DNA from: an uncultured bacterium | Lineage (GTDB): Bacteria; Planctomycetota; Phycisphaerae; Phycisphaerales; SM1A02 | Length of the DNA: 64,000 bases | NCBI GenBank assembly: GCA_903831295.1 | Contig: CAIKXA010000010.1 | Location: 1-64,000, forward strand | Reading direction: 5' to 3' | In this document: in pieces, positions 1-64,000 of the stretch | How the letters are laid out: the number at the start of each line of letters is the position of its first letter | Numbering within the stretch: position 1 is the first letter of the stretch | Made by a program: the position numbers and the translations under genes | The notes under the pieces: generated by a model | Seen by the model: only the letters and a program-made list of their open reading frames with translations | What the model was told of the DNA's origin: nothing | The model's database searches: none

Positions 1-65
1 CGACGGATATCTCTAAGGCAACTTAGAACCAAGGCGTCCAAACGTTCATTTCAAAAGAAATTCAC

Positions 66-89
66 CCGGTATTCAGCAATGAATACCGG
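66..89. terminator. Hairpin, first of two in tandem
   Basis: A 9-bp perfect inverted repeat (66-74 with 81-89) with a 6-base loop, followed by a short T-rich stretch (TTGTTT). It sits just ahead of a stronger terminator, so it may be the weaker member of a tandem pair ending a transcript that enters from the left of the window. Confidence 0.45.
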
Positions 90-95
90 TTGTTT

Positions 96-131
96 GAACA
101 CCCCGATCTCGAGTCGGGGTGTTCTTTTTTT
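96..131 (+). terminator. Strong intrinsic terminator
   Basis: An 11-bp perfect stem (GAACACCCCGA at 96-106 with its complement at 114-124), a 7-base loop, then seven T residues (125-131). It ends a plus-strand transcript whose gene lies left of the window. It also rules out a start for the next gene near position 90, because that reading frame would run through the stem. Confidence 0.85.
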
Positions 132-218
132 GTTTTGTATTTTTATTGCGCGTTTTTGTTTGCGTATCCAAACTGTCGCGCATTGAAATCAATTGCAAAT
201 TTGTTGTACAACTCTGTA

Positions 219-1550
219 GTGACCCAATCCGCGAATAGTTTTTCAGTTGTTGAAAAGACCGCGCGGGCAACGCCTTGGTTAGCCGTTACGGTTGCCGCAC
301 TTGGGTACTTTGTGGACCTGTATGACCTGGTGATATTCAGCGTTGTGCGCGTTGCGAGTTTGGGTGCGGGTGGGTTGGGATTGTTGCCAGCGGATCCAAA
401 CACTTCAATCACAGGGTGGGAGCGCATAGGGCATTTATTTCAAGTGACATTTGGATTTGCAACTGGTGACATCACCAGCGCTGGGGTTGCCATTTTCAAT
501 GCGCAACTTGTGGGCATGGTGTTGGGCGGATTCGCCTGGGGAATGTTGGGCGATCGCCGCGGCCGATTGACAACATTGTTTGGTTCGATTGCGCTGTATT
601 CCACGGCCAATCTGTTGACCGGCTTTGTGGGCAGTGTTCCCATGTATGCGGCGCTGAGATTTGTGGCGGGCTTCGGCTTGGCGGGCGAATTGGGAGCGGG
701 CGTAACGCTGGTGAGCGAATTGTTAGGCAAAAGACATCGGGGCTGGGGCACCATGATCATCGCATTCGCGGGAATGTTTGGTCCGATTGTGGCGAGCGTG
801 GTTGGCGCGAATTTTGCGTGGCGTCACGCGTACATCATTGGAGGCGTGATGGGCTTCGTTCTTTTGGCGTTGCGTTTGGGCGTGGTGGAAAGCGGAATAT
901 ATTCGCGCACCGCGCAGCGAAACAAGAAGCGTGGCGATCCGCGTATGTTGTTCTTTCCACTGGAGCGCTTGCGCCGCTTTGCTTGCGTGGTGTTGCTGGG
1001 CACACCCATTTGGTTTGTGGGCGGAATTATTTTTGTGTTCGCGCCTGAATTGGCGCGTGGCCTTGGACTGAGTGAACCGGTGAGGCCACCCACGGTGATC
1101 ATGTGCGGATATGCCGGCGCTGCGATTGGTGACTTGCTCAGTAGTTCATTGAGTCAATGGTTGCAAAGCCGCAGAGCCGCGGTTTCGATTTTTATAATCG
1201 TGCTGGCAAGCGCAATCGCGGGACTTTTGATTTTTGGTGGACGCAGCGCATTCGCATTTTATTCTTGGACATTCGCCGCGGGAATCGCCACAGGATATTG
1301 GGCGGTGTTTGTCACCATCGCGGGCGAATCGTTTGGTACAAACTTGCGCGCCACGGCCGCCACCGTGGCGCCTAATTTAGTGCGCGGCGCCGCCGTGATC
1401 ATGGTGACGGCGTGGGAATTTCTTACGCCGGGAGCTGGAATGATTGGGGCGGCCGCCTGGGTTGCGGCCGCGGTTGTGGCGCTTGGTTTGATTGCGGTTT
1501 GGCGGCTTCCAGAGCCATTTGCGCATGATTTGGATTTTGAGGAAGTGTGA
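219..1550 (+). CDS. MFS transporter
   Basis: Inner-membrane secondary transporter of the major facilitator superfamily; the substrate cannot be read from the sequence. About 12 hydrophobic segments are visible over 443 residues. The family signature GDRRGR follows the second membrane segment (near residue 110), and the first segment carries acidic residues (YFVDLYDLVIF), as in the metabolite:proton symporter branch. A strongly basic loop (RNKKRGDPR) separates the two six-helix halves. The start is uncertain: I chose GTG 219, because the open frame continues upstream to 90 but crosses a terminator at 96-131. No Shine-Dalgarno sequence is visible. The gene stands alone, followed by an ion channel on the same strand. 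Confidence 0.82.
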   Translation: MTQSANSFSVVEKTARATPWLAVTVAALGYFVDLYDLVIFSVVRVASLGAGGLGLLPADPNTSITGWERIGHLFQVTFGFATGDITSAGVAIFNAQLVGMVLGGFAWGMLGDRRGRLTTLFGSIALYSTANLLTGFVGSVPMYAALRFVAGFGLAGELGAGVTLVSELLGKRHRGWGTMIIAFAGMFGPIVASVVGANFAWRHAYIIGGVMGFVLLALRLGVVESGIYSRTAQRNKKRGDPRMLFFPLERLRRFACVVLLGTPIWFVGGIIFVFAPELARGLGLSEPVRPPTVIMCGYAGAAIGDLLSSSLSQWLQSRRAAVSIFIIVLASAIAGLLIFGGRSAFAFYSWTFAAGIATGYWAVFVTIAGESFGTNLRATAATVAPNLVRGAAVIMVTAWEFLTPGAGMIGAAAWVAAAVVALGLIAVWRLPEPFAHDLDFEEV

Positions 1551-1692
1551 TTCTTTGTGCAATTTCTACTGAAACGAAATTGACGCGCATAAATGATTTG
1601 TTTTGACGGACGCCAACAACGTTGCGCCTGCGAAGTGAATTTGTATGCAACATTGCATTGTATTTCTGAGTGCATTTCAAAAATGATTTCAT

Positions 1693-1721
1693 TTGCATTG
1701 CCAAGCAATGCCGTCGATACT
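1693..1721 (+). promoter_or_regulatory. Sigma70-like promoter of the ion channel gene
   Basis: TTGCAT (1693-1698), a 17-base spacer, GATACT (1716-1721), then only 6 bases to ATG 1728. Transcription would begin at or next to the start codon, so the mRNA would be leaderless. The position supports ATG 1728 over in-frame starts further upstream. Confidence 0.45.
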
Positions 1722-1727
1722 GTGAAC

Positions 1728-2501
1728 ATGACACACGAATCGCAACCACCGACGCAACAGTCTCACAAGATCGTTCGGAATCGGACGAAACAAATTGAGG
1801 AAGTTTTGAATCCAATGCGGTGGCTTAGAAACCGTTGTTTGCCTTTGTTTATTGGATTGGTGGCACTGCTTTGGGCATTTCCATTTTTGGTCACGCCAGA
1901 TACGCATGCCACGATTTGGGGGCTCGCTGTGTTCACTCTTCTGCCTGCGATCGGGGTGATTTCATTGGCGGGAGTGACGGGCATTGTTATCACCTTCGCC
2001 GCGTTGAGTATATTTATCTATGGCGCGTACTCAATCAATCACTTGGAAATGTCCAACGCCCTGATTGGTTGGCCTGGATTATTCGTGGTCTGTTACTACG
2101 TTTACTCCACAATTCTTGTTGGCTTTGCAGTATTTCGAAAAGAGGCAGTGCAGCCCGATCGAATCTACGGTGGGATTTCTGTGTATCTGCTGATTGGAAT
2201 TGTGTTTAGTGTCATCAACCATCGCATCAGTGAGCAAACACCTGGCTCTTATCAATCAACCTTGAATGGTGCTTCGCCCTTGCAAGTATTCGCTTGGCAT
2301 GACTTTCTTTACTTTAGTTTTTCAACGCTCACAACGATTGGATACGGTGATTTAGTTCCAATGTCCGCGCGCGCGCGCAGCACGGCGATTATCGAGGGAA
2401 TTATTGGCGTCCTGTATCCCGCAATTCTAATTGCGAAGTTGGTGAATTGGCCCGCAAGCAACTCAGCTGAGCCAGCCAATACAAACTCCGCAAATAAATG
2501 A
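1728..2501 (+). CDS. Potassium-type ion channel protein
   Basis: Membrane channel of the two-transmembrane potassium channel (Ion_trans_2) type, expected to let K+ cross the inner membrane. The selectivity filter is visible as TTIGYGD within a pore loop, followed by a final hydrophobic helix that runs to near the C-terminus. Several further hydrophobic segments precede the pore, about five or six in all, so this is larger than a minimal two-helix channel. There is no visible RCK/TrkA regulatory domain after the pore. The 257-residue product starts at ATG 1728, chosen because a good promoter ends 6 bases before it; ATG 1683 is possible. The next gene converges from the minus strand 30 bases downstream. 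Confidence 0.8.
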   Translation: MTHESQPPTQQSHKIVRNRTKQIEEVLNPMRWLRNRCLPLFIGLVALLWAFPFLVTPDTHATIWGLAVFTLLPAIGVISLAGVTGIVITFAALSIFIYGAYSINHLEMSNALIGWPGLFVVCYYVYSTILVGFAVFRKEAVQPDRIYGGISVYLLIGIVFSVINHRISEQTPGSYQSTLNGASPLQVFAWHDFLYFSFSTLTTIGYGDLVPMSARARSTAIIEGIIGVLYPAILIAKLVNWPASNSAEPANTNSANK

Positions 2502-2531
2502 AATCAATTCAAATTGAATGGACATTCAGAA

Positions 2532-3341
2532 CTAGTCGTTGAATCCCTCAACGCCGCCTCCAGCGCTGGCATAGGTGAGCATGCCGGATCCGTTATTTAA
2601 GTAGGGATTCCAAACAGCGTTGACGCCAGCTCCGCCGCCATTACCGCCTGGGCCTACGCGTGAATTTGGATTGATGTTGTTGTCTTGATAGGCATACATT
2701 CCGCCAGCGCCAGTTTGACTATTGGTGGAATTCACATTCTGACTTAACTTGTCGGGGTTTTCATATTTTTCTTGCGCATATCCAGCTGGAGCATTTCCAA
2801 TCGGTTGCCCAGAGCTGTCGTAGTGATAGTGATAGTGCACTTGATTTAACGCGGCGCCTTGCATTGCATTTGAATCCACAATTCCACCCTTGTTGTTGTA
2901 GCCCACGCCCGCTGGAGTGGTGGTACCAACTTGATTCGTTTGTGGCGCAGCCATTTGTGTGTTTTGAATTTGGCTTGTTGGAACGGATTCGTCGTAGTTC
3001 AATGGATTGTTTCCAACCTGACCGGTGACAGGCTGTTGCGACGCAGGTTGATTGGCTGGATTTATTTTGGTTGGAACAGATTGGTTGGTGTTCAGTGGAT
3101 TATTTCCAACTTGACCATTCACTGGTTGCTGCGCGGGAGCGATGCGGATTGGCGCGGCTGGAGTTTGTTTCACAACTGCGGGCGCAGAATTTGTTTGCGT
3201 TGGCGTTATTGCGGGAGTGGCGACTGGCTTGGCCGGAGTTGCGGGCGGGCTTTGCGCCAACACGGCGAGCGTTGTCATTCCAAAAACAATGGAAGAAGCG
3301 AAAATGGCTTTATGGAATCGATGTGTGAATGTTGTGTTCAT
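2532..3341 (-). CDS. Secreted low-complexity repeat protein
   Basis: No known family recognised. The 269-residue product begins with a signal peptide ending around LAVLA-QS and is then dominated by Pro, Ala, Thr, Gln and Asn. Two near-identical 21-residue repeats lie at roughly residues 71-91 and 103-123, each containing QVGNNPLN followed by SVPT. The second half is rich in Gly and Asn, with tyrosines and a histidine run (VHYHYHYD). There are no cysteines, catalytic motifs or membrane anchor after the signal peptide. It is probably an extracytoplasmic disordered or matrix-like protein; the function is unknown. It is divergent from the transketolase gene, with 136 bases between the starts. An AGAGG sequence lies upstream of the ATG. 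Confidence 0.7.
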   Translation of the reverse strand: MNTTFTHRFHKAIFASSIVFGMTTLAVLAQSPPATPAKPVATPAITPTQTNSAPAVVKQTPAAPIRIAPAQQPVNGQVGNNPLNTNQSVPTKINPANQPASQQPVTGQVGNNPLNYDESVPTSQIQNTQMAAPQTNQVGTTTPAGVGYNNKGGIVDSNAMQGAALNQVHYHYHYDSSGQPIGNAPAGYAQEKYENPDKLSQNVNSTNSQTGAGGMYAYQDNNINPNSRVGPGGNGGGAGVNAVWNPYLNNGSGMLTYASAGGGVEGFND

Positions 3342-3477
3342 GGGGATACCTCTTTGAGAATGTTAGCTAGTGCAAAGAATTTCCATGTGATCAAATTACA
3401 AAATCAAATTTTCAGATGAAAATAACTTAATTCGTCGCTACCCTAAGTCCTCAAACTTTCTTACAAGGAATTCAACC

Positions 3478-5595
3478 ATGACCATGGCAGCAGCAGTTAC
3501 TTCAACAACGTTTGCGGGCACACCCGGTGATGTTCCGCAGATTGACGCTCTTGCAATCAACACCATCCGCACGCTTTCAATGGACGCTGTGCAAGCCGCC
3601 AACAGCGGACATCCCGGCACGCCTATGGCGCTGGCGCCGGTTGGTTATGCCTTGTGGCAAAATGTTTTAAAGTTTGACCCCGCCGATCCATTGTGGCCCA
3701 ATCGCGATCGATTTGTGTTGAGCAATGGACACGCGTGCATGTTGATTTACAGTTTGCTGCATTTGTCACGCACGCAAGAAGTGGACAAGAGCGGCAAGCT
3801 CACAGGCAAGCCAGCGGTTTCCATCGACGCAATCAAGGCGTTTCGACAACTCGATAGTTTGTGCCCAGGACATCCTGAGCATGGTTGGACAAGCGGTTTG
3901 GAAACAACCACGGGTCCGCTTGGACAAGGCTTGGCGAATTCTGTTGGAATGGCGATGGCGGAGAAATGGTTGGCCGCGACATTCAATCGACCAGGCTTTG
4001 AGATTTTTAATTTTCGCACTTACGCAATTTGTGGCGACGGTTGCATGATGGAGGGAGTGAGCGGCGAGGCTGGAAGTATCGCTGGCCATTTGCAATTGGA
4101 CAATTTGGTTTGGATTTACGACAACAACCATATCACCATTGAAGGCAAGACGGATCTTGCGTACAGCGATGATCCAAGCACGCGCTATTTGGGGTACGGA
4201 TGGAATGTGTTGCGTGTTGGCGACGCCAATGATGTTGACGCGATCGTGCGCACGCTTGGGGTTGCCGGCGAGACAAAGGGGCGGCCAACATTGATCGTGG
4301 TGGACAGCCATATTGGTTTTGGAAGCGAGCGCCAAGACACCAGCGCCGCGCACGGCGAGCCACTGGGCGAGGATTTAATTCGCAAGGCGAAGAAGTTGTA
4401 TGGCTGGCCAGAGGACGCGAAATTTTTAGTGCCCGATGGTGTGATGCAACGCTTCAGCGACTGCGTGGGCAAGCGCGGAAAAGACGCGAACGCCGCTTGG
4501 AAGACCATGTTTGCCAATTACACCAAGCAGTTTCCCGAGTTGGCCGCGCAGTTGCAGCAAATGTGGAAACATGAATTGCCCGTGGGTTGGGATTCGGAAA
4601 TTCCTGTTTTCCCCGCCGACGCCAAAGGCATGGCCAGCCGCGTGTCGGGTGGAAAAGTGTTGAACGCCATTGCGAAAAAAGTTCCTTGGATGATTGGCGG
4701 CTCCGCGGATTTAACGCCAAGCACCAAGACTGGCATCGATGGCAACGCGGGAAGTTTTCAGCCGGGAAGTTATGGCGGACGCAATTTGCATTTTGGAATT
4801 CGTGAGCACGCCATGGGCGCGATTTGCAACGGCCTTGCATTGAGTGGTCTGCGACCGTTCGGCAGTGGCTTTATGATTTTCACCGATTACATGCGCGGCT
4901 CCATGCGCTTGAGCGCCTTCATGGACATGCCGGTGACCTATGTGTTCACGCATGATTCGATTGGCGTTGGCGAAGATGGACCAACGCATCAACCGATTGA
5001 GCAGTTGGCTGGTTTGCGCGCGGTGCCTGGTTTGCTTGTGTTCCGTCCAGCGGACGCGAATGAAACCGCGGAGTGCTGGCGTACGGCCATGAGCCACGGC
5101 CATGCCACAAGCGTGTTGTCATTAACGCGCCAAGATTTACCCACGCTTGATCGCAACGTGTACGGCAAGGCCAGCGGTTGCGCCAAGGGCGCGTATGTGG
5201 TGAGCGAATCCAAGGGCGGCGACGCGCAGGCGATTTTGATTGGCACTGGAAGCGAAGTGAATTTGTGCATTCAAGTGCAGGATTTGTTAGCGAAAGAAGG
5301 TGTTCGCACACGCGTGGTGAGCATGCCGTGCTGGCAATTGTTTGAGAAACAAGACCAAGCGTATAGGGATTCAGTGTTGCCGCCGAAGATGCGCGTTCGC
5401 ATCGCGGTGGAAATGGCGAGCCCGCTTGGTTGGGAGCGCTGGGTTGGTCTTGATGGCGCGATTGTTGGAATGAATTCATTTGGAGCGAGCGCGCCATTGA
5501 AGAATCTGTTGAAGAAATTTGGATTTGAGCCTGAACCTGTTGCCGCTGTTGTGCGTGCGACCATCGCCAAAAATGCGGCGGGAGCGGCGCGATGA
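3478..5595 (+). CDS. tkt: Transketolase
   Basis: Thiamine-diphosphate enzyme that moves two-carbon units between sugar phosphates in the non-oxidative pentose phosphate pathway (cytoplasm). At 705 residues it is slightly long for the family (about 660-670), mainly through a 20-residue N-terminal lead. Visible motifs are the substrate-loop NSGHPG (42-47), the ThDP-binding signature that starts at GDGCMMEG and ends with DNNH (about 186-215), and the pyrimidine-domain glutamate in FGIREHAMG (about residue 440). A strong Shine-Dalgarno sequence AAGGAA (3465-3470) sits 7 bases before ATG 3478; a second ATG two codons on is less likely. The stop overlaps the rpiB start (ATGA), linking two enzymes of the same pathway. 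Confidence 0.96.
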   Translation: MTMAAAVTSTTFAGTPGDVPQIDALAINTIRTLSMDAVQAANSGHPGTPMALAPVGYALWQNVLKFDPADPLWPNRDRFVLSNGHACMLIYSLLHLSRTQEVDKSGKLTGKPAVSIDAIKAFRQLDSLCPGHPEHGWTSGLETTTGPLGQGLANSVGMAMAEKWLAATFNRPGFEIFNFRTYAICGDGCMMEGVSGEAGSIAGHLQLDNLVWIYDNNHITIEGKTDLAYSDDPSTRYLGYGWNVLRVGDANDVDAIVRTLGVAGETKGRPTLIVVDSHIGFGSERQDTSAAHGEPLGEDLIRKAKKLYGWPEDAKFLVPDGVMQRFSDCVGKRGKDANAAWKTMFANYTKQFPELAAQLQQMWKHELPVGWDSEIPVFPADAKGMASRVSGGKVLNAIAKKVPWMIGGSADLTPSTKTGIDGNAGSFQPGSYGGRNLHFGIREHAMGAICNGLALSGLRPFGSGFMIFTDYMRGSMRLSAFMDMPVTYVFTHDSIGVGEDGPTHQPIEQLAGLRAVPGLLVFRPADANETAECWRTAMSHGHATSVLSLTRQDLPTLDRNVYGKASGCAKGAYVVSESKGGDAQAILIGTGSEVNLCIQVQDLLAKEGVRTRVVSMPCWQLFEKQDQAYRDSVLPPKMRVRIAVEMASPLGWERWVGLDGAIVGMNSFGASAPLKNLLKKFGFEPEPVAAVVRATIAKNAAGAAR

Positions 5596-6044
5596 ATATT
5601 GTGATGGCGTCGGACCACGCTGGGTTTGAGTTAAAGGAGTCGCTGAAGAAGTTGGTGGCTTCGCTTGGACACAATGTGAATGATGTTGGCGCCCACGCCT
5701 ATGACGGCGAAGATGATTACCCGGACTTTGCATTGGCGCTGAGCAAAGTTATTTTGGCGGGCAAGGCCGACCGTGGAATTTTATTATGTGGCTCCGGCAT
5801 TGGCGCCAGCGTGGCCGCCAACAAGATCAAGGGCATTCGCGCGGGCAACTGTGAGGATTATTATTCCGCGCATCAAGGCGTGGAACATGACGCCATGAAT
5901 GTGCTGGTTCTTGGCGGACGCATTGTTGGCGCCGCGCTTGCCGAGGACATGGTGCGCGGATATTTAGCGGCCAATTTCAGTGGCGAGCCGCGTCACTTGC
6001 GTCGATTAAATAAAGTGAAAGCCATCGAACAAGGAACGCTTTAA
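5592..6044 (+). CDS. rpiB: Ribose-5-phosphate isomerase B
   Basis: Interconverts ribose 5-phosphate and ribulose 5-phosphate in the pentose phosphate pathway, in the cytoplasm. The 150-residue product matches the RpiB/LacAB fold: SDHAG at residues 7-11, the catalytic cysteine in LLCGSGIG (C66), and the conserved NVLVLGGR near residues 103-110. Length is typical. It starts at ATG 5592, overlapping the transketolase stop by four bases, so the two products are probably translated together. LacA/LacB sugar isomerases share this fold, but the pairing with tkt favours RpiB. Confidence 0.95.
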   Translation: MNIVMASDHAGFELKESLKKLVASLGHNVNDVGAHAYDGEDDYPDFALALSKVILAGKADRGILLCGSGIGASVAANKIKGIRAGNCEDYYSAHQGVEHDAMNVLVLGGRIVGAALAEDMVRGYLAANFSGEPRHLRRLNKVKAIEQGTL

Positions 6045-6190
6045 AGGCGAACTCGGTCGTGGCGCGCTTGATGCGCCGCGGTTTGAGTGGGGCTTGGGTG
6101 TGTCATTGTGGCTGCGTACAAAGGTATTTTTGATTAAGATTGTCGCGCGGCATATGTCCGCATGATTTGTCCAATTCATAGGAGATTCAC

Positions 6191-7168
6191 ATGTTGGTTC
6201 TTTCAAAGCGTGTCGTTGGATTATTCGCCCTGGTCTGCGCAACTACATTCGTGTCCTTTGCCAACGGCCAAACTGGTGCGGCCACGACCGCAGTTGGCGA
6301 AGTGGATTACTCGCAGCTTCCACCAGATCCAAAGACGCTTGAAGTTGAGCTTGGAACTTTTAAATTGGACGCCGCTGCCGCCATGAAAGCCGCCATTGAA
6401 GCCACCGGTGGCAAGGTGATGACGCTGCGCATCTTGAAGAGCAAGGACAAGGTGGACTATGAAATTATTTGTTTGCAGAATGGCATGCCTGTGCGAGTAT
6501 TGATCAACGCAAAGACGGGCGATTTGCAAATTGCCAAGCTTGATGCGTTGGCCGCCGTTGCCGCGGCGTCGATCGCGGTGCCTGGAAAAGTTGGCAATGT
6601 GGACAACGATTTGCTCGCGGAACCACCACTGTGGAAAGTTTCAATTTTCGCGGCCGGCAAAAGCCATCTTGTAAGCGTGAACGCTATCGATGGCAAGATT
6701 TTGTCCGATCAAGTGGCAGCGCAATTGCCTGGCGACGCAACGGACGCGCCCATGCAAGGCGAATATGGTGGCGTGCAATGGATTGTGATCAAAGAAGGAA
6801 CTGGAGCGGCGCCAAAGGGAACCGACTCCATGGTGAAGGTGAATTACAGCGGCTATTTGGTGGATGGAAAGAAATTTGACAGCAGCATTGATCGCGGCAA
6901 GCCAATTGAATTTCGCTTGGACCGCGTGATTAAAGGTTGGACCCAAGGCGTGTTGCCAATGAAAGTTGGCGAGAAGCGCAAGTTGATTATTCCGTGGAAC
7001 TTGGCGTATGGCGAGCAAGGTCGTCCGCCCGTGATTCCACCAAAGGCCACGCTGATCTTTGATGTTGAGTTGGTGGATACCGACATGGCGCCTCCAGCGC
7101 CGAAGGCCACGATGCCACCTCCTACTACTCCAGAGGGTGGCGTGAAGCCTCCATGCGATGGATGTTAA
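6191..7168 (+). CDS. Secreted PepSY-like/FKBP peptidyl-prolyl isomerase
   Basis: A fusion of a PepSY-like region with an FKBP-type prolyl isomerase. Residues 1-26 form a signal peptide, so it acts outside the cytoplasm. Residues about 58-172 contain two related blocks of PepSY style (an 'Ala-rich helix, then [14 protein letters not shown]' pattern, repeated less clearly as '[11 protein letters not shown]'). Residues about 192-297 form the FKBP domain with [12 protein letters not shown], a VIKGWTQGV active-site segment, and LAYGEQG with VIPP before the last strands. The C-terminus is a Pro-rich tail ending in CDGC. A good Shine-Dalgarno (AGGAGA) precedes ATG 6191. The end overlaps the next gene by 11 bases. 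It may fold or chaperone secreted proteins, but this is inference. Confidence 0.85.
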
Positions 7169-7490
7169 GCGTGTGATTCTTTCACCCGTTCGTTGGACGA
7201 GTTCATTACGTGGCGTGGTTTCAAAGTTGAGCGTGTTGTCTGTTTGTTTGGCGGCTACGGTGTCGCTTGCGGCGTGTGGAAAAACACCGGATTCAAAACC
7301 GATCGTTGTTCCCAAAGCCGCCGGTCATCGCGAGAGCACGTACGGTAAAGCCATGGATCAAGCCGAGGATTTGAAGGTGAAGATCAACGACTACAACGAC
7401 AGCATTGAGCAAGCCATAGACCAGGGCACCAACGACAAGCCGCCGCCAAAGAAAAATCCAGTTGCTCCGCCGCCCGCGCCTCCAGAGTGA
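7158..7490 (+). CDS. Small lipoprotein of unknown function
   Basis: A 110-residue protein with a lipobox LAAC (cysteine at about residue 40) after a hydrophobic segment, so it is expected to be lipid-anchored on the periplasmic side. The n-region before the hydrophobic core is unusually long and basic; a start a few codons further in (for example GTG 7170) would give a more usual signal. The mature part contains a short charged helix ([18 protein letters not shown]) and a Pro-rich tail. It overlaps the preceding FKBP gene by 11 bases and is likely co-expressed with it. No known family recognised. Confidence 0.65.
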
Positions 7491-7499
7491 CGCGGCGAT

Positions 7500-8624
7500 T
7501 TACGCGAGACGATTTGGATTGAGGCCTTCAAGTTCTTTGACCACGAAGATGCCGTCTTTGCGGATCACTTCGCCGTCAAAAGAAATTGTTCCGCCGCCGT
7601 ACTCAGGCCGCTGAATACACACTAAATCCCAGTGAATGTCGCTCTTATTGCCGTTGTCGGTTTCCTCGTAGCAACGACCGGGCGTGAAGTGGAAACTACC
7701 GGCGATCTTCTCGTCAAAGAGAATGTCTTTCATGGGCTCGAGAATGTGCGGATTGAAACCAATGGCGAACTCGCCCACATAGCGCGCTCCCTCGTCGGTG
7801 TTGAAGATGCTTTCAAGCAACGCCTTGTCGCCAGAGGCGCAGTCGGTCTTGACGATTTTGCCTTTGGAAAATTCAAGGCGGATGCTTTCGAAACTATTTC
7901 CGTTGTGAAGCGTGGGCGTGTTGTATTGCAGCACGCCTTCAATGCTGTTGCGCACAGGCGCAGTGAAAACCTCGCCGTCTGGAATGTTGCGGTCGCCGCA
8001 GCAGGGGACAACGCCAATGTTCTTGATACTGAATCGCAGATCGGTGGCGCCGGGTCCCTTGATGTGCACCTTGTCCGTGCGTTGCATGCGCTCCACCAAC
8101 GGCTTTGCGGCGCGGTCCATTGCGGCGTAGTCCAGCGTGCACACGCGGAAATAAAAGTCCTCAAAGTCCTGCGTACTGCTTTGCGCAAGTTGCGCCATGC
8201 TTGGAGTGGGCCAGCGCAGAACGCACCAACGCGTGTGGTTCACGCGTTGCTCAAAGTGCACGGGCTTGGCATACAGGCGACCAAGTGATTTCATTTGCGC
8301 GTCGGGTATGCCACGCATTTCGCTGGCATTGTCGGCGCCGCGCACTCCGATATAGCACTGCATTTTTTTCATGCGCTCCAAGTCGTATTCGCCCCACACG
8401 CGCAAGGCGTCGTCGGCGCCTTGGTTCAAAGCGCGCATGATTTGATTGCGGCGCACGCAAACATGCGCGTGTCCTTTGGCAACTTTCGCCGCTTCGCACA
8501 ACGCGACCGCGATCTCGTCGGGGCAATCGAATGTTTCAATGAGAACGTGTTCGCCAGGAGCGAGTTTGACGGAGTGATGGATCAGAAGATCAGCCAGACG
8601 ACGAATGCGTGGATCGGTCAACAT
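7500..8624 (-). CDS. Aminopeptidase, M29 family
   Basis: Metal-dependent exopeptidase that removes N-terminal residues from peptides, related to AmpS/aminopeptidase T. The 374-residue product carries the whole expected metal-ligand set at family spacing: E218 (DGEVFTAP), E285 (VGEFAIG), H312, Y319 (FHFTPGRCYE), and the H331/D333 pair (DIHWDLV). It has no signal peptide, so it is cytoplasmic. Length is slightly short for the family (about 400-410), with the difference in the N-terminal half. It converges on the small lipoprotein gene with only 9 bases between stops, and lies downstream of the large dockerin gene on the same strand. Confidence 0.88.
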   Translation of the reverse strand: MLTDPRIRRLADLLIHHSVKLAPGEHVLIETFDCPDEIAVALCEAAKVAKGHAHVCVRRNQIMRALNQGADDALRVWGEYDLERMKKMQCYIGVRGADNASEMRGIPDAQMKSLGRLYAKPVHFEQRVNHTRWCVLRWPTPSMAQLAQSSTQDFEDFYFRVCTLDYAAMDRAAKPLVERMQRTDKVHIKGPGATDLRFSIKNIGVVPCCGDRNIPDGEVFTAPVRNSIEGVLQYNTPTLHNGNSFESIRLEFSKGKIVKTDCASGDKALLESIFNTDEGARYVGEFAIGFNPHILEPMKDILFDEKIAGSFHFTPGRCYEETDNGNKSDIHWDLVCIQRPEYGGGTISFDGEVIRKDGIFVVKELEGLNPNRLA

Positions 8625-8670
8625 GAATGTAAATGTAGCCGCACTTGCAGTGGGTGAAGGCGGGGAATTT

Positions 8671-8689
8671 CACAGTGATTTACTGTGAT
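8671..8689. promoter_or_regulatory. Short perfect inverted repeat between two minus-strand genes
   Basis: TCACAGT and ACTGTGA (7 bp) are separated by five bases, immediately after the stop of the dockerin gene and about 45 bases upstream of the aminopeptidase start. There is no T-tract, so it is more like an operator or a weak 3' hairpin than a terminator. Confidence 0.25.
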
Positions 8690-11394
8690 TAAAGGAGTCC
8701 CAAAAGAATTCCCAGATCCGACGAGTCGGTGGTGCCATCACTGTTGAGATCGGCGATTCCAGGCAGGCCATATTGACCCAGCAATGTTCCAAGATCGGCG
8801 GAGTTAATCACGCCATCTTTGTTGATGTCTCCATATAGCAGCTCAACATATCCCGTTGATTCAATCACCGCGCCCGAGGCGAACCCATTCTCGCCGCGCA
8901 TGGTGGCGATCTTTGACGCACGCCCATTCTTAAGCGCGCTCGGGTTGTTGACATTGCGCACCGTGGCGAACTTTTGAGTTCCTTGATCCAACAACGTGTG
9001 CAAGCCAATCACGCTGCCGCCAGTGGAGATTTGAGTTTGGTCGCCCACTGTGATTGTTCCGTTGGCGAATGTGTTGAGTTGCAGAACATCAACGGAGTCA
9101 TTGACGCCATCATTGGAGGCCACCGCCAAACTGAATCCGCCGTTGCGTTGCACAGCCGAGACAGCCTTGCCTTGCACGGGCCGGCCAACGGAAATTCCTG
9201 TGGGTGCGGACATGCTGTACAAACCATTTGTTGGAGAGATAGATCCGCGTAAGAAACATGCGACGGGCCGTGTTGAAGCGGGAATATTGGATGGAATGGA
9301 ATTACATGCCGCGAAAATATCTTTCACACCATCGCCATCGATGTCGGCGATTGCGAGGGACACAGGTATGTAACTTAACACGCGCGGTATTCCAGCTTGC
9401 GGGCCGTTGGTTGTCATAGTCACTTGTTGAATGAAACCAAGTGTCGCACCTGCAAGGGCCGTAGTGGCGGTGTCTCCAACCGCGGTCGTATCACTAAAAT
9501 CATCGCCGTTCACATCTGTTCCGCGCACTGTGCGGGGGACACCGGAAAGTGGAATGTCACTGGATGTCGCATTGGTTCCACCGATGTTTTTCAGACTGCC
9601 AGAACTGCCGGCGAATGCATTTTCTGGATTCAACGCGGAAGTTTTTTCAGTACCCACGGAGACTTGGCCTGGTCCGCCGCGCGTGGCGCTAGGTTCCAAC
9701 ATGCATACGCAGGTTGGAAGTTCGCCGGAATCAAGCGCGCGTGTCCAAATCACTCCGCCAGTCGCGCTGTATAGCGTGACAAAGCCCGCGCCATTGAGAA
9801 TTGATGTGACAGCGATTTCGGGCGCGTTGTCGCCCACCACATTGCCCGCGGCGATTGCGTTTGGCGCGGTGCCTGAAGGCAGCGCGAAAGTGCGCAGTTG
9901 CGCGAAGGTTCCATCGCCCATGTCCTTCATGATTTGCACGGAATTGCTTGAGCCAACAATGAGGTTCACAACATCGTCGCGTCCATCACTGGTGAAGTCG
10001 GCGCTGGCTGATGCCAATGGAACGTTGGCGAGATTTGTGGTGGTGCTCGGCGCGGGCTCCACGATTGTGGCGCGCACGCAATGCAATTGCAGTTTGTCCT
10101 CGGTCAATACTTGTTCAAAGGTCAGGCCGTTTGGAAGCCCGTCGCCGTTTTGGCCAACCCAACGAACAGATGAGAACTTGTTGTTGTTTGGATCGAAGGC
10201 GCCGCCATACGTTGGATCCAATGAGATCAACGTATAGACGTTGCCTTCGGCGGGAATGGTTCCATCTGTGCTATGGATAAAGAGCGGACCAGCAATGCTT
10301 GCAAGGCCATCAACATTCAGTTGTAGATTGATCAGCGCGACATCGGGTGTGCCGCACGTTGGATCCGTGCAAGTGGGATCGTTGAAATTTTTACCAAACA
10401 CATTCATGACGGCGTAAGGAGTGGCGCTGGTATTCGCGCCATATGTAAATGCTGCGCCTTGCACCACAATGTTTGTGCGCCCGTTATATGCGCTGGGAAA
10501 AGTATGTAGATCAATTTGGCCGCCGAAATTCACGGAGCCAGTGAATGTGAGATTGCCCCACGCATCAAGAAATGATCTTGGTTGAAATATGGTTCCACTC
10601 TCGCTCCAACTCCCAATCGTGTTGTAGGAATAATCTTGATCTCCATCCATGCTGCCTTTGAGCGAAACCCAGATGTCAGAGCCAATGACAAGCGTGTCAA
10701 CTTCATTGAAATTCACTATGCCGCTGTTGAACAACTGAATATGGTGGATGCCACCAGTTGCGCCCGCGGCCTTGACGCTATGCGTGTATAGATTGCTCGA
10801 AGACAAATCAAGTTCGATAGAGCTTGAGCCCAGCGTGGCAAGTTCAATGCGATTTGAATAAATGGATGTGTAATTGATATTCCATGTCGCGTGATCGGAT
10901 TCAAGGACCAATGGCAGCGTATCGTTGGGTGAGCCGTTATAAACATAGCCACCAGAAACATTTACGCTGTAGGGCATGTACGTGCCCGCGGCAGGCGCAA
11001 ACGCAATTCGACCGCCGTGCACGGTGAGGCTGTGGCTATTTAAATGAAGCGATAGACCTGGATACCAATTGTTGGAACCAGTGCTGAGCTCCAAGGTCTT
11101 CACCGAGTTGGAGCAATCAAATGTGATCTGTGGATTTCCAGAAATCTTGGCGGCCGTTGCGTAACCCGGAATTCCCGCGCTCCAGTTGCTTTGATTTTCA
11201 AATGTGCTGGTGATGTTTGGAAAGAGCCACGTGGATGTTGCCGCGCCGGCTTCGGAATAGTTGGGGGTTCCGTCGCCATCGGCGTCGCATGGATCGGTTT
11301 GGATAGCGACGGCACCATGAGTGGCAAGCGCGCTGGAAGTGAGAGCGCACCACGTGGCTGTTGCGATGCAACTGAAAGCGATGTTGTATTGCAT
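8689..11394 (-). CDS. Large secreted protein with VCBS/FG-GAP-like repeats and C-terminal dockerin-like module
   Basis: A 901-residue extracellular or surface protein. It begins with a signal peptide (MQYNIAFSC ... SSALA) and a calcium-site-like DADGDG segment. A long beta-rich region follows (autotransporter-like repeats of Asn, Ser and Gly). The second half has FG-GAP/VCBS-like calcium-loop motifs such as DFTSDGRDDV, DVNGDDFSD and DIDGDGVKDI, typical of beta-propeller repeats. The last 50 residues form a duplicated dockerin-like module: YGDINKDGVINSADLG, then DLNSDGTTDSSDLG. I chose the start at 11394, 22 codons inside the longest frame, because the signal peptide begins there. Its role is unknown; secreted adhesion or polymer binding is inference. 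Confidence 0.75.
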   Translation of the reverse strand: MQYNIAFSCIATATWCALTSSALATHGAVAIQTDPCDADGDGTPNYSEAGAATSTWLFPNITSTFENQSNWSAGIPGYATAAKISGNPQITFDCSNSVKTLELSTGSNNWYPGLSLHLNSHSLTVHGGRIAFAPAAGTYMPYSVNVSGGYVYNGSPNDTLPLVLESDHATWNINYTSIYSNRIELATLGSSSIELDLSSSNLYTHSVKAAGATGGIHHIQLFNSGIVNFNEVDTLVIGSDIWVSLKGSMDGDQDYSYNTIGSWSESGTIFQPRSFLDAWGNLTFTGSVNFGGQIDLHTFPSAYNGRTNIVVQGAAFTYGANTSATPYAVMNVFGKNFNDPTCTDPTCGTPDVALINLQLNVDGLASIAGPLFIHSTDGTIPAEGNVYTLISLDPTYGGAFDPNNNKFSSVRWVGQNGDGLPNGLTFEQVLTEDKLQLHCVRATIVEPAPSTTTNLANVPLASASADFTSDGRDDVVNLIVGSSNSVQIMKDMGDGTFAQLRTFALPSGTAPNAIAAGNVVGDNAPEIAVTSILNGAGFVTLYSATGGVIWTRALDSGELPTCVCMLEPSATRGGPGQVSVGTEKTSALNPENAFAGSSGSLKNIGGTNATSSDIPLSGVPRTVRGTDVNGDDFSDTTAVGDTATTALAGATLGFIQQVTMTTNGPQAGIPRVLSYIPVSLAIADIDGDGVKDIFAACNSIPSNIPASTRPVACFLRGSISPTNGLYSMSAPTGISVGRPVQGKAVSAVQRNGGFSLAVASNDGVNDSVDVLQLNTFANGTITVGDQTQISTGGSVIGLHTLLDQGTQKFATVRNVNNPSALKNGRASKIATMRGENGFASGAVIESTGYVELLYGDINKDGVINSADLGTLLGQYGLPGIADLNSDGTTDSSDLGILLGLL

Positions 11395-11553
11395 GTGTGA
11401 AATCTCGAGGAGCGAATTGAACAATCTTGCGGACCTAACCAAAGTACCCCAAAGAGCCAAAGTTTCAAATTATTTCGAGCAATTAATTGGAAATTTAATA
11501 TCGATAGGGCGCGAATTAAAGAATATTTTGAAGTCTTTTATGGATTCAGCGCG

Positions 11554-12633
11554 TTATTTAGAGGCGGCCAATAGATTGGCGACGTGCTCGAACTGCGCAA
11601 TCGCGTGGGCAATGTGCGCGGACGTGATATCAAGATGCGTGACCGCGCGAAGTCGGGTGGGATCAAGCGCCAAAGTGCGAACGCCGCGTTGCTCCAGTTG
11701 TGCGGAAAATTGCGCGGCGGTGCCCAGCGCGGGATCGATGTGAATGAACACCATGTTGGATGGAATTGCGTTTGGTTGCGCATGCGGACGAAGGCCCGCG
11801 ATGGTGCTGACGCCTTGGGCAAGTTGACGCGCGTGCGCGTGGTCATGCGCCAAGCGTTTGATGTTGTTGTCAAGCGCGAACAAAGCGGCGCCCGCGAGCA
11901 AGCCGCTTTGACGCATTCCGCCGCCAAACATTTTTCGCAAGCGGCGAGCGCGTTCGATGGTTTTTGTTGGGCCGCACAGCGCGCTTCCGGCGGGACAGCC
12001 AAGTCCTTTTGAGAAGCACACGCTGATGGTGTCGGCGTGTTGCGCGAATGCGAGTGGTTCGTAATTGCCGGCCACGCATGCGTTCCATAAGCGCGCGCCG
12101 TCCACATGCACAATGAGTCCGTCGCCGCGGGCTTGCGCGCTGACGGCTATGAACGCTTCAACGCTCCAAAAAGTTCCGCCACCGCGGTTGTGCGTGTTCT
12201 CCACCACCAACATGCGCGATCGCGGAGCGTGAACAGAGTTGGGCCGGCGTGCGGCGGAAACATCGGCGGGTGTGAACATTCCGCCGTCGCCATGAAGCGG
12301 CTGAATCATGCAACCGGAAAGCGCGGCTGGTGCGCCAGTTTCATAATGAATGATGTGGCTGTCGTGATGCGCGATAATTTCGTCGCCGCTTTCACACTGC
12401 GACTTGATGGCCAGTTGATTGGCCATGGTTCCGCTGGGCGTGAAGACCGCGGCTTCTTTTCCAAGCATGCGCGCCACGCGTTCCTCTAGTTTTTGCACGG
12501 TGGGTTCGTCGCCAAGAACGTCGTCACCGAGCGGCGCGGCGCGCATGGCGTGCCACATGGCGTCGGTGGGTTGCGTGACGGTGTCGGAGCGAAGGTCTGC
12601 GATAAATTGTTGCGCGTTGGAATTCACGCGCAC
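11554..12633 (-). CDS. ltaE: Low-specificity threonine aldolase
   Basis: PLP-dependent lyase splitting threonine (and often allo-threonine) into glycine and acetaldehyde in the cytoplasm. The 359-residue product has the family's hallmark N-terminus (LRSDTVTQPT), the GDDVLGDEPT segment, the cofactor-binding HVDGARLWNA (176-185) and the Schiff-base lysine in CFSKGLGCPAGS (K209). Length is typical. The start is a GTG at 12633; another GTG two codons in (12627) is possible. There is a gap of 159 bases to the dockerin gene downstream, so they need not be one unit. Related beta-eliminating lyases are the main alternative, but the motifs fit threonine aldolase well. Confidence 0.92.
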   Translation of the reverse strand: MRVNSNAQQFIADLRSDTVTQPTDAMWHAMRAAPLGDDVLGDEPTVQKLEERVARMLGKEAAVFTPSGTMANQLAIKSQCESGDEIIAHHDSHIIHYETGAPAALSGCMIQPLHGDGGMFTPADVSAARRPNSVHAPRSRMLVVENTHNRGGGTFWSVEAFIAVSAQARGDGLIVHVDGARLWNACVAGNYEPLAFAQHADTISVCFSKGLGCPAGSALCGPTKTIERARRLRKMFGGGMRQSGLLAGAALFALDNNIKRLAHDHAHARQLAQGVSTIAGLRPHAQPNAIPSNMVFIHIDPALGTAAQFSAQLEQRGVRTLALDPTRLRAVTHLDITSAHIAHAIAQFEHVANLLAASK

Positions 12634-12725
12634 ACTTTACGAGGCATTGGCTTGCAAGGCGAGGCGCGGAAAATTAAAGTAAGCATCCCGATGTTTGACG
12701 CTCCGACGACGCGGACAAAAAAATT

Positions 12726-13526
12726 CTATTTGTTCGCGGGCTTATTCACAGGGTTGTTCAGGGGCACGCTTGCAATTTCGCCGTCAATGATTGGTGTAAG
12801 CGTGATGCCGCCCGCGTTCTCTACTTGCAATTCGTAGGTCTGGCCAGTAGAGACAAGCTTGTACACGGCCTCGCCTTGCGCCACGCGCACATGTTCATTG
12901 GCGGCGGCGTCGGGTTGAGTGGCGAGCAGCCAAAAATGTTTCCAGATGGCTTGCTCAAATTTCTGCGCGTCGCCCGCGGCGTAGCCATCGGGAATTCCGC
13001 CGGGTGTGTCAATGGGGAAACCATCTTTGGGATTCATGGAGTCTGAATAAATGCGGCGCAGCAGAACCAATGAGCGACCGCGCAGAAGGTCGTTGCCAAC
13101 AACATCGTCCTGCGGAAAGCGCACGGTCCATGCGTCCACAAAAAGAGTGGCGCCAGGAATGGTGTAGGTGCGCTTGCCAATTTCGCGGCCTTGATCATTG
13201 AGTTCGATCAAGTTCACGGATGTCGAAATAGTGCTGGGATCAAGTTTGGAAATGTCGCTTGCGGTGAGCGGTTTTTTTTCTGGATCGTTGGTGAGAAATT
13301 GTGAACGAATATTGATGCGCGCGAGACGGCGAGTTTTTCCAAGGCGTTCCGCCATGACATGGCGAAGTTCTTTTTGTATTTCAATTTCAACTTCCAAGCG
13401 CGCCACTTCGCGTTGCAATTGAATGGTGCGCGTGATGGACAGCGCCAACCAACCGCCGCCCACAAGAAGGGCCAGCGCAACGCTGAGGGACAGGATGCGA
13501 ATGATGCTGCGCATAAATGGAAACAT
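12726..13526 (-). CDS. Membrane-anchored coiled-coil protein of unknown function
   Basis: No known family recognised. The 266-residue product has one N-terminal membrane segment (about residues 8-30, LSLSVALALLVGGGWLALS), followed by a charged helical stretch rich in Gln, Arg, Glu and Leu (about 30-65) that looks like a short coiled coil. The remainder is a mixed alpha/beta, probably periplasmic domain. The tail is a repeat-like NNPVNKPANK. Start: ATG 13526 or ATG 13514; the longer open frame begins with a TTG at 13532. It is divergent from the three-domain protein gene, so the two may share a regulatory region of about 100 bases. Confidence 0.65.
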   Translation of the reverse strand: MFPFMRSIIRILSLSVALALLVGGGWLALSITRTIQLQREVARLEVEIEIQKELRHVMAERLGKTRRLARINIRSQFLTNDPEKKPLTASDISKLDPSTISTSVNLIELNDQGREIGKRTYTIPGATLFVDAWTVRFPQDDVVGNDLLRGRSLVLLRRIYSDSMNPKDGFPIDTPGGIPDGYAAGDAQKFEQAIWKHFWLLATQPDAAANEHVRVAQGEAVYKLVSTGQTYELQVENAGGITLTPIIDGEIASVPLNNPVNKPANK

Positions 13527-13624
13527 CGGCAAAATGATGGTTTGAGCCGTAAAAGTTGTTGAAATTGAGCGTGCCCCAGCATTGGCGCGCGCAATGGGAT
13601 GCGGCGAGTGTGCGGGCTGTATTC

Positions 13625-16318
13625 ATGCGGGCGCAATGGGATGCGTTACGCTTTGTGGCTGTGGCGGAAGATTTTAAGAATCAATTCATGTTGGCAAGCC
13701 AAGCGTTGAATGCCGCATTGTTGGGCGACTCCGTGGCGGGTGCGTGGGCGGGAAGCATGAAGGGACAGGCGGGGGTGTTGGTTTCCGCCGGGCCAAGTTT
13801 GTCCAAGAACGCGCATGTGTTGTCGGCCGAGGGTTTTTCCGATCGCTTTGTCACGGTGGCCACGGCCGCCGCCGCGGGATCGTTGCGCGCGATGGACTTG
13901 CGGCCGCAACTTGTTGCGACAACGTCCGACTTAAGCGCGGCCACGCGGCAGTGGCTGGGTTCGTTCAACGCAAATATTGTGCGTGGCGGCGGTAAATATA
14001 ATCCGACCGATTTTGGCGCGCGCGCTGATGAAGTTGGCGTGATGGCTGAGTTGCCAGTGGATGTAGCAGATTCGATCGTGGGATACATCTTGCTGCGCTT
14101 TTTAAGTTGCGATCCCGTCGTGTTGGTTGGATTTGATTTGGCGTTTATCGATGGCGTGGCCCATGCCAAGGGCAATGAACTTGATTTGCAGTGGGGCACG
14201 CAAATTTCAACGGTGCGAAGTTGGGACTGGTGGCACACGCAGCGAATATTTGGCAACTCCAAGCAATTGCAGCGCGAAATGCAGACCAACGAAACTGGTG
14301 CGGTTGGAGAGGTTGGCGCAGGCGGCGGTCCTAAAGAGAGCGGCGAGGATCAAGAGCGCAGCGTGGTGACCAATCAAGCGTTGCGCCGAGAGAGAGCCTT
14401 GCTTGAGGCGGCGTTTGCGCAGGACACGACGCTTGGTTTGCGCGTGATTGACGCGACCGAGGGCGGCGTGACAAAACGAAATGCGTTGGTGGAGCCATTG
14501 GCGCAATGTTTGGCGACATACGCGTTGACGCGAAATCCAAAAGTGAAATGGAATCAGCGCGCCAAGAGCAAAGTTGTGAAAGCGCAACCGAGCGCGGATG
14601 TTTTAGTAGGTCCGCCGGCTCATAGCGACGCGGGTGCGCAGAATATTGCGTCAACACAAAAGTCGCTGAGCAACATCACCACTGAACAAATCGCGCCTCG
14701 GGTTGTGGCGGTGATTGCCATTGATCCACTGCGTGGCGGAACTGGGGTTGAACGCTCGCTTGAATTGGAGTTTGGTGGACGCACTGTGTTGCGCCGCACT
14801 ATTGATCGACTTCTACAGAGCGATCAGATTGAGCATGTGTGTTTGGTGGCGCCCGAGCATTGGGACCATCGAGCTGCGCTGGATGGACTTGAGCCAAGTT
14901 CGCATTTGCACATTGTGTATGCCGCAGATTCAGTGTTCGGTCCCGGGCATCGGGACATTCAATCGGCGCGCGCGTGGAGTGATTCATGTTCTCGCGGTGG
15001 CATCGCCAATCTTTGCGTGTTCGACGAAGTATTTTCCGCCAAGGCGGCGCTGTTGGCGTGCGAACATGTCCACGCCAACGCGGTGTTGGTGTGCGGCGCG
15101 GATTGGCCTTTGGTGGCGGTGGATGAATCGTGGGGTGTGCGCGGTTTGATGGAACGCTGGCGCGCGAGCGCGGGTGATTTGAAATTTGTTTGCTCGTTGG
15201 CGGCGCCTGGAATTGGCGCGTGCTTCCTACCAATAGAGAGCGTTCGCTTGTTGGCCAGTGGCGCCGCGGGCAGCATTGGCCAGTGGATTGAAGAACGTGC
15301 TGATGATCGAAATGCCGCGGAAATCATTGATATTCCAGACTTCGTGGCCGCGGTGCCCGAGCGATTGGTCATGGATACTCCGCGTTGCATTCAACGCATT
15401 CGAAGAGCGCTTGAGCCGCTGTTGCATGGAGCCGAAATTTCCGCGGACGTTCAGTTTGAGGCGCTTGCTCGACATGCAAGCGCGCCGCCAACTTTTGTGC
15501 CGCAATTTCTAACCATTGAATTGAACACGGGGCGTCGCGGTTGCGGCTTGGCAAGTCCACATCGCTTCGGCACATTGCAGCGACCCACCATGACTCCCAA
15601 GCGGATGGATCGAATTCTTGCGCGCGTGGCGGAGGCGCGCGACGTGGTGGTGACACTTGGTGGAGCGGGTGATCCACTAGTGCATCCAGATGTTGTCGAG
15701 TTTGCAAAGCAGATTCGAAAGGCGGGTGCGTTGGCGATCTCGGTGCGCAGCGAATTACTGTCGCTTGACGCGCTTGAAAAGTTGGAGGCGATTGACGCCG
15801 ATGTCGTCACCGTTGACTTGCACGCCACCAACGCCAGCGAGTATGTGCGCATGATGGGCTTTGATCGATTTGCATTCGCGCAGAAGGCGTTGGAAACGCT
15901 GATGCAAAATCGCCGCGCTGAAAGCGGCGCCGCGAAATGGTTGGCGCGGCCGTGGGTTTTGCCTCGCATTGAGCGCCTGCGCGACATGGTGGATCGCATC
16001 GCGGCGTTTGGCGAGCGTTGGCGCGATCGAGCTGGTGGATATTGCGTGGATTCGCCGCCGCAAATTGATCCTTGGGGCGACATCATCGCCGATGCGCCGC
16101 TTTCTGCCGCGGGATTTTCCCAAGGCCTAAGTCAGAGCGAACGCTTGGCGCTGACTGTGTTGTCCGACGGAAGAGTGCCAGCTCAAACGGACGATCTGCT
16201 TGGAACAACTTCTGTGGGCAATGTTGATTCGGAGGATTTGCTCACGCTTTTCCGTTCCTCGCGTCAACATCGCACGCGTTCGGCGGTGAAGCATTTGGAA
16301 AAACTTTCCGCAAGATAG
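13625..16318 (+). CDS. DUF115-like / nucleotidyltransferase-like / degenerate radical-SAM-SPASM-like fusion protein
   Basis: An 897-residue protein with three recognisable parts. Part 1 (about 35-290) resembles the DUF115/MAF family linked to glycosylation: GVLVSAGPSLSKNAHVL, VVLVGFDLAFIDGVAHAKG and the conserved TEGG. Part 2 (about 358-625) resembles SpsF-type nucleotidyltransferases: VVAVIAIDPLRGGTG, then FGGRTVLRRTIDRLLQS. Part 3 (about 628-885) looks like a radical SAM/SPASM enzyme: GGAGDPLVHPDVVEFAKQI and the SPASM-like end VLSDGRVP with VGNVDSEDLLTLF. However, the CxxxCxxC cluster site is replaced by NTGRRGCGLASPHR and the SPASM cysteines are missing. It may modify or recognise glycans without radical chemistry. 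Start uncertain: ATG 13625, or an upstream TTG at 13556 that would include an in-frame repeat. Confidence 0.72.
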   Translation: MRAQWDALRFVAVAEDFKNQFMLASQALNAALLGDSVAGAWAGSMKGQAGVLVSAGPSLSKNAHVLSAEGFSDRFVTVATAAAAGSLRAMDLRPQLVATTSDLSAATRQWLGSFNANIVRGGGKYNPTDFGARADEVGVMAELPVDVADSIVGYILLRFLSCDPVVLVGFDLAFIDGVAHAKGNELDLQWGTQISTVRSWDWWHTQRIFGNSKQLQREMQTNETGAVGEVGAGGGPKESGEDQERSVVTNQALRRERALLEAAFAQDTTLGLRVIDATEGGVTKRNALVEPLAQCLATYALTRNPKVKWNQRAKSKVVKAQPSADVLVGPPAHSDAGAQNIASTQKSLSNITTEQIAPRVVAVIAIDPLRGGTGVERSLELEFGGRTVLRRTIDRLLQSDQIEHVCLVAPEHWDHRAALDGLEPSSHLHIVYAADSVFGPGHRDIQSARAWSDSCSRGGIANLCVFDEVFSAKAALLACEHVHANAVLVCGADWPLVAVDESWGVRGLMERWRASAGDLKFVCSLAAPGIGACFLPIESVRLLASGAAGSIGQWIEERADDRNAAEIIDIPDFVAAVPERLVMDTPRCIQRIRRALEPLLHGAEISADVQFEALARHASAPPTFVPQFLTIELNTGRRGCGLASPHRFGTLQRPTMTPKRMDRILARVAEARDVVVTLGGAGDPLVHPDVVEFAKQIRKAGALAISVRSELLSLDALEKLEAIDADVVTVDLHATNASEYVRMMGFDRFAFAQKALETLMQNRRAESGAAKWLARPWVLPRIERLRDMVDRIAAFGERWRDRAGGYCVDSPPQIDPWGDIIADAPLSAAGFSQGLSQSERLALTVLSDGRVPAQTDDLLGTTSVGNVDSEDLLTLFRSSRQHRTRSAVKHLEKLSAR

Positions 16319-16320
16319 AG

Positions 16321-16349
16321 ATGACGAATCCCTTTCGCGCTCCTAGCAT
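16321..16349 (+). promoter_or_regulatory. Sigma70-like promoter before the Lon-N gene
   Basis: ATGACG (16321-16326), a 17-base spacer, TAGCAT (16344-16349), then 9 bases to ATG 16359. The predicted transcript would have almost no leader. Confidence 0.35.
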
Positions 16350-16358
16350 TGACTTTGT

Positions 16359-17081
16359 ATGAGCGACACCATCATGGTCGATTTCAATCGACCGATTCCA
16401 CTCTTTCCACTTTCGTGTGTTTCGCTTTTACCGCACGCGGTTCAAGGACTGCATATTTTTGAGCCGCGTTACAGGCAGATGGTGGAGGACGCGCTGCGCA
16501 AAGTGCACGATGGAAATTTATTGACAGCGGGTCCGATCGCCATGGCGATTGTGGGCGCGAAGTTTGTGGACGCGCTCGGGGCCGCGCCCAAGTTGCGGCC
16601 GGCGGTTTGTGTTGGACAAATCGTGCAACACGAGCGGCTGAAAGATGGCAGGCACAACATTGTGTTGCACGGAGTTTGCCGCGCGCGCATCAAAGAAATT
16701 CAAGAGCCAGGTGAATCGCGCGCGTATCGCACTGCCATGTTGCAGCCCATTGATCCGCCCAATCATTTGCCGCCCAAAATGAAAGCGGCGCGAAAAATTT
16801 TGCAGGAGTTGTTGCACAGGCCAATGTTGCAGAGGTTGGCCAGCGTGCAAAAAGTGGCCGAGTGGGCGGATCGAAAGGACATGCCAACGTACGCGGTGAT
16901 TGAACTTGTTGGCGCGGCCATGTTGCGCGACGAAAATGCGCGCTACCACTTGTTGGCTTGCGGCAATCCATGGGAACGCGCCCAACTTGTGGCCAATGAA
17001 ATCGCCCGACTTGAAGGCCTGGTCGCCGCGGCGGATGCGCAGGAAACTTCGCGCTGGCCCAAGGGCTTGAGTTGGAATTAA
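16359..17081 (+). CDS. Lon substrate-binding-domain protein (no protease)
   Basis: A 240-residue cytoplasmic protein made mostly of the LON N-terminal substrate-binding domain (PF02190 type). Seen: IPLFPLSCVSLLPHAVQGLHIF near the start (the classic 'P-L-F-P-L ... V-L-P ... L-x-I-F-E-x-R-Y' pattern, with FEPRYRQMVEDAL following) and the central 'G-x-x-x-R-x-x-I' strand (HGVCRARIKEI). There is no AAA+ module or Ser/Lys protease domain, so it is a stand-alone member. Such proteins are common; their exact role (adaptor or substrate binding) is not settled. It is followed after 36 bases by lemA on the same strand. Confidence 0.82.
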   Translation: MSDTIMVDFNRPIPLFPLSCVSLLPHAVQGLHIFEPRYRQMVEDALRKVHDGNLLTAGPIAMAIVGAKFVDALGAAPKLRPAVCVGQIVQHERLKDGRHNIVLHGVCRARIKEIQEPGESRAYRTAMLQPIDPPNHLPPKMKAARKILQELLHRPMLQRLASVQKVAEWADRKDMPTYAVIELVGAAMLRDENARYHLLACGNPWERAQLVANEIARLEGLVAAADAQETSRWPKGLSWN

Positions 17082-17117
17082 GACGGGCGCGGCGCGGAGA
17101 AATTTACAGTCATATAA

Positions 17118-17705
17118 ATGGGTATCTTGTTCAACATGTTGAACCTGATTCCAATTGTCCTTCTCGCTCTTGTTGCCATTGTGGTTGTGGTGGTGATCGC
17201 TTTGATCACCATGTACAACAGTTTGCAGCGACGCCGTATCGCGGCCGAGGGTTCCTTCGCCGACATCGATGTTGAACTGCGACGCCGTCATGACTTGATT
17301 CCTAATTTGGTGGAGACGGTCAAGGGTTACGCCACGCATGAAAAAGAAACATTGACCGCGGTCATGCAGGCGCGCGCAGCGGCCACGCAAGCGCGCACGC
17401 TCACCGATCGTGTTGAGGCCGAGGGCGCGCTTGGACGTTCGCTTGGCCGATTGATGGCCGTTGCCGAGGCGTATCCAAATCTAAAAGCCGACGGCGGATT
17501 TCTGAAATTGCAGGGTGAACTTGCGGAGACGGAAAATAGAATTGGCGGCAAGCGCCAGGGCTTTAATCAAACTGTCGCGACGTACAACGAGGCGATCGCG
17601 GTGTTTCCATCCAATATTGTGGCTGGAATGTTTGGTTTCAAAGTGCTCGCGTTCTTCAAGGAAGAGAATGAAGTTGCGCGCGCCGCGCCGCAGGTTCGAT
17701 TTTAA
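17118..17705 (+). CDS. lemA: LemA family protein
   Basis: A 195-residue membrane-anchored protein. One N-terminal transmembrane segment (about residues 8-31, rich in Val and Ile) is followed by the conserved LemA core: MYNSLQRRRIAAEGSFADID, then LRRRHDLIPNLVETVKGYA, and further on ETENRIGGKRQGFNQTVATYN and FPSNIVAGMFGFK. Length is typical. The family forms helical bundles on the periplasmic or outer face; its function is poorly known. No partner such as a TPM-domain or HtpX gene is adjacent; ruvB begins only 3 bases after the stop, so the two are probably co-transcribed. Confidence 0.93.
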   Translation: MGILFNMLNLIPIVLLALVAIVVVVVIALITMYNSLQRRRIAAEGSFADIDVELRRRHDLIPNLVETVKGYATHEKETLTAVMQARAAATQARTLTDRVEAEGALGRSLGRLMAVAEAYPNLKADGGFLKLQGELAETENRIGGKRQGFNQTVATYNEAIAVFPSNIVAGMFGFKVLAFFKEENEVARAAPQVRF

Positions 17706-17708
17706 TTC

Positions 17709-18740
17709 ATGGCTCGCGAGCGCATTGTTTCCGCCGATGAAGTGGTCGAAGATCAACTTGATCCGCAGTCGCACACATTGCGTCCGCGCGCGCTTGATGA
17801 ATACATAGGACAGTCCGCGTTGGTGGAGCGAATTCGAATCGCGCTGGACGCGTCGCGCACGCGCAACGAACCCATTGATCATGTGTTGCTGCATGGACCA
17901 CCAGGGTTGGGCAAGACAACTCTGGCGCATGTCATCGCCGCGGAGATGGGCTCGCGAGCATATGTCACCAGCGGTCCCGCGCTCACCAAGGCCGGCGATT
18001 TGGTGGGCACGCTCACGCGCATGCAACCGCGCGACGTATTGTTCATTGATGAAATTCACCGCTTGCCAGCCAGCGTGGAGGAATATATTTATCCCGCGAT
18101 GGAGGAATACCGCGTGGATTTCACGGTGGACAGCGGCATGCACGCGCGCATTGTCACGCTGCCGTTGAAACCATTTACGCTGATCGGCGCCACCACGCGC
18201 GCGGGTTTGCTCACGCAGGCGTTGCGCAGCCGATTTGGAATTGCGCACCATTTGGATTTTTACGACGACGCCGATTTGCAACGCATTCTGGTGCGCGCCG
18301 CGGATTTGTTAAGCATGAAAGTGGCCGACAGCACGCTGACGCGTATCGCGGGTCGCAGTCGGGGAACTCCGCGCGTGGCGCTGCGTTTGTTGCGGCGCGT
18401 GCGCGATTGGGCCGCGGTGAAATCTGGCGGAAGGGTGGATGACAAATCGGTGGATGGCGCGCTGGAACTTGAAGGTGTTGACGCCATGGGCCTGGATGAA
18501 CTCGATCGAAAATATTTAACCACGCTTGCTCGACAATATCGCGGCGGACCAGTTGGCCTTGACGCGCTTGCCGCGACACTGGGCGATGATGCGGGCACGC
18601 TTGAAGACATGGTGGAACCATATTTGTTGCGCCGTGGATTTTTATCGCGCACGCGTCAAGGACGCAGGCTTACCGCCGCGGGCGCAGCGCACATTGGCGA
18701 GAAGTTGATCGAAGTTCCAGGCGCGCTCTTTGAAGAGTGA
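17709..18740 (+). CDS. ruvB: Holliday junction branch migration helicase RuvB
   Basis: AAA+ motor that, with RuvA, drives branch migration of Holliday junctions during recombination and repair. The 343-residue product shows the RuvB opening (LRPRALDEYIGQ), Walker A GPPGLGKTT (about 64-72), Walker B LFIDEIHRL, sensor 1 GATTRAGLL, the arginine-finger segment RSRFG, and the C-terminal winged-helix end (RTRQGRRLTAAG). Length is usual. No ruvA or ruvC is within the window, so the ruv genes are split in this genome or lie elsewhere. It follows lemA by 3 bases. Confidence 0.97.
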   Translation: MARERIVSADEVVEDQLDPQSHTLRPRALDEYIGQSALVERIRIALDASRTRNEPIDHVLLHGPPGLGKTTLAHVIAAEMGSRAYVTSGPALTKAGDLVGTLTRMQPRDVLFIDEIHRLPASVEEYIYPAMEEYRVDFTVDSGMHARIVTLPLKPFTLIGATTRAGLLTQALRSRFGIAHHLDFYDDADLQRILVRAADLLSMKVADSTLTRIAGRSRGTPRVALRLLRRVRDWAAVKSGGRVDDKSVDGALELEGVDAMGLDELDRKYLTTLARQYRGGPVGLDALAATLGDDAGTLEDMVEPYLLRRGFLSRTRQGRRLTAAGAAHIGEKLIEVPGALFEE

Positions 18741-18766
18741 TCGCGCGCGGCGTCCTAATCAAGTTG

Positions 18767-18797
18767 AAATTTTGCGGCCGCACGCGCGCAAATTTTT
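18767..18797. terminator. Possible bidirectional terminator between ruvB and the LptD-like gene
   Basis: AAATTTTGCG (18767-18776) pairs with CGCAAATTTT (18787-18796) with one mismatch; the stem carries A/T runs on both sides and lies between convergent genes. The stem is moderate, so efficiency is uncertain. Confidence 0.35.
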
Positions 18798-18826
18798 AAT
18801 GCGCGAGCATTGCCTGCGCGTGGCAT

Positions 18827-21800
18827 TTATTGGCTGAGACCGGTTGTGCTGTTGCCGGTGAGTCCAGGTGATTTCGCTCCAACGGCTGGAATTGAAAGAC
18901 TGATTCCAAATGAGTAAACATCGGTGAGGGAGTCGTAGCCCACGCCGGCGCTTAAATTGAAATCTGGAAAGCTACGACTCAGCGTCGCAGTGGCGGCGCG
19001 CAAGTTCTGCTCCACCAAATCAATCTGCGGACTCAGCGTGAATGTGTACAGCTTTGAAATCTGATACTCCACGCCAAGTTGCAGCAACTCGTCGTTGATG
19101 TAGTAGTTTGTTGGATCAAAATTATTGATGCTGCGGTACTCAATAAAGAAACTAGTGTCGGGCGAGTGTTGCATTCTCATGCCCAAGGATCCGCGAGCCA
19201 TGTTTTTAAATGCGCCAGTTGAGTACGTTGGAACATCATCAAGCATCCACTTCACCGAACCGTACGCTGTGAATGTGCTTGAAATAGCCCAGGAAGTGCT
19301 GCCGTAAAGATGGCTGCCCCACTGTGAAAGTTCGGGGCGCCATGAATAAAAAGATGGAGTTGGACTTTGCGCGTAGGCCAAGCCTGTGTTGCTGGTGCGC
19401 CCAAAGTTTGCGCCGCCATTATTCACAACAGCGCCCGCATCAAGCGTGATCCAATCAACGCTGGTCCACGCGCCAGGACCGCCGCGATATGTTTGCAGCC
19501 GTTGCTTTGCGCCAATTTGCGCCACTTGCGCCGCGGAAATTCCTTCAACATTCTGATCAAAGATTGGGTACTCGCCTTTGTCGGCGGTGTCGTAGCCGGC
19601 CCACAAAGTTGAAGTGGGCTGCACCACATAACGCAAACGATTCACGTCAAGCGCCGCGTTTTGCACGCCGTCAAACGACTGGGAAAATTCAGCGCTGCTG
19701 CGCGCGCCAATACCCATGAGCCCGCGCGTGGTGCCAGACTGGCCGTCGGTGCCATTGATGGTGGAGTAGTTGGTGAAATCATTCAGCGTGTACGCGATCG
19801 CGGTGCCGTTGATAAATGGCGTGATCTTGGCGGGAGAGATGTCGATTGGGTACGCCAACTCTTGGCGCGTGTAGGCGCGCACATACATGTCCTCGTTGTA
19901 ACCCGCCGCTTGGTAGGCGTCTGAGATATTTGTGTTGGCGTTGAATATTGGATTTGCCGCGGTGCCAGTGGCGTTGGGCGCATTGAACGCCCCACTGGTG
20001 ACGGCGTTCGTGGCGGGCGTTCCATTTTGCAAACGCATGGACATCACATTGGCGGAATATTCCTGCGTCCATGACAAGTGGTCGGTGAAGAACGAATCAC
20101 CGTAACGGCGGTAGGCGGCCTCTGGAAGTTTGTTGACTGAGTAGGGACGGCTGGCCAGCATCCAACTATTGATCACGTATCCATCAAGATCATTTTTACC
20201 CAGCAACGTGAAGGCACTGTTGCCGGATTGCAATTTCAAGAAAGCCACGGTTTCATATTCAAGACGATTGGCGAAATCGTTTTGGCGAAACGTGTTCACG
20301 AAGGCGCCGTCGCTTGTCCACGCAATGGATCCTTGCAGCAGCGAATGTTCATCGATGAGATAGGTGTAATCACCGTCGATCAAGCCGCGATATTTCAAGG
20401 CGGATGTGTACGTCACACCCGTGGATGCTTGCTCCTCATTCTCAAAGTCATAGAAGCCATACATATTCAAATTGCCGCCTAAACCGCTGAATTTTGTTCC
20501 AAGGCCGACGCCGTTGAACGTGTAAATATCGTTGACAAGTTTGGCTTCCAGTCCGGGAATTGGGTCATAGCCAAGCAACGCCCACAAATCCCAGCGCGTT
20601 CCAATTGTGGTTCCACGATATTGGTTGTAGCCCGCGGAAATTTCCGGCAGCACGGTTTTCTCCGGCGTGCCGCTCATGTAGGGCCAGTAGAAAATTGGCG
20701 TGCTGCCAGAACGGAATGTGACATGTCTCGCGTCAATGGTGGTGCCCGTGTCCTTGCCCGGATTTTTGGTCACGGTGATTTTGTCGGCGCCAACGGAAAG
20801 ATGCGGCGTGAAAAATTCGCTGATGCTCACGCGCGCATCAGTGGCCTCAAATTGATCCGCGGATATTTGGCGCATCTCATTGGCGCGCGCGTACACCGGA
20901 ATGCCGGCGCGCACATACGTTCTCAGCACCGCTTGAGCGGCAACGGCGCGGTTGAGCGCGATGTCGTAATACACTTGTTGCCCGCGCATGATGTAGTTGC
21001 CGTCGGTGGCGATCACATCGCCCTCCAAATAAATTCCTTGCACGGTTTTCACATCGAGTTGGCCAGAGTCCTCGCGGATTTTTGTCAGCGATCCGGGCTT
21101 CAGAAAAACCACGGCGCGTTCGCTGGACAATCGAAGTTCGCCGGTCTTGAGGCGCGGATCATTGGCGGTGAGATCAATCAGCGCGCTTCCTGTCACCATA
21201 ATCGTGTCGGTTTTTTCATCAACCGATGTTTCACGGCCAGCGAAAGTGACCAGGTCGCCGGGCTGAAAAATTGCGAGCGAACCGCGTTGCGCGAGAGCAA
21301 CTGTGGTGTCTTGCGCCGCCATCACGGGCGGCGTGGGCAGAGCCGCGCCCACGATCATTGGAGTTTCGCCCGAAGCGACTTTGGGTTGATCAACATATGG
21401 TTGCGTTAAAAGTTTGGCGGGTCCGCTGGCCAGAGTTTGCAGATAGCCCTTGAGACGCAAATCGCCATTGGTAAATTCTTGTGACGGCGGCGCTTTGTCC
21501 TCCAACAGTGGAACTTTTAATTTCACGTCGCCGCGAAAACTCGCCGTCACCAAAACGTCATCGCCAGCCACTCCAAGACCGGCGCGTCGGGTGGGCTCGC
21601 CCACTTCCGGAAAATACATCGCGCATTGCGTGATCAATCCCGCCGCCGATGGAATGCGATTGATCCACACCACAACTTTTTTGGTGGCGAATGAATACGC
21701 GCCCACTGTCACGCGCACATCGCCTTGCACAACAAGTCGGCGCGTGTCATCCACTTTCCAAGCGAAGGCGCGCGTGCCTTCAATAACCAAATCGCTTTTC

Positions 21801-21922
21801 ACCGGCTCGATTGGCAAAACAAATCCGCTTAGGCGATCTCCAGTCACGGTGACATTTGTCATTTCTTGCGCGAGCGCGGCGTGGGTGACGGCCAACATAA
21901 GAATGATCGCTCGGATGACCAT
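18827..21922 (-). CDS. LptD-like outer-membrane LPS-assembly protein
   Basis: A 1031-residue outer-membrane protein. It begins with a signal peptide (MVIRAIILMLAVTHAALA-Q). The N-terminal half has OstA-like beta-jellyroll features (VQGDVRVTVGAYSF, then 'GDVIATDGNYIMRGQQVYYD'), and the second half is a long series of alternating aromatic/polar strands typical of a large beta-barrel, ending near 'GISLSIPAVG'. LptD with LptE inserts lipopolysaccharide into the outer leaflet; the match here is by architecture rather than strict sequence motifs, and no LptE is seen. The start is set at 21922 because an upstream frame adds 67 residues without a signal. It converges on ruvB. It supports a true outer membrane in this organism. 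Confidence 0.72.
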   Translation of the reverse strand: MVIRAIILMLAVTHAALAQEMTNVTVTGDRLSGFVLPIEPVKSDLVIEGTRAFAWKVDDTRRLVVQGDVRVTVGAYSFATKKVVVWINRIPSAAGLITQCAMYFPEVGEPTRRAGLGVAGDDVLVTASFRGDVKLKVPLLEDKAPPSQEFTNGDLRLKGYLQTLASGPAKLLTQPYVDQPKVASGETPMIVGAALPTPPVMAAQDTTVALAQRGSLAIFQPGDLVTFAGRETSVDEKTDTIMVTGSALIDLTANDPRLKTGELRLSSERAVVFLKPGSLTKIREDSGQLDVKTVQGIYLEGDVIATDGNYIMRGQQVYYDIALNRAVAAQAVLRTYVRAGIPVYARANEMRQISADQFEATDARVSISEFFTPHLSVGADKITVTKNPGKDTGTTIDARHVTFRSGSTPIFYWPYMSGTPEKTVLPEISAGYNQYRGTTIGTRWDLWALLGYDPIPGLEAKLVNDIYTFNGVGLGTKFSGLGGNLNMYGFYDFENEEQASTGVTYTSALKYRGLIDGDYTYLIDEHSLLQGSIAWTSDGAFVNTFRQNDFANRLEYETVAFLKLQSGNSAFTLLGKNDLDGYVINSWMLASRPYSVNKLPEAAYRRYGDSFFTDHLSWTQEYSANVMSMRLQNGTPATNAVTSGAFNAPNATGTAANPIFNANTNISDAYQAAGYNEDMYVRAYTRQELAYPIDISPAKITPFINGTAIAYTLNDFTNYSTINGTDGQSGTTRGLMGIGARSSAEFSQSFDGVQNAALDVNRLRYVVQPTSTLWAGYDTADKGEYPIFDQNVEGISAAQVAQIGAKQRLQTYRGGPGAWTSVDWITLDAGAVVNNGGANFGRTSNTGLAYAQSPTPSFYSWRPELSQWGSHLYGSTSWAISSTFTAYGSVKWMLDDVPTYSTGAFKNMARGSLGMRMQHSPDTSFFIEYRSINNFDPTNYYINDELLQLGVEYQISKLYTFTLSPQIDLVEQNLRAATATLSRSFPDFNLSAGVGYDSLTDVYSFGISLSIPAVGAKSPGLTGNSTTGLSQ

Positions 21923-22017
21923 GAATACAGGAATGTTACCGCTGAAATGGGCGTCACGATGGCGGAGAAATTTTTGCGGCCGCGTGTTCAATGGATGTAT
22001 CCACTCCACCGGAAACT

Positions 22018-22992
22018 TTATCCACGCCACGCCGTTGCTTGACCAATCATGTCGTGAACTTCCCGGGCCAACCATGAAAGAGCCCAAGAAAATACGGCAA
22101 ATATTGAAAAAACAATGGCCCATTCAGTTTGCGAAATGGACAACATCCATGCCGCCGCCGCGATGGGTGGAAATATCGCCGCGGCCCTGCGCAACGAGTC
22201 GGCGGTTTCATTCACGTTGCTTGCGGCAAGAGCGCGGTTGGATTGCCAAGCGAAGATGGCCATCGCCACAAGCGGCGCCAGCGCGAGCCATGATTCGCCG
22301 TTGGGCCAATCGGCGGCGCCACGGCGAATGGAAAGCCAAGTTAAGCCCGACACCGCCAATGCGCAAAGAATGGAGAGAAGAATTGTGGACGAGCGATCCA
22401 AGCGCGGGCGCTTCTCTAAAACTTTATGCAGCAGCGATCCAGTGGCTACGGTCTGCACCAAGATGAGCGAGGCCGGCAACGTGAATGATTGTCCCATCCA
22501 CGGAATAAAAAAACTTCCTGCTTGCGCCAACCCAAGCATGAGCAATCCAACCGCGGGAACAAAGCGACCCATGGTGTTCCACATAGCAATTCCAAACGCC
22601 GTGAAGAGCGCCACCGCCACACTGGTTTCGCCAAACAGCGAGGCGCCAATCATGCTGGCCAAGAGCGCGGTGAATGTGAGCAGTGTTGCTTGCGCGGTGG
22701 TGAGTCGTCCAGATGAGAGCGGACGGTTGCGCTGAAAAGTTTGATCGCGCCGCGCGTCGAGCAAATCATTCATGCCCGCGGCAAATCCAAAGAGTCCGGA
22801 TCCAATCACCCCGGCCGCCATCAGCGCCAACCACAGCGGCAATGTGGAAATAGGAAGTTGCGCAGTCGCGCCGTCAAAGCGCGCGAGCAGGGTGGCGAAC
22901 ATCACATTCACGGCGGCACCGGCCGCGAGTGGAATTCGCATCAACTGCAGGGCGGCAAAAATTCGGACCAGTGAAACTCGCATTTGAACCAT
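22018..22992 (-). CDS. UbiA-like prenyltransferase family membrane protein
   Basis: A 324-residue integral membrane protein with about eight to nine hydrophobic helices. It has the first Asp-rich motif of the UbiA family, NDLLDARRD, preceded by small-residue helices and followed by RNRPLSSGRLT, both typical. The second Asp-rich motif expected near the middle is not recognisable; at the equivalent place there is a basic 'EKRPRLDRSS'. So it may be a variant enzyme or use a different substrate. Family members attach isoprenoid chains to aromatic or other acceptors at the inner membrane. It begins with ATG 22992 (M4 at 22983 is possible) and is divergent from ribH, with 55 bases between starts. 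Confidence 0.72.
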   Translation of the reverse strand: MVQMRVSLVRIFAALQLMRIPLAAGAAVNVMFATLLARFDGATAQLPISTLPLWLALMAAGVIGSGLFGFAAGMNDLLDARRDQTFQRNRPLSSGRLTTAQATLLTFTALLASMIGASLFGETSVAVALFTAFGIAMWNTMGRFVPAVGLLMLGLAQAGSFFIPWMGQSFTLPASLILVQTVATGSLLHKVLEKRPRLDRSSTILLSILCALAVSGLTWLSIRRGAADWPNGESWLALAPLVAMAIFAWQSNRALAASNVNETADSLRRAAAIFPPIAAAAWMLSISQTEWAIVFSIFAVFSWALSWLAREVHDMIGQATAWRG

Positions 22993-23008
22993 GCTACGAA
23001 ATGGCTGA

Positions 23009-23038
23009 TTGCGGCGAGTGCTTCAAGATCACTACCAT
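23009..23038 (+). promoter_or_regulatory. Possible promoter of ribH-nusB-ftsY
   Basis: TTGCGG (23009-23014), an 18-base spacer, TACCAT (23033-23038), then 9 bases to ATG 23048. No Shine-Dalgarno sequence is visible, so a leader of one to three bases fits. Confidence 0.3.
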
Positions 23039-23047
23039 CATCCATCT

Positions 23048-23551
23048 ATGCGTCGATCCAAAGAAGAAGTCATTTCCCCAGTCAGCGCCTTAGGCGTGCG
23101 AATTGGCATTGTCGCCGCTGATTATCACAAGGAAATTTATCAGCGGTTGCTTGATGGCGCGGAGACCGCGTTTCACAAAGCTGGCGGGCTTGACGCCGAT
23201 CTGCGTCGAGCAACCGTTGACGGGATTTTCGATTTGCCAGCGGTGGTGGCGCAGATGTTGCGGCGAAGCGATATTGACGCGGTGGTGGTGATTGGTTGCG
23301 TGGTGCGTGGCGAGACGCGCCACGACGAATTTATTGTGAATGCCGCGTTCACGCAATTCACGCAACTCTCGGTGGCGCATGCGAAGCCCGTGGCGCTCGC
23401 GGTGCTCACGGTTGAATGTTTAAGTCAAGCCAAAGCGCGCTCGGGTGGAAGCAAGGGCGACGCTGGAGCGTTCGCCATGAACGCCGCGTTGAGAACGCAC
23501 GCTCAACTTGGGCGCCTTCGTCAAATTTCAGATGTGGAGAAAAAATCATGA
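23048..23551 (+). CDS. ribH: 6,7-dimethyl-8-ribityllumazine synthase
   Basis: Penultimate enzyme of riboflavin synthesis; it condenses the ribitylamino-uracil intermediate with dihydroxybutanone phosphate and forms a large capsid-like assembly in the cytoplasm. The 167-residue product has the start 'VRIGIVAADYHKEIYQRLLDGAE', and the signature 'DAVVVIGCVVRGETRHDEFI', with the catalytic histidine in the last part. Length is slightly above the usual 150-160 because of a short N-terminal lead. It starts at ATG 23048 and its TGA overlaps the nusB ATG (ATGA). No other rib genes are in the window. Confidence 0.95.
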   Translation: MRRSKEEVISPVSALGVRIGIVAADYHKEIYQRLLDGAETAFHKAGGLDADLRRATVDGIFDLPAVVAQMLRRSDIDAVVVIGCVVRGETRHDEFIVNAAFTQFTQLSVAHAKPVALAVLTVECLSQAKARSGGSKGDAGAFAMNAALRTHAQLGRLRQISDVEKKS

Positions 23552-23985
23552 GCGTGGCCAAGGACCGTCGCAACGCGCGTCGTTGCGCGTTGCAAGCAAT
23601 GTTTGAAATGGATTTGGGCGGCGAAAATAATGGAGGCGCTGGTGAAAGTTTGGTTGGCGCATTTCGAGATGACGCGCAAAGCTCCGAAAGTGATTCATGC
23701 TTGGCGCAAGGCGTTGAATTGGCGCGCGCGGCGTGGATCGAGCGCGATGTTTCCGACGCGGCCATCGCGCAACTGTCACCTGAATGGCCCATCCATCGCC
23801 AGCCGGCGGTGGATCGCAATGTGATTCGCATCGCGGTGTATGAAATCACGCATGAAATGGCTCCGCCAGTAGCGGTGATTGACGCCGCCGTTGAATTGGC
23901 GCGTGAATTTGGCGGCGAACATAGTCCTGCGTTTGTGAACGCGGTGTTGGATCGTTGGTGGAAAGATCGCGGAGGCAAGCGCTGA
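23548..23985 (+). CDS. nusB: Transcription antitermination factor NusB
   Basis: A 145-residue all-helical RNA-binding protein of the NusB family, which acts with NusE/S10 in antitermination of ribosomal RNA operons. Seen: an Arg-rich N-terminus (DRRNARRCALQAMFEMD), the family helix 'VDRNVIRIAVYEITHE', and the C-terminal 'VIDAAVELAREFGGEHSPAFVNAVLD'. ribH-nusB pairing is widespread in bacteria. The start ATG 23548 overlaps the ribH stop, and its stop overlaps the ftsY start (TGATG). Confidence 0.95.
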   Translation: MSVAKDRRNARRCALQAMFEMDLGGENNGGAGESLVGAFRDDAQSSESDSCLAQGVELARAAWIERDVSDAAIAQLSPEWPIHRQPAVDRNVIRIAVYEITHEMAPPVAVIDAAVELAREFGGEHSPAFVNAVLDRWWKDRGGKR

Positions 23986-24920
23986 TGTTTCGCTCGGCGC
24001 TGGACGCGCTTCGCCGTGGCATTTCAAAAACGGCTGCCGCCGTGGGTGGCGGACTTCGCGGAGTTCTCAAGGGCAAGGACCTGGACGAGGACTTGATCGA
24101 TCGAATTGAAAGCACGTTGGTGGCCTCGGATATGGGCGTGCGCATTGCGCGCGAAGTGGTGGACGAAGTTCGCCGCGCGTTTCGTGGCGGAACCGCCAAG
24201 CGCGGCAGCGACGCGGTTGGAATTTTGAAAGAGCGATTGAAAGACAGATTGCGCGGAAGTGATTTGTCGTTGGCAAAAGTATCCGCAGGACCAACTGTGA
24301 TTTTAGTTGTGGGCGTGAATGGCTCCGGCAAAACAACCAGCGTTGCGAAAATTGCGAAGGCGCTTAAAGATGAAGGTCGCTCAGTGTTGTTGGCGGCGGG
24401 CGACACGTTCCGCGCTGGTGCCGTGGCTCAATTGGAAGTGTGGGCCAAGCGCCTTGACATTGATCTGGTGCGCGGTTCGACCAACGCGGATCCAGCGTCG
24501 GTGGTGTTTGACGCGGCCGAGGCGGCCGTGGCGCGCAAGGCCGACGTGTTGTTGGTGGACACCGCGGGTCGCTTGCATAATCAAGAGGGTCTCATGCGCC
24601 AGTTGGTGAAAATTCGAGGCGTGCTTGCCAAAAAAATTCCCGGTGCGCCGCACGAAACGTTGCTGGTGCTGGACGCCACAACTGGCCAAAGCGCCATCGC
24701 CCAAGCCAAGGCTTTCGGCGAGGCCGCCGGCGTGACTGGCGTGTTTCTTTCCAAACTTGATGGCACGGCGCGCGGAGGTTCCGTGGTTCAAATCCGCGAG
24801 GAGCTTGGCGTGCCCGTGAAACTTGTTGGAGTTGGCGAGACTCCCGATGACGTTGAAACTTTCGACGCCGATCGATTTGTGGAGGCGCTTTTTGAATCCC
24901 TTGATGATTTGAAGGAGTGA
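23985..24920 (+). CDS. ftsY: Signal recognition particle receptor FtsY
   Basis: GTPase receptor that docks signal-recognition-particle complexes at the membrane for co-translational insertion. The 311-residue product contains the helical N domain then the G domain: G1 [16 protein letters not shown] (from about residue 110), the 'DTAGRLHNQ' element, and the final '[10 protein letters not shown]' and '[13 protein letters not shown]'. There is no acidic A-domain at the N-terminus, so it is a short NG-only form; it would contact the membrane through its basic first helix. ATG 23985 is chosen because it overlaps the nusB stop; an earlier in-frame start at 23955 would lie inside nusB. Completes a ribH-nusB-ftsY chain. 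Confidence 0.96.
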
Positions 24921-24936
24921 TCCAAGCGCCTATCAT
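24909..24936 (+). promoter_or_regulatory. Sigma70-like promoter before the pseudopilin gene
   Basis: TTGAAG (24909-24914), a 16-base spacer, TATCAT (24931-24936), then 6 bases to ATG 24943. The -35 box lies in the last codons of ftsY. It predicts a leaderless mRNA and fits the lack of a Shine-Dalgarno sequence. Confidence 0.45.
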
Positions 24937-24942
24937 GTGCGG

Positions 24943-25617
24943 ATGAACGCGCGTCGAAGTGGATTTACATTGATCGAGTTGTTGGTGGTGCTTGGCATCA
25001 TCACCGTGCTCTCGGGCATCGCCTTCCCGGCAATTTCCATGGTGCGAGCCAGCGCAAAAAATGCCGGATGTATTTCCAATTTGCGCCAGCTCAACACGCC
25101 CATTCGCTCCTATTCACAAGCGCATGGCGATCGAATTCCAATGGCCAACATGTTGCCCGCGATTGGATTGAACGGCCCCGAAAATGGTTTGCCGCAATTG
25201 TTGAAAGGCTATGTGGATCAAGCCAGCGAGATTTGGTTTTGCCCCGCCGATGTGGATGATGAAAGTTTGGCGACCGGAACCAGTTACATGTACATACCCG
25301 GCCTTCTTCGCTACACGCCCGAAGTGCAATTTCAAGTGACAAAGACGGTGTTTTTGCAGAAACTCAACGAGCGCGCCCAGGCCAAGGCGCGCACGGATTT
25401 AGAGGGGCAGCTGCTTGAGGGTTTTTATTCCGGCGTGGACAAGCGCGCTGGTGGAACTGGTCCGCGCGCGAGTTACTATCCGCTTCTTATGGATTCAGCT
25501 GATCGACATCCTGGAACACGTTCACCGCGCAACGCGCTCTACGTTGATGGTTCGGTTCGAGAGGCCATTGAAGAAGAGCAAGCCAGCGATGACGCCTCGG
25601 GAGAACCACAAGAATGA
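24943..25617 (+). CDS. Prepilin-like protein with N-terminal methylation motif
   Basis: A 224-residue pseudopilin-like protein. The N-terminus has a short basic leader, then the type IV prepilin motif GFTLIELLVVLGIITVLSG: cleavage after Gly, Phe at +1, Glu at +5. It is expected to be processed by a prepilin peptidase and placed in or outside the inner membrane. The body contains a short proline/glycine region and a conserved late 'YVDGSVR' element like that of planctomycete DUF1559-type secreted proteins, with 'DRHPGTRSPRNALYVDG' before it. The chosen start ATG 24943 sits two codons after an in-frame GTG at 24937. The stop overlaps the next gene (ATGA). Confidence 0.8.
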   Translation: MNARRSGFTLIELLVVLGIITVLSGIAFPAISMVRASAKNAGCISNLRQLNTPIRSYSQAHGDRIPMANMLPAIGLNGPENGLPQLLKGYVDQASEIWFCPADVDDESLATGTSYMYIPGLLRYTPEVQFQVTKTVFLQKLNERAQAKARTDLEGQLLEGFYSGVDKRAGGTGPRASYYPLLMDSADRHPGTRSPRNALYVDGSVREAIEEEQASDDASGEPQE

Positions 25618-26321
25618 GTTTCGCTCTTTCTTATAAGGTTGAAATGTTTTTGCAAGATCGCAAGCGCTTGGCCAAAATTGGCGCCGCGCTGTTGGTTGCG
25701 ATATTGGCGTGCGTTGTGTTGCTGTGGAATGCCGCGCGCTTGCGTCCGCCGCCAAGCATCTTTGATACGCCCATCGACAACACGCTGAGCTATCTCACCA
25801 TGAAAGATTTTTCCAAACTCCCACTGGAGGAGCGCATACGTTTCATGATGGATTTGGCTGAGCGCTTTCGCAGTTTAAAACCCGGCGAAAGCGCGGCAAT
25901 GGCGGCATTTTTAGCTGGAGTCGCCGGCCCCGCGCGCGATCAGTTGCGAGAGAATGTGAAGATGATCGCCAAGGATGTGCTTGCCCAAGGCGCGAAAGAT
26001 TACATGGGGTTGCCGCCATCCAAGCGCGGCGCGTTCATAGATGAGTGGGTGATTTCGTGGCAGCGCAAAATGGAAAAGGTGACCACCGGCAAAGAGGAAC
26101 CCAAATCGGATTCCGATCGTCTTGACGCCATGCGCGAGCAAGGCAAGCGCAACGAAGAGCGGCAAAGTCGCATGACGGGCGGCGGAAATTTAAGCGACCG
26201 CGGCGCCAACGGATTCTTGGAGTTTTGGCAGGGCGAGATCGAGGGCAGCAGCACTCCAAAGGAACAAGGGCAGATCACCAAGTTTTTGGATGATGTGAGA
26301 ACTCGGCTTGTGACTCGATGA
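25614..26321 (+). CDS. Single-pass membrane protein of unknown function
   Basis: No known family recognised. The 235-residue protein has one transmembrane segment near the N-terminus (about residues 22-40, with small and branched residues), preceded by a short charged region. The rest is highly charged and helical, including a stretch of Lys, Glu and Arg around 155-190 ('EKVTTGKEEPKSD', 'EQGKRNEERQSR') that may be flexible. It starts with ATGA over the pseudopilin stop and ends with ATGA over the hrpB start, so it is tied between a pilin-like protein and a helicase. Confidence 0.7.
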   Translation: MSFALSYKVEMFLQDRKRLAKIGAALLVAILACVVLLWNAARLRPPPSIFDTPIDNTLSYLTMKDFSKLPLEERIRFMMDLAERFRSLKPGESAAMAAFLAGVAGPARDQLRENVKMIAKDVLAQGAKDYMGLPPSKRGAFIDEWVISWQRKMEKVTTGKEEPKSDSDRLDAMREQGKRNEERQSRMTGGGNLSDRGANGFLEFWQGEIEGSSTPKEQGQITKFLDDVRTRLVTR

Positions 26322-28816
26322 CATCCGACACCGCGGCGCTTCCCATTCGATTGATGGGCGAGCAATTGATCGAGGCGCTGTCGCGAAATGGGCGCCTGAT
26401 TGTGACCGCGGAAACGGGCTCCGGAAAAACCACGCAACTGCCGCAGATTTTGGCGGAGCAGGGCGTGAAGGGAACTATTCTTGTGTTGGAGCCACGGCGA
26501 TTGGCGGCGCGATTGGTGGCGCGTCGCGTGGCCAGCGAAATGGGAACAACGTTGGGCGACGTGGTTGGTTTTCGTACGCGCTTTGAATCCGCGTGGAGCG
26601 CCAATACGCGCATTGGGTTTGTGACCGAGGGAATATTTTTGCGCATGGTGCTTGCGGATCCGCAATTGCGCGGCGTGGGCGTTGTGATCGTGGATGAATT
26701 TCACGAGCGCTCTTTGCAGGCCGACATGGCCATTTCCGCGGTGGCGCAATTACAGGCAAAACGCGCTGATTTAGCCTTTATTGTCATGAGCGCCACGTTG
26801 GATGCAAACGCTCTCGCAACCAGGCTTGCCGCGGAACATGTGCATGCGAGCGGCCGCAACTTTCCAATTGATATTCAATATCGCCGCGAGCCAGCGTGGA
26901 AGGACATGCCACAGTTGGCGGCGCAAGAAGCCGTGGAGTTGGCGCGGCGCATGAACGGTGATGTGCTTGTGTTCATGCCAGGCGCGGCCGAAATTGACGC
27001 GACCGCGCGCGCGTTGCAAGGGTTGGTTGCCAACAGCGACATCGATGTGCGTCGACTGCATGGATCCATGCCAGCGCAAGAGCAAGATGCCGCGCTTGAT
27101 CCATCCAAGCGCCGCCGCATTGTGGTGTGCACAAATGTTGCGCAGACTTCAATCACGGTGCCTGGAATTTGCGCCGTGGTGGACTCAGGCTACGCGCGCA
27201 TTCATCGTTACGACGCCAAGCGCGGTATTCACACGCTTCGTCCCGAGCGCATCAGTCGCGCCGCCGCCGATCAACGCGCGGGTCGCGCGGGTAGAACGCA
27301 GGCTGGCTGTTGTGTCCGTCTGTGGAGTGAAATGGACCACGCCAAGCGCGATGCATTTGACGTGCCCGAAATTCAACGCAGTGAGTTGTCCGAGGCCGTC
27401 ATGCTGGCCGCTGCTTTGGCGGGAAAACACTGTGATTTCAAGTGGATTGAAAGCCCCGGCGCCGACTCGCTCAAGCGCGCGGTGGAAAATCTTCAGGCGC
27501 TGGATGCGATCGACAAGTCTGGTGCGTTGACTCAGTGGGGCAAACAAATGAGCCGCATCCCCGCGCCGCCCAGGGTGGCGCGTATGTTGACAGAGGCCGC
27601 GCAACGAGGATGTCTGCGCCGCGCCTCACGATGGGCCGCGATATTTTGCGAACGCGACATTGTGCGTGGGGCCACCGCGGCGTCGTTATTGCACGCGCTG
27701 CAACAGTTTGATCAGCCCAGCGATATCTTGGCGCGCGAAAGAATTTTGGACGCGTGGCAAGCGCGCAAGTTGCCGCGCTCGATCGAAGTATCAGACGAGG
27801 CGATTCGCGAAGTCTCTCGCGCCGCCGAGCGGCTTGAGCAAGCCACGCGCCAAGCGTTGCGATTGCCCGATGCGCCCGACACGGATGACTCGCTGGAAAA
27901 TATCACCATGTCAATTGTGGCCGGCTACTCGGATCATGTTGTGTGGAAGCCCGATACGCAGCGGCCGCATGTATTGGCGTCGGGTCGCCGCAAAGCGTTG
28001 ATTGACCGCGACTCCGTGGTGGAGCACGCTGGATTTATGATCGCGCTTCAAGCGCGCGAGAACCCCGGCGATCCAACCGCGCAGTTGCTTTCCATGGTCG
28101 CGCCAATTCAGCAAGAATGGCTTGAAAAAGACTGTCCACAGCGATTTGTCACGGCGCATGTGACACGCTGGAATGACACTCTGCGGGCCGTTGAAGAAGC
28201 CGAGCAAAAAACATTCGACGAAATCGTGTTGAACACAACCAGTCGTCCACCCAAAGATTTGGCGCAAGCGGGTTCGATTCTTGTTTGCAAGATTCAAGAG
28301 GGCGTGTTGGAGTTGCCGTTGTGGAATGACGAGGTCACGCAGTGGATTCAACGCGTTCGTTGCGTGGCTCAATGGTTTCCAGAAAAAAATCTTCTTACGT
28401 ACGACTCTGGCGATGTGCAGTGCATACAACTTGAGATTGTCAGCGGAGCGGTGCGCGCCAGCGAGTTGCAAACACGCGCTTGTTTGGCCGCGGTGCGTGA
28501 CGCGCTCTCCTATGAGGATCAACGTTTCGTGGAGCGCATGGCGCCCACCACACTTGCGGTGCCAAGTGGCCGCCCCATTCCCATCACATATGAACTTGGC
28601 GCGCCGCCGCGCGCGGCCGGAAAAATTCAATGGTTGTACGGACTCGAAACCACTCCCGCGGTTGGCGGAGGTCGCGCGCCAATCGTTCTGGAAATTCTGG
28701 GTCCCAACATGCGCCCGCTACAAGTCACAAGCGACCTTGGTGGATTTTGGAAGACGCTCTATCCGCAGCTGCGCAATGAATTGCGTCGGCGCTATCCAAA
28801 ACATGAATGGCGCTAG
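26318..28816 (+). CDS. hrpB: ATP-dependent helicase HrpB
   Basis: DEAH-box helicase of the HrpB family, known to act on RNA in proteobacteria. The 832-residue product shows motif I AETGSGKTT (about 31-39), the DEFHER box (about 127-132), SATLDANAL, VFMPGAAEI, and motif VI QRAGRAGR (about 325), followed by the ratchet/HA2-like region and the HrpB-specific C-terminal region. Length is normal. It starts at ATG 26318 on the stop of the preceding gene (ATGA overlap). A gap of 147 bases separates it from folC. Confidence 0.93.
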   Translation: MTSDTAALPIRLMGEQLIEALSRNGRLIVTAETGSGKTTQLPQILAEQGVKGTILVLEPRRLAARLVARRVASEMGTTLGDVVGFRTRFESAWSANTRIGFVTEGIFLRMVLADPQLRGVGVVIVDEFHERSLQADMAISAVAQLQAKRADLAFIVMSATLDANALATRLAAEHVHASGRNFPIDIQYRREPAWKDMPQLAAQEAVELARRMNGDVLVFMPGAAEIDATARALQGLVANSDIDVRRLHGSMPAQEQDAALDPSKRRRIVVCTNVAQTSITVPGICAVVDSGYARIHRYDAKRGIHTLRPERISRAAADQRAGRAGRTQAGCCVRLWSEMDHAKRDAFDVPEIQRSELSEAVMLAAALAGKHCDFKWIESPGADSLKRAVENLQALDAIDKSGALTQWGKQMSRIPAPPRVARMLTEAAQRGCLRRASRWAAIFCERDIVRGATAASLLHALQQFDQPSDILARERILDAWQARKLPRSIEVSDEAIREVSRAAERLEQATRQALRLPDAPDTDDSLENITMSIVAGYSDHVVWKPDTQRPHVLASGRRKALIDRDSVVEHAGFMIALQARENPGDPTAQLLSMVAPIQQEWLEKDCPQRFVTAHVTRWNDTLRAVEEAEQKTFDEIVLNTTSRPPKDLAQAGSILVCKIQEGVLELPLWNDEVTQWIQRVRCVAQWFPEKNLLTYDSGDVQCIQLEIVSGAVRASELQTRACLAAVRDALSYEDQRFVERMAPTTLAVPSGRPIPITYELGAPPRAAGKIQWLYGLETTPAVGGGRAPIVLEILGPNMRPLQVTSDLGGFWKTLYPQLRNELRRRYPKHEWR

Positions 28817-28927
28817 AACATTCACGCCAAAGCGTCATTCCCTACCACACGAGTGAAAATTGATCCAAATTTGATTTCAGTGATTTTTACATAAGTACCT
28901 GTAAAACATCGTTTTAAGCACTTTGAT

Positions 28928-28956
28928 TTGAATTGCAGCCTTAAATTTCATACTAT
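28928..28956 (+). promoter_or_regulatory. Strong sigma70-like promoter of folC
   Basis: TTGAAT (28928-28933), an exact 17-base spacer, TACTAT (28951-28956), then 7 bases to ATG 28964. Predicted transcription starts at or next to the ATG: leaderless mRNA. This is the best promoter match in the window. Confidence 0.55.
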
Positions 28957-28963
28957 CGATCCC

Positions 28964-30436
28964 ATGTCACGCACGACCACAAAAAAGTCCGTTAAACCCG
29001 CCCTGAAATCTGTGAAGGCCACGGTTGAAGCCAAGCCCGAAGTGAAGGCGGCGAAACTTCCAGATTTGTCGACGTACCCATTGTGCTTGCGTTGGTTGCA
29101 TGATCGAACCGACTACGAAAAGATTCGCAATGTTCAATACTCGGACAACGCCTTCAAGTTGGATCGCATGCGCAAGTTGCTTGCGCTGCTGGGCAATCCT
29201 CAAGATCAAGTGAAGACCGTGCATGTGGCCGGCACCGTGGGCAAGGGCAGCACCGTGGCCATGATCGCCAGCATCATGCGCGAATGCGGTTACACAGTTG
29301 GCGAGTTTGTGAGTCCGCATTTGGTGGACGTGCGTGAGCGCGTTGTTGTGAACGGCAAGCCCATCAGCAAAAATGATTTTGTTGATTTGATACGCAAGGT
29401 TGCCAAAGCCACATTGAAGTTGACGGAGCAAGTGACTTTCTTCGAGGTCATGACGGCGATTGGCTTGAAGTATTTCGCCAACGAAGCCGTGGACATCGCG
29501 GTGATTGAAGTGGGCCTAGGTGGCCGTCTTGACAGCACCAACGTGATCACTCCGGAGGTGTGTGTGATCACCACGATCGACTTTGATCACTGCAAGTTGC
29601 TGGGCAACACATTGCCGCAAATTGCCCGTGAAAAAGCCGGTATTTTTAAGAAGGGCGTCACCGCCTTGGTGTTTGATCCACCAGCCGATGTGGACAAAGT
29701 ATTCCGCGATGTCGCCAGCAAAGTTGGAGCGGATCTGCGCGTGGTCAACAAGGACATTGAGTTCTCCAGCCGCTTCTGCTCAGATCCGGATCTCGGCCCG
29801 CACGCGCGCGTGTGCTTGTACACCAAGACCAGTCGATTGGAACATTTGCCAGTGCCGCTTCCAGGCGAGCACCAGAGTTCCAATTGCGGTCTAGCGCTTT
29901 CCGCCGTGGACATTTTAAAGAGCCGAGGATTTGATTGCCCGGAAAATAAAGTCACGCGTGGACTTGGCAATGTCAAAGTGCCTGGCCGCATGGAAGTGAT
30001 CAGCGAGCGTCCGCGCATTCTTGTGGACGGCGCGCACAATCCCGCGAGCGTGCAAAGTTTGATGAAGTGCGTTGGCGCGCATGTTCCTTACGACAGCATG
30101 GTCTGCATCTTTGGTTGCTGCGCTGACAAGGATGTGCCATCGATGCTTGACAAGGTGAATCTTGGCGCGGACAAAGTGATCTTCACGCGCGCAACCACCA
30201 CGCCACGAGCGGCGTCACCGGAAGATTTGCAAAAAATGTTCGCGGAGCGCAGCGGCAAAATGAGCCAGGTGGCTAAAAATCTGCCTGAAGCCCTAGAAAT
30301 TGCCACGCGCGCCGTGAGCCGCGAGGATTTGATCGTGGTCACGGGTTCCTTCTACTTGGTGGGCGAGGCGATTAAGCACGTTCAGCAAGATGTGAACCAC
30401 ACACCGCCAACTCCCGCGCGCGCGTTGAAGGACTGA
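28964..30436 (+). CDS. folC: Folylpolyglutamate synthase / dihydrofolate synthase with basic N-terminal tail
   Basis: Adds glutamates to folate and, usually, glutamate to dihydropteroate; part of folate synthesis and retention in the cytoplasm. The 490-residue product has the Mur-ligase-type ATP loop HVAGTVGKGST (87-97), then VGEFVSPHLVDVRERV, a middle domain motif VGLGGRLDSTNV, and the late VDGAHNPAS. Unlike typical FolC (about 420-430 residues) it starts with a 30-residue tail rich in Lys, Thr and Val (MSRTTTKKSVKPALKSV). The start ATG 28964 is set by a strong promoter ending 7 bases before it; an upstream frame begins at 28928. PabB of the same pathway is encoded 8 kb away. Confidence 0.92.
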   Translation: MSRTTTKKSVKPALKSVKATVEAKPEVKAAKLPDLSTYPLCLRWLHDRTDYEKIRNVQYSDNAFKLDRMRKLLALLGNPQDQVKTVHVAGTVGKGSTVAMIASIMRECGYTVGEFVSPHLVDVRERVVVNGKPISKNDFVDLIRKVAKATLKLTEQVTFFEVMTAIGLKYFANEAVDIAVIEVGLGGRLDSTNVITPEVCVITTIDFDHCKLLGNTLPQIAREKAGIFKKGVTALVFDPPADVDKVFRDVASKVGADLRVVNKDIEFSSRFCSDPDLGPHARVCLYTKTSRLEHLPVPLPGEHQSSNCGLALSAVDILKSRGFDCPENKVTRGLGNVKVPGRMEVISERPRILVDGAHNPASVQSLMKCVGAHVPYDSMVCIFGCCADKDVPSMLDKVNLGADKVIFTRATTTPRAASPEDLQKMFAERSGKMSQVAKNLPEALEIATRAVSREDLIVVTGSFYLVGEAIKHVQQDVNHTPPTPARALKD

Positions 30437-30449
30437 CGTATTTCAATGT

Positions 30450-30478
30450 GAACATGCTTGACTGGCTTTGGCATGTTC
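30450..30478. repeat. Inverted repeat after folC
   Basis: GAACATGC (30450-30457) and GCATGTTC (30471-30478) form a perfect 8-bp stem with a 13-base loop, 14 bases past the folC stop. There is no T-tract, so it could be a 3' stabilising hairpin or an operator for leuS, which starts 86 bases further on. Confidence 0.3.
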
Positions 30479-30563
30479 GCGCGCCGATCAGCAAGCGCCA
30501 CGCAATGATTTGCGCATATGGATCCGAGCCGTGAACCGCAAGACTTTGTAGGCTTCGCCATTC

Positions 30564-33425
30564 ATGACCGAGTTGGAAACCCCATTTCGATATGACGCCG
30601 CCTTCGCCGATGGAATTGAGCGCAAGTGGCAAGCATGGTGGCAGGAGAGCGGCTCGTTCATCACGCGCAATCCAGGCGACGCCGGCTTTGACGCGTCCAA
30701 GCCAAAATTTTATGTGCTCGACATGTTTCCCTATCCGTCGGGCGCGGGCCTGCACGTCGGGCATCCAGTTGGATACATCGGCACCGACATTGCCGCGCGC
30801 GCCAAGCGCATGCAAGGCTTCAATGTTCTTCACCCCATGGGTTGGGACGCGTTTGGTTTGCCAGCGGAGCAGTACGCGGTGCAGACCGGTGTGCATCCGC
30901 GCTTAACAACAAGCAGCGCCATTGAAACATTTCGCAAGCAGTTGAAGCGCTTTGGTTTTTCATACGACTGGAGCCGTGAGTTTGCCACGATTGACCCCGA
31001 ATATGTGCGCTTTACCCAATGGATTTGGCTGCAATGTTGGAACGCGTGGTATGACGAGTCGGCGCAGAAGGCGCGGCCAATTTCTCAGTTGATGCAGCAG
31101 TTCGAGTCCGGCGCGCGCCGTGTTGAATTGCCCAACAACATCAGCAAGTTGTGGAGTGAGTGCGACGCGAGCGAGCAACGACAGGCGATTGACAACATGC
31201 GCCTCACGTATTTGGGCGAGCAACTTGTGAACTGGTGTCCCAAGCTTGGCACCGTGCTTGCCAACGAAGAAGTGATCGATGGCAAGAGCGAGCGCGGCGG
31301 ATTTCCCGTGATGCGACAGCCACTGAAGCAATGGATGTTTCGCATCACCAAATATGCGCAGCGGTTGCTGAATGATTTGCAGTTGGTTGATTGGCCAGAG
31401 AGCACGCGCACGCAGCAAGCGGAATGGATTGGCCGCAGTGAGGGCGCGGAGATTTATTTCTCGGTGCATGTGGGCAATGATGTCGCCGCCATCGCGCCAG
31501 AAAAATTGGGCGTGTTCACCACACGGCCCGACACGTTGTTTGGCGCGACATACATGGTCGTCGCGCCAGAACATGCGTTGGTGAAATTCGCCCTTGCGCA
31601 CGCCAACTCCGCCGCGCAAAAAGAACTCAGCGACTATGTGGCGGCCTCGCGGCGCCGATCTGATATTGACCGTCAATCGCAAAGCAAGACAAAAACAGGG
31701 GTATTCACAGGGCTATTTGCAGCGAATCCAGCCACGGGCGCCAGCATTCCAATTTGGACCGCGGACTATGTGCTTCTGAATTACGGAACGGGCGCCATAA
31801 TGGCGGTGCCCGCGCATGATCCGCGCGACCACGAATTCGCCCAAGCATTCAATCTTCCAATTCGCGTTGTGGTGTTGCCGCCACATGACGCCGGCGAAAA
31901 TAAAATCGGGTCGCATGCCGGCGCTGCTGAAACTGAAGCCACGTACGTTCAAGATGGCATCGCCACCGCGAGCAGCAACGCCGAAGTTTCGCTTGATGGG
32001 TTGACCACGGCCGCGGCAAAGGAAAAAATAATCGCGTGGCTGGAGCAGCGCGGCATTGGAAAGAAGCGCGTCAATTATCGTTTGCGTGATTGGCTCTTCA
32101 GTCGCCAGCGTTATTGGGGCGAGCCATTTCCAGTTGTGTTTGCGCCCGACGGATTGCCGTACGCCATTTCAGAAAGCGCGTTGCCGGTTCGTTTGCCCGA
32201 ACTTGAAGATTTCAAACCCACTGAAAGCGACACGCCGCGGCCATTGCTTGGCAAGGCCGTTGAGTGGATCAACACCACCGCCGGTGCCGCTGGCGTAAGC
32301 GCCGACGACTTGCCGCCACAAACGCCCGTGAAGCGCGAGGCCAATACCATGCCAAATTGGGCTGGTTCCTGCTGGTATTACCTGCGATTCTGCGATCCAA
32401 AAAATACCGCGCGCTTTGTCAGCACAGAGGCGCAAAAATATTGGATGGGCGATCGCGGCGTGGACCTGTATGTGGGCGGCTCTGAGCATGCCGTGCTGCA
32501 TTTGTTGTACGCGCGTTTCTGGCACAAGGTGCTTTTTGATTTGGGTCACGTCACCACGCCAGAGCCATTCGCGAAACTTTTTCACCAAGGCATGATCACT
32601 AGTTTCGCGTATCAGCGCGCCGATGGTTCACTTGCGCCCGCGGACACCGTCCAAGAAATCAGCGACGGTGTGTTCACGGAAAAATCCACCGGGCAATCCG
32701 TGAAGCAAGTGATCGCCAAGATGAGCAAGAGCTTGAAGAACGTGGTGAATCCAGACGATGTGATCGCCAACTTTGGCGCCGACACATTTCGCCTTTATGA
32801 AATGTCCATGGGTCCGCTTGAGGCGTCCAAGCCATGGAATACCCGCGACATTGCAGGCAGTTTCCGATTTCTGCAGCGCGCATGGCGTCTTGCGGTGGAT
32901 GAGCGCACCGGCGAGTTGCTGTTGGCCGCAAAGTGCGACACCGAGCTTGAAAAACTTCTGCACCGCGCCAGCAAAAAAGTGGGTGAGAACATTGAGCGAT
33001 TGGCATTCAATACCGCTATCGCCACACTGATTGAAGTGGTCAACGCCGCCACGCGAAGCACAACGTTGGCCAGTGCGGCCGACGGCGGCTTGACGCGCGA
33101 TCAACTGATCCGCTTTGTAAAATTGCTGGCGCCTTTCGCGCCGCACTTCGCCGAGGAAATTTGGCACAAGCTTGGTTGCCCCGAGGCGCTTTCCACCGCG
33201 AGTTGGCCAACCGTCGACGCAACGCTGTTAATCGACGATGAAATTGAACTCGCCGTTCAACTGTGCGGAAAAGTGAAGACGCGCTTGCTCGTTCCATCCA
33301 CCGCGGATGCCAACGCAATAGAAAAGATGGCTTTGGCCGATCCAAAAGTGATTGAAATGCTCGCGGGTAAAACCCCCAAGAAAATTATCGTGGTTCCAGG
33401 TCGGCTTGTGAATATTGTGGCGTGA
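30564..33425 (+). CDS. leuS: Leucine--tRNA ligase
   Basis: Class I aminoacyl-tRNA synthetase that charges tRNA-Leu. The 953-residue product is longer than the usual 800-900. The HIGH equivalent is GLHVGH (about 64-69) in YPSGAGLHVGH; KMSKS is intact (about 716-720). The editing (CP1) domain is visible with TTRPDTLFGATY and later 'AHDPRDHEFA'. Residues from about 420-480 contain extra low-complexity sequence that likely accounts for the length. No clear Shine-Dalgarno sequence precedes ATG 30564. The TGA overlaps a small frame (GTGA) that leads into the next secreted protein. Confidence 0.97.
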   Translation: MTELETPFRYDAAFADGIERKWQAWWQESGSFITRNPGDAGFDASKPKFYVLDMFPYPSGAGLHVGHPVGYIGTDIAARAKRMQGFNVLHPMGWDAFGLPAEQYAVQTGVHPRLTTSSAIETFRKQLKRFGFSYDWSREFATIDPEYVRFTQWIWLQCWNAWYDESAQKARPISQLMQQFESGARRVELPNNISKLWSECDASEQRQAIDNMRLTYLGEQLVNWCPKLGTVLANEEVIDGKSERGGFPVMRQPLKQWMFRITKYAQRLLNDLQLVDWPESTRTQQAEWIGRSEGAEIYFSVHVGNDVAAIAPEKLGVFTTRPDTLFGATYMVVAPEHALVKFALAHANSAAQKELSDYVAASRRRSDIDRQSQSKTKTGVFTGLFAANPATGASIPIWTADYVLLNYGTGAIMAVPAHDPRDHEFAQAFNLPIRVVVLPPHDAGENKIGSHAGAAETEATYVQDGIATASSNAEVSLDGLTTAAAKEKIIAWLEQRGIGKKRVNYRLRDWLFSRQRYWGEPFPVVFAPDGLPYAISESALPVRLPELEDFKPTESDTPRPLLGKAVEWINTTAGAAGVSADDLPPQTPVKREANTMPNWAGSCWYYLRFCDPKNTARFVSTEAQKYWMGDRGVDLYVGGSEHAVLHLLYARFWHKVLFDLGHVTTPEPFAKLFHQGMITSFAYQRADGSLAPADTVQEISDGVFTEKSTGQSVKQVIAKMSKSLKNVVNPDDVIANFGADTFRLYEMSMGPLEASKPWNTRDIAGSFRFLQRAWRLAVDERTGELLLAAKCDTELEKLLHRASKKVGENIERLAFNTAIATLIEVVNAATRSTTLASAADGGLTRDQLIRFVKLLAPFAPHFAEEIWHKLGCPEALSTASWPTVDATLLIDDEIELAVQLCGKVKTRLLVPSTADANAIEKMALADPKVIEMLAGKTPKKIIVVPGRLVNIVA

Positions 33426-33616
33426 ACCGAGGCGGCGTGGCGCGCGCGGATCTTGAACAAAAACGAATCGCCTTGCGCCATTGGCTGCAACACTGCCCGA
33501 AAGCACAGGCCACAACGCAAGTATTCTTGCCACCGATTGGCGCAATGAAAGTGGTTAACATTGTCATCCCAAGTCTGGGTCCTCACACTCGCAATCTCAC
33601 GGAGCAACACCAATGA
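33422..33616 (+). CDS. Possible small protein linking leuS to the next gene
   Basis: A 64-residue frame starts with GTG overlapping the leuS stop (GTGA) and ends with TGA overlapping the start of the next gene (ATGA), so it would be translationally coupled on both sides. The product is mixed, with a basic N-terminal helix (RADLEQKRIALRHWLQH) and no signal peptide. I recognise no family. The same segment could instead be a plain spacer with a leader for the next gene, since a GGAG sequence lies about 10 bases before ATG 33613. Coding status is uncertain. Confidence 0.3.
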   Translation: MNRGGVARADLEQKRIALRHWLQHCPKAQATTQVFLPPIGAMKVVNIVIPSLGPHTRNLTEQHQ

Positions 33617-35526
33617 TCATCGCAACAATTTTTGCCAGCGTTCTTGTTTTACAAGCGCAATCCACCGCGCCAATTGCGCCCGCCGCGAAAAATATTCCGC
33701 CCATTGCCGCAACTCAAAGCGCCAACATTGGACCAACAGTTGATGTGCCCGCTGATTTAGCGGCGCTTGTGCCTACCGACGCCGTTGCTGTGATTTTTAT
33801 CCCCAACGCCGCCGCAGCCGAGACGCTGTCCACGCAACTTGACTCCATTGGCGGGCCAATTCGAGGCATGATCCCGTCATCCAAAGCCATTCAGACATTG
33901 CTCAAGACAAATATAAAAACCACGCTAGAAATTCCATTGGATCAGCCCGTGCTTTTCTGGGTTGTGATGCCCGTGTTCGATGAGAATGATCCAAACCAAG
34001 ACGCGATGGGTGGTCCGGACATTCGCTCGTTCGTGGCGATGAAAATTCCTGGCGCAACAAATGAAAATGTGAGATCCAAAACCAAGCGCACCAGTTTGGC
34101 GCTGCTACCCAACGACATGGTTGTGGTGGGCGCGCAAAAAACTCCATATGAAGCTCCAGCGGCTGGCGCGGCTACGTGCGCGCTGTTGAAGCAACTTCCA
34201 GCCGGCGCGGTGAGCGGGCGACTTGATCTTGCAACAATCATGCGCGAGCAAGGGGACAACTTGCGCATGGGTGCGAGTTTTATTGGCATGGCTTTTTCAC
34301 AAGGCCAGGTGAACGAACCGGGGGCCACCGCGGAACAGAAGGAAAACGCCCAGATCAAACTGCAAATGGGCAACGCCATGGGCGATCAAGCCACGCAGTT
34401 GATCGATTTGTTCGCGGAGCTTAAAGGCGCTTCTTTTTCCCTAGGAACCAACGGAGATCAACTGAATGTTTGGACCGATTGGACTCGCGACGCCGCATGG
34501 CCAGCGGGAATGACGCAGCAAGAGTGTGCCGCCGACTTGGCTTTGCTTCCAGCCGGCATGCCAATGTACGCGGGCGTTTCCAAAAGCACTTTAGGAATTG
34601 CCATGAACAAGCAAGTTACGTTCGACGACGCCATGATGACCATCGGGAGTACGCCCGAGCAGAAGCAAGCCTGGACTGATTCAATGGAGAAGACGCGCGT
34701 CATGTTCAGCATGATCACCGGCGGCGCCGCGATTGGGTTTGGCGACATGCAAGGCAAGCCCGGCTACACAGTTGGATTTCGCGTAAGCGACGCCGCCGCA
34801 TTTCAAGCAGCTTGGCAATCCATAATGGAAACATTCGCAAAGACCGGTTTGTACAGCGACATCAAATGCGTAAGCGCGGTGGATTCAATCACCACCACGT
34901 TGACTCCCAACGCCAAACGCATGAAGCGACTTGCTAGCGCGTTTGGACAGGATTTAACGCAAGAGCAAATTGACGCCATTGATAAAGCCGCCCAACCCAT
35001 GACCACGGTCATGAACTTCAAGGGCAACAATGTCACCATGGTCTTGACTCCCGACATGGGTACAGAGGCGCTTAAGTACACGGTTGCGCCAACCAACGAC
35101 ATTCGCGGTCAAATCAATACAAATTCATGGGGAAATACAGATTGGTTTGCCACGCTGGATTTGCGCGTGATCGCCGGTCTTATGGCCTCTACAGAAACCA
35201 AGGGCTTCACATTGCCCGAAGGTCCAGCGAGCATGTTGTCCATTCGCCAAGGTGTGCAAGGCGGCACGCAGCGCATTTCCATTTCAACCGATTTGAAAAG
35301 TTTGGGAACATTAATGGAGCAATATGAAAAAGAATCCATGCGTGTGCGCATGGAGGCGCGCAAGAAAATCAGCGATGCAAAATCCGCCGCGAACAAAGGT
35401 GATGCCAAGGATGGCGAGGCCAAACCAGGTGATGCTGGCAAAGATGGCGATGACGACGAAGATGACGACAATGACGATGAGGGCAAGGACGCCGCGCCGG
35501 ATCAGTCGATGCCAGGCGCGCCGTAA
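33613..35526 (+). CDS. Secreted protein of unknown function with acidic tail
   Basis: No known family recognised. The 637-residue protein begins with a short signal peptide (MIIATIFASVLVLQAQ). The body, about residues 50-560, looks like one large alpha/beta domain, with an opening 'DLAALVPTDAVAVIFIPN' that resembles the start of other planctomycete secreted proteins. The last 60 residues are a flexible tail rich in Lys, Gly and Asp ending with a run of acidic residues (DDDEDDDNDDEG), which may bind divalent cations. No cysteine-rich or catalytic motif is seen. A strong terminator follows 23 bases after the stop. Confidence 0.7.
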   Translation: MIIATIFASVLVLQAQSTAPIAPAAKNIPPIAATQSANIGPTVDVPADLAALVPTDAVAVIFIPNAAAAETLSTQLDSIGGPIRGMIPSSKAIQTLLKTNIKTTLEIPLDQPVLFWVVMPVFDENDPNQDAMGGPDIRSFVAMKIPGATNENVRSKTKRTSLALLPNDMVVVGAQKTPYEAPAAGAATCALLKQLPAGAVSGRLDLATIMREQGDNLRMGASFIGMAFSQGQVNEPGATAEQKENAQIKLQMGNAMGDQATQLIDLFAELKGASFSLGTNGDQLNVWTDWTRDAAWPAGMTQQECAADLALLPAGMPMYAGVSKSTLGIAMNKQVTFDDAMMTIGSTPEQKQAWTDSMEKTRVMFSMITGGAAIGFGDMQGKPGYTVGFRVSDAAAFQAAWQSIMETFAKTGLYSDIKCVSAVDSITTTLTPNAKRMKRLASAFGQDLTQEQIDAIDKAAQPMTTVMNFKGNNVTMVLTPDMGTEALKYTVAPTNDIRGQINTNSWGNTDWFATLDLRVIAGLMASTETKGFTLPEGPASMLSIRQGVQGGTQRISISTDLKSLGTLMEQYEKESMRVRMEARKKISDAKSAANKGDAKDGEAKPGDAGKDGDDDEDDDNDDEGKDAAPDQSMPGAP

Positions 35527-35842
35527 AAATTCAAACGCCCTAAAACGCAGCAAGCCTCGCACGAGGACGAGGCTTGCCAATCATTTTTTCGTTCGGTGAA
35601 AGGGTTAACGAACGCTCCGTCTCGGTCCCATTCTTACGCGCACTGGAACTGGCATTGGCTTGGAGCCCAGCACAATTCGGACGAGGCGCGTCAGCAGGGA
35701 TCGGACGGAATCAAATGACATACTTCATATCTATTCCAAGTAGCGCGCAATGCAAGTGACATATCTGAATTCGTTCCAAATAAGATCAACAACTTTGCCG
35801 CAAGATCCCATAAGATGCGCGGCCCACTCTAAGAGAGCTTGA
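35527..35842. other. 316-base non-coding stretch
   Basis: Apart from the terminator at 35550-35588, nothing conserved is evident. There is a short direct repeat of TGACATA at about 35717 and 35758 that could be regulatory. No convincing promoter spacing was found ahead of ATG 35843. Confidence 0.6.
35550..35588 (+). terminator. Strong intrinsic terminator
   Basis: GCAAGCCTCG (35550-35559) pairs perfectly with CGAGGCTTGC (35568-35577), 8-base loop, then CAATCATTTTTT. It closes the leuS/secreted-protein unit. Confidence 0.85.
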
Positions 35843-37216
35843 ATGGATGTAGAACCAGACGATTTAGAGCCCAACGAGCCCGACAACGACGCCCCAAATG
35901 GGTCGCCATGGACGCTTGAAGAAGCATTTCCATCGAGTTGGGTGGTTTTTTGGCCGCATCAAGAGGCGCCCACGCGCGAGGAGATTGGCAGCGCCTTCGC
36001 GGCGTGGCTTGGGCGCGATATTGACGCGCAGTCGCCTGAAAACGAAGAGGACAGCGTGTTGTGGGTCATGGCTTTCACCATGGATGGAATTGATGCGCCG
36101 GCGGTGGTGTGGGCGGAGTCTGCGATTCCAATTCAAGACGATGAAGGTCTGCAAGCGATCCGTGATTGCAAGTGGGTTGTGCGCATGCAAGTGATCTTGC
36201 CTCAGAGTGAGCCGCATGAGGCGTACTTTCGCGTGGTGTCGTTGCTGGCCGGCGCGCTCGGTGATGTCGCTGGAATTTTGGACGCGGTCACTGGTCAATT
36301 CTTGCCGCGTGAAACTTTGGAGAACGGATTTCTTTTGCCCGAAGCCAAGCCGCACGAGCGTTGGTTGTGGCGCGTTGGTGGAGTTGGCGTGGCCGGCGAA
36401 GAGGCCAATGAAGAACGTCCCACTCTTTTATTCACCACAGGTTTGTGGCGCTGCGGCAGGCCTGAACTTGAGTTGATGGAAATTCCCGCCAAACATGTGC
36501 GCGCCGGTTTAATTTTAATCGACGCCATGGCTGGTCTTTTGTTGGAAGGCGACATGCCAGAGGTCGGTGAAAAAGTTGAAGTTGGTCCCGGGCTTGAAGT
36601 GTGTTTGCAACCGTGGCAAGAAGTTGCGGCCACCGTGCTTGATGGCGCGCCTGGCTCCAACACATTCCGCGCCGCCGCACGAAGCGAGGAGGGTTTTTCC
36701 CCGTTGCTTGGAGTGCGCGCGGTGGTGTGTCATCCAGAACCCGTTGGTGAATTTAAAAAAGTTTGGACGTGGCCCACGCAAGTCATCGCCGCGCTGGAAA
36801 CTGGGCACGCCGCGTTGTTCGCAACCGAGCACGCTATTGACGCAACAGCATCCCGCGCGCGCCGCCACTTCGATGTTTTCGCGACAGCCTTCGCAAGTTT
36901 GCGCCGCAGTGGAGACGCCGCGCATCAGGCTTTGGTTCAAAGCGCATTCCAAGTGCAGGCTCCGCTTGAAGGCGGCATGGATCCAGATCGCGTGGAACAG
37001 GCGTGGTTTATTGTGCGCAAGTTTGATGGCGATTCGCTCGACACAGTGTTGCTTGATCAGCCGCATAGCCGCGCGGATTTAAGCGGGGGATCAAGCGTGC
37101 GCGTTCCCGTGGCCAACATCACGGACTGGCGTGTTGAGCTTCCCGAAGGTGATTTAAGTTCTGAATTGTGGACGGAATTATTGCCGGCGGTGGATCGCTT
37201 GCGCGGCATTTCATAA
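35843..37216 (+). CDS. DUF2314-like protein
   Basis: A 457-residue cytoplasmic protein without signal peptide or membrane segments. Its first 25 residues are very acidic (DVEPDDLEPNEPDND). The C-terminal 70 residues resemble the DUF2314 domain: 'EQAWFIVRKFDGDSLDTVLLDQP' and the following segment with 'VRVPVANITDWRV'. The N-terminal part may be a divergent partner domain seen with DUF2314 in other proteins (DUF4026-like). There are no catalytic residues to point to, and the role is unknown. The gene stands between a terminator region and the PilZ-like gene, 95 bases upstream of the latter's start. Confidence 0.65.
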   Translation: MDVEPDDLEPNEPDNDAPNGSPWTLEEAFPSSWVVFWPHQEAPTREEIGSAFAAWLGRDIDAQSPENEEDSVLWVMAFTMDGIDAPAVVWAESAIPIQDDEGLQAIRDCKWVVRMQVILPQSEPHEAYFRVVSLLAGALGDVAGILDAVTGQFLPRETLENGFLLPEAKPHERWLWRVGGVGVAGEEANEERPTLLFTTGLWRCGRPELELMEIPAKHVRAGLILIDAMAGLLLEGDMPEVGEKVEVGPGLEVCLQPWQEVAATVLDGAPGSNTFRAAARSEEGFSPLLGVRAVVCHPEPVGEFKKVWTWPTQVIAALETGHAALFATEHAIDATASRARRHFDVFATAFASLRRSGDAAHQALVQSAFQVQAPLEGGMDPDRVEQAWFIVRKFDGDSLDTVLLDQPHSRADLSGGSSVRVPVANITDWRVELPEGDLSSELWTELLPAVDRLRGIS

Positions 37217-37272
37217 GCCAACAGTTTCTCACGGGTGCCACGCAAATTGCATGGGCAAACTTGGCATCTCTT

Positions 37273-37301
37273 TTGACTGCGTTGGAAATCCTTCATAGGT
37301 A
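37273..37301 (+). promoter_or_regulatory. Sigma70-like promoter of the PilZ-like gene
   Basis: TTGACT (37273-37278), an exact 17-base spacer, TAGGTA (37296-37301), then 10 bases to ATG 37312. The -35 box is close to consensus, the -10 is weaker. The leader would be only a few bases. Confidence 0.45.
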
Positions 37302-37311
37302 CACTACAAAC

Positions 37312-38160
37312 ATGGCCGCATCTAGAAGTCGCAATACCGATTGGCAAAAAAGTTTGCAACAAGTGCTTGAACGACGTGGCGCTTTGGAGTTGGCGGTTGC
37401 CCGCCCCGACGGCGCCCCTGAAGATGGCGTGGACATCATGTGGCGCAGTCAATTGATTGGTTTGCATGAAGAAATGATTGAAGTGGAATCACCGCAAGCG
37501 CTTGGGCGCACGGTGCAATTGAAAGAAGGCGCGAAGTTGGTCGCGGCGTTTGTGATTGGACAAAATCGATTCGCGTTCCAAACCACCATCTTGCCGGGGC
37601 CGGATAAAACTGCGCACACATTGTCGCTTTATTTAGCCAAGCCAGAATCCATCGAGCGCTGTCAGCGACTGAACGATCGATTTGATTTGCAGGGATTGCA
37701 ACTGCCGCAAGCCACCATGTGGCCGTTGCTTGACCCACGCAGCGTGGGTGTGGCCGAGCGCGCAAATGAGTTGGCATTTGATTCACATACCCGTGGAGAA
37801 ACTGTGGACGCCGGCGCCACTGGTGGCGTCGACGCGCTTATGCCAACCATGGGACCGTCTATTTCCGGCACGCTTATGAATGTTGGCGGCGGCGGCGTGG
37901 GCATTCGCATCTCATCAAGCGAAGCGGGCGCTCTTTCACGCCATCGCATTTTCTGGATTCGTATTGCAATGGGTAACGATAATCCAGTGCCGCTGGTGGC
38001 TACTGGAAAACTTGTGCATACGCATATTGATTCCATGCACAACACATACGCCGGAATTGCATTCGATTTTTCCTTCAATCCAGCGCATCAAAAAACAGTC
38101 GCCGCCCAGATCGCTCGCTATGTGGAGCGCGTGCAAGCCAAGCAGATTTTGCCCCGCTGA
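37312..38160 (+). CDS. YcgR/PilZ-like protein
   Basis: A 282-residue cytoplasmic protein with the layout of YcgR-type flagellar or surface regulators: an N-terminal part (about 20-100, 'GALELAVARP' ... 'AAFVIGQNRFAFQTTILPG') and a PilZ-like C-terminal part (about 112-260). The PilZ signature is degenerate: 'ERCQRLNDRFDL' replaces the RxxxR loop, and the expected D/NxSxxG is replaced by MNVGGGGVGIRI. A low-complexity insertion ('DAGATGGVDALMPTMGPSIS') sits inside the domain. It may no longer bind cyclic-di-GMP. ATG 37312 is set by a promoter ending 10 bases before it. Not near flagellar genes. Confidence 0.6.
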   Translation: MAASRSRNTDWQKSLQQVLERRGALELAVARPDGAPEDGVDIMWRSQLIGLHEEMIEVESPQALGRTVQLKEGAKLVAAFVIGQNRFAFQTTILPGPDKTAHTLSLYLAKPESIERCQRLNDRFDLQGLQLPQATMWPLLDPRSVGVAERANELAFDSHTRGETVDAGATGGVDALMPTMGPSISGTLMNVGGGGVGIRISSSEAGALSRHRIFWIRIAMGNDNPVPLVATGKLVHTHIDSMHNTYAGIAFDFSFNPAHQKTVAAQIARYVERVQAKQILPR

Positions 38161-38274
38161 TTGTGGAGTTGCCACTTGTGGCTCGTGGCAAATGTTTGCC
38201 GGCAACAAAAAGCATTTACGCCAACACACGCATCGCAATTGTTGCTTGCCTATCGGCGTTCATAAGTGAAATTT

Positions 38275-39627
38275 TTATATATGCGAAGGTTCGGTGCAAT
38301 GAGTCGCCTGCTCAAGCACACGCAACTTGGCGTGTGTTTCAGCCACTTCTTCCGCGGGCTTTGAATCGCTGGTTATGCCGCAACCCGCGGCGTACGTTAG
38401 CGTGAACGCGTTTGCGGCGGTTTGGACCAGGGTGGCGGTGCGAATGGCCACGCTTAATTTCATGGCGCCTGAATCCGCGACATATCCAATAGCGCCGCAA
38501 TAGGGCCCGCGCGAAAATTTCTCCAACTCGTTGATCACTTGCATGGCGCGTATTTTTGGCGCGCCAGTGATGGACCCCGGCGGAAATGTGGATCCAAGGA
38601 GCGCAGCACGGTCGCAACCGGTTGTGAGTTGCCCATGAATTTCCGCCACGCCATGCACCACGGTGCCATGCGTTTCCATGCTTCTTGCCTCATGCACTCG
38701 CACCGTTCCGGATTGGCACGCGCGCGCCAAATCATTGCGCATCAAGTCCACGATCATGTGCAATTCAGCCGCGTCTTTTTCGCTGCGAGCCAACTCCTCG
38801 CTGCCCACCTCGCTTAAGCGTGTGCCTTTGATGGGGCGGGAAATCACGCGCCCGCGCGCGTCAAGTTCAAGAAAAAGTTCCGGACTCATGCTTGCCAACA
38901 TTCCCGCCGGAGTTTCAAGCCATGCGCCATAGCGCGCCGCGCTGCGCGTAAGTGCGCAATATGCAAAGGCGCGCGGGCAACCACGCAAAGCGCTATGCCA
39001 ACGGCGCGCGATATTGGCTTGAAATAAATCTCCGTCGTGAATCAGCGCAATCGTTCGCGCAACGGCTTGGGCATATTGGGCGTCCGAGATTTCCTCTTGA
39101 AGCGGATCGCATTCAAATTCCTCAACTGGTTCGGCGTCGCGTAAATGGATTGAATCAACCGCGCCGCCGATGGACCACCATTGTTGACGCTCATGATCAA
39201 ATACAAACGCTTTGTCACAACGCGCGGCTTGAGCCAACGGCCATTCTTGTGAAGCGTCGCGCAACGTGTTGGTTGCACTCGCCGATTGATCATGATGCGC
39301 GCGCGCCGTCGGTTCTAGCACCGCGCCAATTTCATAGGAAAATTGCGTGAACCAACCAGATCCAATTGGCGGCTCATCGGTTTGCGCCGCGACGTTGTGC
39401 GGATCATCAACGCTCTTCAGTGATCGAATCCATGCCAACACATCTTGGGCGGACATTCCATCGCGCGCGCGCAATGTTTTCCATTCGCTTGGAACACCAA
39501 TCAGGCTCACGCGAGACCAGTTTGAATCATCGCCAGACAAAAGGGCCGCTAACGCCATATCAGTTGGCCAACGCCTCAGCACATCCAGTGGTTGCAAATC
39601 CCAGTCCAGGCGTTGAGCGGTCGACAT
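38275..39627 (-). CDS. pabB: Aminodeoxychorismate synthase component I
   Basis: Makes 4-amino-4-deoxychorismate from chorismate and ammonia for p-aminobenzoate and folate synthesis. The 450-residue product has the chorismate-binding core: 'LFQANIARRW', PIKGTR (265-270), 'DLMRNDLARACQSGTV', 'GSTFPPGSITGAPKIRAMQ' and 'GAIGYV'. The lysine in PIKGTR (K268) is the residue typical of PabB; anthranilate synthase normally has alanine there, so PabB is preferred over TrpE. No glutamine amidotransferase (PabA) or lyase (PabC) is adjacent. It lies between a convergent PilZ-like gene and the divergent ppdK gene. Confidence 0.92.
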   Translation of the reverse strand: MSTAQRLDWDLQPLDVLRRWPTDMALAALLSGDDSNWSRVSLIGVPSEWKTLRARDGMSAQDVLAWIRSLKSVDDPHNVAAQTDEPPIGSGWFTQFSYEIGAVLEPTARAHHDQSASATNTLRDASQEWPLAQAARCDKAFVFDHERQQWWSIGGAVDSIHLRDAEPVEEFECDPLQEEISDAQYAQAVARTIALIHDGDLFQANIARRWHSALRGCPRAFAYCALTRSAARYGAWLETPAGMLASMSPELFLELDARGRVISRPIKGTRLSEVGSEELARSEKDAAELHMIVDLMRNDLARACQSGTVRVHEARSMETHGTVVHGVAEIHGQLTTGCDRAALLGSTFPPGSITGAPKIRAMQVINELEKFSRGPYCGAIGYVADSGAMKLSVAIRTATLVQTAANAFTLTYAAGCGITSDSKPAEEVAETHAKLRVLEQATHCTEPSHI

Positions 39628-39755
39628 GCCATGATGCTAGGCATTTCAAGCCAATTTGATTTGATCGTGCGAAAAAATCCAAAATCAATATCCTTATAGG
39701 TTCGCGGCATCGGCCGTATTTATTCGGTTCAACTCACACAAATCAAAGGTTCTTT

Positions 39756-42665
39756 ATGTCGCTTGCCACACCACCACGTTCCAGTTCCCGTGTTCAAAAA
39801 AAATCAAGCCGTTCAATCGTCAAAGTAAAAAGCACGATGGTCAAGGCTAAGAATTCGAAGTCCAAGAAAAATTCTGGCGCTTCGAAATCCATCGCCAAAA
39901 AATCCTCCGGCGCCAAAGCTGGCAAGTTGATTTATTTCTTCGCGGCCAAGGGCACCGAAGGAAGCGCCGACATGAAGACATTGTTGGGCGGCAAGGGCGC
40001 GAACTTGGCGGCCATGTGCTCGATTGGCTTGCCTGTGCCTCCAGGTTTCACCATCACCACCGACGTGTGCAACTTGTATTACGCCAATGGTCGCAAGATG
40101 CCGCCAACGCTGTTGAAGGAATTGAAGGCCTATGTTTCGCGCTTGGAAAAATCGGTTGGTAAAAAATTTGGCGACGCGCGCGAGCCATTGCTTGTGTCGG
40201 TTCGATCCGGCGCGCGCGACAGCATGCCTGGCATGATGGACACCATTTTGAATTTGGGACTGAATGACAAAACTGTTTTGGCGCTGAAGGAAGCCACCGA
40301 CAACGGCCGCTTCGCATGGGATTGCTATCGCCGCTTCATCCAGATGTATGGCGACGTGGTGATGGGTGTGCAGAAGCGCAATGAAAATGAGCATGATCCA
40401 TTTGAAGATGTCATGGCCAAACTCAAGGCGGAGGTTGGCGTTGAGGAGGACACGCATCTCACTGAAACACATTTGCATGAGCTGGTGAAGCGCTTCAAGG
40501 CGCTCATTCTTGATCGCACCGGCAAGAAATTTCCCAATGATCCAATGGATCAACTCATTGGCTCCATTGCCGCGGTATTCCGCAGTTGGATGAACGACCG
40601 CGCCATTGTGTATCGCGCGAAATATCGAATTCCTGCGCAGTGGGGCACCGCGGTGAATGTGCAAGCCATGGTGTTTGGAAATACTGGCGATGATTCGGGA
40701 ACTGGTGTCGCGTTCACCCGCGATCCAGCCACGGGTGAGAATGTTTTCTACGGCGAGTACTTGGTGAATGCGCAAGGCGAGGACGTTGTGGCGGGCATTC
40801 GCACGCCGCTTCCGGTGGATCAGATGGCGCAAAATAAAAACATGGCGCCAGCCTTCGCGCAACTTGTCAAAGTTCGCAAGACGCTTGAGAAGCGCTTCGG
40901 CGATGTGCAAGATTTTGAATTCACCATTGAGCGCAAAAAATTGTGGATGTTGCAAACACGCCGTGGCAAGCGAACCGCGCTGGCCTATGTGCGCATTGTG
41001 CATGACATGGTGCGCGAAGGTTTGATGAGCCCCGAGGATGCAATCGCATCCAGCGATCCAGAGGCGATGAATCAATTGTTGCAACCTATTTTCGACCGAC
41101 ACGCCTACGAAGCCGCTCGCACGCAAGGACGTTTCTTGTGCAAGGGTTTGCCAGCGGGTCCAGGCGCGGCCAGTGGTGAAATTGTTTTAACCGCGGGCAA
41201 GGCCGAGGAGATGGTGAAAAATGGAAAGCGCGTTGTGTTGGTGCGCGTTGAAACAAGTCCAGAAGATTTGCGCGGCATGATCGCGGCCGATGGAATTCTC
41301 ACGGCACGCGGTGGCGTCAGCAGTCACGCCGCGCTTGTGGCGCGTCAAATGGGCAAGGTGTGCGTGGTCGGCGCCGGTTCTCTTGAAGTGGATTATCACA
41401 AGGGAACAGTTTCTTGCGGCGGCAAAGTGCTGCGCGAGGGTGATTCACTTTCCATCGACGGCACCACTGGCGAAGTCTTCACTGGTTCAATCGACACCGC
41501 CGACAGCGAATTGAAGCAAGTCTTGATCGCCAAGACCATGAAGCCCGCCGACAGCGATATTTACCGCTACTACGCGTTCGTGATGAAGTTGGCGGACAAG
41601 TATCGACGACTTGGAATTCGCACCAACGCCGACACGCCGGAGCAAACACAGAATGCACTGGCCTTCGGAGCCGAAGGCATTGGCCTGTGCCGCACCGAGC
41701 ACATGTTCTTTGAAGGCCATCGCATTGACGCCATGCGTGAAATGATTTTGTCGCGCACGGAAGTCGCTCGCCGAGCGGCGCTGGCCAAGTTGTTGCCGTT
41801 TCAACGCGGCGACTTTGAGGGAATTTTCCGCGCCCTTGATGGCGCACCCGCGTGCATTCGATTGCTTGATCCACCGTTGCATGAGTTTTTGCCAAATGAT
41901 TCCGCAACGCAACAGGCGCTTGCCAAAAAACTTGGCGTCACAGCGGAGCAAGTTGCCGCGCGCGTGCATGAACTGCACGAGTTCAATCCCATGCTTGGTT
42001 TCCGCGGTTGCCGCCTAGGCACCGTGTATCCCGAGATCAGCGAAATGCAAGTGCGCTCCATCTTTGAGGCGGCGGCGCAAGTGCAATCCGAAGGCATCAA
42101 GGTTCGCCCTGAGATCATGATTCCACTGGTTGGTTTCGCCAAGGAGTTGGAAATTCAAGTTGAGCTCACGCACCGCGTTGCCAAGGAAGTCATGGCCGCC
42201 ACCAAGCAGAAGTTGCAATACATGGTTGGAACCATGATTGAAATTCCGCGTGGCGCGCTCACGGCTGACAAGATCGCGCAGACCGCGGAGTTTTTCTCAT
42301 TCGGCACCAACGATCTCACGCAAACATGCCTGGGCATGAGCCGCGACGACTCAGGAAGTTTCCTGCCGAAATATTCTGAACTGGAGATCATCGCTGAGAA
42401 TCCATTCGCTTCGATCGATGTCGCGGGCGTTGGCCAACTTGTCCGCACCGCGGTGCAACTTGGCCGTGAAGCTCGACCCGATATCAAGCTGGGAATTTGC
42501 GGCGAGCATGGTGGCGATCCAGCCAGCATCGCGTTCTTCCATGATGCCGGCTTGGCCTATGTCAGTTGCTCGCCGTTTCGTGTTCCCGTTGCAAGGCTCG
42601 CCGCCGCGCGCGCCGCAATCTTGGATCCCAATCGTGCGAAGTCTTCCAAGGCCAAGCGCAAGTGA
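39756..42665 (+). CDS. ppdK: Pyruvate, phosphate dikinase with Lys/Ser-rich N-terminal tail
   Basis: Interconverts pyruvate, ATP and phosphate with PEP, AMP and pyrophosphate; links glycolysis and gluconeogenesis. The 969-residue product has the ATP-grasp opening ([20 protein letters not shown]), the phosphohistidine region [20 protein letters not shown] (catalytic His about 519), a TIM-barrel PEP-binding domain with [11 protein letters not shown] and a '[19 protein letters not shown]' segment. Canonical PPDK has about 880 residues; the surplus is a 57-residue N-terminal tail almost wholly Lys, Ser, Ala and Val. An AAAGG lies 10 bases before ATG 39756. Its stop overlaps a GTG start (GTGA) for the next gene. 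Confidence 0.95.
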
Positions 42666-43498
42666 GATTGGCCAAAGGTGTTTGTCTTGCGATCGCATGC
42701 GCGCTGATTTCATGTCAAGACAGCGCGTATGCGCCGTGGCCGCGTGAAATTGTTCCAGGCACGGTGCGTCGCTATCCATGTAAGCGCACGGAAACGCCGC
42801 CAGAGTTGGATGGAATGTTGAATGAGCAGTCTTGGCAAACGGCGCCGTGGAGCGAGCCATTTGTGGATATTGAAGGCGGGGACAAACCCACGCCGCGTTA
42901 CACGACAAGGATGAAAATGTTGTGGGACAACGACAATCTCTATATCGCCGCCGATCTAGAGGAGCCCGATCTTTGGGGCACATATGACAAGCATGACATG
43001 GTGGTTTTTCATGAGCACGACTTCGAGGTCTTCATCGATCCCGATGGCAACAAGGAGTCGTACTACGAACTTGAATTCAACGTGATCGGCACCATCTTTG
43101 ATTTATATCTTGACCGCGAATATCGCCTTGGTGGAACCGCGCATCACGAATGGAATTGCGATGGAATCAAAGGCGCGATCACCAAGTTGGGCAGCGCGAA
43201 CAATTCCACGGACACCGACACAGGTTGGCAGATCGAAATTCAAATTCCATTTCGTTCTTTGCGTCCGCCAAGCACAGTAAAAGATGACGGACCGGAAAAT
43301 ATTCGCAATGGGGACACGCCCGCGATTGGCGAGCAGTGGCGCATGAATTTTTCCCGCGTGGAATGGCAACTTGAAAAAGTTGGAACTGGTTATGTCAAAA
43401 AGCCAGGAACCCAGGCTGACAATTGGGTCTGGACCCCGCAATGGGCGCTGGACATGCACCGATTGGATCACTGGGGGCAAGTTCTATTTACCAAGTAA
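42662..43498 (+). CDS. CBM9-like lipoprotein
   Basis: A 278-residue protein whose N-terminus is a lipoprotein signal, with the lipobox LISC at about residue 17 ([13 protein letters not shown]). The body matches carbohydrate-binding family 9-like domains: '[22 protein letters not shown]', the metal-site-like '[21 protein letters not shown]', and '[22 protein letters not shown]', then a second half with '[15 protein letters not shown]'. Such domains are found on extracellular polysaccharide-degrading proteins and also in proteins of unrelated role. GTG 42662 overlaps the ppdK stop, so it is probably translated with ppdK, an odd pairing. An alternative upstream start within ppdK is not credible. 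Confidence 0.8.
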
Positions 43499-43615
43499 TT
43501 CCCTGGTTTTAGACGATTTTTTGCTGCTGCCAGCATAATTTTTGCGCAAAATTTCACAAAGAATGCAGCCGCAAAGCGTGGTTGTGCGGATAGACCCACT
43601 CGCAAAGGATTTTTC

Positions 43616-44971
43616 ATGTCAAACCCAAAACCATACATGTCATCGGATTCATTCTCCTTGGGCCACTCGCCGCAAGATCAACGCTTGCTGCTTGAACACT
43701 TGGAGGTGATTCCAGATCCAGACAATTTATTTCATCAAGTATTGCAGCAGGCATTGTCCGCCGCGCAAATGACGGGCATGCGTCGTTCGCATCAACTTAT
43801 GTTGGCACAACCAAAAAATGAAATCGTGGTTCATTTTCCCGTGCTCATGGACGATGGACAACATCGTCTCTTCACCGGCTATCGCATTCAGCACAACAAC
43901 GCGCTTGGTCCATACAAGGGCGGTCTTCGATTTCATCCGCATGTGACGCTGGAACAAATGAAGGGGTTGGCCATGGTCATGACGCTCAAGTGCAGCCTTA
44001 TGCGCCTTCCATTTGGCGGCGCCAAAGGCGGCGTGCGATGCAATCCGCGCGAGTTGAGCTCGGATGAATTGATGCGGGTCACGCGTCGATTTTGTTCGGC
44101 GATCAGCAATCAAATTGGTCCCGACTACGACATTCCTGGACCAGGTGTGGGAACCGACGCGCAAGTCATGGCTTGGTTCGCCGACACGTTCGCGCAAACC
44201 ACTCCAGAGCATGGTCGACAAGATGTCACTCGCGCCGTCACTGGAAAGCCAATTGAACTTGGCGGTTGTCCAGGTCGCGATCGCGCCAGCGCCATGGGCA
44301 TGGTCATGGTGCTTGAGGAATTGCTTCCAGATTTTGATTTGTCTTTGGAGGGACTGCGTTTCAGCGTGCTTGGATTTGGAAAAGTTGGAAGCTGGACTTC
44401 GCGCATTTTGCAGGAACGCGGCGCCTTATTGGTGGCGGTCATGGATGACACGGGCGCTTTGCGCAATGACCGTGGTATAGACGCCGAAGATTTGGCCCGA
44501 CATGTGCAAGCGCATGGCGGAGTGCTTGGATTTACCGAGGCGGCGGCGGTTTCGCGGGCTGATTTTTTCAGCGCGCCGGTTGACGTGTTCATTCCCGCAG
44601 CGCTAGAGCGCATGCTTGACGCGGAAGCCGCGTCGCTGATCACCGCGCGCGTGGTGGCTGAAGCCGCGAGCCTGCCAACCACTCCTGAAGGCGACGAAAT
44701 TTTTCTTCAACGGGGCATCGAAGTGTTGCCAAGTATTTTGTGCAACGCTGGCGGACTTGTGGCCAGTTACTTTGAATGGACTATGAACAAGGGCTCGCAA
44801 ATTTGGACCACCACCGAAGTGGAGGAGAGATTGAGCCAGCAAATGATTTTGGCCGCGCGGCGTGTGCGCTTGGCGCGGCATAGATTTGAATGCGATCTGC
44901 GCACTGCGGCGTTGTGCGCCGCCATTGAAAATATTGGCCGCGTGCATGAGTTGCGCGGCGTATTTCCATAA
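43616..44971 (+). CDS. gdhA: Glutamate dehydrogenase family (Glu/Leu/Phe/Val)
   Basis: NAD(P)-dependent amino-acid dehydrogenase; most likely interconverts glutamate and 2-oxoglutarate plus ammonia. The 451-residue product carries PYKGGLRFHPHVT, the conserved PFGGAKGGV with the active-site region, PGPGVGTDAQVMAWFAD, then a Rossmann coenzyme domain (FSVLGFGKVGSWTSRIL). Length fits the hexameric GdhA class. A Shine-Dalgarno AAAGGA lies 8 bases before ATG 43616. It is alone on this strand, converging with the HIT gene. Leucine or valine dehydrogenases share the fold and cannot be fully ruled out. Confidence 0.9.
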   Translation: MSNPKPYMSSDSFSLGHSPQDQRLLLEHLEVIPDPDNLFHQVLQQALSAAQMTGMRRSHQLMLAQPKNEIVVHFPVLMDDGQHRLFTGYRIQHNNALGPYKGGLRFHPHVTLEQMKGLAMVMTLKCSLMRLPFGGAKGGVRCNPRELSSDELMRVTRRFCSAISNQIGPDYDIPGPGVGTDAQVMAWFADTFAQTTPEHGRQDVTRAVTGKPIELGGCPGRDRASAMGMVMVLEELLPDFDLSLEGLRFSVLGFGKVGSWTSRILQERGALLVAVMDDTGALRNDRGIDAEDLARHVQAHGGVLGFTEAAAVSRADFFSAPVDVFIPAALERMLDAEAASLITARVVAEAASLPTTPEGDEIFLQRGIEVLPSILCNAGGLVASYFEWTMNKGSQIWTTTEVEERLSQQMILAARRVRLARHRFECDLRTAALCAAIENIGRVHELRGVFP

Positions 44972-45043
44972 GCCGCGATCATGGGAGGCTTTGGTTCGCG
45001 CGCCACAACGCGGCTTCAGCCCGCAATGCTTGCTTCAATGAAT

Positions 45044-45460
45044 TCATCCGCGAAGTTCATGAACCACCAAAGCTGCGAGCGCGGCCGCGGAGGGATGGTC
45101 AATAGCGCTCGGCTTCCACATGATTCCAAGTCCGCTTCCATCGGCATATTTTGGAATGATGTGAAAGTGCACATGCGGCACTTCTTGATGGGCGAGCGCG
45201 CCATTATTTTGCAGCACGTTGTACGCAGTTGCGCCAGTTATTTTTAAAATTGCGCCGGCCACCAAGGGCAGAGCCGCCCCCAACGCCATGGCGCTTTCCG
45301 CGGAAAGTTGATGTAAATAAGCCGTTTCTTGCTTGGGAACCACCAGCGCGTGACCAGGCGAAAGTGGATTGACATCCAAGAACGCAATCACCAAGTCGTC
45401 TTCAAAAAGTTTGTGGCAGGGAATTTCGCCGCGGATGATGCGGGTAAATATGCTGGCCAT
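45044..45460 (-). CDS. HIT family hydrolase
   Basis: A 138-residue HIT-domain protein of the Hint/PKCI type that hydrolyses purine nucleotide phosphoramidates or related nucleotides. The signature HVHFHIIPKY is intact, and the N-terminus is typical (SIFTRIIRGEIPCHKLFEDD). The start at 45460 gives a standard-length protein; the frame continues upstream 20 codons without family similarity. It is divergent from nadC with only 24 bases between the two ATGs, so any promoters must overlap the coding sequence of the neighbouring gene. A TACGCT box preceded by TGG lies 7 bases before the ATG. Confidence 0.92.
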   Translation of the reverse strand: MASIFTRIIRGEIPCHKLFEDDLVIAFLDVNPLSPGHALVVPKQETAYLHQLSAESAMALGAALPLVAGAILKITGATAYNVLQNNGALAHQEVPHVHFHIIPKYADGSGLGIMWKPSAIDHPSAAALAALVVHELRG

Positions 45461-45484
45461 GTTTGGCAGCGTACCATCGCAACC

Positions 45485-46447
45485 ATGCCAGCCGCGCATA
45501 AAAACAAAGTCGCCTCGCAACGCATCAACAGCAAGACCGTCGGCGCCAAGTTGCCCAATGGCGCGGCGCTTCGAGCGATTTTGACGGGCTTTCTAGATGA
45601 AGATCTTGGCATCCCGGGCGATGTGACAAGCAACGCCATGATCGCCGCGGGCCGCGTGGCCACGGCTTTGGTTGTGGCTCGAACCGATGGAGTGCTCGCG
45701 GGCGCGCCGCTTGTGAAGGCGCTTGCCAACATTGTGAATCCCTCGCTGCGGGTTCGTGGTTTCCTTCGCGATGGAGATCAATTTCACAAAGGACAACAAC
45801 TTTTTCGCATTCACGGATCGCTGCGCGGCATTCTGCTGCTTGAAAGAACCTTGTTGAATATTCTTGGGCGTCTTTGTGGCGTGGCAACCTTGACCAACGC
45901 ATTTGCAAGCCGCGTGAAAGTCACCAAGGCCAAAGTGAGAGACACTCGCAAGACCACGCCCGGCTTGCGCGCGTTGGAAAAATATGCGGTGCGTTGCGGC
46001 GGTGGCGTGTCGCATCGCGCCGGATTGTTCGACGCGTTCCTTGCCAAGGACAATCATGTGGCGGGCTTGAATCCACACGACATGGCCATGCAAATTCAAA
46101 GCGCGGCGCAAACTGCGCGCCGCAAGCACAAGCTAAAGTTCGTCATGGTGGAGGTGGACAATCTGAGTCAATTGGCGGCTTTGCTGCGATTTTCTGCCGC
46201 AGAAGTGGACGCCATACTGTTGGACAATATGTCCTTGCCAATGCTGCGCAAGTCCGTCGCCCTGCGCGATCAAATTGCGCCACGCGTGCAACTCGAAGCC
46301 AGTGGCGGCGTGACGCTGCGTACCGTGGCCGCGATCGCAAAGACTGGAGTTGATTTTGTCAGTGTTGGCGCCATCACGCATTCCGCTCCGCAAATTGATT
46401 TAGCGCTGGACATGCAATCCCAAATTCCAAAGCGGGCGCGCCGATGA
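45485..46447 (+). CDS. nadC: Nicotinate-nucleotide pyrophosphorylase (quinolinate phosphoribosyltransferase)
   Basis: Converts quinolinate and PRPP to nicotinate mononucleotide in NAD synthesis. The 320-residue product has the RDTRKTTPGLRALEKYAV signature, then GGGVSHRAGLFDAFLAKDNH, and 'ILLDNMSLPMLRKSV' followed by 'EASGGVTLRTVAAIAKTGVDFVSVGAITHS'. It is about 30 residues longer than usual because of a basic N-terminal region. The start at 45485 is preferred, since the frame further up covers the opposing HIT gene. Its last four bases are the start of birA (ATGA). No nadA or nadB is in the window. Confidence 0.95.
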   Translation: MPAAHKNKVASQRINSKTVGAKLPNGAALRAILTGFLDEDLGIPGDVTSNAMIAAGRVATALVVARTDGVLAGAPLVKALANIVNPSLRVRGFLRDGDQFHKGQQLFRIHGSLRGILLLERTLLNILGRLCGVATLTNAFASRVKVTKAKVRDTRKTTPGLRALEKYAVRCGGGVSHRAGLFDAFLAKDNHVAGLNPHDMAMQIQSAAQTARRKHKLKFVMVEVDNLSQLAALLRFSAAEVDAILLDNMSLPMLRKSVALRDQIAPRVQLEASGGVTLRTVAAIAKTGVDFVSVGAITHSAPQIDLALDMQSQIPKRARR

Positions 46448-47277
46448 GCGCGTCGCATAAAAACTCTTTCGCCAATGCCCACACGTCAATGAGCGCGCAT
46501 CACCTGAACTCCAATCCCCCAACCCCACTTGATCGTTGGAGCGAGTCGATTCAATCCACTCTTGCTGGACTCACGCATTTCAATTCCACCTTGGTGAGCG
46601 ATGAAACTTCAAGCACGCAAGACGCCGCGGCAACAAGCGCGTTGGGTTGCGTGGTGACAACTGGTCGGCAAATTGCCGGTCGAGGCCGGCTTGGAAATCT
46701 GTGGGCTGACACAGGTGATCAAGGACTCGCCGCCACATTCGTGGTCACGTCGCAGACGCCTGACCGATTGGCAATGGCCGCGGCCGTGGCCACTGCGTCA
46801 ACGCTTCGCGACATGGTGAGTCATGATGTCGCGGCGCGAATTGGCGTGAAGTGGCCCAATGATATTGTGGTTGCCCGAGCCGGCGCGGCGCCGCAAAAAA
46901 TCGCGGGCATATTGATTGAAAGCAAAGACGATCGCTCGCTGATCGGAATTGGAATCAATGTCGCGCAATCAAGTTTCGCGCCGGAGATCGCGCAGCGCGC
47001 CATCAGTCTGCTTCAACTGGGGCATGACTGCGATCGTCTGGCGGTGTTGCTGCAGTTGATTCAACATCTTGACCGCCAACTTTCCGCATCCAATAGGGTG
47101 ATGGAGGAGGACTACCAAACGCTGGATCGCACTGCGGGACTGCGATTGAAATTTCGCACACCACAAGGAGTTGTGGAAGGAGTTGTTCTGCGATGCGATC
47201 CTGCCATTGGGTTGTTGGTGCAGACATCACAGGGGGTAAAAACTTTGCCAGCCGCCACTACCCGTGTTGAGCCGTAA
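46444..47277 (+). CDS. birA: Biotin--[acetyl-CoA-carboxylase] ligase
   Basis: Attaches biotin to carboxylase carrier proteins via biotinyl-AMP. The 277-residue product has the catalytic core: GRGRLGNLW (about 79-87), KWPNDI (about 138-143), KIAGILIE (about 153-160) and 'GIGINV'. It lacks the N-terminal helix-turn-helix of E. coli BirA; instead it begins with a Ser/His/Asn-rich stretch of about 30 residues. It is thus a monofunctional ligase. Start at 46444, overlapping nadC by four bases; second in a six-gene run. Confidence 0.92.
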   Translation: MSASHKNSFANAHTSMSAHHLNSNPPTPLDRWSESIQSTLAGLTHFNSTLVSDETSSTQDAAATSALGCVVTTGRQIAGRGRLGNLWADTGDQGLAATFVVTSQTPDRLAMAAAVATASTLRDMVSHDVAARIGVKWPNDIVVARAGAAPQKIAGILIESKDDRSLIGIGINVAQSSFAPEIAQRAISLLQLGHDCDRLAVLLQLIQHLDRQLSASNRVMEEDYQTLDRTAGLRLKFRTPQGVVEGVVLRCDPAIGLLVQTSQGVKTLPAATTRVEP

Positions 47278-47296
47278 CACTTATTCTGTCGACAAT
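47267..47296 (+). promoter_or_regulatory. Possible internal promoter in the nadC operon
   Basis: TTGAGC (47267-47272), an 18-base spacer and GACAAT (47291-47296), then 12 bases to ATG 47309. It would give a short leader. The match is moderate. Confidence 0.3.
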
Positions 47297-47308
47297 AAAC
47301 ACACGACC

Positions 47309-47992
47309 ATGTCCGCCGCACTCTCCATTCTTGTTCTTGCCTTCTGCGCCCAAGCTGATGCTTCGCAGGCAGGCGCGTTGGTGCCGATTGAGCAAGGCGT
47401 GGCTGATCGTTCCGCCACCGCGACTTCTTTGAAAGTTCAGCCAGTTGAATTAAGTCAATCGACCAACTTTCAAAAGTTGTTCGGAGTGGCGGGGCGCCCC
47501 GATCTATTTGTGCGATCCCAAGGCGGCCTCTACGCGGTGTTTGATCAAGGTTCATATCGAACTGTGAATGGCACCACATATATTCAGTGGCCAGCGGGAA
47601 CAACGTTTCATATTGGGCAGCCAAATTTCGTAGCCATTAAAAGTGGCGGAATCCGTGGCGGGCAAAGTGGCGCCAATCCACCGCCGGGAATCGTGTTGCA
47701 ACAAAAATCTTCGCAGGGGCCAGATCTGCGAATTGGCGATGCTCCTGTGGAAGGTTTGATCAAAGTCGCGCCAATTCAGGAACGCGTGTTGAACGAGGCC
47801 GCGTCCAACAAAACGCCGGCGCAAGTGCCCCTGAAGGATGTTGGATTTGGCCATAATATTGTTGAGGCGACATCTCCGGCAATCGTTGCGCCAGTGAATG
47901 CAATTCCAGCGGCAACTCCAAAAAATAAACCCACGGCCGAGCCCAATGAATCCCCCAAGGATGCCACGGCTTCGCCGCCACCAAAATCATGA
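47309..47992 (+). CDS. Secreted protein of unknown function
   Basis: No known family recognised. The 227-residue product has a short N-terminal signal peptide (MSAALSILVLAFCAQADA), a compact region around 45-110 with aromatic and Gly-rich strands ('LYAVFDQGSYRTVNGTTYIQWPAGTTFHIG'), and a C-terminal 100 residues rich in Pro, Ala, Lys and Asn that look disordered. The start ATG 47309 is chosen for the signal peptide; the frame opens 15 codons earlier with TTG. Its stop overlaps the next gene's start (ATGA), so the two secreted proteins are probably made together. Confidence 0.65.
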   Translation: MSAALSILVLAFCAQADASQAGALVPIEQGVADRSATATSLKVQPVELSQSTNFQKLFGVAGRPDLFVRSQGGLYAVFDQGSYRTVNGTTYIQWPAGTTFHIGQPNFVAIKSGGIRGGQSGANPPPGIVLQQKSSQGPDLRIGDAPVEGLIKVAPIQERVLNEAASNKTPAQVPLKDVGFGHNIVEATSPAIVAPVNAIPAATPKNKPTAEPNESPKDATASPPPKS

Positions 47993-49656
47993 TGCGCAAA
48001 AAAATGCGCGTGTTTGAGGCGCTCTCATTTGTTTATTTGGGATTCGTCACCGTCGCATCAGCGCAGATTTCCGTCGCCATGGAACATCCCGCCGCGGTGC
48101 GTGGCGGCGTGCTCGCCATTCCACTGCAGCGACAATCCGCCAGCGATGCGTGGCCAGCGCGATTGGAGATTCAACCAAGTGGCGGCGGGCCAGTGTTTGA
48201 CGGAGTGGTCGCTTGGATTGGCGCGAAGCAAATTCCGCTTTCGCGAACATGGACTCAATCGCAGGAGCAACTTGATATTCGTCCCATCGCCAACGCGCCT
48301 ACGGAAACTGATCCAGAAAAATCTGGCGCGGTTGTGTTGTTGGCCAAATCGCCGCGGGATATATCCGGCGCGCTTCGCGTGGCAAACTCCAATGTCGATC
48401 CAACGTGGCTTGAACTTGCGGAGGTGGAGCCTGATCCTGCGAAGTTGCCGTTGAGTCTTCAAGCGCCGTACGCATTGCCTGATCCAACCGCGCCAAGCGA
48501 ATGGTTTCGTTGGTGGTTGTTGGCCGATCAAGCGGATCGAAAGCCGCCGCCACCGGCGGGGGATGAAATTCAGCGACTGTTCGCGTTGCACCGCGCGCAA
48601 TTATGGCAAGCGGGAATTGAGCGCATGGAACGGCAAAGTCCAGGCGTTGCCGCTGAAATTCGCGAACGACTCACAGCGGTGTGCGTGGAGACCGGAGCGA
48701 ATAAGCCGGATAGCGCGCGGGCCAGTTGGATCGCCAACGCGGATTCCTTGGCCGCGCTTTTATCCAATTTGATTTCAGCGGATCGCACCGATGAGCAAGC
48801 CATGCAATCGTCACTCACTTTGATCCGCGGCATTTCGCCGGTCACAATTTGGCCGGAGGCGGATGATGGCCGTGGAATTCGATTCGCCGCATGCAACGCC
48901 TCGCCCGAGGAGATCGTGGTTCAATTCGCATGGGTTGAAGCGCCAAGTCTGGCGTCGTTGGCCATGCTTCTGCCCGCCAACGGTGTCGCGCATATCACCA
49001 TCGATCGTCCCGCGGAATTATTGCACGATCCCATCACTGGAGAACCAAGTCCAACTGTCGGTTCTTTATTGCTCACATGGCAAGGCAATTCAATTCGTCT
49101 CAGTGTGGCGCCCGAGAAAAATATACTTCGGCCGCCTGGGTATTCGTTCGGATTATTTCTTCCAACTCTTTCATTGGCCGATGCGCAGACTGGAAAAATT
49201 CAACCCGTGCCCGCCGCATGGAGCACCACCGCAAGTGTGCGGCGCAAGTTTGGGCATTGGGAAATATTCGCCGAATGTTTACGGCAAGACGTTCGCTTGG
49301 AAGATGAATTGGATTTCAGAATCGGTGACAGCGATCGGCAGATGGCGCGCATTCGTGTTGGCGAGGCTGGAGTGCGCAATGTGGATTCAACAAGTTCCGG
49401 CGCCGCGCCCGAGGTTCGCACGGATTCATTCGTGGATCGTTGGCGTTGCGTGGTGGAAATTCCCGAGGAATGGTTGCCCGCTGACGCCAATGGCCGCCCT
49501 TTGGTGATTGGTATTTCCAGATTCACAAATGGACCGGAGTCGCGCCAAACCGCGATCGCCGCCGCCACTCCGTGGAGCGTGGGGCCGCCGCTGATTCTGC
49601 TAGAGGCTTCAAAGTGGATCGATCCTCCGGTGAAGCGCGTGATCACGTCACCATGA
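47989..49656 (+). CDS. Secreted protein of unknown function
   Basis: No known family recognised. The 555-residue product starts with a signal peptide (about residues 6-25, ending in TVASA-QI). It is rich in Ala, Pro, Trp and Glu, with mixed strands and helices; a helical, charged segment lies at about 190-250 and beta-rich segments dominate after that. No metal-binding or catalytic motif is evident. It overlaps both neighbours by four bases (ATGA at each end), directly before the ParA gene. Confidence 0.65.
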   Translation: MMRKKMRVFEALSFVYLGFVTVASAQISVAMEHPAAVRGGVLAIPLQRQSASDAWPARLEIQPSGGGPVFDGVVAWIGAKQIPLSRTWTQSQEQLDIRPIANAPTETDPEKSGAVVLLAKSPRDISGALRVANSNVDPTWLELAEVEPDPAKLPLSLQAPYALPDPTAPSEWFRWWLLADQADRKPPPPAGDEIQRLFALHRAQLWQAGIERMERQSPGVAAEIRERLTAVCVETGANKPDSARASWIANADSLAALLSNLISADRTDEQAMQSSLTLIRGISPVTIWPEADDGRGIRFAACNASPEEIVVQFAWVEAPSLASLAMLLPANGVAHITIDRPAELLHDPITGEPSPTVGSLLLTWQGNSIRLSVAPEKNILRPPGYSFGLFLPTLSLADAQTGKIQPVPAAWSTTASVRRKFGHWEIFAECLRQDVRLEDELDFRIGDSDRQMARIRVGEAGVRNVDSTSSGAAPEVRTDSFVDRWRCVVEIPEEWLPADANGRPLVIGISRFTNGPESRQTAIAAATPWSVGPPLILLEASKWIDPPVKRVITSP

Positions 49657-50528
49657 ATCTCTATACTCGACCGATGGCTGTCGAGAACAAAATGCGCGTT
49701 GTCGCGCTTCTCAATCAGAAGGGCGGTGTTGGAAAAACCACCACCACTGTCAATCTTGGCGCCGCGTTCGCCGCCAGTGGCTTGCGCACTTTGCTGATTG
49801 ATCTTGATCCGCAATCCAATCTCAGTTTGCACTTTGGCGTGGAGGCATCCAATGATGAGCCGCGTCCAAGCAGCACAAGTTTGTTCGCCAATCCGCCATT
49901 GCCGATTGAACAATGCATGACCCAAGCGCGTGAAAATCTTTGGTTCATACCCGCCGATCAAGAGTTGGCCCTTGCTGAGGGTCAACAAGATGCGCAACAC
50001 GTTTTGGCCAACGCTTTGGAATTAGTGAGGGATAAATTCGATGTTGTCTTGCTTGATTGTCCTCCAGGACTTGGGGTGCTGAGCGTGAACGCGCTCACCG
50101 CGGCGGACGAGGTGATTGTTCCAATGCAGGCGCAATATCTGGCGCTGCGTGGCTTGGAAAAATTATTGCAAACCGTTTCAGATATCACCGCGGGACTGAA
50201 TCCCAAGTTGCGTTGCACTGGCGTGGTGTTGTGCATGCATGAGAGCCAGTCCAGCCATGGTCGCGCCGTGGTGGAGGAAATTCGCCAGCACTTTGAAAGT
50301 TGCCGCGACAGCGATGTGCCTTGGAAAGAGTGTCGAGTGCTTACGCCGCCCATTCGCCGCAACATCAAGTTGGCCGAGGCGCCATCATTTGGTCAAACTA
50401 TTTTTGATTACGACCCCAAGTGCGCCGGCGCGGACGACTACCGTGGCGTTGCCAATAGTTTGTTGGCCATGTGGAATGCAAATTCATCCGTCCAATCCGC
50501 GCAAGATTCATCGGCATCTCCAGCATGA
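49653..50528 (+). CDS. ParA family ATPase
   Basis: A deviant-Walker-A P-loop ATPase of the ParA/Soj/MinD superfamily that positions DNA or cellular cargo by ATP-driven gradients. The 291-residue product has QKGGVGKTTTTVNLG (K23-T30), the 'LLIDLDPQSNLS' switch element, and 'DVVLLDCPPGLG'. It resembles Soj-type chromosome proteins, but no parB or centromere-like palindrome is seen beside it, so cargo other than the chromosome is possible. ATG 49653 overlaps the preceding stop; ATG 49674 and ATG 49692 are possible alternatives. Its end overlaps the amine-oxidase start by four bases. Confidence 0.9.
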   Translation: MNLYTRPMAVENKMRVVALLNQKGGVGKTTTTVNLGAAFAASGLRTLLIDLDPQSNLSLHFGVEASNDEPRPSSTSLFANPPLPIEQCMTQARENLWFIPADQELALAEGQQDAQHVLANALELVRDKFDVVLLDCPPGLGVLSVNALTAADEVIVPMQAQYLALRGLEKLLQTVSDITAGLNPKLRCTGVVLCMHESQSSHGRAVVEEIRQHFESCRDSDVPWKECRVLTPPIRRNIKLAEAPSFGQTIFDYDPKCAGADDYRGVANSLLAMWNANSSVQSAQDSSASPA

Positions 50529-51835
50529 AGATCGCGATTCTTGGTGCGGGCCTTGCGGGTTTAACAGCGGCGCGCACATTGCAGCGCGCTGGACAAAGTT
50601 TCACCATGTTTGAAAGTTCAGACCGCGTGGGCGGACGCGTGGCCACGGACATTATTGACGGATATCAAATTGACCGTGGATTTCAAGTGTATTTGCCCGC
50701 ATATCCAGAGGCGGGGGCGTGGCTTGACTTGGACGCGTTGCGCCTGCAACCACTCGCTTCGCAAGCGCGGTTGTTCACGGGTACAAAATGGATTGGCATG
50801 GGGCATCCACTGCTTTGTCCCAGCGCGGCGCTCTCTGGATTTTTTCATGGACTGATCACGCCATCCACCGCGATGGGTTTGTTGCCGCTGGCCATGGCCG
50901 CGTTGCGTGGCAAGCAACCATCGCAACCCATGAGCCAAGGGATCACGGCATCCGCATGGATGCGTGACCACGGAATCGCCAAGCGCTTTCAGGAAAAATT
51001 CGCGCGCGCATTTTTTGGCGGCGTCTTTTTAGATCGCTCGCTTGAAACAGATTCCGCAATGCTGGACTTCACGCTTTCCATGTTCATCCGTGGCGGTGCC
51101 GCGGTTCCGCAGTTGGGTATGCGGGAAATACCAATGCAACTTGCGCGAACTATTCCTGTTGAACACATCCGATTGAGCTGCCCAGTGGCCGCGGTCACTC
51201 CCATATCAACCGGTTTGCGCGTGCAACCAGTGGTAGGTTTGGTTGAGCATTTTGACGCCGTGATAGTGGCAATGGATCACAGCGCCGCGGCCAAGTTGCT
51301 GCCCAACATTTCGCCGCCTTCGTGGCGCGGCACAACGCAATTTTCATTCACAACTCCAAGAGATCAACTTCCAGAATTACTGCGCGAACCTGTTTTGCAT
51401 TTGGACGCCACGGGTAAGGGACCAATCAATCATTTGATGTGCATGTCATCGGCGTCAAGCGATTACGCGCCGCATGGCATGGCCTTGATCAGCGCGAATT
51501 GTGTTGATGTTTCGCTTTCAAGCGCGGGACTTGGCAACCTTGAGCAAATCGTGCGCGCGCAGTTGAGAAAGTGGTTTGGCCCAAGCGTTCACGCATGGAA
51601 ACTTTTGCGCGCGCAAGATATTGCCCACGCGCTTCCCCGCCAAACTCCCAAAGATTTCGCCGCGCGTCCTCAAGCAACACAAGGCAACGGGCTCTTTGTG
51701 GCGGGCGATTACGTGAGCGAGGGATCCATCGACAGCGCTATGCGCTCGGGGCGGCTGGCGGCGGAGTTGGCTCTGCGGTTTGCCGAACAATCACCGTCGC
51801 CTCACTCATCGATGGATTCAGTTGCCCGGCCCTAA
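50525..51835 (+). CDS. FAD-dependent amine oxidase / phytoene desaturase-like protein
   Basis: Flavoprotein oxidoreductase of the protoporphyrinogen oxidase/amine oxidase/carotenoid desaturase superfamily. The 436-residue product has a dinucleotide-binding start (ILGAGLAGLTAARTLQRAG), the second flavin element FESSDRVGGRVATD, and the C-terminal 'GLFVAGDYVSEGSIDSAMRSGRLAAE'. The substrate cannot be read; the family includes heme, carotenoid and polyamine enzymes. The last gene in the nadC-started run, beginning with an ATGA overlap. Its final 98 bases overlap an antisense lipoprotein gene. Confidence 0.85.
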   Translation: MKIAILGAGLAGLTAARTLQRAGQSFTMFESSDRVGGRVATDIIDGYQIDRGFQVYLPAYPEAGAWLDLDALRLQPLASQARLFTGTKWIGMGHPLLCPSAALSGFFHGLITPSTAMGLLPLAMAALRGKQPSQPMSQGITASAWMRDHGIAKRFQEKFARAFFGGVFLDRSLETDSAMLDFTLSMFIRGGAAVPQLGMREIPMQLARTIPVEHIRLSCPVAAVTPISTGLRVQPVVGLVEHFDAVIVAMDHSAAAKLLPNISPPSWRGTTQFSFTTPRDQLPELLREPVLHLDATGKGPINHLMCMSSASSDYAPHGMALISANCVDVSLSSAGLGNLEQIVRAQLRKWFGPSVHAWKLLRAQDIAHALPRQTPKDFAARPQATQGNGLFVAGDYVSEGSIDSAMRSGRLAAELALRFAEQSPSPHSSMDSVARP

Positions 51836-52166
51836 AATTTAATTCAACTTCGCGGTTGCCCTTGCGAAACACAAGATCACCTTTGGTTGGCTGCACATTT
51901 CGCTTGATGACTTTCCATCCTTGATCTTGAAATAAGGCAACGGATTCGTTGGTGAATACAACCACGTCAGAGATCGGTCCACGAAAAGTAAATTTTCCAC
52001 CGTCAAGCGTGCCGCCGCGCTGGTCAATGTTGCTGCTGTGGCGGCTTTCCATTTCTGGTGGCGCCGGAATATCGCTTTCCAAAATCATGGGGGGACCCGA
52101 ACTGCATCCAGTCGCAAGCGTTGTCCAAGCCACCAATAGAATCATTGCAGTAAGAATTCGTTTCAT
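51738..52166 (-). CDS. Small lipoprotein of unknown function
   Basis: A 142-residue lipoprotein: signal peptide with lipobox LATGC (cysteine at about residue 21), then a compact body of about 100 residues and a Pro-rich tail. It contains 'SSNIDQRGGTLDGGKFTFRG' and 'SVALFQDQGWKVIKRN', a strand/helix pattern, but I recognise no family. The start is set at 52166 where the signal peptide begins. Its last 98 bases lie over the 3' end of the amine-oxidase gene on the other strand, a convergent overlap. It is divergent from murJ, 45 bases away. Confidence 0.72.
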   Translation of the reverse strand: MKRILTAMILLVAWTTLATGCSSGPPMILESDIPAPPEMESRHSSNIDQRGGTLDGGKFTFRGPISDVVVFTNESVALFQDQGWKVIKRNVQPTKGDLVFRKGNREVELNFRAGQLNPSMSEATVIVRQTAEPTPPPAAPSA

Positions 52167-52211
52167 GTCGATAGCCAAGGATACAGTCGCCAACTTCAAA
52201 GGGTATGGATC

Positions 52212-53834
52212 ATGTCGTTTGAAAAGCACGCACGAACCGTCTCCTTATTGACTTTGGTCAGTCGATTTTCTGGTCTCGCTCGCGACGCCGCGCAAAGCCG
52301 CGTGTTCGGCTCAGGGCCAATTATGGACGCGTTCTTTATCGCGTTTCAACTGCCCAATTTATTTCGCCGACTCTTTGGCGAGGGCGCGCTCAGTGCGTCG
52401 TTCACTCCGGTGTACGCCAAACTTCAGCAAGATAACCCGCAAAAATCTCGATTATTTGCGTCAGTCACAATTGCTTTGCTCGCAGTTGTGTTGGCCGTGC
52501 TCACTCTTGTGGGCGAAGTCGTTGTGGTTTCGTTGCCTATCTTTTTTCCCAAGGAAGAACTTGCTTATCAATTAATGGCGACCATGTTGCCGTACATGCC
52601 GCTGATTTGCGTGGTGGCGCTCATGGGCAGCATCTTGAATGTGCACGGCAAATTTGCCGTGGCCTCGGCGAGTCCAATTATTTTAAACGCGGCCATTATC
52701 GCGGCCTCGATTGGCGTGTCGTACATGCATGGTGGCTTGGAGCACGCGCGCCATATTCAAATTGTCGCGTGGAGCGTGCTTGTGGCGGGCTTGTTGCAAT
52801 TGGCATGGATGATGTGGAGCATGCGTGGCTATGGCGTTCGCTTGTCGCTGCAATGGCATGGTTGCCGCGACTCGTTACGAACCATGCTGACAACCATGTT
52901 GCCCATGATGCTGGGGTTGGGCGTATTTCAAATCAACACATTCGTCGACAGTGTGATCGCGAGTTACCCCACCCTAGTTGGTCCAACCATTTTGGGAATG
53001 CAATTTCCTTTGATAGAGGGCTCCAACGCCGCCATGAATTACGCCACGCGCCTGTATGAATTTCCACTGGGTGTGTTTGGTATCGCCATTGCCACCGCGA
53101 TTTTCCCCACGCTTTCGCGACAAGCATCCAAGCCATCATTGTTCGCCCACACATTGCGCCGCGGTATTCGACTGGCGTTGTTCATAGGACTTCCCGCCAG
53201 CGCTGGATTGATTGTGGTGCGAACACACTTGACTGCGGTCGTTTTTCAAGGCGGAAAATTCTCCGCGGACGACACCATTCGCGTGGCCACAATCTTGCTT
53301 GGTTTTGCGCCAGCCGTGGCCGCTTTCAGCGTTATGCAAACCATGACGCGCGCATTTTACGCATTAGGCGACACCGCCACGCCAACTCGCATTTCAATTT
53401 GGATGGTGTGCTTCAACTTCATTTTGAATTGCACTTTGATTTGGACTCCACTGAATACTTCAGGGCTGGCGTGGAGCACAACTATTTGCGCATTCATTCA
53501 AGCGGCAATTTTAATGTATCTGCTTCATGGCCGCGTCAATAATCTCTTTGACATTCATACGCGCATGGCCAGTGTGAAGATATTGGCCGCAACACTTCTG
53601 ATGACCGCGGTCATCATGGCGATCGCTTTCGTGCTTCCGGCTGGCATCCGCGCGATCGAGCTTGTGCTTCCGATGGGGACGACGTGGGGACAATCACTTG
53701 TGCAACTATTGGTCCTCACTTTTTCCGGCGTGATATGCATGTTCGCGCTTGCCAGATGGTGGCATATGCCCGAATGGAAGTGGACTTTGGGGCATATTGA
53801 CGAGGATATTCAAGCCATTGATGCCGGACCTTAA
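52212..53834 (+). CDS. murJ: Lipid II flippase MurJ
   Basis: Polytopic membrane protein of the MOP superfamily that flips lipid II for peptidoglycan synthesis. The 540-residue product has about 14 hydrophobic helices and a typical N-terminus: 'SLLTLVSRFSGLARDAAQSRVFG' and 'DAFFIAFQLPNLFRRLFGEGALSASFTPVY'. These carry the conserved arginines of the central cavity. Length is normal. It supports peptidoglycan synthesis in this organism. A possible AAAGG lies 12 bases ahead of ATG 52212. A strong terminator lies about 118 bases past the stop. Confidence 0.95.
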   Translation: MSFEKHARTVSLLTLVSRFSGLARDAAQSRVFGSGPIMDAFFIAFQLPNLFRRLFGEGALSASFTPVYAKLQQDNPQKSRLFASVTIALLAVVLAVLTLVGEVVVVSLPIFFPKEELAYQLMATMLPYMPLICVVALMGSILNVHGKFAVASASPIILNAAIIAASIGVSYMHGGLEHARHIQIVAWSVLVAGLLQLAWMMWSMRGYGVRLSLQWHGCRDSLRTMLTTMLPMMLGLGVFQINTFVDSVIASYPTLVGPTILGMQFPLIEGSNAAMNYATRLYEFPLGVFGIAIATAIFPTLSRQASKPSLFAHTLRRGIRLALFIGLPASAGLIVVRTHLTAVVFQGGKFSADDTIRVATILLGFAPAVAAFSVMQTMTRAFYALGDTATPTRISIWMVCFNFILNCTLIWTPLNTSGLAWSTTICAFIQAAILMYLLHGRVNNLFDIHTRMASVKILAATLLMTAVIMAIAFVLPAGIRAIELVLPMGTTWGQSLVQLLVLTFSGVICMFALARWWHMPEWKWTLGHIDEDIQAIDAGP

Positions 53835-53951
53835 ATAAGCCATAAAGCGCAGAAAAAAGGCATTTTTTGGCACACGGATCAATTCATGTGCGGTAATAGG
53901 CTTTGGCTCATTCGTCCGGGGGAGATGAATCATCTACACACCGAATGTGCT

Positions 53952-53984
53952 GACTGCGTCCACGGTGGGCGCAGTCTTTTTTTT
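53952..53984 (+). terminator. Strong intrinsic terminator after murJ
   Basis: GACTGCGTCCA (53952-53962) pairs with TGGGCGCAGTC (53966-53976), an 11-bp stem with one G-T pair and a 3-base loop, followed by eight T residues. Confidence 0.88.
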
Positions 53985-54086
53985 GCTTCATCGTCACACA
54001 ATCCAATGCCGTGCCTCGTATGTGAAGTGCAAGATGATGACAATGAAAGGGATTGAGCATCGATCTTGCCCATTTATGAGGAAGGG

Positions 54087-54210
54087 TCGCCTGCCCTCGA
54101 AGTAACGCGACGGAGAGAGAGTGAAAAGGAAAGTAGTTCGCGAGCGCTGGGAATCGCTCGTCAAAAGAAAGACCTCGGATCGCAGGAGGGTGCGACCCGA
54201 GGTCTTTTTT
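54087..54210 (+). ncRNA. Candidate small RNA
   Basis: A predicted transcript of about 120 bases lies between two terminators. Upstream, TTGAGC (54053-54058), 16 bases, TATGAG (54075-54080) could be a weak promoter. In the segment AGGG/CCCT (54083-54086 with 54094-54097) form a small hairpin whose loop TCGC (54087-54090) matches GCGA (54107-54110), a possible H-type pseudoknot. A second hairpin is CGAGCG/CGCTCG (54141-54146 with 54155-54160), and the third is the terminator. No RNA family is recognised; a short leader of a longer transcript would be the alternative. Confidence 0.35.
54170..54210. terminator. Strong bidirectional terminator
   Basis: AGACCTCGG and CCGAGGTCT plus an inner TCGCA/TGCGA pair form a stem of 14 bp with one mismatch and a 6-base loop. 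TTTTTT follows on the plus strand; on the minus strand the stem is followed by TTTCTTTTG. It can end both the minus-strand M16 genes and any plus-strand transcript. Confidence 0.88.
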
Positions 54211-54234
54211 ACAATCAGAAAAGATGAGTGAAGC

Positions 54235-55842
54235 TTAATGCGACGGAGCCAAGCCTTCGCTATTGGTTACTGGCGGCGTTGGAGTAACTTGATCCATGTT
54301 CAGAATGGGTTGCATGGTCATCGGATCTCGCAGTGGCAAATGCTTCACATTGCCGCCAAGCAAATCATCCATCTTGGCGCGGCCCGTGCTGTCGCCAGGG
54401 CCCACGGTGTTCCAATCGCCCACAACCAACAGAACCATTTGATTTGGATCGACATACTTTTGCGCCACGCGTTGCAAGTCCGCAGCTGTGACCGCATTTA
54501 CTTGTTGGCGGAATGTCTTCCAATAGTCCTTTGGTCGATTGGTCCACTCGTCACCAACAAACACGCCAAGCATGGCAGGCTTGCTTTCAAATGTTCTGGG
54601 AAATGTCTCAATAAACTGACGCTTGGCAGTTTCCAATTCCTCGGCGGTCACGGGTTGGTTGCGCACTTTGTCCATTTCTTCAAGCACAATCTTTGCCGCA
54701 AGCGCCACGGTTGGATTCTTGCTTTCATAACTGGCCGCGAACACGCCGGGGTAGTACACCTTGGCAGCAAGACGGCTTCCTGCGGAGTACGCCAATCCCT
54801 CATTGCTGCGCACTTGTTGCATGATGCGGCTTGTGAAACCACCGCCACCAAGAATGTCGTTCAGTAGCAAGTAGGGGATGTAGTCAGGATCATCGCGCGT
54901 GATGGAGCGCATGCCAATGCGAACCTTGCCTTGTGGAATATCTTTTTGCACGTGGTAAATGCCGGGAACAATTGTGGTGGTCGGAGCTGGTGGATCCGGC
55001 ATTACTTCGCCGCGGGGCCAGCCATCAAATGCCGCGTTGAGTTTGGCAAGCATGGCTTTGGGTTCAAAGTCACCGCTGACTGCGATGATGACATTGGCTG
55101 GATTGAAAATGCGTGTTTGAAACGCGCGCATCTTCTCTGGCGTGATCGCTTTCAAGCTTGCCTCAGTCGCGTCCAACGACTCAAAGTGGTCGCTGCCGTA
55201 CATCAAACGGTTCCACTCGCGGCCCATGATGGATCCCGCGTCATCGTTGCGTTGCTTCATGCCTTCGAGAGCTTGGCCACGATTGGTTTCCAATCGCGCC
55301 GCGTCAAAGCCTGGATTGCGCAACATGTCCACGAACAACTTCAGACTTTCATCAAAGTTGCTCGACAAACAATTCATGCTGGCGCTACTTGTGGTGTCGC
55401 CGCAACTTGCGGACATTTGCGTGGCAAGAAAATCAATCGCCTCGTCAAATTCCGCGGGTTTCATAGTGGTTGTTCCACCTTCACGAATCATTCGGCCGGT
55501 CATTCCCGCAAGTCCAACCATGTCCTTGGGTTCAAGATAGTTGCCGCCCTTGAAGGTCATGCTTAATGAGATCAGTGGAAATTCTTTACTCGGCGCCATG
55601 TACACGGCGGTTCCATCTTTCATTGTTGAGCGAAACTTCGCGGCTTCCGGTGGTTCAAATGTGAGCGGGCCAAAGACAATTTCTTCTGGGCGCTTGGGCA
55701 CGCTTGTTGCCGCGGTTGCGCTTTGAGTGGCGGGAGTTGCCGTAGGCGCGCTCTGAGAAGACGCCTTCGACGTGGTTTGTTGCGCCGCGAAAAGTGGCAA
55801 AGCGATTGAGGCCAGCACGAGTGTTGCGATTGTTGTTTTCAT
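54235..55842 (-). CDS. M16 family peptidase-like protein, inactive type
   Basis: A 535-residue secreted protein of the insulinase/pitrilysin (M16) fold. After a signal peptide (MKTTIATLVLASIALPLFA) and a Ser/Thr/Ala-rich linker comes the M16 N-domain, but at the zinc site where HxxEH should be there is GLAGMTGRMIREGG. It lacks the catalytic residues, so it is probably the non-catalytic half of a heterodimer with the active partner encoded just upstream. The M16 C-domain is visible (ILGGGGFTSRIMQQVRSNEG and 'NEGLAYSAGSRL'). Start 55842 is chosen for the signal peptide; an ATG at 55893 overlaps the preceding stop and cannot be excluded. A bidirectional terminator follows. Confidence 0.85.
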   Translation of the reverse strand: MKTTIATLVLASIALPLFAAQQTTSKASSQSAPTATPATQSATAATSVPKRPEEIVFGPLTFEPPEAAKFRSTMKDGTAVYMAPSKEFPLISLSMTFKGGNYLEPKDMVGLAGMTGRMIREGGTTTMKPAEFDEAIDFLATQMSASCGDTTSSASMNCLSSNFDESLKLFVDMLRNPGFDAARLETNRGQALEGMKQRNDDAGSIMGREWNRLMYGSDHFESLDATEASLKAITPEKMRAFQTRIFNPANVIIAVSGDFEPKAMLAKLNAAFDGWPRGEVMPDPPAPTTTIVPGIYHVQKDIPQGKVRIGMRSITRDDPDYIPYLLLNDILGGGGFTSRIMQQVRSNEGLAYSAGSRLAAKVYYPGVFAASYESKNPTVALAAKIVLEEMDKVRNQPVTAEELETAKRQFIETFPRTFESKPAMLGVFVGDEWTNRPKDYWKTFRQQVNAVTAADLQRVAQKYVDPNQMVLLVVGDWNTVGPGDSTGRAKMDDLLGGNVKHLPLRDPMTMQPILNMDQVTPTPPVTNSEGLAPSH

Positions 55843-55889
55843 TGTGTTTTTTCCGTTGAAGAAATGAGATGCATTCAGTTTGAAATAAT

Positions 55890-57914
55890 TCATTGACCAC
55901 CACTCTTTGGCGCGGTTGCGTTTGGAGCGGCAGGTGTTGCGGTGGGGGAACTCTTTGACGCAGCCTTCGCGGCAACGGGTTTCGCCGCCGCCGGTGCGGG
56001 AGCAGGCGCAGCCGCAGGAGCTTCCGCGGGCGCGGCGCCACCACTCGCCTCAAGTTCCGCAATTCTTCCTTGCATTTTCTTCTTCATGTAATCAAACATG
56101 GGTTTCATTTGCGGTGGAACTTGCGCGCTTTGCGCTTCCATTCCTACTAGACCTTCACGAAGTTCCGCAGGATCAGTGGTCTGCATCAATTGCGCCGCCA
56201 TTTGCTTGGCGCGGGCGCGCATTGGCGCTGGCAATGCCGCCAAATCTGGATCTTCGCCCGCAGGAGCCGCGCCAACCTTGCGCTTGTAAGTGGCAACGCT
56301 GCGATTGCTCGCATCAAAGTAGGTTTTAGCCACGCGCTGAATATCAGCGGCGGTCACGGCCTGCAATTTCGTTGGCATTGAATTGATTTCCTGCCAGCCC
56401 AATGAATTTTCCGCGAAGGCCAATTGCACCAATAGCGAAAAATTACTTTGCAAACGACGATAGCTGTCCGCCGCCACTCCATTTTTCACTTTTTGCAATT
56501 CACGCTCTGGAACCAACTCATCCTGCAACTTCTTCAGCTCGCCATACCACGCTTGCTCAAGTTGCTCTGGCGTGGAGTCGCCTTTGGTTTCCGCGCCAAA
56601 AGAAAATGCGCCGGCGTATTTACGACCGTCGTAATTGGCGCGCGCGCTCGAAGCAATGCTGCTGCCCTCGATCATGGTCTTGTACAAACGACCAGTGCGA
56701 CCGTTGAGAATCTCGCTCATCATGTCAAGCGCGTAGCCATCCTTGTGGCCAAGCGCCACGGTGTGATAGCGCACATCCACTTCGGGTTGGAAATCTCCCT
56801 CGGCGTTCATGCGTTGCTCCGCCATTTGCTTGGTCTCTAGAGTGACCACTTGCGGCGGCTTCACTTTGCCTGTCTCAAGTCGGCCAAAGTATTGCTCAAT
56901 CTGCGCCTTCACATCGGCGGGTTTGAAATCACCAACAATGATGCCCACCAAATTATTGGGGCGGTAGTAAGTGTTCCAATATTCCATGGCCCCGTCCATG
57001 GTGTAACTATTCAAGTCACTGGTCCAACCAATCACCGGCCAGGAGTACCCGCTTGAAATCCAGAACATGGCTTCAAACTGCTCTTGAAAGCGGCCAGTTG
57101 GCGTGCTTTCGGTGCGCAGTCTGCGCTCCTCATGCACCACGTCGCGCTCTGAATAAAATTCGCGGAACACGCTGTCCATCAAGCGGTCGCTTTCCATCCA
57201 CGCCCACAATTCAAATTTATTCGATGGCACATTGATAAAGTAAAATGTGAGATCGTTGCTGGTGAAGGCGTTCATGCCGCTGCCGCCGGCCTTGGTGTAG
57301 ACCTGGTCAAATTCGTCCTTCACAATGCTGGCTTGCGCGGTTTGCTCAAGTTCCAACTTGGAGATTTGCTTTTGAATGTCATCGGCTTGCCCCTTGCCGG
57401 CGTCGGTCTTTGGAACCGCTGCCAAGTCCTTCTTCAATTTGGAAATGGCATCGGCCCAAGTTCGGCCTTGTTGCTGGTCCATGGACTTCTTCAATTGCGC
57501 GCGCAAGTCCTTCAATTCCGGCGTGTCGTTGTCTGGATTCCACGGATCATTAATTTCGCCCTTGAAAAACCGGGTGTACTGCGTGGTCCACGCCATCTGA
57601 TTAATTTGATTGCGCAGCGCCTTCTGTTGCGCGCGGTACTCGGCGTCCTTCTGTGGATCGAGCGTGCCAATGGTGTTGGTTCCCTTGAACATCATGTGCT
57701 CAAAGAAGTGGCTGATGCCAGTGATGCCAGGTCGCTCATTCACCGAGCCGACTTTGGCGAGCCAGCCAGCAGCGATCACGTTGGGTTGATCGGTGCGCGG
57801 AATTAAAAGAAATTTCATGCCGTTTGCAAGAGTGAATTCTTGCACATCCACTTGTTGGGCCGAAGCGGTTGCGGCGGCGACTAGAAGTGACGCAAGAACG
57901 AGTAGTTGTCTCAT
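55890..57914 (-). CDS. M16 family zinc peptidase, active type
   Basis: A 674-residue secreted zinc peptidase. After the signal peptide (MRQLLVLASLLVAAATASA-Q) comes the inverted zinc motif HFFEH (69-73) in ISHFFEHMMFKG, with the third ligand region DVVHEERR further on. Between these is an extra helical, coiled-coil-like insertion of about 120 residues (Gln/Lys/Asp-rich), which is unusual. After the second domain there is an Ala/Pro-rich tail of about 50 residues. A Shine-Dalgarno AGGAG lies close to the ATG. The stop overlaps an ATG for the partner gene (ATGA), supporting a two-subunit enzyme acting on secreted peptides. Confidence 0.88.
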   Translation of the reverse strand: MRQLLVLASLLVAAATASAQQVDVQEFTLANGMKFLLIPRTDQPNVIAAGWLAKVGSVNERPGITGISHFFEHMMFKGTNTIGTLDPQKDAEYRAQQKALRNQINQMAWTTQYTRFFKGEINDPWNPDNDTPELKDLRAQLKKSMDQQQGRTWADAISKLKKDLAAVPKTDAGKGQADDIQKQISKLELEQTAQASIVKDEFDQVYTKAGGSGMNAFTSNDLTFYFINVPSNKFELWAWMESDRLMDSVFREFYSERDVVHEERRLRTESTPTGRFQEQFEAMFWISSGYSWPVIGWTSDLNSYTMDGAMEYWNTYYRPNNLVGIIVGDFKPADVKAQIEQYFGRLETGKVKPPQVVTLETKQMAEQRMNAEGDFQPEVDVRYHTVALGHKDGYALDMMSEILNGRTGRLYKTMIEGSSIASSARANYDGRKYAGAFSFGAETKGDSTPEQLEQAWYGELKKLQDELVPERELQKVKNGVAADSYRRLQSNFSLLVQLAFAENSLGWQEINSMPTKLQAVTAADIQRVAKTYFDASNRSVATYKRKVGAAPAGEDPDLAALPAPMRARAKQMAAQLMQTTDPAELREGLVGMEAQSAQVPPQMKPMFDYMKKKMQGRIAELEASGGAAPAEAPAAAPAPAPAAAKPVAAKAASKSSPTATPAAPNATAPKSGGQ

Positions 57915-58032
57915 GAAATTCTCCTGAATGAACGTAATTGAATGTTGGAAAATACCGAAGCGCCGAAATTGGCGGATTTGGATGATATACGGACTTTCAA
58001 CTTGCCAAATTGCAATTTCCTGCAAAAGATTC

Positions 58033-58061
58033 TTGGACACTTGCGGTTGCGGGGGTATCCT
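58033..58061 (+). promoter_or_regulatory. Sigma70-like promoter of the secreted nuclease-like gene
   Basis: TTGGAC (58033-58038), an exact 17-base spacer, TATCCT (58056-58061), then 6 bases to ATG 58068. The mRNA would begin at or near its start codon. Confidence 0.5.
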
Positions 58062-58067
58062 TATCAC

Positions 58068-59924
58068 ATGTTAAAGACCCAAATGATGGTGGTGATATGT
58101 ATCGTTCTTGGATGGGCTGCTTCGGCGTCCGCCCAACTTCGAGTAATGCATTACAACATCGCTGGATATCAAGGTGATGATGCGGCTCTCAAAGACGTTC
58201 TTGCGGCCATGCATGCCGACAACAAAATGGGTTGGGCGCAACCGGTTGATATTTTTCTTTTCAACGAAGTTAACAACACAGCTTGGCCAAAAATTATCGC
58301 CGCGGTCAACGCATCGGCGCCAGCTGGCGTGACATACACCGCTGGAACATATACCTCAGCGAGTGGAGAAACTTCCGCCTCTGGCGCGCAAGCAATGTTT
58401 TATCGTTCCGACACGTTGACAGAAATCACAAGTGGCCACGCGGATATTTTTTCGGGCGCAAGCCGCTACTGTGATCGTTGGCAAATGCAAATCAAGGGTT
58501 ACACATCTGCCTTGTCAAAGTTTTATGTGTACGGCGCGCATTTGAAAGCCAGCACGGGTAGCGCCAATGAGGAGACTCGCCGCACAGGCATGGTGGCCAT
58601 TCGCGCCAACGCCGACGCTCTGGGTGTTGGCGTTCCAATCATCTATACAGGTGATTTTAATTTTTACAACAACACTGAAACTGGATATATCGCTCTAACC
58701 GCCGCGGGTAATGGTAAAGGCGTTGATCCTTATGGAAATGGAAATTGGACTGGCAGTTCGAATTCATGGAAGCAAACACAAGCTCCGATGATTGTCGGGT
58801 ACAACGGAATGGTTGGCGGCGGTTTGAATGATCGATTTGATTTCATTGTTCCAAGTCTTGGCGCAGCCGATGGCAAAGGTATTTCCGCAATGACCAGCAC
58901 CATGCGCGTGCCTGGCAACGACGGCAACCACTACAACATTGACATCAACGCTGGAAATAACACGTATTACCCCACGGAAATCGCTCGTTCCAATCTCTTG
59001 GCGGACAACTTGGGCATGGCCAGCGACCACGTTGCGCAACTCATGGAGTTTCAAGTGCCAGCCAAAATGTCGGCGTCGCTTGTCAGCGCGCCAACACGAG
59101 TGATTAAGGGCGCCCTTGCTTCAATAGAAGTGAAAGTGCAAAATGTCGCGCCGTATTTTTCAAGCACAGGTGTTGATCCATTGGTGTTCGCCGTGGCATG
59201 CACCGGCAGTGTCAGTGGAACCGCAACCGGAACCGCGCCACTTTTGCCAAGTTCAATCAGCAAATTTGTCACGCTCACCACCTCGGTTGTTGGAACTGTC
59301 ACTGGCTCAGTGAATGTGACAAGCACAAACGAGGGGGTGGAAAGTCCATCCATCGCGTTGCCAGTTTCCGCGCAAGTGATTCGCGCCAGCAATCCAACAC
59401 TCAATTCAATCACGGATGTGGACAGCGTGAGTTTGTCATTGAATACTCAGCCCAACCTTGGCGCCGTCACTGTGGATGCGGGCGTGCGTAATTATTTGTA
59501 CGACGCCAACCAAGCCAAGCTTGATGTTGATAGTGTTTCGTTTACGGGAACAGCCGCAAGCCGCATGTCATTGACGTCAGGTCTGGGCGCGGGCTTGACC
59601 ACAGGCACGCGCACGCTTCGGTTTGCCTTCAATAGCAATGGAGTGGCCGCTGGAACGTATGCCGCTGTTGCGACCGTGATCACAAGCGACGAGGATCTTC
59701 TTGGCGCGACAAATCGTCCTGTCATCGTCAATCTCAGCGTGGTTGTTGGCTCGGGCGTGTTCGGCGATATCAGCGGCGATGGTTCTGTGAATAGCAGTGA
59801 TTTGGGCTTCGTACTTTCGGATTACGGCGATTGTATTGCTGGCGCTCCCTGTATCTCCGACCTGAATGGCGACAATGTTGTCGATTCAGCGGATGTTGGT
59901 TTGGTGCTTGGCGCATTCAACTAA
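58068..59924 (+). CDS. Secreted endonuclease/exonuclease/phosphatase-fold protein with dockerin-like C-terminus
   Basis: A 618-residue secreted protein. The signal peptide ends in ASASA-Q. Residues about 24-345 match the EEP (DNase I-like) fold: the N and E of the active site in MHYN (N30) and FNEVN (E67), the TGDFNFY element and the late SDH (in ASDHVAQL). The set is complete, so it may be an active phosphodiesterase. Residues about 350-560 are beta-rich and low in charge, like Ig-type or choice-of-anchor modules. The C-terminus is a dockerin-like duplicate (FGDISGDGSVNSSDLG and DLNGDNVVDSADVG). ATG 58068 is set by a promoter ending 6 bases before it. It may degrade extracellular DNA or phosphoesters. 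Confidence 0.78.
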   Translation: MLKTQMMVVICIVLGWAASASAQLRVMHYNIAGYQGDDAALKDVLAAMHADNKMGWAQPVDIFLFNEVNNTAWPKIIAAVNASAPAGVTYTAGTYTSASGETSASGAQAMFYRSDTLTEITSGHADIFSGASRYCDRWQMQIKGYTSALSKFYVYGAHLKASTGSANEETRRTGMVAIRANADALGVGVPIIYTGDFNFYNNTETGYIALTAAGNGKGVDPYGNGNWTGSSNSWKQTQAPMIVGYNGMVGGGLNDRFDFIVPSLGAADGKGISAMTSTMRVPGNDGNHYNIDINAGNNTYYPTEIARSNLLADNLGMASDHVAQLMEFQVPAKMSASLVSAPTRVIKGALASIEVKVQNVAPYFSSTGVDPLVFAVACTGSVSGTATGTAPLLPSSISKFVTLTTSVVGTVTGSVNVTSTNEGVESPSIALPVSAQVIRASNPTLNSITDVDSVSLSLNTQPNLGAVTVDAGVRNYLYDANQAKLDVDSVSFTGTAASRMSLTSGLGAGLTTGTRTLRFAFNSNGVAAGTYAAVATVITSDEDLLGATNRPVIVNLSVVVGSGVFGDISGDGSVNSSDLGFVLSDYGDCIAGAPCISDLNGDNVVDSADVGLVLGAFN

Positions 59925-60084
59925 GCGGCCGTTATTTTTTTGGGCGCGCAATTCGCCTAAACCATATCTAAATACAAACCAAATATTTTTCTGACCAAAC
60001 CTAAATGGAAAGGGTTGTTTTCTGATGCACAATAATCTGACGTTCATACATAAACGAATTTCATCGCCATCAAAAGGAAACAAT

Positions 60085-61824
60085 ATGCAAGACGTAAAGA
60101 AGTCGTTCGACAATGTAATCGCCCTTTCTTTGTCGGCAATGTTTGCAAGTCAAGTGATGGCGGGGGGGCTGATTTTGAACGAGTACAACGGGGTTGGCTC
60201 CACCAAGTTTCTCACGGAAGTGATTGGTGATGTTGACAAGGGTGTTGATTCATATTTCGGTCGCGTGCTTGGCAATGGTGGCAACTGGATTGAATTGATT
60301 GTCACGCTAGATCATCTCGATGTCCGCGGCTGGAAATTGCTATGGGCCGAAAGCTTGAATACGGCCACCAACGGAACAGATCTTTGGTATGGCAACGGCG
60401 CGGTTGAGCAAGGAATTATCACGTTCTCCAACAACGCCGCTTGGAGCGATTTGCGCGCGGGAACAATCATCACAGTCTGTGAGTTCGACGCCTCAAATCC
60501 CGCTGGCGCCAAAAATGATGACTTCACATTTGATCCATGCAACGGTGATTGGTGGATCAATGCCCACACTTTCAACAATCCAACCTATTTCACCACCACC
60601 ACCAACAAAACCCTTGATGTTCCCGGTAATTTCAGCACGGGGAACAACGCTTGGTTGATGGAAATCCGAGACGCCGCCAACACAGTGGTTACTCCGGCCT
60701 GCGGCGAAGGCGGACCCATCTGGGGAGGAAGCGGCGTGAGTAGCACAGAGATTGGCAAACTCGAAGCGCAACCCACCGCCGACATCACCAACGCCTCGTA
60801 TGACGACGGCGACAATTCTTCATTTGGTTCACCAAACTCTTGGAAGGATGCGATCTTTGTCACGTGCAAAGTACATCAGGATTTGGCCACATTGCGCGCT
60901 CCGGCGCTTGCCGACTGCGCCTCATGCACGTCAATGTTTTTAAATGAATACAACGCGGTGACGTCCGCTGGATATTTAAACGGCGGCACCTTTGAAGTGG
61001 ACGCCGATGGAGGCGCATCCGCGGACACGCACTTTGGCCGCGTGCTTGGCAACGGCGGCAACTGGATGGAGTTTGTGGTGGTGATTGATTGCCTAGATCT
61101 TCGCGGCTGGACATTGGCGTGGGAACAAGTTGTTGTTGGCGGCACTTCTGGAACGATCACATTTGGACAATCAAACGCTCTGTCCTGCATTCCATCCGGC
61201 ACCATCATCACAATCATCGAGAACAACGCAAGCAATGGCGGCGCTGACACGGATTTGTCCGTGGACATTGCAGGCGGAGATCGTTGGATGAATATCGTGA
61301 GTGACGATTCATCGATTATTGCGACAACCACCAGCACCAAAATAGGCGCTGGATTTGGCTCTTTTTCAACAAGTAATGACGAATTTGCGGTATCCATCAA
61401 AAACGCCAGCGGCGCAATTGTTGCCGGTCCATTTGGCGAAGGCTCGGTGGGATATTTCCTTGGCAGTGTTGGCACGGACGATGTGTGCCGCCTAGAAGAA
61501 GATCCCTCGACTCACATTTCGTCAGTCAGTGACTTTGATGACACCGCGCGCTTCAGCACATTTGGCGCGCCAAATCAATGGGCGAATTGTCCCGATGATG
61601 CAACGGTGATCTCGCAGAATTTCTCCGCGCTAGGCGAGGGCGTGTGTCGGGTTTGGGATCCAGGGGATTTTGATCAAAGCGGAGGCGTGGACAGCGCCGA
61701 CATCGGAACATTGCTTGGATCTTTTGGGCAGTGCCCGCAATCGGGACCGTGCCCCACGGATTTAAATCAAGACGGTGTCACCGACTCGGCTGATCTTGGA
61801 TCTCTTCTGAGTTCAATCAACTGA
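60085..61824 (+). CDS. Secreted protein with two lamin-tail-like repeats and dockerin-like C-terminus
   Basis: A 579-residue secreted protein with a signal peptide ending at VMA-G. Two homologous copies of a lamin-tail-like (LTD) domain make up nearly the whole body, each beginning with LNEYN and containing FGRVLGNGGNW followed by a 'LD-x-R-G-W' strand; copy 1 spans roughly residues 25-260 and copy 2 roughly 290-515. The C-terminus is a dockerin-like duplicate: DPGDFDQSGGVDSADIG and DLNQDGVTDSADLG. LTD domains in bacteria are on surface or secreted proteins of unclear function. A Shine-Dalgarno AAAGGAAA precedes ATG 60085. The stop overlaps the next gene's start by one base. Confidence 0.78.
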   Translation: MQDVKKSFDNVIALSLSAMFASQVMAGGLILNEYNGVGSTKFLTEVIGDVDKGVDSYFGRVLGNGGNWIELIVTLDHLDVRGWKLLWAESLNTATNGTDLWYGNGAVEQGIITFSNNAAWSDLRAGTIITVCEFDASNPAGAKNDDFTFDPCNGDWWINAHTFNNPTYFTTTTNKTLDVPGNFSTGNNAWLMEIRDAANTVVTPACGEGGPIWGGSGVSSTEIGKLEAQPTADITNASYDDGDNSSFGSPNSWKDAIFVTCKVHQDLATLRAPALADCASCTSMFLNEYNAVTSAGYLNGGTFEVDADGGASADTHFGRVLGNGGNWMEFVVVIDCLDLRGWTLAWEQVVVGGTSGTITFGQSNALSCIPSGTIITIIENNASNGGADTDLSVDIAGGDRWMNIVSDDSSIIATTTSTKIGAGFGSFSTSNDEFAVSIKNASGAIVAGPFGEGSVGYFLGSVGTDDVCRLEEDPSTHISSVSDFDDTARFSTFGAPNQWANCPDDATVISQNFSALGEGVCRVWDPGDFDQSGGVDSADIGTLLGSFGQCPQSGPCPTDLNQDGVTDSADLGSLLSSIN

Positions 61825-62801
61825 TGCACGCGCAACACCCAATTCAAATTACACCGCGGCGTCAACAGCGTGCGGCATTCACATTGATCGAATTGCTGAT
61901 CGTTGTCGCCATCATCGCGTTGTTGCTGGGCTTGCTTATTCCAACGGTGAACCACGTGCGAACGCGCGCCAAGGAAATGGTGAGCCAAAACAACATGAAG
62001 CAATGGGGCGTTGGGTTTGTCAACTTCGCCACTGAACGCAAGAGCATGCTGCCATGGGAAGGCGAGAAAGACGCCAATCAAATGCCGCGAAATTTGGCTG
62101 ATCGCCAGCGTTGGTGGGCAAATGTGGTTCCGCCATATGTCGATCAACCGGCGTACGCGGACATGGCTTCGTTGGATGGCGCGATTCCAGTGCCACCGAG
62201 TGGTGGTTCAATTTTTATTGATCCATCCGCGCAAACTCCTTCGGGATTTAGCAGCGGTCAGAGCGTGTTCACGGGTTGGACTATTCCAAATTCAAAGGCC
62301 AAATTTTTCTTTTGCTATGTGCCAAACTCAAATTTAAACAACACCATCGAGGCGCAGATGGATGCGCTTCCGCCAACGGACGAGCGCAGCACCGCGAAAA
62401 AATTTGATCCTAAAACAACGGCCGTCACTTCCGATTGGATCGACGCTCGGCGCATGCGTTTGAGCCGCATGAAAAAACCCGCGCTTACGGCGGTGCTGAT
62501 GGAGATGCGCACAACTCCAGAAGAGCTCAACGGAGCTGGCAAGAAAGATGGAAAGGCGCCTGAGTTTTGGCATCCGTATTACGGCGAGGCGCTCAATCGC
62601 CACCGTGGTGATTGGCAACGATTCTCCGCGCGGCACAGAAATGGCGGACACTTTCTGTATGGCGACGGTCACGTGGACTGGTACGAGAATCTGGTGGCCT
62701 GCACGCCCGCGGGCGGCAGCGAGCCATCAAAAGAAAAAAACGTGGACTTCAATCGGGCTGATTTGATTTGGGATCCGCTGGGTCCTTCATACAAGGATTG
62801 A
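61824..62801 (+). CDS. Pseudopilin/DUF1559-type secreted protein
   Basis: A 325-residue protein with a prepilin-type N-terminus: basic leader, then AAFTLIELLIVVAIIALLLG, where Phe is +1 and Glu +5; residue before the cut is Ala rather than Gly. The body is typical of planctomycete type II pseudopilin-like proteins, with a C-terminal element RHRNGGHFLYGDGHVDWYE, i.e. 'H-x9-DG' style. It probably is processed by prepilin peptidase. It starts at ATG 61824, sharing one base with the stop of the dockerin/LTD gene (TGATG), so it may act in that protein's export or assembly; this is inference. Confidence 0.85.
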   Translation: MHAQHPIQITPRRQQRAAFTLIELLIVVAIIALLLGLLIPTVNHVRTRAKEMVSQNNMKQWGVGFVNFATERKSMLPWEGEKDANQMPRNLADRQRWWANVVPPYVDQPAYADMASLDGAIPVPPSGGSIFIDPSAQTPSGFSSGQSVFTGWTIPNSKAKFFFCYVPNSNLNNTIEAQMDALPPTDERSTAKKFDPKTTAVTSDWIDARRMRLSRMKKPALTAVLMEMRTTPEELNGAGKKDGKAPEFWHPYYGEALNRHRGDWQRFSARHRNGGHFLYGDGHVDWYENLVACTPAGGSEPSKEKNVDFNRADLIWDPLGPSYKD

Positions 62802-62901
62802 TTCCAAGAGCAAGCAAAATCTTTATTGCGGGGGAATTGCAGCCGCAATTATGCTGGCTTTGAATGCTGTAATTCAAAGCAATTTGCTCGAAATCAGTGA
62901 A

Positions 62902-62975
62902 AGGCCGAGGTGGGATTTGAACCCACGAATCACGGATTTGCAATCCGTTCCCTTAGGCCACTTGGGTACTCGGCC
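62902..62975 (-). tRNA. tRNA-Cys (anticodon GCA)
   Basis: On the minus strand the 7-bp acceptor stem GGCCGAG/CTCGGCC, D-arm CCC/GGG, anticodon stem-loop ACGGATTGCAAATCCGT with GCA, T-arm GTGGGTTCAAATCCCAC, and U at position 73 (the tRNA-Cys discriminator) are all visible. The gene does not encode CCA. 74 bases. Confidence 0.96.
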
Positions 62976-63016
62976 GAGACCGTATCCTTGCACCGAACGC
63001 CTGTCGCGTCAACGCA

Positions 63017-64000
63017 ATGAGCACTTTAATTTGCAAATCTTTTGGAATCATTTTAGGAGCGGCGATTTTTTCGCAAGCCCTGATGCCCCATGCGCAAGCG
63101 CAAGCCATAAAGCCCGCCACCGCGCCGCCACAACAGGCGCAAACTTTCGCGCCGCAATCGGTTTCGCCAGTGGCGACGCCTGTTGTTGCGCCAACCGCGG
63201 CGCCACCAATCGCGGCAACTTCCACGATCGCGACTCAAGCTAGCACGTTGAAAATTACGCAACGTCCGCCGTTGTTGCCCGAAGGTGCGTTCCTTACTCA
63301 AGTCCCTGGAGCTCTTGAGCCAAGCGAAGGCGATCGTGGTTGGGTGTTTCGATTTAGGGATTCATTTCAAGGCGAACCAGATCGCGTGGTTCAACTGCTT
63401 CCGTCGATCACGTTGGCGGACATGATTCGCAATCGATCAATGGCGCCTTCGGGAGCGATTTCTAAATTTCTACTCACAGGCCGCGTGACTTTGTATCACG
63501 GCGAGAATTTTGTCATGCCACTTTTCGCCACCACCCTGAGTGAATTTCCAGCGCGTCAATCAAGGCCAACGATGGCGCCGCCTGGAGCGTGGTATGGCTC
63601 CAGCGAAGCGGTGGCTCTGGCGCAAAGCAACAATCAATCGGCGAATGAGGCCAGCCAAAATCAAACGCGGGCCATGGTGCGCCGCGCGTTTCTTTCAATC
63701 GCATCTCCATTGTCGCCCGAGGCGTTGGCGGCGGAGCAATCTCAAAAACAAAAAATGATCGGCGGCATTTCCGCTCAGGACATTGAGCAGGAACTTGTGG
63801 CGCGCGTGGGTGACATTCAACGCTCCATGGACGCCGCGCGCTTGCCCGCGCTGAATCCCGACGCGCCCAATGACATGAAATGGTTGCAGCCTGGCAGGCG
63901 CTTGCAAGATCGACTTGGCACCGTGATGCGCGATCCGGTGAATGGTGTTTGGCGGTTTGTGTTCGAATCCAGTCGCGGTCGAGTGGGGGAGCGCGAGGCG
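63017..64000 (+). CDS. Secreted protein of unknown function (3' end cut by window)
   Basis: An open frame runs from ATG 63017 through the window end without a stop (328 codons). It begins with a signal peptide (about residues 1-28, ending in HAQA-QA) and a Pro/Ala/Thr/Gln-rich linker of about 50 residues. Then come mixed segments such as 'RGWVFRFRDSFQGEPDRVVQLLPS' and 'ISKFLLTGRVTLYHGENFVMP', and helical Gln/Ala/Asn-rich stretches near 200-260. I recognise no family. It is divergent from the tRNA-Cys gene, with 41 bases between. The C-terminus is missing because of the window edge. Confidence 0.75.
   Translation, partial: MSTLICKSFGIILGAAIFSQALMPHAQAQAIKPATAPPQQAQTFAPQSVSPVATPVVAPTAAPPIAATSTIATQASTLKITQRPPLLPEGAFLTQVPGALEPSEGDRGWVFRFRDSFQGEPDRVVQLLPSITLADMIRNRSMAPSGAISKFLLTGRVTLYHGENFVMPLFATTLSEFPARQSRPTMAPPGAWYGSSEAVALAQSNNQSANEASQNQTRAMVRRAFLSIASPLSPEALAAEQSQKQKMIGGISAQDIEQELVARVGDIQRSMDAARLPALNPDAPNDMKWLQPGRRLQDRLGTVMRDPVNGVWRFVFESSRGRVGEREA

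Follow-up and report, generated by a model that had tools for sequence, protein, structure and literature searches.

The gene at 13625-16318 of the window, by which we mean the whole 64,000-nucleotide stretch of DNA from an uncultured Phycisphaerales bacterium that was analysed here, raises the question of what role may be left to a protein that joins a glycosyltransferase-like domain and a nucleotidyltransferase to a radical SAM/SPASM-like domain deprived of its iron-sulfur cysteines. To follow its history, relatives were taken from three sources, namely the window's relatives, a species-level genome collection (79 loci) and a draw across the phylum (392 genomes). Most of the genomes compared are metagenome assemblies, the window genome being 84% complete and other genomes of its genus up to 98%.

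The protein is encoded by a single open frame at 13625-16318, with an in-frame TTG at 13556 as an alternative upstream start (Table 1). The original prediction had read three domains from the sequence, and this reading, as a Maf/DUF115 part followed by an SpsF/IspD-type nucleotidyltransferase (NT) and a radical-SAM/SPASM-like part (RS), was borne out by Pfam, NCBIfam, AlphaFold2 and Foldseek. Pfam gave matches to MptE-like/DUF115 (residues 46-102, E=2e-7) and Radical_SAM (residues 654-760, E=8e-6), both below the curated cut-offs, and a weak match to NTP_transf_3 (residues 381-514, E=0.005). The best NCBIfam match is TIGR04321 “spiro-SPASM” (residues 610-762, 51.5 bits, against a cut-off of 250 bits), which agrees with the likeness to spirochaete fusions that the prediction had pointed to. 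AlphaFold2, given an alignment of 63 sequences, returned a model with a mean pLDDT of 86.1 and a pTM of 0.87. When Foldseek matches to this model were allotted to parts of the protein by the family of the matched structure, the first part fell to Maf 5mu5, the middle part to cytidylyltransferases (6oew, TM 0.68 on target) and the C-terminal part to the radical SAM enzymes DesII (E 2.6e-8), BlsE, BtrN, SuiB, PqqE and anSME. The radical SAM barrel fold is thus present in the predicted model, and since radical SAM structures, anSME among them, are matched by the C-terminal part, the lack of any such match, which would have contradicted the prediction, did not occur. In the NT, alignment with 6oew indicates that the ARxxSxRLPGK CTP-binding signature has been lost, the profile carrying Arg to Asp, Arg to Gly and Lys to Arg changes and the window sequence reading IAIDPLRGGTGVERSL at this site; with its active-site signature altered in this way, the NT may itself be non-catalytic.

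Table 1. Features of the protein and its immediate surroundings, in positions of the window.
Feature	Position	Strand	Remarks
GntG-type PLP aldolase, left flank	11554..12633	-	common to ancestral locus
Hypothetical protein, left flank	12726..13532	-	related genes upstream in full-length loci L046, L072
Whole protein, 897 aa	13625..16318	+	truncated Maf + nucleotidyltransferase (NT) + cluster-less radical-SAM/SPASM (RS)
Maf/DUF115 core remnant, residues 46-300	13760..14524	+	Pfam; Foldseek to Maf 5mu5; GPSL loop kept
Low-confidence linker, residues 313-353	14561..14683	+	replaces Maf C-terminal helical domain of full-length relatives
NT-fold domain, residues 357-600	14693..15424	+	family motif R...RGG...DE...PG...R; 6oew match
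Radical-SAM/SPASM-derived barrel, residues 610-897	15452..16315	+	both Fe-S cysteine sets missing
Former CxxxCxxC site NTGRRGCGLASPHR, residues 634-647	15524..15565	+	
GGAGDPLVHP	15659..15688	+	counterpart of SAM-binding GGEPLLHP motif
SPASM remnant VLSDGRVP	16157..16180	+	dGxVPxC at same place in relatives outside order
40-base gap	16319..16358	.	NeuA-NeuB-NeuC-HDOD genes here in full-length relatives
Lon substrate-binding-domain protein (LonN), right flank	16359..17081	+	common to ancestral locus

The cysteines of CxxxCxxC are the ligands of the SAM-binding [4Fe-4S] cluster in the radical SAM superfamily. In the window protein all three of these positions, within NTGRRGCGLASPHR, are non-cysteines, the lone cysteine of that segment (C640) lies off the aligned cluster positions, and alignment to homologues shows the SPASM part to have none of the SPASM cysteines, so that the expectation of a cluster site with one cysteine and a SPASM region with none holds. 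The survey of cysteine positions further makes the loss of the SAM-binding Fe-S site ancient and family-wide, as no CxxxCxxC occurs among about 110 NT+RS homologues from all over Planctomycetota. The absence is therefore not a sequencing error, and both this and a merely local loss of cysteines were rejected on these grounds. The motif is present in single-domain radical SAM/SPASM proteins of the same phylum (L157-L159) and also in two proteins that have other N-terminal domains (L161, L162). The SPASM cysteines are kept in proteins of other classes and families (L143-L155) and in most NT+RS proteins of families f5 and f6 of the same order, and the fusions of the window's family, f2 and f4 have lost them, scattered single cysteines aside. 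The cysteine-keeping NT+RS proteins are mostly encoded by a separate gene adjoining the Maf gene. In a midpoint-rooted tree of NT+RS proteins, the 77 proteins of f1, f2 and f4 cluster together with a support of 99 and are separate from the outside-order and f5/f6 proteins. Taken with this grouping, the distribution of cysteines argues for a loss in two steps, and it is a well-supported reading of the sequences that the SAM cluster had already gone when the family spread through the phylum, the SPASM cluster following at about the time that the fusion arose. With the SAM cluster ligands missing throughout the family and the SPASM ligands missing from the window's clade, the barrel is predicted to be incapable of radical SAM chemistry.

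Such a protein could be a non-catalytic scaffold or regulator throughout, in which NT and RS are pseudo-domains that hold a partner protein. The loss of both RS cluster sites agrees with this, as does an NT without ARxxSxRLPGK in a family whose relatives encode a normal NeuA next door. However, the conserved RS residues E632, R637, G680-H687, R708 and R784, of which G680, G682, D683, P684 and H687 are invariant among 63 relatives, follow or end barrel strands in the secondary structure of the model, an arrangement that fits a ligand pocket and places conserved charge elsewhere than on the surface alone. We therefore consider a pure scaffold unlikely.

The full-length relatives, of about 1200 aa, comprise a Maf N-terminal domain, the DUF115 core, a helical domain, the NT and the RS; the first three domains of one of them (L072), when modelled (pLDDT 88), matched whole-chain Maf 5mu5 in Foldseek (E 6e-17). 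Maf is an O-transferase of nonulosonic acids to flagellin that acts before chaperone binding, and its helical C-terminal domain bears a weak similarity to flagellin chaperones and to flagellins (PMC11339370, PMC4065374). In relatives the operon runs fusion, NeuA, NeuB, NeuC, some loci also carrying a PglD-like acetyltransferase, and 25 of the 34 genomes outside the window's genus have a same-strand NeuB no more than 4 kb downstream. Outside that genus the gene is carried by 37 of 38 flagellin-positive relatives and by none of seven flagellin-negative ones, and in the phylum draw, truncated lineages aside, flagellin accompanies the gene in all 51 carriers (Fisher p ~1e-12); both sets of counts are uncorrected for relatedness. 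From family, gene context and co-occurrence, we infer that flagellin is glycosylated in these relatives, and the fusion in flagellated Phycisphaerales very probably takes part in the transfer of nonulosonic (sialic/legionaminic-type) acid to flagellin; a literature search returned nothing relevant on planctomycete flagellin glycosylation with nonulosonic acids. A role of the NT as the sole CMP-nonulosonate (CMP-NulO) synthetase was rejected, as the ordinary NeuA downstream in the relatives' operon means that the NT is not needed for this purpose.

Several of these loci hold further genes of note. A conserved gene of 890-1070 aa, lacking a Pfam match, lies upstream of the fusion in flagellated relatives (L072:2478-5246 (+), L050:2567-5236 (+) and many other full-length loci); it has been lost together with NeuABC in the window's genus, and may belong to the same glycosylation system. 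A B12-binding radical SAM protein encoded between NeuA and NeuB (L154:6690-8171 (-); PF04055 from position 1) might modify the nonulosonic acid. In L151 and L160, Maf is followed by a different, unmatched middle domain and an RS without CxxxCxxC and with SPASM cysteines, a related and distinct architecture. A contig titled Limnohabitans (L055) carries a planctomycete-type fusion and neu operon, and its host label is probably a binning error in the assembly.

In the window's genus, flagellin was detected in none of 16 genomes, some of them 97-98% complete, and FliF above the cut-off likewise in none of the 16. NeuB is lacking in 14 of them and present away from the locus in the other two (G004, G014), and the gene itself is retained in 15. 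The relatives' gene order, a composite of L046, L050, L072 and L180 given that no single fetched stretch showed all genes, is GntG, hypothetical gene, 922-aa gene, 201-aa gene, fusion, NeuA, NeuB, NeuC, HDOD and LonN, and that of the window is GntG, hypothetical gene, short fusion and LonN. These common flanks identify the window's locus as that of the relatives in a collapsed state. Farther out, the window encodes an FG-GAP repeat protein with a weak C-terminal match to dockerin type I (8689-11460 (-), E=0.007) and a 1098-aa protein without Pfam or NCBIfam match (18827-22123 (-)); a gene of 1015-1054 aa occupies the position matching the latter in other genomes of the genus. Within the window protein, the N-terminal and helical domains of Maf are missing and the DUF115 core alone is left, with 83 aa between the DATEGG motif and the NT as against 196-228 aa in full-length relatives. 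The original prediction had tied the first domain to flagellin modification, and this stands for the relatives, with their Neu operon and co-occurrence with flagellin. In the window genome, however, the link is only historical, because the genus is without flagellin, FliF and NeuABC and because only a minority of the conserved residues is left in the truncated Maf part.

A second short-form lineage (L059, L065, L066, L124) is likewise without flagellin. A genome placed near it in the tree (G030), in which flagellin is kept but the Neu genes and part of Maf are missing, is plausibly an intermediate stage; comparison of one with two losses of the Maf flanking domains gave an AU p of 0.06. These lineages amount to a natural experiment, in that the examined lineages which have the gene and lack flagellin have lost the Maf helical domain and conserved NT and RS. 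The disappearance of the helical domain where flagellin is gone and the gene is kept supports a flagellin-recognition role for this domain of Maf.

It could be argued that what is left is a decaying relic of a flagellar glycosylation locus, without present function, as the locus has collapsed and NeuABC, flagellin and two Maf domains have been lost. However, dN/dS by Nei-Gojobori counting is low in close pairs, at 0.015-0.13 for RS, 0.08-0.16 for NT and 0.12-0.29 for Maf, and reaches 0.3 in more distant pairs of the genus. The close-pair values led us to disfavour a functionless relic, which the selection data largely refute; the persistence of the gene in 15 of the 16 genomes and of the same short form in the second flagellin-less lineage likewise speaks against it, and we judge it very improbable. 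As flagella and sugar genes were lost and the protein has remained strongly conserved, part of it must do another job, and the lost cluster sites and selection together argue against both a radical enzyme and a simple relic. As to which part, polar residues that are conserved across 51 full-length relatives served as reference, and of these the Maf core keeps 32% in the window's genus and 39% in the second lineage, the NT 83% and 73%, and the RS 83% and 93%, in a comparison of domains of possibly unequal tolerance and in a genus that is divergent overall. The original prediction had named a scaffold or a new sugar/nucleotide-linked activity as possible roles, and the selection data point rather to a function kept in the NT-RS part, although purifying selection on the Maf core implies that it, too, is not simply decaying.

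That selection on the core, with the survival of GPSL and some core residues, would also be expected if the short protein were still an active glycosyltransferase, working on a new acceptor (a pilin or an envelope protein, for instance) and with a new donor, e.g., CMP-Kdo supplied by the NT. A Maf enzyme has been reported to take Neu5Ac and Kdo as donors (PMC11339370), a range that would accommodate such a change of donor. However, of the polar residues that full-length Maf conserves, about two thirds have been replaced; for several, among them those at the H95, D101, H103, H151 and Q170 positions, this holds in both truncated lineages. With NeuABC absent from the locus and the Maf helical domain missing as well, continued transferase activity appears improbable.

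Taken together, the data are best explained by a retained NT-RS module that has a non-radical, flagellum-independent role and is joined to an inactive glycosyltransferase, an explanation that we hold as a whole with somewhat better than even confidence. The identity of the protein, its history and the loss of its cofactor sites are well supported; its present role and ligands are what we infer from them. The model proposes that the ancestor was a fusion of Maf, NT and pseudo-radical-SAM domains encoded directly upstream of NeuA, NeuB and NeuC, and that the window's genus then lost flagella and NeuABC. The Maf part would have been reduced to a core with most of its conserved polar residues gone, giving structural support, and this remnant is probably inactive as a transferase. 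NT and RS, kept under strong purifying selection, most likely constitute the part that still works, in which the NT would bind a nucleotide or nucleotide-linked ligand and the mouth of the barrel (E632, R637, GxGDPxH, R708, R784) could, without radical chemistry, bind a second ligand that is acidic or phosphorylated. A more specific proposal, which we offer as tentative and think rather doubtful, is that the NT-pseudo-radical-SAM pair is a new non-radical enzyme or sensor built on a radical SAM barrel, which once served flagellin glycosylation and which, in planctomycete lineages without flagellin, has become independent of flagella, NulO and transferase function and acts on another nucleotide-linked substrate. 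The family offers a readable series of cofactor loss in one radical SAM lineage, in which the SAM cluster, then the SPASM cluster and then the partner domain disappear, and makes the job of a spiro-SPASM-like module directly testable, separate from flagellin glycosylation.

Among known systems, TIGR04321 spiro-SPASM is matched by all 13 NT+RS proteins of one alignment (best 1.2e-46), over profile positions 75-506 of 510, i.e., across NT, RS and SPASM. However, the best planctomycete score is about 159 bits and none reaches the 250-bit cut-off, and the window protein differs further in lacking the SPASM cysteines and in being fused to Maf. Adding CxxxCxxC to a planctomycete member raised its score against the TIGR04321 model by 8 bits, the same addition being worth 12-20 bits in several intact families and 5 bits in a pseudo-SAM family. 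Brachyspira plasmid matches were confined to the radical-SAM/SPASM half of the query, and the literature search returned no paper naming spiro-SPASM or TIGR04321 and nothing relevant on DUF115 with SpsF and radical SAM. TIGR04347, a haloarchaeal family named as pseudo-SAM/SPASM, is weakly matched by 5 of 13 NT-RS relatives; it is, however, a separate family, matched far under its cut-off and with neither NT nor Maf in its name. The NT shares the fold of the SpsF/NeuA/IspD cytidylyltransferases (6oew), but is without their CTP-binding signature, and the relatives' operon has a separate, ordinary NeuA. With the radical SAM/SPASM enzymes BtrN, BlsE, DesII, PqqE and anSME the RS shares the barrel fold and the GxGDP motif, and NT-RS relatives outside the order still have SPASM cysteines, whereas CxxxCxxC occurs in no NT-RS member. 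Finally, the full-length relatives resemble the Maf (Maf_flag10/DUF115) flagellin glycosyltransferase 5mu5 in their three Maf domains and in a gene context of NulO synthesis, whereas the window protein has parted from it in its N-terminal and helical domains, in most of the conserved polar residues of its core and in its flagellin partner.
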